From Parcubacteria group bacterium GW2011_GWA2_43_11 (GTDB lineage: Bacteria > Patescibacteriota > Minisyncoccia > Phycocordibacterales > UBA12088), in NCBI GenBank assembly GCA_000998805.1, contig LCFC01000007.1, positions 1-33,081 on the forward strand: a DNA stretch of 33,081 bases. The letters run 5' to 3'. Positions within the stretch are counted from its first letter, which is position 1, and each line of letters begins with the position of its first letter. The notes beneath the pieces were generated by a model. That model was not told the DNA's origin. It made no database searches and worked only from the letters and a program-made list of their open reading frames with translations. The translations under genes and the position numbers were made by a program. Below, piece after piece: positions 1-33,081 of this stretch.

Positions 1-683
1 ACGAGTGAGGCTACGAGTATGGTTGTCCACTCACTCTCAAATACCCCTGCCTCTTTGAGTTCAAGAATTTTTTTTGCCCCAGATCCAAGGATAATTGGAA
101 AGGAGAGTAGAAAGGCGAACCGTGCTGCTTTTTCTCGAGTGAGGCCGAGTAGCATACCGCCTGAAATAGTCGCTCCTGATCGTGAGGTACCTGGTATAAG
201 TGCTAGTGCTTGAAAGAATCCGATGAGTATACCTCGTCGTATACTAAGCTCGGTATGCTCGGTGATTTTACTTGATACATATTCTGCGAGTATGAAAAGT
301 AACGAACCACCTATAAGCATCCATGCGACGAGGTGTGAGTCTCGAAAAAAAGTACCCATAGTATCTTCAAGTAAAAGTCCCGCAATAACCCCTGGGACTG
401 TACCAAGCACAAGTGCAAAAAAAAGAATGTTCATTTCCTTACTTAGGGGAACTCCTTGTATGCGTTTCCACAAACCCACAGCAAGTTCACTCAGATCTTT
501 TCTAAAGTAAATAAGTACAGCGAGTATGGTGGCGAACTGAATGGTTGCGTCTATCGCAAGATCGTAGTTCGTCTGAAAGCCAAAAAATTCTCGAGTGAGA
601 ATGAGGTGTCCAGTAGAGGATATGGGTAGAAATTCAGCTATCCCTTGAACGAGCCCTAAAAGTATTGCTTCGAAATATGACAT
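1..683 (-). CDS. uppP: Undecaprenyl-diphosphatase UppP/BacA, partial (C-terminus runs off the window edge)
   Basis: Manual minus-strand translation from 683: MSYFEAILLGLVQGIAEFLPISSTGHLILTREFFGFQTNYDLAIDATIQFATILAVLIYFRK...; the LLGLVQGIAEFLPISSTGHL motif is typical of UppP. Missing from the ORF track because no stop lies inside the window. Confidence 0.93.
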   Translation of the reverse strand, partial: MSYFEAILLGLVQGIAEFLPISSTGHLILTREFFGFQTNYDLAIDATIQFATILAVLIYFRKDLSELAVGLWKRIQGVPLSKEMNILFFALVLGTVPGVIAGLLLEDTMGTFFRDSHLVAWMLIGGSLLFILAEYVSSKITEHTELSIRRGILIGFFQALALIPGTSRSGATISGGMLLGLTREKAARFAFLLSFPIILGSGAKKILELKEAGVFESEWTTILVASL

Positions 684-738
684 GGAAATATTGGATGAGA
701 TTGTGTTACTATACAAGACATATCGTACCACGTAGTTC

Positions 739-1590
739 ATGTTTACACGAAGTCACAAACCTATTTTAGTAGCTGTAGTTATTTCACTTTGTGTTGTGGG
801 GTTTACGTATTGGTATACGCATCGAGATTCAAACATAGAAAACACATCAAAGGATGATGTTGAAAATAATATTATAATCGACGATTTACCTCGCATGAGC
901 GCGGATGATCACGTCCTTGGCAATCCATCTGCTCCAATGGTGTTTATTGTCTATTCAGATTTCGCATGTCCCTACTGTAAGGAATATCACAAAACACTTC
1001 GTACCCTCATGAAGGTTTTTGGTCCAAGTGGAAAAATTGCTATTGTTTTTCGACACATGCCCTTTGTACAGCTTCATCCGGAAGCACCTATGTACGCACT
1101 GGCAAGTGAATGTGTTGCGGAAGAAGTTGGGAACTCTGGTTTTTGGAAATTCGCAGATGAGCTGTTTACGTTGTCAGACCCATTAAAACCGCTCACCGCG
1201 GCTGAGCTTGTAGTACTTGCCGAGAAGGCTGGGGCAACACGTCAGACGTTTGTCGCCTGCATGCGTTCCAATGAGCTTATGGCTCGTATTGAACAGCAAT
1301 TTAATGAGGTGATAGATGCGGGTGTAAAAGGTTCCCCTTTTACACTTGTTGACGATGAACACGGACGTTACTCCTATGAGGGTGCACAAACTTTTAGATC
1401 AATAGCTGAGAGTATACAAACAACGTTACGCATCATGTCTATTGATGAACTTGAAGCGCCCTCAGCATCGCAAAATTCATTTGTAGCGGATTTCGATGCA
1501 TTGAGCGAAGTGGCAACGAGCTCAGTTTCTACAACAGCGACAACAACAAGCACATCATCTACTACTTTAAAACCTACAACACAACCTTAG
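739..1590 (+). CDS. DsbA-family/thioredoxin-like thiol-disulfide oxidoreductase with N-terminal TM anchor and Ser/Thr-rich tail
   Basis: ORF 283 aa; N-terminal hydrophobic segment; FACPYCKEYHKTL (CPYC active site); VKGSPFTLV (cis-Pro region); low-complexity S/T tail. Confidence 0.88.
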   Translation: MFTRSHKPILVAVVISLCVVGFTYWYTHRDSNIENTSKDDVENNIIIDDLPRMSADDHVLGNPSAPMVFIVYSDFACPYCKEYHKTLRTLMKVFGPSGKIAIVFRHMPFVQLHPEAPMYALASECVAEEVGNSGFWKFADELFTLSDPLKPLTAAELVVLAEKAGATRQTFVACMRSNELMARIEQQFNEVIDAGVKGSPFTLVDDEHGRYSYEGAQTFRSIAESIQTTLRIMSIDELEAPSASQNSFVADFDALSEVATSSVSTTATTTSTSSTTLKPTTQP

Positions 1591-1680
1591 ATTCTGTACT
1601 GTATGGTACATCTATCACACACCTAGGGTAATACTAGGTCGGACCTCTTTAATAACTAGTGCTAGTGGAACTTTTTTCTA

Positions 1681-4600
1681 TTAATTTTTTTTATCCATTA
1701 AGTCACGTAGAGCGCAAGCCTCACATGTGGCATCACCACACCTCGTATCCCAAAAGGAGAGGGTTGTTATTTCCTCTGCAACTCTGCGAATCTCATTTTT
1801 GAGAGCTTCGACTTCTTCCTTTTCAATCACAAAAACTTCACGTTTGTAGGATCCACTGTCCGTAGGTTCGATAAAGTCGAGCACCGCTTCTTTCATGTGG
1901 TAGTTGGCGTCAGCGTACATGTCTAGAAGTATTTTATAGAAGACGAGCTGTCGCTTGTAACCTCCACTGCCCTGCTTCGCCTGCGCTGACATAGTAATGC
2001 CCTCTATTTCATTACGGCTTCGTGGCTTCCCAGTTTTGTAGTCGATAACGCGCACGTCGTGACACCTATCGTCAAGACATTCCAGCTTGTCAAATTTTCC
2101 GGTAAGGCGAATCGTTCCATCAAGAAGCACACCTTTGACCAAGAGTTCGTTTTTAGATACAGGTTCCCAGAGTTGACTCCATTTGTGGTGCCAACCGCTA
2201 AGTGCAGTACGTGTGTCTCGCACCACCCGTTCCAGAAGTTTTAGTTCCAAGTCAGTATCTTCTATGTGTCGAGTAAATGCATCAAGCAAAAAATCAACAC
2301 TAACATCTGAGTGTTTGTTTCGTTCATTAAAGAATGTTTCAAGCGCTTGGTGTACCGCGGTACCTTTGAGCTGTTGGGTAGAGGGAACAAATTGTGTGTG
2401 AAAAAAGTTTTCGTAAAACCATTTCCATGGGCAGGTAAGGTAGTTGTTGAGTGCCGTAGCAGATATACCTCGCTCTATAAACACAGAACGTACAAATTCT
2501 TGATACTTCTCTGCGCCATGCCTACCAACACGTTCCACAAAGAGAGGTGGGCGCCTACCCGCGTAGCCGAGCTCGGTACCGTCGGTATGTGCGCGCAAAT
2601 CAGTATGAATTTCTTCAATAAACTGTGAGGGAACACGATCGCGTCCGTCAGGCGCTTGCGCGGCATAACTGATGTACACGTCTTTACGTGCACGGGTAAT
2701 AGAGACATAGAAAAGACGACGTTCATCTTCGACATCACCATCTTTTTCTATCTCTCCGCCATTGCGATAGGGCAGATTGAAATACTGGTATGACCGCTTT
2801 CCTCCCCAATGACCATCGTATACATGGACGATAAATACATAATCAAATTCAAGCCCTTTTGCTTTGTGTGCCGTCATAAGGCGTACCGAGTTGGGCACCT
2901 GACGTGACTTAGCCTCTAGGGTAAGATGATGTTCATCAAGAATTTTTAGAAATGTCTGGTAGTCAGCAAGTGAGAAGAAAGGGTTTCGTCTGACATGAGA
3001 CTTCATCTCATCAAAGAGTCTGACCAGCTTATCAAATTTTTCCGTATGGAAGGATGATTGTTGTATATGCTCAAGCAGTCCTGACTCACGTACAACCGTT
3101 TCAAAGAGGTGTAGGAAGCTTTCATTTTCAGATACTTTTTTCCATGAGGTGAGTTTTTTTATGAATGATACAACAGATACAGGGTCCTCAAGCTCTAGCT
3201 GATTTGCGGATACAAGCGTCTCAAAAATAGACTGATTATTCTTTCTTGCACTTCGTACGATTGTGTAGACATCTGAGATAGGTATCTCTAAAAATCCCAC
3301 AAAGAGTACTTGGACAAGTATGTCATTGTCCTCAAGATTGGTAAGTGAACGGAGGATGAGGTTGAGCTTGCGTATATCTGGGTCATCAAGCACACCGTGA
3401 CCTGACTCGATGAGAAAAGGAATACTCAAACGTTCAAAGTAGTCCGCTATGTCTTCGACGTCGCGGTTGTTCCTGAAGAGTACCGCTATTTCATGTGCTG
3501 GTATACCTGAGGCGATGTGTGTCTTGATTGATTCAGCCAAAAAGAGAAGCTCTTCGTCATCTGCACCAAAGGTAAAGACCTTCACACGCAAGTCGGTACC
3601 TTTTTCTGGTTTACAGCTTGAAACAAGCGGTGCTTGTATACCTTGCTTGCTCTGCTCTATCAAGTTCCCTGCAGCGTCGAGCACCCCTTGATGGCTTCGG
3701 TAGTTGGTCTCTAGGGTGATGCGCTTTACATCAGTGAACTTTTTTTCAAAGTACAGAAAGTTTGCGAGCGATGCACCTTGGAAGCGGAAAATAGCCTGTT
3801 TCTCGTCGCCTACTACAAAAAGGTTTGGTCTATCAAAGAATGTTACTAGAAGCTCAAGTATCTTGTTCTGGGCACCGTTGGTATCTTGGTGTTCATCCAC
3901 GAGAAAGTATTGATACTCTTCCTGTAGTTCACGAAGAAAATCTTCATGGGTTTCAAGCGCTTCTATAAGCATGAGAAGTGAGTCATCAAAATCGTACCGT
4001 TTTCTTCGTATGAGCTCTTCTTGGTATCGTTCATATATTTGTGCAAGTTCTTCGTTTTTTTCGAGTGAACGGAACATTTTCTGATACTTCCCTTTTATTT
4101 TTCCTTTATGAGCACCTTTGGTGTTGCGTAGGTCTTCAATGTTTTCAAGTTCTATACGTTCTTGTCGAATCCAATCCGAGAACATTGCTGGTGTCAGTCC
4201 CTCTCGCTTTATGTGACTTATGCCGGAAATTATTTCGGGTACATTGTGGTAGGGTTCATTGATAGGCTTCACTACTTCATAGCGACCTGCGTCGAGGAGT
4301 GTGCGGATGATGTCGATACGTTCCACTTCACTGCAGTTGCTTCGTCCTATGATAGATTGGAATCGCTCTGGGTAATGTTCAATGAGTTGATTTGCAAAAC
4401 TATGAAAGGTAAATATAGAAACTCTGTAACCATCGCTCCCGATGATAGACACGAGACGTTTGCGCATATTGGCTGCTCCTGCATTGGTAAAAGTAAGTGC
4501 AAGTATAGCACTTGCCGGAATATCAGTGTTTCTGAGGATATTGGCGATACGAAGAGTCAATATTTGCGTCTTACCTGTACCAGGGCCTGCTATGACCATT

Positions 4601-4689
4601 ACAGGGCCTTCTATGGTGTCTACAGCCTCTTTTTGACGTGTATTAAGCATTCCATACAGTCTTTCAAATTCAGCGGTGTTTTGAGGCAT
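1681..4689 (-). CDS. UvrD/PcrA-like superfamily 1 ATP-dependent helicase with C-terminal RecB-like PD-(D/E)XK nuclease domain
   Basis: 1002 aa; Walker A GPGTGKTQ, VDEHQDTN, GDEKQAIFRFQGA, LMTAHKAKGLEFDYVF, YVSITRAR; C-terminus GTAVHQALE, VIDYKTGK, QLVFYK; Cys residues in YLTCPWKW and TRCGDATCEAC. Confidence 0.93.
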   Translation of the reverse strand: MPQNTAEFERLYGMLNTRQKEAVDTIEGPVMVIAGPGTGKTQILTLRIANILRNTDIPASAILALTFTNAGAANMRKRLVSIIGSDGYRVSIFTFHSFANQLIEHYPERFQSIIGRSNCSEVERIDIIRTLLDAGRYEVVKPINEPYHNVPEIISGISHIKREGLTPAMFSDWIRQERIELENIEDLRNTKGAHKGKIKGKYQKMFRSLEKNEELAQIYERYQEELIRRKRYDFDDSLLMLIEALETHEDFLRELQEEYQYFLVDEHQDTNGAQNKILELLVTFFDRPNLFVVGDEKQAIFRFQGASLANFLYFEKKFTDVKRITLETNYRSHQGVLDAAGNLIEQSKQGIQAPLVSSCKPEKGTDLRVKVFTFGADDEELLFLAESIKTHIASGIPAHEIAVLFRNNRDVEDIADYFERLSIPFLIESGHGVLDDPDIRKLNLILRSLTNLEDNDILVQVLFVGFLEIPISDVYTIVRSARKNNQSIFETLVSANQLELEDPVSVVSFIKKLTSWKKVSENESFLHLFETVVRESGLLEHIQQSSFHTEKFDKLVRLFDEMKSHVRRNPFFSLADYQTFLKILDEHHLTLEAKSRQVPNSVRLMTAHKAKGLEFDYVFIVHVYDGHWGGKRSYQYFNLPYRNGGEIEKDGDVEDERRLFYVSITRARKDVYISYAAQAPDGRDRVPSQFIEEIHTDLRAHTDGTELGYAGRRPPLFVERVGRHGAEKYQEFVRSVFIERGISATALNNYLTCPWKWFYENFFHTQFVPSTQQLKGTAVHQALETFFNERNKHSDVSVDFLLDAFTRHIEDTDLELKLLERVVRDTRTALSGWHHKWSQLWEPVSKNELLVKGVLLDGTIRLTGKFDKLECLDDRCHDVRVIDYKTGKPRSRNEIEGITMSAQAKQGSGGYKRQLVFYKILLDMYADANYHMKEAVLDFIEPTDSGSYKREVFVIEKEEVEALKNEIRRVAEEITTLSFWDTRCGDATCEACALRDLMDKKN

Positions 4690-4736
4690 TTTATCAGTAT
4701 AACAGCCCAGAGCCGTGAGTAAAAAGCCGAGAACTT

Positions 4737-4775
4737 ACTTATTATTTAGGAGGCTAAGCCTCCTAAATAATAAGT
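4737..4775. terminator. Long perfect inverted repeat between convergently/divergently bounded genes
   Basis: ACTTATTATTTAGGAGGCT-A-AGCCTCCTAAATAATAAGT: 19-bp arms around a 1-nt centre. Confidence 0.5.
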
Positions 4776-4779
4776 AGAA

Positions 4780-4803
4780 AATACTAGTGGGAATACTAGT
4801 ATT
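4780..4803. repeat. ACTAGT palindrome, copy 1
   Basis: AATACTAGT-GGGAAT-ACTAGTATT; the 26-nt string AAAATACTAGTGGGAATACTAGTATT (4778-4803) is identical to 7167-7192. Confidence 0.8.
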
Positions 4804-4914
4804 CGGTATGTAAATATTTCAATACACAAACTGATTAAACCGCACTAATCCCAACAAGTAGCTTAAAAAATTATTAAGATAGTAAGAAAAACATGTTCAG
4901 GTTGTAAAAACTTA

Positions 4915-4946
4915 AAGCCCCTAGATTCTTGCGAATTTCGGGGCTT
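4915..4946 (-). terminator. Intrinsic terminator downstream of the SPFH gene
   Basis: AAGCCCC...GGGGCTT stem with extended internal pairing; T-rich downstream on the minus strand. Confidence 0.65.
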
Positions 4947-4969
4947 GGTTAAAGGTTAGGAGAAAATTT

Positions 4970-6937
4970 CTACTTTATGTCAGAACTTCCGAAGAGTTTC
5001 GTACCACCAAGGATGGCCGCTGGTCCCTCGAGGCCGTCACTGCCAAAAACCATGGTGTTGGGCAATTTCAAGCCGGTAAGAAATTCAGGGTGTGAAATTA
5101 CCATCTCAAGACCGCGAAGCATTGCTACTCGGTCCTTCCCGAGTACGTTTGCTTGGGCTTCTTGTCCTTTCGCCTGTTCTTCCATGTAACGACGTTCAGC
5201 AGAACCTTCGTTTTCGCGCTGTTGAATGCCAAGCTTCGATGTTTCAACACCAATCTGTGCTTTTACAAGTTCTCCTTGTTGATCAGCGCGAGCCTTCGCT
5301 GCCTCTGTTGCCTGACGTTGAGCCTGTGCTGTGCGCTTTTGAACATATGCATTGCGCAATTGACCACTCAACTGCTCTACTTTTCTTGCAACCAAGAGTT
5401 CAGGTGGAAGGTCGGTGTTGCCAAGTGTGACTGAGACAATATCAATGCCGGCCTCTTGACCTATTATGCCAACATTTTTTGCCACAAGAGTTTCAATTGC
5501 TTCCCGCTCGTTTTGAAAGTCGAGCACTTGTGTAGGTCGTGTTACTTCCTTGTTTGGGTCGGGCATTACGTAACTGCTGATATTCTTCTCAAGTGAAGCA
5601 ACTTCATTTGCTCGTTGCTCATCTGTCTGCCCGACGTCGGTGTCAGGGTCCTTTAGGAGTTCCAATCTTGCCTTAAGAGCGTTCACCACTGATTCAGCTT
5701 CGTCATATGCGGCACGGTTCTTCACTGAAATTCGGGAACCACCGACGTTTCGAAGTACGGACCGAACCTGAGGTGTGATAATACGATCTTCAACTTCGTG
5801 CAGGTTTCCTACAGCAGCAACCATGAGAGGTGCGTCTGTGGGTTGTACACGTGCTTGAATTCGTAATTCCTGGTAAACAGTCCACCCTTCCACTTTGACA
5901 ATGATTGCATCGCCAGCAGAGTCTTTGTCCATATCCACTACTTCTTGAGATGCTTCCTGCTTGATACTTCCATCTTCTTCAGCTTTCAAGTCAATCGTCT
6001 TGCGAGTATATCCACCTTTGTACGTCCAGTTTTGGACACGGGTATCAACCTGTGTAACGGTATACACTTTGGTATTAAGGAAATACTCACCAGCGCCGAG
6101 TGGTTTGTTCCATACCCCACGACAACCTACGGGAACAATTACTGCCCGCAATTGTCCAAGATCTTTCTCTATGGCAACATCCTCTCCGCACGTGATTTTT
6201 TTGCCGGCATTTTGCATGAATGCAGGAACAACTGCATCATCGATAGCTGATTTAACGACGCCGACAAATCCTGGCGGAACTGAGGTGCGGTGATTAGAAG
6301 AATTGGAGTAGTCTACCTCCCAGAGATACGTATTGACCGGATATCGTCCAGGGGTAAGTACTGTTGTCTGTGGTCCTTTGCGACCCATACCTTTTGTCAA
6401 AAAGAAGGAGGCGTCCAGCATGTCGCCGGTAACTTCTTCCCCATTCTCATTCTTAAAGGTTTGTCCGCCGATCAACCATGGACGAGCAGCTACCTGACCT
6501 TCCTCGAGCTTGATACCATCACGTGCCGTTAGGGTTGCATACGTCCCATCCTCAATTTCAACCATGTCCTCAAACGAAATGTGGTTCACGACCCGGATAA
6601 AGGGTGAAAAATGAAAACCTGGCATAATGATTTCTGCCTGCCTTCCACACTCACCCTCCAGAGCAACGTTGCGCCCGTCTTCGATAGGCGAACACGCGTA
6701 CACTCGATCCATAAGTGCGATTTGACCACCACTTGGTGTCACCACGGAGGTGAAAACAAGGGATAAAATAGCAATTAAGGCGAGAACAGCATTTACTATC
6801 ATTGATGGAACCTGAAGGATTTTCGGCTTCTGCTGACCTCCTCCTTGTTTGTTATACTTATATGTTGCATGCCGATATACAACATTAAAGCCAATCATTG
6901 CCACGGTAGCAAGAAAGAATACTATTACCAAAGTCAT
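4970..6937 (-). CDS. SPFH/band-7 (prohibitin/flotillin-like) membrane protein
   Basis: 655 aa; two N-terminal hydrophobic segments; band-7-like central region followed by an Ala/Gln/Glu-rich coiled coil (QRQATEAAKARADQQGELVKAQIGVETSKLGIQQRENEGSAERRYMEEQAKGQEAQANV). Confidence 0.78.
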   Translation of the reverse strand: MTLVIVFFLATVAMIGFNVVYRHATYKYNKQGGGQQKPKILQVPSMIVNAVLALIAILSLVFTSVVTPSGGQIALMDRVYACSPIEDGRNVALEGECGRQAEIIMPGFHFSPFIRVVNHISFEDMVEIEDGTYATLTARDGIKLEEGQVAARPWLIGGQTFKNENGEEVTGDMLDASFFLTKGMGRKGPQTTVLTPGRYPVNTYLWEVDYSNSSNHRTSVPPGFVGVVKSAIDDAVVPAFMQNAGKKITCGEDVAIEKDLGQLRAVIVPVGCRGVWNKPLGAGEYFLNTKVYTVTQVDTRVQNWTYKGGYTRKTIDLKAEEDGSIKQEASQEVVDMDKDSAGDAIIVKVEGWTVYQELRIQARVQPTDAPLMVAAVGNLHEVEDRIITPQVRSVLRNVGGSRISVKNRAAYDEAESVVNALKARLELLKDPDTDVGQTDEQRANEVASLEKNISSYVMPDPNKEVTRPTQVLDFQNEREAIETLVAKNVGIIGQEAGIDIVSVTLGNTDLPPELLVARKVEQLSGQLRNAYVQKRTAQAQRQATEAAKARADQQGELVKAQIGVETSKLGIQQRENEGSAERRYMEEQAKGQEAQANVLGKDRVAMLRGLEMVISHPEFLTGLKLPNTMVFGSDGLEGPAAILGGTKLFGSSDIK

Positions 6938-7168
6938 AAGATACCTCCTAGTTTTTTTGGATTATTACATCCACAATCTTTGGACAAGATGTCCGTACTT
7001 TGTTACCTGAGTGCACAAAACCTTTCAGTTTATGTTTTTGTAGTTATTTCTCCTATGTAAAGGTTCAAAATAAAACGGCTTTATTGCCGAGACTGTGAAA
7101 TAATGTACATCAATATCCATTATTGTCAAGTCCAGGAGGAGGGGTAAAACAGTAGAAAGTAACATAAA

Positions 7169-7192
7169 AATACTAGTGGGAATACTAGTATT
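7169..7192. repeat. ACTAGT palindrome, copy 2
   Basis: AATACTAGT-GGGAAT-ACTAGTATT, identical to copy 1. Confidence 0.8.
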
Positions 7193-7204
7193 TATATTGA
7201 ACAC

Positions 7205-7233
7205 ACAAGCCCGCTTGCGCGGACTTGTTTTTT
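7205..7233. terminator. Terminator-like hairpin downstream of rpoD
   Basis: ACAAGCCCGC-TTGC-GCGGACTTGT (one G:T) followed by TTTTT on the plus strand. Confidence 0.6.
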
Positions 7234-7268
7234 ACTCAGGGCTCAAGGCTAATTACTCGCTACTCTTT

Positions 7269-8678
7269 TTAGTAATTCTTCAGATAACGTGCCATGTCGT
7301 GGTGACGGATTTTTTCAATAGCCTTAGCTTCGATTTGTCGAATACGTTCTCGTGTTACACCAAACTCACGTCCCACTTCTTCAAGTGTGTGGTAAATACC
7401 GTCCTCAAGTCCATGTCGCAAGACGAGAATCTTTCGCTCCTTTGGAGAAAGGAAATCAAGTATTGTGTGCAGTTGTTCTGTGAGGATATTGTGTGACGTG
7501 TCTTGATCTGGACTTTCCATAGTGTCATCTTTGATGAAATCACGAAGCACGGAACGGTCGTCGTCGGCGTCACCCACTGGACTCTCAAGTGAAATAGTAT
7601 CCTGACTAATCTTTTCAATAAGGTAAATTTTTTCTACCTCAATACCCATTTCAAGTGCCACCTCTTCTTGCGAAGGGTCACGTCCAAGGTCTTGGGAAAG
7701 ACGTCGAAATACTTGTTTGTACTTGGTAATCGTTTCTACCATGTGTACCGGTATACGGATGGTGCGAGACTGGTCTGCAAGTGCGCGCGTAATAGCCTGT
7801 CGTATCCACCACGTGGCGTATGTCGAAAACTTGTAACCCTTGGTATAGTCAAATTTATCGACAGCTTTAAATAGACCAATGTTTCCCTCCTGTATAAGGT
7901 CGAGTAGCGTCAAATCTGGACTTCGTCCTATATAGCGTTTGGCAATAGATACGACGAGTCGCAAGTTTGAACGAGCGAGAAGATTGCGTGCTTCTTCTTC
8001 CCCGTCCATGACCCGCTTTGCTAGTGTGCGTTCTTCGGATATCGATAGGAGATGGTACTGCCCTATCTCTCGCAGGTACATTTGAATCGAATCGTGTGCT
8101 GAGTTGCGTCCACGCTGGTAGGTGTTTTTTTCTGAAGGGCTAAGCATTTTCTCATCACTAAGTATGTTACCTCCCTCAATCATGTCTATGCTCGCAGCAG
8201 CAAACTTCTCGTAGAGTTCTTCAAGGAAAGGAATGTCTTCTTCTATGGCTGGAAATTCCCGAAGAATTTCGTCATATATGACATAGCCACGTTCACGCCC
8301 TTTTTGCAAAAGCATATTTGTTCTCTTTCTCTGGTCGACTTGTTTTGGGCTAAGCTTCACCGCTGTTTTCTTCGGTGATGCTTTTTTTGCCACCTTCTGT
8401 ACAGGAGTTTTACTTTTAGAAACTTTTTTTGCAGATTTAGCATTTGCTTTTACTACAGCTTTAAGCTTCTTTCCTGACAATCTCTCTTTTGTTGATGCAA
8501 TTTTTTTTATTGCATTTGTCTTCTTTTTTGCGACAGGCCTTGTGGTCTTAACTGTCACTTTATTTTTCGTCACCTTTTTGGGTGTGCGTTTAGGAGCAGT
8601 CGTTTTTTTGGCGACCACTTTTTTTCCTGCCTTTGCAGGCATGGACATTTTCTTCTTATGTATTGATTTAGAAGCCAT
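7269..8678 (-). CDS. rpoD: RNA polymerase primary sigma factor (sigma-70) with Lys/Ala-rich N-terminal extension
   Basis: 469 aa; [54 protein letters not shown] and [28 protein letters not shown] are regions 2 and 4 of sigma-70. Confidence 0.97.
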
Positions 8679-8716
8679 GTGGTATGGTTATTGTCAACTA
8701 TACCCTACTTTACAAA

Positions 8717-10456
8717 TTACTCAAGGGTGCTTTTAAACTTAGTCAGCTCATGTGCTTGGATATCAAGTTCCTCTTTCTTTTTTGTATCGCCGTCTCGTTC
8801 TGCTGCTCGTTGTGCAAGGGTGAGAACATATAGTTCTTCCGTTGTATATATTTTTGCCAAATCATTCATGAGTGAGCGTACCTCTACTGGTAGAGTAGTT
8901 ACGCTCTCATAGGTTACTTCAGCTTTCATTACAAGCAGATCTTTCTGTTCTGAGTACATGGCCAGTATCTTATCAAGTGGTATGTTGAAATCGTCTCGCA
9001 TTTTCGCCAGCACCTTTTCGTCTAGCAACCGTGGTTCGCATGTTTCTTGCCAAAATATAATACCTGCTAATGTTTCCTCAAGATCTGTTTTTCTCGAAAA
9101 CGGTTCTTTGTTTTTTTGTTTTGCTTGTTGTGCAGGGTTGTATACAGCGCGAGGGGCTTCACTTGCAGGTGCCGTTCTGTCGAGCTGACGTAGTTCGTCC
9201 CATACTGCATCTTCGCTGATACCGAGTACGTTTGCATAGTTGTGTACAAATTGGGCCTTGTCGGTGGCGCTTCGCACCTGTTGTATGTAGGGTAATACGG
9301 TATCACGTGCGTAGAGGACAAGTTGACGTTGGTCCCATTTTTTTTCTTGTGCTTCACGTAGTGCTGTATCAAGATAAAAATCAACTACATGCTTCGAGTT
9401 ACGCACAGCCTCTTTCCACAAATTCGCATCCTCTAAGATGCAGTCTGCAGGATCTTTCCCTATGGGTACTCGCGCAACTTTTACATCCATACCTCGTGTA
9501 AGGGCAAGCGATGCACCACGACCACTCGAAGCAACTCCCGCAGGATCTGCATCGTATGCCATAACGAGTTTTTTCGATAGTCGGTCGAGAAGCATCAAAT
9601 GGTCTATGGTGAGGCTGGTCCCTGAGGAAGCTACCGTATTGGCGTACCCTGACTGATGACTCATAACTAAATCCATCTGACCTTCGACGAGTATGGAAAA
9701 ATCGTATTTGCGGATAAATTGTTTCGCTTTGTTATAGCCAAAGAGAATTCTGCTTTTATCAAAAAGAGGAGTTTCGGGTGAATTGAGGTACTTTGCGTTT
9801 TTGTCATCCTTTGCCGCTTCGCCAAAAATACGCCCACTAAAGGCTACCACTCTGCCCGCAGCATCCATGATGGGAAAAATGATACGGGAACGAAAGCGGT
9901 CATAGTATCCTCCTCGCTCACCTTTCTTGATGAGTCCAGCTTGCTCTATCTCCCTCTCGTGGTAACCGAGCTTGGTAAGGTGGGTAAGAAGTGTTTGCCA
10001 ATCCTCTGATGCAAATCCCAGTCTGAAGCTTCGCATAGTTGCCTCTTCAAGTCCGCGTTTCTGTAAGTACTCCCGAGCTTGCGTTTGCTCACTGAGTTTC
10101 GTTTCAAAGAACTGTGTTGCGGCTTCTAGGATAGCGTATAGCGTATCTCGCGTGTCACGAGATTGCCTACTCTCTGTGTGAAGCTCTATGCCTGCCTTTT
10201 CTGCAAGAATTTGCAATGCTCCCTTAAAGTCCACACCTTCCATTTTTTGCACAAAAGAAAAGACATCACCCCCTTGTCCTGAAGAGAAATCGTAGTACAT
10301 GCCTTTGTCAGGACTTACAAAAAAGCTTGGTGTTTTTTCATTACCAAAAGGTGAAAGTCCTTTAAAATTTTTTCCTGCTTTAGAGAGCTTTACGTACTGT
10401 CCGATAACATCAATTATGTTTATTCTTTCTTTTATTTGTTGTGTTTGGTCACTCAT
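8717..10456 (-). CDS. dnaG: DNA primase DnaG
   Basis: 579 aa; IDVIGQYVKLSKAGKNFKGLSPFGNEKTPSFFVSPDKG..., TOPRIM VEGQMDLVMSHQSGYANTVASSGTSLT and AYDADPAG. Confidence 0.95.
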   Translation of the reverse strand: MSDQTQQIKERINIIDVIGQYVKLSKAGKNFKGLSPFGNEKTPSFFVSPDKGMYYDFSSGQGGDVFSFVQKMEGVDFKGALQILAEKAGIELHTESRQSRDTRDTLYAILEAATQFFETKLSEQTQAREYLQKRGLEEATMRSFRLGFASEDWQTLLTHLTKLGYHEREIEQAGLIKKGERGGYYDRFRSRIIFPIMDAAGRVVAFSGRIFGEAAKDDKNAKYLNSPETPLFDKSRILFGYNKAKQFIRKYDFSILVEGQMDLVMSHQSGYANTVASSGTSLTIDHLMLLDRLSKKLVMAYDADPAGVASSGRGASLALTRGMDVKVARVPIGKDPADCILEDANLWKEAVRNSKHVVDFYLDTALREAQEKKWDQRQLVLYARDTVLPYIQQVRSATDKAQFVHNYANVLGISEDAVWDELRQLDRTAPASEAPRAVYNPAQQAKQKNKEPFSRKTDLEETLAGIIFWQETCEPRLLDEKVLAKMRDDFNIPLDKILAMYSEQKDLLVMKAEVTYESVTTLPVEVRSLMNDLAKIYTTEELYVLTLAQRAAERDGDTKKKEELDIQAHELTKFKSTLE

Positions 10457-10512
10457 GGGTTGTTAGGCACACGCCTCGTTGTGAGTATATGTGTATGGTA
10501 CACCAAATTTTC

Positions 10513-10550
10513 AAAAAATACTGCTTACCTCTTGGTAAACAGTATTTTTT
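10513..10550 (-). terminator. Intrinsic terminator between the T4SS-pilin-like gene and dnaG
   Basis: AAAAAATACTG...CAGTATTTTTT with inner TTACC/GGTAA pairing. Confidence 0.75.
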
Positions 10551-10611
10551 ATTATTTTGAATTATTTTCGTTAATTAAACAAACAGAAACGTATGCGATA
10601 TGCTCTTTGTG

Positions 10612-10980
10612 TTAGTTTAGGTTAACAGTAGGTGTATCAACAGTACCTCCCAACTCTACGCCAGAAAGTTCTCCAAGAAGTCCTACGATTCCCCATACTG
10701 CCACAATAACAAAAAGTGTTATGACACCCCATATCATTCGGCGTTTTCCGATATCTTTAGCGGCTTCATCTCCAGAAGCAAGGATAAATTGCACGAGACC
10801 CCAAATAAAGAAAAGAAGGCCGATAGCGATGACAATAGGGATAAGTTGACCTACCAAGGTTCCCACAGAATTCACAGCGTTATTGACATAACCTAGGTTT
10901 GGACCTGTTTGTGCCATGGAGACAAGCGGTGTCAACACTATGGAAAGCGTTGGAATGAGTGTGTTTCGAATATTTTTCAT
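10612..10980 (-). CDS. T4SS pilin-like (TrbC/VirB2-type) small membrane protein
   Basis: 122 aa; signal-like N-terminus ending SMAQ, two hydrophobic segments separated by GDEAAKDIGKRRMIWG, as in CPR T4SS-pilin-family proteins. Confidence 0.6.
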   Translation of the reverse strand: MKNIRNTLIPTLSIVLTPLVSMAQTGPNLGYVNNAVNSVGTLVGQLIPIVIAIGLLFFIWGLVQFILASGDEAAKDIGKRRMIWGVITLFVIVAVWGIVGLLGELSGVELGGTVDTPTVNLN

Positions 10981-11055
10981 GGTTAATTATGAGTTTATTA
11001 ATGAATATAAGAATAATACCACAGTTTCCATGTATGTCATTAGTATGTGCTTATT

Positions 11056-11703
11056 TTACTGTGAATCATGTTCGTCTATACTAATGATGAGTTGTTCAGC
11101 GACATTCTTGCTATCTTCCATAGTAGGAAGAGATCTTTCAGCATCGTATAAGCAGGTGTCGGGTTTTTGGACTTCTGTACATGCATAGAGTCTTGGGTTA
11201 AAGAATGAATATGTCACTATGACGTTTTTTTCTGGAAAGAATACATAGCCTCCTCCCATAGTCACCATCGTACGCGTGTCGGTATCTTCTTTGATGTCTC
11301 TAAAGGAGAGATAGACCGTGCGGTCACGTATTGTGTGTTGCTCTGAAATACCTTCTCTGGCTGGAGACTGGTATCGCTCCCAAGCTTTTTGTTTATAAAG
11401 TTCGTAATCATCCTCAGATACTTCTTCAATCCACACAGAGAGTGCTAATTTTTGTTTGTCATCTATATATTGTCCTTGTGTCGAGTTGACATTGAAGTTG
11501 AACTCTTCTTCAAGTCCTAGAGTTACTGTGCGTGGCTCGGGCAAGATGTCTTGTTGAAACAAGGTGAGTTCCCGAGAAGTTGTAAATGTTTGTGGGAGAA
11601 AAGCGACAAAACTCGTCTTTTGACCCTGTAGATATGTAGTAATAATAAATCCTACAAGCAGTAATGTGAGAACAGTGAGTGTAATGGTGACAATATTTTT
11701 CAT
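11056..11703 (-). CDS. Hypothetical membrane-anchored protein
   Basis: 215 aa ORF; single N-terminal TM segment, soluble C-terminal domain; no family recognised. Confidence 0.75.
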   Translation of the reverse strand: MKNIVTITLTVLTLLLVGFIITTYLQGQKTSFVAFLPQTFTTSRELTLFQQDILPEPRTVTLGLEEEFNFNVNSTQGQYIDDKQKLALSVWIEEVSEDDYELYKQKAWERYQSPAREGISEQHTIRDRTVYLSFRDIKEDTDTRTMVTMGGGYVFFPEKNVIVTYSFFNPRLYACTEVQKPDTCLYDAERSLPTMEDSKNVAEQLIISIDEHDSQ

Positions 11704-11794
11704 ATAACCACTGTATCATGTATCAAATTTTTTTTTGAGTATTTTCTGTTGATACCCAATATTAATTTTTAACTTACAATTTTTAATTTGTAAT

Positions 11795-11921
11795 GAATCC
11801 CATTAGAGACCAGAACGGTGATGTTTCAATTGATTTTGAAATATAGAATATAATAATACTGACAAGAGAACAATCTAACTTACGCTCCGCTAAAGCGGAG
11901 CTGTCTCTAACGGGATGAATC
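11795..11921. repeat. Candidate MITE-like element (terminal inverted repeat about 127 bp end to end)
   Basis: Left GAATCCCATTAGAGAC (11795-11810) and right GTCTCTAACGGGATGAATC (11903-11921) are near inverted repeats (CCC[A/G]TTAGAGAC); internal perfect hairpin GCTCCGCT-AA-AGCGGAGC (11884-11901); A/T-rich tracts flank both ends. Confidence 0.35.
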
Positions 11922-12118
11922 CCCCTATTTTAATTTATAATTTTTAGTGAATGACACAATGATTTAATTTGCAATGAAGTAATGTAACGAGTGCAGGCAA
12001 TACTCGGGTATCGTAACTGTCTCAATATCATGACTTTCAATTCCCCGATTCGCTTTACCCTGACACAGCGCGGCAAACTTTTAACTTTTAACATTCAACT
12101 TTTAACTTTATTTACCTC

Positions 12119-12146
12119 TTGACAAAAATATAGAATATACTATTAT
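12119..12146 (+). promoter_or_regulatory. Sigma-70-type promoter upstream of the DEAD-box helicase
   Basis: TTGACA (12119-12124), 16-nt spacer, TATTAT (12141-12146). Confidence 0.6.
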
Positions 12147-12263
12147 AGCATCAAGCTATTGATTCTCGTGTAGGGCTCATTGCTACAGAACTTGGAATGT
12201 TTCAAGTGTCTGGTTACTATCCTGCACAGCCCCGAAACGTTCTACGTTTCGATAAAATACAAA

Positions 12264-13646
12264 ATGATGCATACATCAACACAAAGCCGACAAGGTAGTC
12301 GGTCTGGCTCAGATATGAGTCAAAAAAGAAGGTTTACAAACAGTCCATCACGCCAAGGAAGTTCGAACGGTGGTGGTCATTCACGACAACAGAGTTCCGC
12401 TAGGAGTTCTGGCGGTAACAGAGGTGGTTACGGAGGTGGAAATTCACGTGGACGAAGCAATTCTGGCGGTGGCTATGGAGGCAACCGTGGCGGAGGTGGA
12501 TTTAGTCGTAAGCCACGAAAAATGCCTACCTTCGACCCATCCCAGTTTATTAATACACATCCTGTCGATACTGTCGAAGAAGCGTATGTTGCAAAACATA
12601 GCTTTAAGTCACTTGGCATACGTACACAACTGCAACAGACTCTTACGAAGATGGGTATTGTGACCCCTTCCCCTATCCAAGACCAAATTATTTCACATAT
12701 TCGTGAAAAGCGAGATGTTATCGGACTTGCAGAAACAGGTACTGGCAAGACTGCTGCCTTTCTCCTCCCGTTGATTGAAAACACACTTGATGAGCCTAAG
12801 CGTCAGACGTTGATTCTTGCACCAACACGTGAGCTTGCTATTCAGATTGAAAAAGAATTGCACGACCTCGCGGCCGGATTCCGCATTTACTCAGTTACCT
12901 GTGTCGGTGGCACGAACATTCGTCCACAAATACAAGCATTGAGACAGTTCAATCACTTCGTGATTGGTACACCGGGGCGAATACTCGACCTTATGCAACG
13001 ACGACATTTCAAACCTGCCATGGTCACGACCGTCGTGCTTGATGAGGCAGACCGTATGCTTGATATGGGATTCATCAATGACATTAAAACCATCCTTACC
13101 GCTACGCCAAAGAGTCGAGAGACATTACTTTTCTCTGCGACTATTTCAAGGGCTGCTGAGGATCTTATGCAAAACTTCCTACGCGACCCCGTGATGGTGT
13201 CGGTCAAGAAGAAGGATGTAACGAACAGTATCGAACAGAACGTTATATCCTACTCGCATACCAGTAAATTTGAAACACTTTTGGCAGAGCTTGAGAAACC
13301 AGAGTACAAGCGAGTAATCGTGTTCGGTTCTATGAAGCACAGTGTGGAGAAGCTTGCGAACCAACTCTGTGATAGTAGGGTCAAGGCTGAGTCTATCCAT
13401 GGCAACAAGAGTCATGGACAACGACAGCGAGCACTCACGAAATTTAAGACCGGTGTGGCCCGTGTACTGGTAGCTACCGACGTCGCGGCACGAGGTATAC
13501 ACGTAGACGATATATCGCACGTGATTAACTACGATTTGCCAAACACCTTCGATGACTACGTACACCGTATAGGACGCACCGGTCGTGGAAGCAAACGTGG
13601 CAAGGCCCTGACGTTTGTACCTGAAAGTGATAGACCACGATATTAA
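12264..13646 (+). CDS. DEAD-box ATP-dependent RNA helicase (RhlE/CsdA-like) with N-terminal RGG/Gly-rich region
   Basis: AETGTGKTAAFLLP, PTRELAIQ, GTPGRILD, VLDEADRMLDMGF, FSATIS, VATDVAARGIHVDDISHVINYDLP, HRIGRTGR. The track ORF opens at 12180, but the ATG at 12264 (M29) is the likelier start because it follows the promoter and a hairpin. Confidence 0.95.
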   Translation: MMHTSTQSRQGSRSGSDMSQKRRFTNSPSRQGSSNGGGHSRQQSSARSSGGNRGGYGGGNSRGRSNSGGGYGGNRGGGGFSRKPRKMPTFDPSQFINTHPVDTVEEAYVAKHSFKSLGIRTQLQQTLTKMGIVTPSPIQDQIISHIREKRDVIGLAETGTGKTAAFLLPLIENTLDEPKRQTLILAPTRELAIQIEKELHDLAAGFRIYSVTCVGGTNIRPQIQALRQFNHFVIGTPGRILDLMQRRHFKPAMVTTVVLDEADRMLDMGFINDIKTILTATPKSRETLLFSATISRAAEDLMQNFLRDPVMVSVKKKDVTNSIEQNVISYSHTSKFETLLAELEKPEYKRVIVFGSMKHSVEKLANQLCDSRVKAESIHGNKSHGQRQRALTKFKTGVARVLVATDVAARGIHVDDISHVINYDLPNTFDDYVHRIGRTGRGSKRGKALTFVPESDRPRY

Positions 13647-13660
13647 AGTTTGGAGTCAAA

Positions 13661-13696
13661 GCAAACCCATACGCATTTTAATGCGTATGGGTTTGC
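13661..13696. terminator. Strong hairpin downstream of the DEAD-box gene
   Basis: GCAAACCCATACGCAT-TTTA-ATGCGTATGGGTTTGC, perfect 16-bp stem with 4-nt loop. No clean T tract directly after it on either strand. Confidence 0.6.
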
Positions 13697-13761
13697 CCAT
13701 GAATAAGAAAAAAAAGGCCGCCATTACGCGTTACCTTTTTCGAGACAGACCGTCTGACCTG

Positions 13762-13926
13762 CTATTTTTTGTCGTTTTTTACATCTGGGTGCGCTGCTTC
13801 ATACTCAGCCACCGCTTTTTTCATTTCGTCTAACAACATCTGTTTTGCTGGATGAAGCGGTTTTGGAAGTGATTCCAACTCAGCTATATCCTGAAGGTAA
13901 TAGGAATATCGTCCGCTACTTATCAT
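13762..13926 (-). CDS. Small hypothetical protein (54 aa)
   Basis: Manual translation MISSGRYSYYLQDIAELESLPKPLHPAKQMLLDEMKKAVAEYEAAHPDVKNDKK*; Shine-Dalgarno AAAGGAGG about 7 nt upstream of ATG. Below the ORF-track cutoff. Confidence 0.65.
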   Translation of the reverse strand: MISSGRYSYYLQDIAELESLPKPLHPAKQMLLDEMKKAVAEYEAAHPDVKNDKK

Positions 13927-14031
13927 AATGATGCCTCCTTTCTGTTAAATGACCTTTGCAGTTAATTTACTATATATGTTTATATCATTAATGCATTCAT
14001 ATGTCAATAGTGTAACGAAAGAGGAATGTTT

Positions 14032-14277
14032 TCAATCAATTAATAATAACTTTATATCTCTCGGAAGTTTTTTTATTGTCATTTCCCTTTTCAGAGCTTC
14101 GCTCTTCGTTTCGTACTCTTCTATGTACTTCAGTTTTACAGGTCGATAAGACCTGGTGTATAGGGAACCGCCTTGTAGTTCACCGTTATGTTGGAGCAAT
14201 CGACGATTGATATCGGTCGTTATCCCTGTATACAGGCTTTTGTTGCTACATTCAACAATGTACACAAAGTACGTCAT
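14032..14277 (-). CDS. GIY-YIG domain protein (YhbQ/UPF0213-like)
   Basis: 81 aa; FVYIVECSNKSLYTGITTDINRRLLQHN, YTRSYRPVKLKYIEEYETKSEALKREMTIK. Confidence 0.92.
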   Translation of the reverse strand: MTYFVYIVECSNKSLYTGITTDINRRLLQHNGELQGGSLYTRSYRPVKLKYIEEYETKSEALKREMTIKKLPRDIKLLLID

Positions 14278-14288
14278 GCCACTAACTA

Positions 14289-14309
14289 TATACCAATACC
14301 CTTGGTATA
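14289..14309. promoter_or_regulatory. Palindrome in the divergent GIY-YIG / YbjQ-like intergenic region
   Basis: TATACCAA-TACCC-TTGGTATA, 8-bp arms; lies between the two divergent start codons (14277 and 14320). Confidence 0.4.
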
Positions 14310-14319
14310 CTATGAATGT

Positions 14320-14640
14320 ATGAATATACTAATCACAACAACTGAATACATTCCCCATAGAGATATAACAGAAGTCCTCGGAATAGCTCGAGGAAGCACG
14401 GTACGTGCACGGCACATTGGGAAGGATATTACCGCGGTCTTCAGAAATATTGTTGGAGGTGAAGTGGTGGAATACACCAAACTTCAGGCTGATTCACGTG
14501 AGCAGGCACTACAGCGTATGACAGAGGATGCAGAAAAAATGGGAGCAGATGCAGTGGTGAGTATGCGTATGACCACTTCCATGATTGCCGCAGGTTGTGC
14601 TGAGATATCTGTCTATGGTACAGCAGTAAAGCTCGCATAA
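14320..14640 (+). CDS. YbjQ/UPF0145 family heavy-metal-binding-domain-like protein
   Basis: MNILITTTEYIPHRDITEVLGIARGSTVRARHIGKDITAVFRNIVGGEVVEYTKLQADSREQALQRMTEDAEKMGADAVVSMRM...; the track start at 14188 overlaps the divergent gene, so the internal ATG at 14320 is preferred. Confidence 0.9.
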   Translation: MNILITTTEYIPHRDITEVLGIARGSTVRARHIGKDITAVFRNIVGGEVVEYTKLQADSREQALQRMTEDAEKMGADAVVSMRMTTSMIAAGCAEISVYGTAVKLA

Positions 14641-14715
14641 GTACAGCTCACTCTATTTTGTTCGTTTTCCTAGAACTGCATCCATTTGTGTAAGTCCTAT
14701 ATAATTACAAAAAAT

Positions 14716-14826
14716 ATGAATATAGATATACTAATTATAGCTGCAATTGTTTTAGCTCTACTGTATTTTATAGTGCGTCGAATTGAAGAGAAGAAAAAAG
14801 AAAACTTTGAAAAGAGAGAGAATTAA
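14716..14826 (+). CDS. Very small single-TM protein (36 aa)
   Basis: Manual translation MNIDILIIAAIVLALLYFIVRRIEEKKKENFEKREN*; hydrophobic helix followed by charged tail. Confidence 0.45.
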   Translation: MNIDILIIAAIVLALLYFIVRRIEEKKKENFEKREN

Positions 14827-14870
14827 GCAAGTAGTGAGTAGTGAGTGACGAGTACTGAGTTACGAAGCTT

Positions 14871-14897
14871 GGATTGCCGCGCTTCGCTCGCAATGAC
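14871..14897. repeat. REP-like imperfect palindrome
   Basis: GGATTGCCGCGCTTCGCTCGCAATGAC: ATTGC...GCAAT arms with inner GCG-CTT-CGC. Confidence 0.45.
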
Positions 14898-14925
14898 AAA
14901 ATTTCGAGTTAAGTTCTGTATACAA

Positions 14926-14964
14926 TTAAAAAACACTTTCGCTTAAGGCGAAAGTGTTTTTTAA
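14926..14964. terminator. Bidirectional intrinsic terminator
   Basis: TTAAAAAACACTTTCGC-TTAAG-GCGAAAGTGTTTTTTAA, perfect 17-bp stem with T/A tract; lies between convergent genes. Confidence 0.85.
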
Positions 14965-14997
14965 ATCGCTACTCGGTAACTAGCCTTACTTGCTACT

Positions 14998-16230
14998 TTA
15001 TTGTTTTTTTGTAGTGAATGATTGCGTTTTCCCCATGAGGAGCACATCGTCGCCCTCTGCATCTTCATACTCTACACCGAGAGCAAAGTAGTGCTTGGTG
15101 TTAAGGTCAAGGTACTGAATAGTACGAGTAAACATCTGGTACGTATCGAGGTCAGCGTCAAGTAGCACCTTTTGTAATACGTCACCACGAGGCCGTATGT
15201 CTTTATAGCGAGTGTTTGTTCGTGCAATGGTAGAAATAGCTGTTTGATCTTCGCCATAAACCATGAACGCTACACCGTTACGACTGGTATTCATGTCGAC
15301 GTTACCACTTACTGTTGCACTGTGTGCCTGAACGTTTTTTGTTGCATTGGTAACTACTTTTGGTTTCTCATTGGAAACATATCGTTGTGTCATGAATCGC
15401 ATAGTTTTACCGTAGCTCAAGTCACCTGCACTGTCTTGACCTACTGTACGATAATAGTAGGGAGTCTCATCACCTAGCTTCATAACAGGATATTCGTAGT
15501 TGCGCCCTTGTAGTTTGTAGACGAGTGTCTTTGGTGTTTGACGGTAGAGGTCACTTTCCTCTTCGCCGTATTCAAACCATACGTATGAATACTCGGCTTT
15601 ACGAAAATCAATAGTGCCTCGCAGTGTAGCTCTATTGTTGTCGACAGCAGTTGCTGATCCCGTACGAACACGTATGAGTGCGGTATCAAGCGAACTATCA
15701 ACTCCTGTTGTAAAGCTTTTCACTTCTCCGTAATCGTATGTACCGTGTTCGTTTAAGCCAACTGCTCGATAGTAGTACGTAGTCCTTGGAAGCAGGTATA
15801 ACACTTTTCTATCAAAGGGAGAAGCTCCTGTTTTTGTTTTGAGTACTTCTGAATCAGTTTTGTAGACGAGGTTATTAGGTGTAAATCCGTATTCAAACCA
15901 AATTCGTGCAACTTTTGATTTGTGAAAATCAATCAATCCTACAAATCGAACTCCTTCTTTTGTAATGTCGGTTACATTTCGTGTAGTAATTTCAAGTTCC
16001 GTTTTTATAGGCTTGTGTGACGCCCCTGTGCTGTTGCTGGGGTATCCATGTAAATCTTTCCATACACTGAGGTAGCTAGATGCGTACACCTGCATTTCCT
16101 CTTGAGTTTCAAATGTGCGACCATGGAAGCTGTATTCCGCATATGCTGATGTAGGGAGAAAAAAGCCTAATGTGCCTGCACAGAGCACTGCAAAGCTTAC
16201 GGGAAGTAATGATGTAAATATTGTTTTCAT
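14998..16230 (-). CDS. Secreted/surface protein with repeated fibronectin-III-like modules
   Basis: Signal peptide MKTIFTSLLPVSFAVLCAGTLGFFLPTSAYAE; repeated units such as RNVTDITKEGVRFVGLIDFHKSKVARIWFEYGFTPNN...TTYYYRAVGLNEHGTYDYGEVKSFTT. Start at the internal ATG (M16 of the track ORF). Confidence 0.8.
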   Translation of the reverse strand: MKTIFTSLLPVSFAVLCAGTLGFFLPTSAYAEYSFHGRTFETQEEMQVYASSYLSVWKDLHGYPSNSTGASHKPIKTELEITTRNVTDITKEGVRFVGLIDFHKSKVARIWFEYGFTPNNLVYKTDSEVLKTKTGASPFDRKVLYLLPRTTYYYRAVGLNEHGTYDYGEVKSFTTGVDSSLDTALIRVRTGSATAVDNNRATLRGTIDFRKAEYSYVWFEYGEEESDLYRQTPKTLVYKLQGRNYEYPVMKLGDETPYYYRTVGQDSAGDLSYGKTMRFMTQRYVSNEKPKVVTNATKNVQAHSATVSGNVDMNTSRNGVAFMVYGEDQTAISTIARTNTRYKDIRPRGDVLQKVLLDADLDTYQMFTRTIQYLDLNTKHYFALGVEYEDAEGDDVLLMGKTQSFTTKKQ

Positions 16231-16290
16231 ATAAATATGATACAACATATAACATATTGTGTCAATATAATCCAATCAGATACAAATTCA

Positions 16291-16313
16291 CCCCACACAT
16301 GAGTTGTGTGGGG
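16291..16313 (-). terminator. Intrinsic terminator-like hairpin
   Basis: CCCCACACA-TGAGT-TGTGTGGGG, 9-bp perfect stem downstream of the gene ending at 16333. Confidence 0.6.
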
Positions 16314-16332
16314 CTAGGCTATAATAGCCAGG

Positions 16333-16854
16333 TTATTCATTGAATCGGAAAATAGATACAATATCAATACCGTAAATATTTAGAGATTTCGAGTAGTTCA
16401 CAATGGTTGTAACAAAGGGTAGAAAAAATGCACCTTTCTCCTCCACTGCTTGTGCAGTTAAAACTGTACGCAAACCCGTTGTGAGAACATGTGTGCATAG
16501 CACCACACAGTCACCTGCTTGCACATCCGTACTTTTTAAAACCATCATGGTTCGTTCTTGAGCATCCTTTGATTCCTCTGCATAAACCCCGTAGACAGTC
16601 ATGTCAATATCTTCGCTTATATGCTGAGCTATGTTTTGAGCCAAGGTTGCAGAACGGATACCAACACCCACCACTTTTGTAATTCTTGAAAGACTGCATC
16701 CGTGCCTTATCAGTCCCCACATCATTTCAAACGCTGTGCGGTCAAGCAAGTCTCCCTGAACTTTCTCATCGAAAAGCCGAGTTGATCCAGCATTGTCTGA
16801 ATGCAGTGCTCCCTTTTCAGTAAACATTTGATAAAAATAGGCATTATCTACCAT
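16333..16854 (-). CDS. Phosphoribosyltransferase-like protein (orotate PRTase-like, degenerate PRPP motif)
   Basis: MVDNAYFYQMFTEKGALHSDNAGSTRLFDEK...VVGVGIRSATLAQNIAQHI...GDCVVLCTHVLTTGLRTVLTAQAVEEKGA; RBS GGGGAGG upstream of ATG at 16854 (M23 of the track ORF). Confidence 0.65.
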   Translation of the reverse strand: MVDNAYFYQMFTEKGALHSDNAGSTRLFDEKVQGDLLDRTAFEMMWGLIRHGCSLSRITKVVGVGIRSATLAQNIAQHISEDIDMTVYGVYAEESKDAQERTMMVLKSTDVQAGDCVVLCTHVLTTGLRTVLTAQAVEEKGAFFLPFVTTIVNYSKSLNIYGIDIVSIFRFNE

Positions 16855-16958
16855 GGTATTTCCTCCCCTGTTGAGGTTTATGTATGGAACATTACAGCAT
16901 ATGTAAAATCTACCCTGCATGGTAGCTTACGCGTGTAATAAGTCAACCGCTTGTGCCT

Positions 16959-17366
16959 TTATCTAAGCAAATTTTGATCGAGAATATCTTTAATATATAT
17001 ATCAAGGTCATCTTTTTCTTTCATAGCATCTATCGTAAGCCATGTGCATGAATCATTTTCACTAGTATCAAGCACAATCACCCCTTCCGTGCTTGCTCTG
17101 TAGGTGAGGCGGACAACATGTTTTTTCTCTTCTACAAAAATATCTTGAGCATAAATCAGCGTAGGTTGTGAGGTAAGTGTTAACCCTGTTTCTTCAAAAA
17201 CTTCGCGCGATAAATTTTCAATAAGCGGAGTTTCAACATTGATTCTTCCTCCCACAATGTCCCATGTTCCTTGGACGGCAGGATATTTTTTAAGATTCCT
17301 GTGGAGCAGAAGAAACTCACCTTGATTGTTTTCTAAAAAAACCTTAACCCCCACCTGTAATTCCAT
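16959..17366 (-). CDS. NUDIX hydrolase
   Basis: 135 aa; TWDIVGGRINVETPLIENLSREVFEETGLTL (Nudix box). Confidence 0.9.
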   Translation of the reverse strand: MELQVGVKVFLENNQGEFLLLHRNLKKYPAVQGTWDIVGGRINVETPLIENLSREVFEETGLTLTSQPTLIYAQDIFVEEKKHVVRLTYRASTEGVIVLDTSENDSCTWLTIDAMKEKDDLDIYIKDILDQNLLR

Positions 17367-17400
17367 ATGAGTAAAGTATAACAGAGTACTGAAAAACAGA

Positions 17401-17427
17401 ACAACCCCGTACGCCGTACGGGGTTGT
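17401..17427 (-). terminator. Intrinsic terminator downstream of pyrF
   Basis: ACAACCCCGTAC-GCC-GTACGGGGTTGT perfect 12-bp stem; followed on the minus strand by TCTGTTTTT. Confidence 0.75.
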
Positions 17428-17457
17428 GGTAAAGAATGAACAGAATTATTGATGTAG

Positions 17458-18183
17458 TTATTTCAGTGCAAGTATTTGAGATGCCAGTTTCACTGCAACC
17501 TCACGAGGATTGTTGGATTGATAAATCCCTGACCCTACAATGGCGTGCCAGAAATTACCTGCAACCAATCCACACTCTGAAATTGCACCTCCCTGAGTAA
17601 TGAATCCGGGAGCAGAAAGAGTAAAGTTTCCTTCACCGAGTATATCAACAAGCCATCCTCGTATCCTTCGTACCCATTCGGGTTTGTTGCCAGGGACTAC
17701 AAAGTGTCTCACGCCATAATGGGCAGCGAGTAGGTAGATTCGTTCCGGAGCATCATCTGCAATATATCCTCCCTCACTCACCAGAAATTCGGGGTGAGTC
17801 ATGATACCACCGGTCATAACCTGTAGTCCCGCACTCAAACAGCTCTCCGTCCATACTTCTTGGGTACGCGGGCCTGTGAATGGAAACAGAATGGCGACGT
17901 CGACACCTGCAGATTTCAGGTCATGCGCGAAACTTTTTCCCATATCAGGGATATCGTTCCCAGCTTTTTGGTGATCATAAATAACCACCATATCACCGTT
18001 ACTGCTTGATTTGATGATGTTTACTGCTTTCTCAAGTCCACGAAAACCCAAGCGAAACCCGACCTTGAATGCACTTAAACCGTTGATACCTTTGAGTTCT
18101 TTTGCAAAATACTCAAGTAACCCAAGGTTTTCAATATCAGCAGCAAAAATCAGACTCTTGTTCAATGGTGTAAATTCTTTCAT
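17458..18183 (-). CDS. pyrF: Orotidine 5'-phosphate decarboxylase
   Basis: LIFAADIENLGLLEYFAKEL..., FKVGFRLGFRG, VIYDHQKAGNDIPDMG, ILFPFTGP, FTLSAPGFITQGG, IVGSGIYQ; RBS GGAGGGAGAA before ATG at 18183. Confidence 0.88.
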   Translation of the reverse strand: MKEFTPLNKSLIFAADIENLGLLEYFAKELKGINGLSAFKVGFRLGFRGLEKAVNIIKSSSNGDMVVIYDHQKAGNDIPDMGKSFAHDLKSAGVDVAILFPFTGPRTQEVWTESCLSAGLQVMTGGIMTHPEFLVSEGGYIADDAPERIYLLAAHYGVRHFVVPGNKPEWVRRIRGWLVDILGEGNFTLSAPGFITQGGAISECGLVAGNFWHAIVGSGIYQSNNPREVAVKLASQILALK

Positions 18184-18193
18184 TTCTCCCTCC

Positions 18194-18895
18194 TTATTCG
18201 GGATAGTGTTGGTGTAAGAATTGCCAATTGCTCCCTTCTTTGGCGCGCAAAGCAATGGAACCCATCTTGCAGTACAGGCAGTCTTCAGGCTCGTAATTCG
18301 GCAGATGATTTTCATACAGTGCGAGAATTTTTCGACCGCGAATATGGGTGCGTCCAGATCTGTTGATCAGTGCAAAGATATACTCGGTGGTTAATGCCTC
18401 CACAAGATCAATGGCGTCTATTGTCAAATCAAGTGTTCCTCCTGTGGTGATAACATCATCACCGAGAAGGAGACGTTCACCACGAGATACTTTGGTTCGA
18501 TTGAAGGTCATGATTTTTTTTCCTTCCGAATCAAACCCTTTTTCGGCATAGCCTGAGGGACACAGTCTTCCGTTTTCATGGCTTACTACACCGCCTAGGT
18601 GGTGAGCAAAGAAAATAGCTCCCATAGCCGGTCCAATGGCCTTCTGTATTTCTTTTGGTGAATACCCAAGGCTTGCAAGTATCGCCATAAACTTATGCGC
18701 GATAATGTGAAAGAAGTGGTAATCGTGCAGGAGCTGGTCACTGTTGAAAAAACCACCGCTGTGTTTTCCACTGGTAAGCTGGACATGTGGTCTCAACGGA
18801 TTGCCATCATGAATCCAGTACCCGTCTTTTTCGATGTATTTGTCGATAACATACTGAGGGAAAAATCCCCCCACAGCACTGTCTAGTTTACCCAT
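18194..18895 (-). CDS. pyrE: Orotate phosphoribosyltransferase
   Basis: HVQLTSGKHSGGFFNSDQLL, AIGPAMGAIFFAHHLG, PRPP motif RLLLGDDVITTGGTLDLT; RBS AAGGAGAAG; adjacent to pyrF. Confidence 0.9.
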   Translation of the reverse strand: MGKLDSAVGGFFPQYVIDKYIEKDGYWIHDGNPLRPHVQLTSGKHSGGFFNSDQLLHDYHFFHIIAHKFMAILASLGYSPKEIQKAIGPAMGAIFFAHHLGGVVSHENGRLCPSGYAEKGFDSEGKKIMTFNRTKVSRGERLLLGDDVITTGGTLDLTIDAIDLVEALTTEYIFALINRSGRTHIRGRKILALYENHLPNYEPEDCLYCKMGSIALRAKEGSNWQFLHQHYPE

Positions 18896-18967
18896 CGTCG
18901 CTTCTCCTTGTTAAAGGTCATATTTACGTACAAAATATTGCACGCGAAAAAACTCTAGCGCTATACT

Positions 18968-18990
18968 AACTTACTTGACGTATAAGTCAA
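18968..18990 (-). promoter_or_regulatory. Putative pyrEF promoter with inverted repeat over the -35 box
   Basis: Minus strand TTGACT (18990-18985), 16-nt spacer, TAGTAT (18968-18963); TTGAC-N6-GTCAA palindrome at 18975-18990. Confidence 0.4.
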
Positions 18991-19006
18991 ACAATGTTTT
19001 TTTTGG

Positions 19007-19033
19007 AAAAAAGAAGGACCGACCTTCTTTTTC
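19007..19033 (-). terminator. Intrinsic terminator downstream of the Gmad2 gene
   Basis: AAAAAGAAGG-loop-CCTTCTTTTT hairpin, T-rich on the minus strand. Confidence 0.7.
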
Positions 19034-19035
19034 TG

Positions 19036-19581
19036 TTACTGAGCAGGAGCAAACATGACGGTTATTTCAAACGCGTCATCGTTTTCGGGTAAACCTGAAG
19101 GGTTGTCTTTTTGAAGTATGAGTGACCCCCGTTGCATGAAGTCAGGGTCGCCTGGTCTATATGGTGGCTCAAACGTAAGTGTAACCTCAAAAGGCACATA
19201 CTCCTCCGTCATCCAGTCGCTTTGTGCTTGCGCTATACCTTGCGCAATAATAAGCCCGTCCCAGTTGGTGAGTACCACAGGGAAACTTGCTTCAAAGTAC
19301 CATGTACCTCGTGCTTCACCTTCGATAATGAGTGGGCTTGTAATTCCTCCAGTATTAAGATTTCTTACTACAATTACATCCTTGTAAGCGAGAGGTGTAC
19401 TTACATTTTCATTTTCCTCTGGAGTAATCGTATCAGACACTTTTTCGGGTATAGTATTGTTTTCTTTGGTAACAATAGGCTCAGGTACTTCCTCTGGTAC
19501 CACATTATTATTTTCCTGGTACTGCCAAACTATTCCTCCGAGGATAATCAGAAGCAGTGCAAATAGTACTATATTTTTCAT
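19036..19581 (-). CDS. Gmad2-domain immunoglobulin-like membrane/lipoprotein
   Basis: 181 aa; N-terminal TM; ITSPLIIEGEARGTWYFEASFPVVLTNWDGLIIAQGIAQAQSDWMTEEYVPFEVTLTF is a typical Gmad2 sequence. Confidence 0.88.
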   Translation of the reverse strand: MKNIVLFALLLIILGGIVWQYQENNNVVPEEVPEPIVTKENNTIPEKVSDTITPEENENVSTPLAYKDVIVVRNLNTGGITSPLIIEGEARGTWYFEASFPVVLTNWDGLIIAQGIAQAQSDWMTEEYVPFEVTLTFEPPYRPGDPDFMQRGSLILQKDNPSGLPENDDAFEITVMFAPAQ

Positions 19582-19713
19582 AGGTACAGTATATCACAAA
19601 ACTTTATGTATTTATGAATATATATTCCACTTTTCAGTAAACCTGTTTCTGCTTCATGTTGGAAGTCAATCCTATATACTCTTCAGCACCTACATTACAC
19701 GCACATGAAAACC

Positions 19714-19917
19714 CTAGAGAAGACCTTCAAATGATTTTGTGTAGGTGTTTAAAAATGCCGGTATCACAAACATAAGTCCAATAAGCGGTAGGAATATTGT
19801 GAGTCCAGTAATCCAAAGCATCGTGAGAAAATATTTACGTGTCTTCTCTACAGATTCATAAATAGCGGTTAGTTTTATTTCTTGAGCATCAAGCTTGTTT
19901 TTAATTTCTTGTTCCAT
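19714..19917 (-). CDS. Small membrane protein (67 aa)
   Basis: Amphipathic N-terminus and two hydrophobic segments; RBS-like context. Confidence 0.6.
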   Translation of the reverse strand: MEQEIKNKLDAQEIKLTAIYESVEKTRKYFLTMLWITGLTIFLPLIGLMFVIPAFLNTYTKSFEGLL

Positions 19918-20003
19918 GTTTGTAGTATATCAGAATGTGCTTGATACGTGGTACGTACTGCCACCAAATATAACGGTGCATACAAGATGTTGTTCAGGCG
20001 GTA

Positions 20004-21311
20004 TTAGGACAGATTTGTAGTCGGATGTTTTATTTCTTCCTGTAATCGTTTAATTTCATTTTTTAACTCAACCATCTTTAGTTCCCTATGAATTGCAAGT
20101 TTGTTAAATTTTTCGAGTTCCTCAAGATTATTGGCAACCTCATTTTGTGCGGTTCTCTGAGCTGTGATGTCTTCACCGGAACTAAGTGTTCCAATATATC
20201 CACCTTGATTGTTTGTGAGTAGTTTATTGTGCCACCGAATTAATTTTTTCGTACCCGATTTGGCTATAATATAATTTTCAAAGTACTCAACAGGAGTACT
20301 TTCTGAAATTTTCTTAAATACGGCTTGAACTTTTTCTTGTTCTTCTTTAGGAATATAGGTTTCTATCCAATTTTTTCCTACAATATGTTCCATAGTGTCT
20401 TCAAGTAAAGCACAGCCGCTTTTGTTAATTTTTATCACCACAGCATTTTTACTGAGTACCACAATAGCGTTGCCGACTATATTAAAGTAATTTTCAGTCT
20501 TTATTTGTTCCTCTGTAAGATTCTTAAGTAGCATGGCTTTTGCTGTCATATCTCGAGATACTACAAAAAAGTTATTTTCAATCACATCAACAGTTGACTC
20601 AATAATTGTGTACACACCAGCACTGTTTTTTATCCTACAGGTAATATTTTTTGATGGAGGAATTACATTTTTCTGAAGAAGCTTACCACCCTCTTGGGTA
20701 AAGTTTTCAAGTAAAGAAGTGAGTATTTGGGGTGCATCATCAGGGTGTATAAACTCAAATATACATTTGCCAATAATATCCTTATTAGCATAGCCTAAAA
20801 TTTTTTCATGAGCTTTGTTTGCAAAAGTATATTTTGGATTAAGTGAAATATCTAAAATAGTGATTATGTCACTTGTTTTGTCGAGTAGCATCTTATACAA
20901 AACACCATTATCCTTTTCTTTTTTTTCCTGTGATATGTCATCGATGATAACGGCAAAAAAATTCTCCTTAGGTGAGTACGCATAGACCTCAAACCATTTA
21001 TTAACACTGTTTGAGTAATATTCAAATTTATCCTCTTTTCCAGTTTGTGCTACTTTAGAATATCTTTCTATCAGACGCCCTTTATCGTTTTCAACTCCCA
21101 TAAGAACATCAGTGAACCTTTTACCGAGCACACCTTCTTTCTTAAGACCCGTGATTTTTTCAAATGCTTGATTTACCTCCAAAAAAACATAATCCACTCC
21201 TCTTCCTTCTGTGTCAGTGACGAGTTGATGGTACGCAAAACCAGTAGGCATTTTCTGAATGAGGTCCTTAAAATTTAAATCAGGTGCGTCGCCAGTGGAT
21301 GATTTGTTCAT
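20004..21311 (-). CDS. Multi-PAS domain sensor protein without recognisable output domain
   Basis: 435 aa; about three PAS/PAC units (FLEVNQAFEKITGLKKEGVLGKRFTDVL; TFANKAHEKILGYANKDIIGKCIFEFIHPDD; INKSGCALLEDTMEHIVGKNWIETYIP), C-terminal coiled coil; no HATPase or GGDEF motif. Confidence 0.85.
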   Translation of the reverse strand: MNKSSTGDAPDLNFKDLIQKMPTGFAYHQLVTDTEGRGVDYVFLEVNQAFEKITGLKKEGVLGKRFTDVLMGVENDKGRLIERYSKVAQTGKEDKFEYYSNSVNKWFEVYAYSPKENFFAVIIDDISQEKKEKDNGVLYKMLLDKTSDIITILDISLNPKYTFANKAHEKILGYANKDIIGKCIFEFIHPDDAPQILTSLLENFTQEGGKLLQKNVIPPSKNITCRIKNSAGVYTIIESTVDVIENNFFVVSRDMTAKAMLLKNLTEEQIKTENYFNIVGNAIVVLSKNAVVIKINKSGCALLEDTMEHIVGKNWIETYIPKEEQEKVQAVFKKISESTPVEYFENYIIAKSGTKKLIRWHNKLLTNNQGGYIGTLSSGEDITAQRTAQNEVANNLEELEKFNKLAIHRELKMVELKNEIKRLQEEIKHPTTNLS

Positions 21312-21554
21312 GCGTGGTTCATGTGAATTTCTATTTTTATAGTATATCAGAGTATGGTTGGTAAAGTATCACACATTTCGCAAAATAGTTTCCAGCAAGT
21401 AATAAAAAAATTTGTGTATGTTGTAGATTTTTTATTGCAAAAAGTAGTAATAAATATAATTGCTAATTGTAAATATATACGCAAATTTACCGTGCTGTAT
21501 AGTAGTAGTACGTACACTATTAGTATAAATCGTACATGTTATTCATTAATCATC

Positions 21555-21848
21555 ATGACTATGAACAGAGACACAAGAGAAAATGGAGATGCTGTAGCAT
21601 GGACAGCGATTGTAGTAGCGGTTCTAGCGATGGTTTTTTCTTGGGTCGCATTCAATCGCTCAGGAGTGGATGTGGATCAAGTTGTTGAACAAAAATTTGA
21701 CAACGCGTTGGTTGATTTCGAAACAAGATACCAACGACTTGAAAATGAAGTGCAACAAAGGACAACAGAAGACGAAGTTGTAACACCTACTATTGTACCA
21801 ACTACAGACGAAGAGTCAGCTGATGTAGGAACTAGTTCAGAGAGGTAA
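21555..21848 (+). CDS. Small single-TM coiled-coil protein
   Basis: Internal ATG at 21555: MTMNRDTRENGDAVAWTAIVVAVLAMVFSWVAFNRSGVDVDQVVEQKFDNALVDFETRYQRLENEVQQR... Confidence 0.7.
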   Translation: MTMNRDTRENGDAVAWTAIVVAVLAMVFSWVAFNRSGVDVDQVVEQKFDNALVDFETRYQRLENEVQQRTTEDEVVTPTIVPTTDEESADVGTSSER

Positions 21849-21872
21849 ATTATTAATCTAATCACTTGAATT

Positions 21873-22133
21873 ATGAATATTGTTTTATGGATAATCTTTG
21901 GAGGAGTCGCTGGTTGGGTTGCGTCACTTATTGTTGGAGCTGATTCCAGTTTGGGGATAGTAGGAAATGTTGTCGTAGGTATCATCGGAGCATTTCTGGG
22001 AGGTTGGATTGGTGACCAAACAGGAATAAGATCAGGGGCACCTGGTGCTGATAGACCCACTGACTTTGTGGGGTTTGTATGGGCAGTTATTGGTGCTGTT
22101 ATTCTTCTCTTTATCTTAAACTTGCTTTTCTAA
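21873..22133 (+). CDS. GlsB/YeaQ/YmgE family (transglycosylase-associated) membrane protein
   Basis: 86 aa; MNIVLWIIFGGVAGWVASLIVGADSSLGIVGNVVVGIIGAFLGGWI... Confidence 0.9.
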   Translation: MNIVLWIIFGGVAGWVASLIVGADSSLGIVGNVVVGIIGAFLGGWIGDQTGIRSGAPGADRPTDFVGFVWAVIGAVILLFILNLLF

Positions 22134-22164
22134 TTATACTTCATGCAAAAAAACAGTAACAAAA

Positions 22165-22188
22165 CAAACTCTACTTTTGTAGAGTTTG
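22165..22188. terminator. Intrinsic terminator between convergent genes
   Basis: CAAACTCTAC-TTTT-GTAGAGTTTG, perfect 10-bp stem. Confidence 0.7.
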
Positions 22189-22210
22189 CATGCAGCCTCA
22201 CATAACGTAG

Positions 22211-23116
22211 TTATTTCGTATTGAAGTACTCAAAAAGCGCTTTGATACCCGCAAGGTTTTTGTCCCACTCAATAGTTTCGTGTGTTGACAATTCTACAGT
22301 GATGGCAGGTATGTTAATGGAAGCAAGCCATCCTTCTGCGTCACCGGTAATCTCATATGCATCGAAACTGTCTACAGCTTTGTATCCAGAAGCTTGAGAG
22401 TATGCGTTCATAATATTGCGGGTGATTGGAAGAATACCGTTTTGGCATTCAGACGCGTAGACAGCGTTTGATTGGCTGTGAAAAAATACAACAGCTTGAG
22501 GTTTTTTCTGGAGAACAAAATCTCGTATTGCCTGTGCTTCTGGCTCAGAAAAAGCGGAAGCACCTGCACTGACTGGTTTGTCACGCCATGTACTTGTAGG
22601 TTGCCACTTGCAATCAAAATTTCTATTCAGGTCAACTTTGTTGGAGTTAAAGCGACCTTTCCCTTCTGTATCAGTTACAGTTCTTGCTTCATCAAGCGTG
22701 AAGCGTCCTCCCGTACCGAGTACTGCAAATAGTCCATCTGGGTTGGCAGAAGGTATTACCGATACCTGTAGATTTAGTGGGATTAGACTGGGGGTAGCAG
22801 TAAGCTGATCAATTAGTGCATATGCTAAGAGAATACTATTCCATTCATATCCACCATGGATACCACCTACAAAAAGCAGATGAGTGTCTCCATTTCCAAA
22901 AGTGTACGCCTCAATAGGTCGTCCCGAAACGGAGTTACCAATCGTGACCTGTTTTAAGGGTTCACCAGCATCCTTTGGTTTTTGAACAGGTTCCTCGTTA
23001 GTCATGGGGACTGGTCTCTCTTCTGGTGGTGCATCAATGAATATAAAAGCAAGTATTCCCAGGACAAGGATGGGTGTGAGTAAGAGAACAATAAACTTGG
23101 GTGAAAGGCGGGGCAT
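22211..23116 (-). CDS. M14-family zinc carboxypeptidase-like protein (apparently intact active site)
   Basis: N-terminal TM; GGIHGGYEWN, DLNRNFDCKW, VVFFHSQS, ITVELSTHETIEW. Confidence 0.88.
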   Translation of the reverse strand: MPRLSPKFIVLLLTPILVLGILAFIFIDAPPEERPVPMTNEEPVQKPKDAGEPLKQVTIGNSVSGRPIEAYTFGNGDTHLLFVGGIHGGYEWNSILLAYALIDQLTATPSLIPLNLQVSVIPSANPDGLFAVLGTGGRFTLDEARTVTDTEGKGRFNSNKVDLNRNFDCKWQPTSTWRDKPVSAGASAFSEPEAQAIRDFVLQKKPQAVVFFHSQSNAVYASECQNGILPITRNIMNAYSQASGYKAVDSFDAYEITGDAEGWLASINIPAITVELSTHETIEWDKNLAGIKALFEYFNTK

Positions 23117-24042
23117 TATTCTGCGTAATGATTGAGAACAGCCTCTATAGCACTAAGGTTCATGTTCCACTCTGTATCGGTATGTGTAGTGAGAAGTACA
23201 CTTATAGCTGGGATGTTGTTTTTTGCAAGCCAGTTTACGACGTCTCCCGTAATTTCATAGAAGTCGAAATTTTCATATGCCTGGTACCCTGAAGCATCTG
23301 CGTAAAGAGTCGTCAGTGCGCTCGTTTCAGGTAAAATTCCATTGTGACAATTTGAGGCAAATACGCCACCAAGAGAACTGTACCAAACTATAACGGCAAC
23401 AGGTTTGTGTGATTCTATATACTGTTTAAAAGCAAGTGACTCAGGTTCCGAGAACGGTGCACTACCACCACTTACCTCCTTATCTTGCCAAGTACCCTTT
23501 GTTTGCCAGTCACAATCAAAGTTTCTGTTGAGGTCAACCGTGTGTGCATTGAAGCGTCCTGCAACGGTGTCAGCTTGTATTTGAGGTACGGAGGTTAGGG
23601 AAAATTTACCTGCAGTACCTACGGTTTTGTTAAGTCCATCAGGATTAAGAACAGGTATGATGCTTACGCGTACACCTTCAGGAATACTCTTTGGGTTCTG
23701 CTCTAGGTACTCCATAAGCTCATAGGCCAAGAGAACCGTGTTCCAGGAGTAGCCACCGTGAATACCACCCACAAAAAGTACTTCTTTCTCACCCTCTCCG
23801 AAATGGTAGGCTGTTATATCTCTGTTCTCTACAGATGTCCCTAGTATTGTTTCTTTTTCTATAACTTTTTCCGGCTCCTCAACCTCTTTGGGTGGAGTGA
23901 TTTGATTTTCATCAAATACAAATTCCGGCGCTATCTCTATGCCACTATCGTCGACTTCAATGGTATTAAAATACTTAAAATAAATAAAAATACCTCCAGC
24001 TACAATCATAGCAACCACGGCTATTGTTGTGATTAATTTCAT
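23116..24042 (-). CDS. M14-family carboxypeptidase paralog, predicted pseudoenzyme
   Basis: Clearly homologous to the downstream gene (GGIHGGYSWNTVLLAYEL, DLNRNFDCDWQ, FSEPES, NIPAISVLLTTHTDTEW) but E->S, H->Y and E->L at putative active-site positions. Start at MKLITT (24042). Confidence 0.88.
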   Translation of the reverse strand: MKLITTIAVVAMIVAGGIFIYFKYFNTIEVDDSGIEIAPEFVFDENQITPPKEVEEPEKVIEKETILGTSVENRDITAYHFGEGEKEVLFVGGIHGGYSWNTVLLAYELMEYLEQNPKSIPEGVRVSIIPVLNPDGLNKTVGTAGKFSLTSVPQIQADTVAGRFNAHTVDLNRNFDCDWQTKGTWQDKEVSGGSAPFSEPESLAFKQYIESHKPVAVIVWYSSLGGVFASNCHNGILPETSALTTLYADASGYQAYENFDFYEITGDVVNWLAKNNIPAISVLLTTHTDTEWNMNLSAIEAVLNHYAE

Positions 24043-24256
24043 ACCTATATATTTTAACATAGAAGTGACTATTTCCTCAAAAATTATTGCATGGCTTGAT
24101 TTCGGTATATTCACAACATCTTCACTACATTTATGTAGTATTGGTTGAGAAAGACAGTACATTTACATAGTTTACAAATCTGTCTACGTCATTGGGTTTT
24201 GAGTACATATTTTGTACATCATCAACCTATATAGCAACTCTAAAGAGGAGAGAACC

Positions 24257-25291
24257 ATGAACCTTGTTACGTTAGGAGGAGGTACAGGTCAGTATCATAC
24301 ACTGCGAGCGCTTATGTATTTTAAGACGCAGTTATACACTGAAGCAGATCCAATTCACCTTACTGCAATACCCACAACAACTGACAATGGTGGATCAAGT
24401 GGAATATTACGATTTGATTACAACATCGTTGCACCAGGTGATATTGGCCAATGTATATTGGGATTACACCCCAAGCCTGAAGAAGTTGCATGGCTTTTTG
24501 CACACAGATTCACGGGTGGCGGACTTCATGGACACACGACACGTAACATTATTATCACTACCGCCTTGCAAGAGTTTGGTCCAACACAAGCAGCACTTGA
24601 TGCAGTGCGCGATATGTTTAAGCTTGAAGGTGATGTGTGTCCTGCAACGTTCTCTGAATCACAAGTGCATGTCCGATTAAAAAGCGGCAAAGTACTTGTG
24701 TGTGAGGATGAGTTATATCGTAAGGATATACTTTCCGAAGGCGGAGTTGAGCGAATATGGCTGGAACCTGAGGTTAAATACAATGCGCGTGCTGTAGAGG
24801 CAATTCGCAGTGCAGACGTGATTATTGTTTGTCCAGGTACACTGTACTGTTCAATCATTCCAAATTTCTTGGTTTATGAGATAAAGAATGCTCTTTGTGA
24901 GTCAAATGCCCTTAAGATCTATGTAGCGAATCTCATGAATCAACGAGGGCATATTCCTAAGCACTGGACAGCGTTTGACCACATGAAATGCATTAACAAT
25001 TACTTACGGGAAGATTTTTTTGATACAGTAATTGTTAATGCACAAGAGCCTACCCAAAACCAAGCATTAATGTACGGCACGGAGAAAGAATATGTTTCCT
25101 TTACTGAACATTCTGATGATTTGCAGTGTACAGTAGTTTCTGGACCTCTTTTGATGAATGAACCATCAGCAACAAAGGATACCTCTGGAGACATGCTTGC
25201 ACACCTACGCGCCTCAGTGCGACATGATAAGAAGCGGCTTGCTTACGCGTTACAAAAGGCGTTGCTCCATTCTACAGTACGCGTTCAATAA
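24257..25291 (+). CDS. YvcK/CofD-like (gluconeogenesis factor, UPF0052) protein
   Basis: MNLVTLGGGTGQYHTLRALMYF..., TAIPTTTDNGGSSGILRFDYNIVAPGDIGQCILGL, VIIVCPGTLYCSIIPNFLV; SD AAAGAGGAGA before ATG at 24257. Confidence 0.88.
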   Translation: MNLVTLGGGTGQYHTLRALMYFKTQLYTEADPIHLTAIPTTTDNGGSSGILRFDYNIVAPGDIGQCILGLHPKPEEVAWLFAHRFTGGGLHGHTTRNIIITTALQEFGPTQAALDAVRDMFKLEGDVCPATFSESQVHVRLKSGKVLVCEDELYRKDILSEGGVERIWLEPEVKYNARAVEAIRSADVIIVCPGTLYCSIIPNFLVYEIKNALCESNALKIYVANLMNQRGHIPKHWTAFDHMKCINNYLREDFFDTVIVNAQEPTQNQALMYGTEKEYVSFTEHSDDLQCTVVSGPLLMNEPSATKDTSGDMLAHLRASVRHDKKRLAYALQKALLHSTVRVQ

Positions 25292-25328
25292 CGTGGGGCA
25301 ATACGACATAACAAAGCACTTTCACAAC

Positions 25329-25359
25329 TAGACCGCTTGAAAATTTTTCAAGCGGTCTA
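25329..25359. terminator. Intrinsic terminator between convergent genes
   Basis: TAGACCGCTTGAAAA-T-TTTTCAAGCGGTCTA near-perfect palindrome. Confidence 0.8.
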
Positions 25360-25389
25360 CTATTTTATGTACCTAGAAACATTTTCAAA

Positions 25390-26430
25390 CTACAGGGGAA
25401 TTTTAGAGTGTGCAATCCAGTGTGCAGCTTCCGGAAAACGTACCCGAACTGACGTTCCTTGGCCTACAGCGCTCTTGATAAATACACTTGCTCGATGAAT
25501 CTTTGCAATTTCACTGACAATAGTAAGTCCTAAACCACTTGAACCACTCTCTTCGCGCTTACGCGATTCTTCTGCTCTATAAAAAGGTTCCAAAATTCGG
25601 AAAAGGTCTTTACGTCCTATACCGACACCTCTGTCTTTCACAGTTAAGTTTATGTGTCCGAGATTGTCAGGACTAATGCAAACATACACTGGTAAATTCT
25701 TATTTTTAGGACTGTAAATAATAGCGTTTTTTACAAGGTTTGTTACCAGTTGCTCAAGTGCGGTTTTGTTGCCGTGCACCACTAAACGTTTACTTCCTTT
25801 AATTTTAAGAATGACTCCCTGGCTTTTCGCGCGATCATTGAGTGATTGCACAGATGTTTCAAGAACACTTTTGAGGTTCACATCAACAAAGGTTATTGTA
25901 TCGACCTGGAAAAGCGCATTGAGTGATAAAAGGTTGTTAATGATATTTGAAATACGGTCTATTTCTTCTATGTTTTCATTGAGCATTTCTTTCATACTCT
26001 CCGATATTTCTTCAGTGATAAGAGCAACTTCCGTGTTTGTTTTAAGAAGCGAAAGTGGTGTACGTAACTCATGCGCTACATTGCCAATAAAACGTTTTTG
26101 AAGGTCCAGAGCATTTCCGATAGGTTTAAAAGTAAACAGCGCAATCGTATAGTTGAATATAATAGTGGCGACAGCCAGTCCAAAAAATACATATAATACA
26201 TCCCCTACATTTGATTCGCTGACTATTTGAAGTAACGTTTCTGAAAGTTTTACGGTAGGGTCGGGTATTACCGTCATTATATCCTCAATGAGGTTATCTT
26301 TGAGTTCGGCGTATGTCTTGTTAAGCGTTAGCCAAAAAAAGAGTAACAAGAAAACAAGGTATGATAGTTGCAGTAATGCAACATGAACCTGGGCTCGAAA
26401 GTAAATATCAAAATGATACTTATCCAACAA
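25390..26430 (-). CDS. Sensor histidine kinase (HisKA/HATPase)
   Basis: FIGNVAHELRTPLSLLKTNTEVAL (H box), LVTNLVKNAIIYSP (N box), LTVKDRGVGIG, GSSGLGLTIVSEIAKIHRA. Track ATG at 26517 overlaps the response regulator by 98 nt; a TTG at 26430/26427 is a plausible start. Confidence 0.93.
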   Translation of the reverse strand: MLDKYHFDIYFRAQVHVALLQLSYLVFLLLFFWLTLNKTYAELKDNLIEDIMTVIPDPTVKLSETLLQIVSESNVGDVLYVFFGLAVATIIFNYTIALFTFKPIGNALDLQKRFIGNVAHELRTPLSLLKTNTEVALITEEISESMKEMLNENIEEIDRISNIINNLLSLNALFQVDTITFVDVNLKSVLETSVQSLNDRAKSQGVILKIKGSKRLVVHGNKTALEQLVTNLVKNAIIYSPKNKNLPVYVCISPDNLGHINLTVKDRGVGIGRKDLFRILEPFYRAEESRKREESGSSGLGLTIVSEIAKIHRASVFIKSAVGQGTSVRVRFPEAAHWIAHSKIPL

Positions 26431-27100
26431 AGCGGTAACCCACCCCACGAACGGTTTCAATCCGAGCTTTTGTACGTGCAGCTTCAAGCTTTTTACGTAA
26501 ATTTTTAACATGTACATCTACGACGTTACTAAATGACGAAAAACTAAAATCCCAAGCATGTTCCAATAATTCATCTCGAGTTATAACCTTGTTGGGATTC
26601 CGAAGAAAGTACTCAAGAAGCATAAACTCCTTAAGTGTTAGTGGAACATTAGCATCATAAATTGTGACCGTGTGTGTCTTTCTGTCAAGCATAATACTTC
26701 CTTCTGGGGAACGGAGTTCAGTTGGGAGAGAATCATGGGGTCTTCTGAGTAACGCTCCAATACGAGCTTCCAGTTCTGAAAAGGAAAACGGTTTTTCCAT
26801 GTAATCATCAGCCCCGGCGTTAAGTAAATCAACCTTTGTAGTAAGTTCGCTTCTTGCTGTTAAAATGAGTATTGGGTTTACTACACCTGCTTCTCGAACT
26901 TGTTTGCAAATTTCTTCTCCAGATAGACCTGGTAACATGAGATCAAGAATAATAAGATCATACTCGTTTCTGTACATGAGAATTCTTTGTTTTGCTTCTG
27001 TTCCGTCATGCAATAAATCGACAGCGTATCCCCGTGTTTTAAGCCCGCGTTTTATGGTAGTCGCAAGGCGCTTTTCATCTTCAACAATAAGAATTTTCAT
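26420..27100 (-). CDS. OmpR/PhoB-family response regulator
   Basis: MKILIVEDEKRLATTIKRGLKTRGYAVDLL...LIILDLMLPGLSGEEIC...MEKPFSFSELEARI... plus winged-helix ITRDELLEHAWDFSFSSFSNVVDVHVKNLRKKL. Confidence 0.96.
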   Translation of the reverse strand: MKILIVEDEKRLATTIKRGLKTRGYAVDLLHDGTEAKQRILMYRNEYDLIILDLMLPGLSGEEICKQVREAGVVNPILILTARSELTTKVDLLNAGADDYMEKPFSFSELEARIGALLRRPHDSLPTELRSPEGSIMLDRKTHTVTIYDANVPLTLKEFMLLEYFLRNPNKVITRDELLEHAWDFSFSSFSNVVDVHVKNLRKKLEAARTKARIETVRGVGYRFVG

Positions 27101-27138
27101 ACTCGGTATTTTACATAAACTACATGAAGATTAAATGA

Positions 27139-27176
27139 ATATTGCACTGCCCCTGTAGTATTGGGCAGTGCAATAT
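27139..27176 (-). terminator. Intrinsic terminator between the LamG-like gene and the two-component system
   Basis: ATATTGCACTGCCC-N10-GGGCAGTGCAATAT, 14-bp perfect stem. Confidence 0.75.
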
Positions 27177-27214
27177 ATTTTAACCTCTATGCTCGTTTAT
27201 ATGCAATGAACGAG

Positions 27215-28108
27215 CTAGGATTGTACTCGGAAGTTGTCAAACTCCAAATCCATGTAATCTGAACGTATTCCCACGTATCCATCTTTTGTAAGTGTGGCTC
27301 CGCCATACGATTTTGTATCCTTAGTTGTTAGGATGGTTTCGTATTTACCATTTCCACGGTCAAGTGATAGGGTAATAGTTACTGATCCATCAGACTGTGT
27401 TCGTACATCACTCTTTAGGCGCATCCATGTTTTTTCCGGAATAAGGTTTGGATTTGTTGATTTGTTGTACGTACCTGGGAACACTTGTTTTTTGCTTGCA
27501 AGCGTATAATACGTACCGTTAATTTTTTTCTTGATTACCGCTTCTCCATCCATACGGATACCTGCATAGTACAGGTTGTTACCATCAAGGTATCGACTCA
27601 TAAGCAGAATACCACTGTAGCCATCACGATTTGGGGTATTTGTAGTGTTAATTTTGTCGATTTTAAATTTTACCTCTTGGCTTGCATTGTTCCATTTTGA
27701 ACGAGTAAGCAATCTAAAAAGGTTTTGTGGGTACTTACCTTGATCTGTGTCAACGGAGCTTGAGCTTTTATACAGCGTAGCCCAACGGTCACTTGCGGGA
27801 AGCGCTCCCATAATAGTACTTCCCAACCCGTTTTTAAATAGCATCTTTCCGCCTGAGTTAAGCCAAAAATACGGACTTGAACTCTCCGACATAGAACCGG
27901 TCTCATAAAGGATACCATCAGCGTTAAAAGTGTAGAGGAACGGTGAGGTGACTGCACGAGCCTCAGCAGCTTCAGCACGTGGTGCGAAGCTGGGGGCAGC
28001 GATGAGTACTCCGCTTATAATGACCGCTAGTCCAGACAAAATAACATTCTGCGTGGATAAAGAAAAAGCCTTCCTTTTGGGATAAGGCATGAGTTTTGTT
28101 TCTAACAT
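27215..28108 (-). CDS. Secreted ConA/LamG-like domain protein (paralog 2)
   Basis: Signal segment LSGLAVIISGVLIAAPSFAPRAEA; GILLMSRYLDGNNLYYAGIRMDGEAVIKKKINGTYYTLA; C-terminal GYVGIRSDYMDLEFDNFRV. Confidence 0.8.
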   Translation of the reverse strand: MLETKLMPYPKRKAFSLSTQNVILSGLAVIISGVLIAAPSFAPRAEAAEARAVTSPFLYTFNADGILYETGSMSESSSPYFWLNSGGKMLFKNGLGSTIMGALPASDRWATLYKSSSSVDTDQGKYPQNLFRLLTRSKWNNASQEVKFKIDKINTTNTPNRDGYSGILLMSRYLDGNNLYYAGIRMDGEAVIKKKINGTYYTLASKKQVFPGTYNKSTNPNLIPEKTWMRLKSDVRTQSDGSVTITLSLDRGNGKYETILTTKDTKSYGGATLTKDGYVGIRSDYMDLEFDNFRVQS

Positions 28109-28328
28109 TCTATTTAATTTTTAACATTTTTAATAACAGTACCAACTCGTGTGTTACAAAGAGTAAGTACCAGAGGGGAGTATAGCACCCCATTTTTGTT
28201 TGAAATCTGGATTCGAGAGTCTAAACTTCATGAAAAACGCATTAATATTTTACCCCTGTATTACAAGCACTGCTTTGTTCATGAAGATAAAAGTTTTCCC
28301 CAATTCGAAAATATTAACTTGACAACTT

Positions 28329-29390
28329 TTATAGAGAAGAAACGAGAGTTGTTATTTTGTAGTTATCAAATAGAACATCAGCATAGTCTGTACGGACACC
28401 AGTGTGCCCCTCGGCAGTAATTGGTGGCCCAAATACACCAGTATCTGTAGTAATAAGGACTGTCTCCAGAGGAGATGATAACGAATAAGCAAAGGATAAT
28501 CTGATCTGTACACCACCAGAAGATGTGGTTATGGTTTGTGTGGCCATGCGATACCACGTATGTGTTGGAATAAGGTTAGGAAAGCGTACCCTGTCATATG
28601 GTGTGCTGGAGGTGAAAAGCTGTGCTTCTGCAAGCGTATAGTACACGCCATGGTACTTTTTCTTAATCACCGCCTTACCATCCATACGTATGCCAGCGTA
28701 ATACAAGGTATCGCTATGTACGTAACGACTCATAAGAAATATACCACTGAAAGCATCACGGTCGTGAGTATTCAGAACATTAACCTTTTGTATGGAAAAC
28801 TCCAGTTCTTGGTCAACATTTTCCCATAAAGATTGTGTTATGAGTCGAAAAAGATTTTGAGGAAATAAACCATTACCTGTGTCTAAGGGATTAGTTTCTG
28901 CGTATGCGCGTCTCCAAGGGTCCCCATTTGTGAGTGCTCCTTTGATAGTGCTTCCAATCCCATCTGAAATTTCAAGCCTAGCACCAGAGTTAAGCCAAAA
29001 AAAATTGCTTGAACTTAAGTTTGAGGAACCACTTTCTTCAAGCACCTCGGTAACATTGAATGTGTATAGAAAGGTTTGTGTCGGTACTTTTGGTTTAGAA
29101 GTCTCAGTCTGTGTGCTCAAAACAGGTGTCTTTATGTTTGATGTTGTACTACTAGTAAATATTTTTTTAGGAATACTAGTAGTAGTACTAGTATTTTCTT
29201 TGTGTGCGCTCGTATTGACGGGACTTGATACTGTGCTTGTAGATACTATTTCTGCAGTAGATGTACTTTCTATGATTTCTTTACGTGTTGGTGGTGTTAC
29301 TGCGTGATACACCGTGTATATATAGGTAAACCACACAATACTACTTATTGCTCCTGCAACAATAGTGCTAATCAAAATTGCTCGGTACAT
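28329..29390 (-). CDS. Membrane-anchored ConA/LamG-like domain protein with Ser/Thr-rich linker (paralog 1)
   Basis: N-terminal TM; STSTAEIVSTSTVSS... linker; NLFRLITQSLWENVDQELEFSIQKVNVLNTHDRDAFSGIFLMSRYVHSDTLYYAGIRMDGKAVIKKKYHGVYYTLA aligns with the adjacent paralog. Confidence 0.8.
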   Translation of the reverse strand: MYRAILISTIVAGAISSIVWFTYIYTVYHAVTPPTRKEIIESTSTAEIVSTSTVSSPVNTSAHKENTSTTTSIPKKIFTSSTTSNIKTPVLSTQTETSKPKVPTQTFLYTFNVTEVLEESGSSNLSSSNFFWLNSGARLEISDGIGSTIKGALTNGDPWRRAYAETNPLDTGNGLFPQNLFRLITQSLWENVDQELEFSIQKVNVLNTHDRDAFSGIFLMSRYVHSDTLYYAGIRMDGKAVIKKKYHGVYYTLAEAQLFTSSTPYDRVRFPNLIPTHTWYRMATQTITTSSGGVQIRLSFAYSLSSPLETVLITTDTGVFGPPITAEGHTGVRTDYADVLFDNYKITTLVSSL

Positions 29391-29415
29391 ACCTCTATCA
29401 GGTTGTTGATGTCTA

Positions 29416-31014
29416 TTAATTTCGTTTAACGGTAAATTTTTCTACAACGACTGACGCCAGTCCTGCTTCGGGATTCCATGTTTTTATCCCAACTCCTCCA
29501 ACAGAGAGTAAAGGATCAAGGAATCTGCTAGTTACTAGTACTTTCCCGTTAATAACACATGAAATAGTTCTTCCGTTTGTTACTACCTGTGCCTCAAACG
29601 TGCCTTGAGGCACATACGGTCCTGCCCCACGTACCCCCTCAATAACCCTTTGCTTTCCAGATATTGTTTGTTCTATATGTACGAACTCGCGGTTAAAGTT
29701 GCACATAGCTAAATTGTTATCATCTTTGAAACGAGCGAGTAAGGAAAAACCAGTTTTTGTTGGGGAATGGATTCGTGCGGTGACTGTATAATTTTCCCAA
29801 TGACCGCTCCCATCTAGAAATATTGTTGCCCCCGTGCCGAAATCTTCTGCTTTGAGAGTGATAGCGGTATCCGTAAAAGATACTTTTCCCCAGTTGCGCA
29901 ACCAACCTTCATCATCTCGGCGCGGGCTTTCATAGGGAAGTGTTTTTGGCAAACCACTCTCCAGTCGTTGTACAAGTTCTTCGCCTGACCATGCTGTATC
30001 AGGCTCAATGCGTTTGTAGAGGTGTGAACGTGATTCATCTTGCTGGTAGTTAAATGAAAACTCCCCTCCCCTTCGCCACTGGTAAAAGGAAGTTTCGTAA
30101 ATACGTTCCGCTACTGTTACCGCACCAGGTACCGCATGTTGGTTACTATCGGTAGGGCGACCATATTCTCCAAAAGGGTAGGCAAAAGAGCTCACTGTCA
30201 CGTTAAATCTATCCTCCAACGCATCCCGAGCTGAAAGTAAATCCGTATTGATACGCTCAAGGTACTCTTCCCTTGTCTCAAGACGACCCTCATTTTCACG
30301 CCAAATATAGTTTACTAAGGGAGCTTCGTAGGTGTCTTTTGAATCTGTTGGTTGGTACTCGTGTACATCCATACCGTGCGAGCCAATTTCCCATATACCA
30401 CTTTCAAGCATAGTATCTATTTCATAATCAGAAAGGTAGTAGTGTGACTCTGTACCGATAGAATGCTTTGGAAGTATGAACGATACCCCTGTGTAGTCGA
30501 GAACTCGGAGTAGTGGAGTAACAGGATGATAACTGTTTTTTGTACCGTCATCAAACGTGAGAAGAAATGAACGTTCAGGTAAGGTAACGTGCCCTCTCAT
30601 AAAGGCTTGAAATTCCTTGAGTGTAATAGTATTCCAGCCTGCCTTTTTCAGAGCAAATAGTTGATCTTCAAAAGCCCCTCGTTCCAGATTTAAGGTTTCT
30701 GACCCATTTTCGACAGTGTGGTATACCAGTACTGGTAACGCGAGAGCATTGCCGGTACGTTCGTTTGAACCGGATAAATTGTTACTCTTAAATATCTCAA
30801 GTGTAGTAGCTTCGTTAGTTATGTTTTGTGCACGAACTTTATATACAGTGGAATAAAAAGTGTTTGATGCTATCCACGAAATGATGTCTGTCATCGGGCT
30901 ATATCCGTAGTACGCTTGTTTGTTTGAAAATGTTGCATAAATTAAAACAAACATCAGTATTGCAATACTGACAATAAATAGCACTTTTTTATTTGAAAAT
31001 TGTATAAAATTCAT
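29416..31014 (-). CDS. Polysaccharide deacetylase (NodB homology, PgaB/IcaB-like motif spacing) fused to C-terminal ConA-like domain
   Basis: LPVLVYHTVENG, FLLTFDDGTKNSYHPVTPLL, WEIGSHGMDVHEY, SFAYPFGEYGR; C-terminal beta-rich domain ending VGGVGIKTWNPEAGLASVVVEKFTV. Confidence 0.9.
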   Translation of the reverse strand: MNFIQFSNKKVLFIVSIAILMFVLIYATFSNKQAYYGYSPMTDIISWIASNTFYSTVYKVRAQNITNEATTLEIFKSNNLSGSNERTGNALALPVLVYHTVENGSETLNLERGAFEDQLFALKKAGWNTITLKEFQAFMRGHVTLPERSFLLTFDDGTKNSYHPVTPLLRVLDYTGVSFILPKHSIGTESHYYLSDYEIDTMLESGIWEIGSHGMDVHEYQPTDSKDTYEAPLVNYIWRENEGRLETREEYLERINTDLLSARDALEDRFNVTVSSFAYPFGEYGRPTDSNQHAVPGAVTVAERIYETSFYQWRRGGEFSFNYQQDESRSHLYKRIEPDTAWSGEELVQRLESGLPKTLPYESPRRDDEGWLRNWGKVSFTDTAITLKAEDFGTGATIFLDGSGHWENYTVTARIHSPTKTGFSLLARFKDDNNLAMCNFNREFVHIEQTISGKQRVIEGVRGAGPYVPQGTFEAQVVTNGRTISCVINGKVLVTSRFLDPLLSVGGVGIKTWNPEAGLASVVVEKFTVKRN

Positions 31015-31051
31015 ATCATTTCTGTTTATTGATGATAGATGGCCTCCTATA

Positions 31052-32278
31052 TTATCGCGTGCCCCAACGAGAATCTCGTATGTTGACAGCTGCCCATGGT
31101 AACTGCCAGATCAAAATTACACTATTGAACCAAAAACTAAACACCGCCAGCGCCCAAGCTCGTGGCCCAACCTTTGCTCTATAGTAGAGGCCATGCAGGA
31201 GAAGCATGAGGAACAATCCGAATAAGTATACGACTGGCCATACATGATGTACTGCGGGATACCATGCTATCGCACGGAAAAATACCACAGGTGAGGTCAG
31301 TGCAAGAAAAATGTACAGGTAGTACGAAGCTGCTGCCAAAGGGTGTCGACGCCACATAAATACTGATGCTATCAATGTCTCTCTAATCCATGATTTTTTC
31401 CAACGAAACTGTTGTCGGACATATACCCCAAAATTGTCAGGGACGACGGTGTACGCCAATGCTTCATGTGAGTATACGGCATCGTAGTTACGAATAATAT
31501 AATTGGTAAGACTTCTGTCATCACCAAAGGTACATTCTGCTCCAAGAAATTTTTGTACAAGCCACTCATCAACAATTTCAACAAGATATTTTCTTCGGTA
31601 CGCACTGCAACAACCAGGACAGCATGTCACACTTCCAAAAACGGATTCAGCTGATTTGTAAATTTTAAACGCAATGTAGTACCGAAGTGCTTGCATCTGC
31701 GTGAGTAGGTTTGTTTCGCGATTGAAAACGTCGGTATGTCCAGATACTGCGCCAACTGAGTCGCTTGCAAAGTACTTTACAAGATGTCGAACGCAGTTTG
31801 GTTCAATAAATGAATCTGAATCAATAAATATAACAATATCGTGAGACGCTTGCTTTACCCCCTCAGCCATGCCGTGACGTTTTCCTCTGTTTACTTTCCA
31901 ATTTATAACTTTGACTGTTTTGATTTGTGTTCTCAGTTCATTCGCAATTTTTACCATTTCTGTATACGTGCCGTCAGTAGACCCGTCATTAATTGCCACA
32001 ACTTCAATTTTGTCCATTGGGTAATTCACGTTTCCAAATCTTCGTATTGTTTCGGCAATGTTATCTTCTTCGTTTTTTGCAGGCACAACAAATGTCACAG
32101 TAGGTTCATAGGTAGCGTCATAGGGCATCTCTTTGTGAAAATATGCAAGTAGGAAGCGAGAAAGGATATACACAGTGATAAGAATGCTGTAGAACCCGAA
32201 GAAAACATTGTTAAAAACGGTCTCAAACGTTAACACTTTTATAAAAAGTATAAAGTAAATAATAACGAAGAATGTCAA
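31052..32278 (-). CDS. Family 2 processive glycosyltransferase (hyaluronan/chitin-synthase-like)
   Basis: TVTFVVPAKNEEDNIAETI, VVAINDGSTDGT, IVIFIDSDSFIEP, CCPGCCSAYRR, FGDDRSLTNYII, VRQQFRWKKSWIRETL, C-terminal TM helices, terminal WGTR. Confidence 0.9.
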   Translation of the reverse strand: MTFFVIIYFILFIKVLTFETVFNNVFFGFYSILITVYILSRFLLAYFHKEMPYDATYEPTVTFVVPAKNEEDNIAETIRRFGNVNYPMDKIEVVAINDGSTDGTYTEMVKIANELRTQIKTVKVINWKVNRGKRHGMAEGVKQASHDIVIFIDSDSFIEPNCVRHLVKYFASDSVGAVSGHTDVFNRETNLLTQMQALRYYIAFKIYKSAESVFGSVTCCPGCCSAYRRKYLVEIVDEWLVQKFLGAECTFGDDRSLTNYIIRNYDAVYSHEALAYTVVPDNFGVYVRQQFRWKKSWIRETLIASVFMWRRHPLAAASYYLYIFLALTSPVVFFRAIAWYPAVHHVWPVVYLFGLFLMLLLHGLYYRAKVGPRAWALAVFSFWFNSVILIWQLPWAAVNIRDSRWGTR

Positions 32279-32346
32279 CCATATCCCACCTGTCTTGATG
32301 TCGTTTATATTTTCTTTACTTTTTTTATGTCTAGGTTCTTTAATCC

Positions 32347-33081
32347 TTATCGACCTATTCCAACATACGTAACTCCTCCTCTGATAAATTCATTTTTATC
32401 TAAGCAATTCCTACCGTCTAAAATGATAGGTACTCGATGCTGTAACAGTAGTTGTGGCGTAAGTATTGAAGTAAATTGCTTGTGATCTGTAGCTATAACA
32501 ACTGCAGAAACATTGTGCAGGGCATCTTCAAGCGATGAGGCACTTGATAGGTGAGGTACATGAGGATCATACGTTTGCACAACTGCACCCATTTGTTCTA
32601 GTTCACTCTTTATCCGAAATGCAGGACTTTCTCGTGTGTCAGCAATATTTTTCTTATACGCAAGTCCCAAAAGTGCTATATGAGACCGCTTAAGTTTTAT
32701 TCCTTGGTGTGACATTGTTTTTTTGAGCAACCGTGCAGTAAATCGTGGCATGTTGTTGTTAACCTTGCGTGCCGCTTTCAAAAATCTATGATTGAAACCG
32801 TTTCTTGCTGCTTCTTCAATCAAGTAGTAAGGGTCAACAGGGATACAGTGACCTCCAACACCAATGCCTGGGAAGTGTGGCATAAAACTAAATGGTTTTG
32901 TCGATGCACCTTCAATAACATCCATGATGTCAATACCGAGTTTTTGGAACGACATTGCTAGTTCGTTGACAAAAGCAATGTTTATATCTCGAAAGGAATT
33001 CTCTACCATCTTTACAGCCTCGGCCTCCTTGAGTGAATGCATGGGCTGTATCTTCCCTTCAAGTAAATGAGTGTAAAATGC
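32347..33081 (-). CDS. UDP-N-acetylhexosamine 6-dehydrogenase-like nucleotide-sugar dehydrogenase, partial (N-terminus outside window)
   Basis: The frame stays open to the window end (AFYTHLLEGKIQPMHSLKEAEAVKMVENSFRDINIAFVNE); PGIGVGGHCIPVDPYYL, LGLAYKKNIADTRESPAF, YDPHVP. Confidence 0.92.
   Translation of the reverse strand, partial: AFYTHLLEGKIQPMHSLKEAEAVKMVENSFRDINIAFVNELAMSFQKLGIDIMDVIEGASTKPFSFMPHFPGIGVGGHCIPVDPYYLIEEAARNGFNHRFLKAARKVNNNMPRFTARLLKKTMSHQGIKLKRSHIALLGLAYKKNIADTRESPAFRIKSELEQMGAVVQTYDPHVPHLSSASSLEDALHNVSAVVIATDHKQFTSILTPQLLLQHRVPIILDGRNCLDKNEFIRGGVTYVGIGR

Follow-up and report, generated by a model that had tools for sequence, protein, structure and literature searches.

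Coordinated and recurrent loss of the zinc ligands from the ribbon domain of a housekeeping bacterial DNA primase

The housekeeping DNA primase (DnaG) of a Paceibacteria-type (CPR) bacterium has lost all four ligands of its N-terminal zinc ribbon, and the ribbon has probably become a folded, selected, metal-free domain in which a network of polar side chains replaces the zinc. We regard the metal-free domain as the best reading since the ribbon holds neither cysteines nor other ligands, keeps its predicted fold and is under purifying selection. The loss of the metal site is real, coordinated and recurrent, and it has given rise to a variant of a known domain, not to a new system. The ribbon of DnaG helps to choose the trinucleotides at which priming starts and acts together with the polymerase domain; to our knowledge, the primases investigated to date have proved to depend on their zinc ligands, which counts against the metal-free reading. 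No description of zinc loss from DnaG in CPR bacteria or Saccharibacteria was found in the literature searched, the scope of which excluded most subscription journals. Bacterial primases may be able to do without the zinc that textbooks regard as necessary, and natural, apparently zinc-free primases in bacteria where no second primase seems to exist make the role of the metal directly testable, a matter of relevance to primase as a drug target, to the Saccharibacteria associated with the human oral flora and to the question of how a zinc ribbon can be reworked to dispense with its metal.

The dnaG gene encodes 579 amino acids on the minus strand of the window, by which we mean the whole stretch of 33,081 nucleotides that was analysed; it occupies positions 8720..10456, with the stop codon at 8717-8719, and the translation of the open reading frame (8717-10456) reads KGLSPFGNEKTPSF...GMYYDFSSGQGG. 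The protein scores 394.2 bits against TIGR01391 (cut-off 283.6) and 103.8 bits against the CHC2 profile PF01807 (cut-off 24.9, E 4.6e-30), and the DNAG_N and TOPRIM profiles also match. The N-terminal ribbon domain, recognised by PF01807, AlphaFold2 and a Foldseek match to 1D0Q, spans residues 1-95 (10172..10456, minus strand) and is followed by the DNAG_N and TOPRIM catalytic core at residues 103-425 (9182..10150, minus strand). The TOPRIM core is intact, as an earlier note on this DNA had stated, the catalytic residues E258, D302 and D304 being present and invariant in our alignments A1 and A4. Residues 426-579 (8720..9181, minus strand), for which Pfam profiles give no match, are predicted by AlphaFold2 to be helical and, from general knowledge of DnaG, presumably bind the helicase. 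Directly downstream lies an rpoD-like sigma factor gene (7269..8678, minus strand), identified by inspection of its translation, and this dnaG-rpoD arrangement is that of a housekeeping primase. A PF01807 search of the genome (929 kb, 47 contigs, 77% complete) found no second CHC2 domain elsewhere, and near-complete relatives of the same family carry one dnaG per genome.

Alignment to the Aquifex aeolicus (2AU3) and Geobacillus stearothermophilus (1D0Q) enzymes places S35, G38, D56 and S59 at the four ligand positions, so that the reading of C/H/C/C to S/G/D/S made in the earlier note is exact; the alignments to the solved structures put neither Cys nor His of this DnaG at these sites. The codons of the four residues start at 10354, 10345, 10291 and 10282, running downward, within the first ligand pair (residues 35-38, S-P-F-G replacing C-P-F-H; 10343..10354, minus strand) and the second (residues 56-59, D-F-S-S replacing C-F-G-C; 10280..10291, minus strand). 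There is no cysteine in residues 1-100, where the one histidine (H93) is distant, and the only cysteines of the whole protein are at positions 339 and 473, hence no substitute ligand set is visible. The domain order, the predicted fold and the landmarks PF..EKTPSF and GGD.F are common to this DnaG and to the canonical CHC2 ribbon, as is the sequence profile, whereas the Cys-His-Cys-Cys ligands that define the latter are absent. Chance does not explain the loss, because 124 of the 199 non-redundant DnaGs collected have exactly C/H/C/C and close relatives carry the same loss.

The change is a coordinated one of about eight positions, not just the four of the earlier note. When 56 Ser-type (S-type) sequences of the order were compared with the 124 that read C-H-C-C, the positions outside the ligands that differed most were K/R29, G33, G58 to S and Q/K61, and the full Ser-type set reads K/R29, G33, S35, T/S/N38, C/D56, S58, S/T59 and Q/K61. 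In the window these are K29, G33, S35, G38, D56, S58, S59 and Q61 (10274..10372, minus strand), where position 38 is T, S or N elsewhere and position 56 is C elsewhere in the order. Such a set is not what one would expect if a metal site had decayed neutrally.

The ribbon is under strong purifying selection, like the core. Measured against the 91% identical protein of a relative (G002; NG86), dN/dS is 0.034/0.786 (about 0.04) for the ribbon and 0.021/0.485 for the core. AlphaFold2 predicts the full-length protein from 37 sequences with a mean pLDDT of 90.8, mostly 87-94 in blocks of the ribbon, and from 14 S-type sequences only with 83.8 overall. The predicted ribbon comprises helices at residues 2-11 and 14-18, five short strands and helices at 65-73 and 77-88. 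The structure prediction proposed in the earlier note returned a ribbon fold: Foldseek superposes the S-type-only model on 1D0Q over 92 residues (44% identity) with TM-scores of 0.89/0.87 and an rmsd of 0.9 A, and on 2AU3 at 1.7 A, and the predicted core matches 5GUJ with a TM-score of 0.87 by target length. These models support folding of the ribbon without metal but are not proof of it, as AlphaFold2 models no metals and may take a known fold from homology.

The earlier note had left open whether the loss is lineage-wide in CPR or local, and surveys of the order, class and phylum indicate that it is neither: it is clade-wide in its own family, patchy in the order and not CPR-wide. All ten genomes of the family are S-type, with S-x-D-S/T in the genus of the window and S-x-C-S in three sister genera; five other species of the genus read S-G-D-S, S-T-D-T, S-R-D-S, S-Q-D-S and S-K-D-S. 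In this genus a series that runs from C-H-C-C through S-x-C-S reaches its last form, S-x-D-S. An even draw of 397 genomes from the order gave 370 with a match, at least 50 of which are S-type (S-x-[C/D]-[S/T]), a lower bound since not every low-scoring genome was read. They belong to ten families (f1, f12, f25, f30, f39, f42, f52, f59, f61 and f85); C-H-C-C is the state of the remaining families read, and both states occur in f42 and f61. S-type relatives that carry a name are Kaiserbacteria, Parcubacteria and Paceibacterota MAGs. One member of f42 (locus L171, genome G323) has a C-H-C-C DnaG nested in an S-type clade with the flanks of the S-type family; it has either reverted, undergone a patch conversion or kept the ancestral state. 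Its sister L150, of the same family, reads S-T-C-T, and the cores of the two are 70% identical. Two different S-type dnaG genes (L161 and L162) occur in a single bin of f61 (G179), as paralogs or through a mixed bin, and in the genome of a sister genus a 486-aa frame contains a further CHC2-like match, a partial one (L041, G008:C24:4017-4124), perhaps a mobile-element primase.

S-x-D-S is also found in further families (phylum survey, 380 genomes). In a second class, 142 of the 147 genomes surveyed had a match and 48 loci were read, giving S-x-D-S/A/T in 15 families and C-H-C-C in two (f144 and f164). Possible intermediates retain the His, as S-H-D-A (f303) and S-H-D-T (f307), or the Gly of FGC (f221). 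TM7580F, a 16S primer for Saccharibacteria whose sequence is given in PMC6073563, has exact matches in 5 of the 14 genomes tested from this class but in none of 6 from elsewhere, and the class is almost certainly Saccharimonadia, in which the Ser-type ribbon is nearly class-wide among the families read. Fifteen Saccharimonadia-type sequences share the preferences R29, G33, S58 and K/R/Q61. Such DnaGs (for example L196 and L302) resemble that of the window in S-x-D-S with FSS, G33, K/R29 and K/Q/R61; they differ in having their own IWHDF background, IWHCFGC having become IWHDFSS in Saccharimonadia and YYCFGC, via YYCFSS, YYDFSS in the order of the window. In the broader class to which the window belongs, the fourth ligand alone is sometimes lost (C-H-C-G), and one Dehalococcoidia MAG has C-H-C-A; loci L103, L104, L112 and L119, the Dehalococcoidia MAG included, are the DnaGs that lack the fourth ligand only.

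Many phage primases carry the same form. Viral contigs were scanned with the exact pattern S-P-F-x-x-E-K-T-P-S-F, which preselects Ser at the first position and leaves the other ligand positions free; among the 88 viral stretches found, 72 of the 80 loci scanned (L353-L432) align as DnaG-type ribbons and nearly all of these are S-x-[C/D]-[S/T]. Named S-type examples are Caulobacter phage Sansa (L447, S-T-C-S) and copies on Methylobacterium megaplasmids. Phage and prophage proteins (L447, L393, L379) have the motif GLSPF[T/N]xEKTPSF...[C/D]FSSG as in the window type and some exceed the TIGR01391 cut-off, although they are phage-encoded and at best some 30-40% identical. The S-type is not the norm for chromosomal DnaG of alphaproteobacteria: the S-type copies there are only phage or prophage-like ones, and the housekeeping copies of Sphingomonas (rpoD-linked), Sinorhizobium, Paracoccus and Tistrella are C-H-C-C.

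Two lineages of bacteria, at the least, underwent related ligand loss independently of each other. Trees (INDEPENDENCE) used only the polymerase core, excluding the columns of the trait itself, and S-type groups were defined by ligand state and not by the tree. A single origin of all losses was rejected (lnL difference 156, p-AU 3.9e-37), as was a single origin within the order (p-AU 6e-101), these p-values being somewhat optimistic because rows were picked after earlier trees had been seen; a single loss within Saccharimonadia was not rejected (p 0.099). Well-supported branches force at least six state changes in the order, and bootstrap trees give 9-12. How the ribbon spread is a separate matter, and its transfer by domain recombination, between lineages or from the phage primases, is a serious though unlikely alternative to repeated loss by point mutation, one that concerns origin and is compatible with a metal-free ribbon. 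The core tree shows 11 state changes, against 6 for a ribbon tree built without the signature columns, and domain swapping may therefore explain some of the spread; S-type ribbons also find other S-type ribbons more frequently than the corresponding cores do (241 against 166 of 280). However, the 81 ribbon columns resolve little, further covarying columns would give an equal signal, and the ribbon columns also mildly reject one origin (p 0.028). Moreover, the IWHDFSS of Saccharimonadia sits beside IWHCFGC neighbours, the order has its own YYCF/YYDF, and L171 keeps the flanks of its family.

To account for a ribbon that works without zinc, we propose that Ser35, residue 38, Asp56 (where sister lineages have Cys), Ser58 and Ser59 would form a compact polar network, assisted by K29, G33 and Q61, that takes over from Zn2+ in holding the two loops to each other. 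The metal-free sheet would still dock on the polymerase core, bind the single-stranded template and help to choose start sites, possibly with an altered preference, and the likely benefit would be a primase that can fold without zinc. Most S-types of the order retain one Cys (C56), so the chemistry of the domain may partly differ from 'fully metal-free'. It is improbable that the ribbon has instead lost template recognition and been kept as a structural or docking piece of a primase that starts anywhere, perhaps directed by DnaB. The ligand-bearing loops do sit in the region presumed to sense DNA, in the DnaG of C. difficile the choice of trinucleotide is altered by a residue adjacent to the third ligand (PMC5204125) and low-specificity DnaG-type primases exist, namely TtDnaG2 (PMC5634424), but basic and aromatic positions near the loops are conserved (K/R29, Y54, F57, GGD) and purifying selection on the ribbon equals that on the core. 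Binding of another cation through the oxygen ligands that S-D-S supplies is very unlikely, given that sister lineages have S-x-C-S/T and that K, R, Q, G, T, S or N at position 38 leaves no consistent ligand set. Although the genome is an incomplete draft, an artefact of sequencing, frame or pseudogene formation is refuted, and the exclusion of frame damage in the earlier note upheld, by the open frame, a dN/dS far below 1 and the agreement of five other species of the genus in independent assemblies.

The metal-free ribbon thus remains our preferred reading, and we tentatively extend it to bacterial replicative primases at large, which might have two interchangeable states, zinc and metal-free Ser-type, repeatedly switched, possibly in both directions, in CPR bacteria and phages; zinc would then be a replaceable clamp and not the priming mechanism. 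Ten S-type genomes gave no match to AEP primase (PF01896) or Prim-Pol (PF09250), and with dnaG as the only primase gene found the S-type DnaG probably does the cell's priming.

Genome-wide shedding of zinc was considered and rejected: CxxC motifs persist in the UvrA, PriA, DnaJ, RecR, LeuS and ValS of the genome, as identified by NCBIfam, and CxxC pairs in its S14-like protein, by inspection. The cell, judged by these motifs, probably still uses zinc, and the loss would be selective. Ribosomal protein L36 of the genome has no Cys (locus L256, minus strand, 54-aa frame). Cys-minus L36, L31 and L33 are likewise zinc ribbon proteins that have lost ligands, but they are usually paralog swaps under zinc control, whereas the DnaG of the window is the only primase found. 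Foldseek also gives a weak structural match of the S-type ribbon model to the N-terminal region of Twinkle, a primase-helicase relative reported without its zinc ligands; priming is generally considered lost in Twinkle, while the catalytic residues of the window DnaG are intact. Elsewhere in the window, at 22211-24162, two adjacent similar genes look like M14-type carboxypeptidases that arose by tandem duplication.
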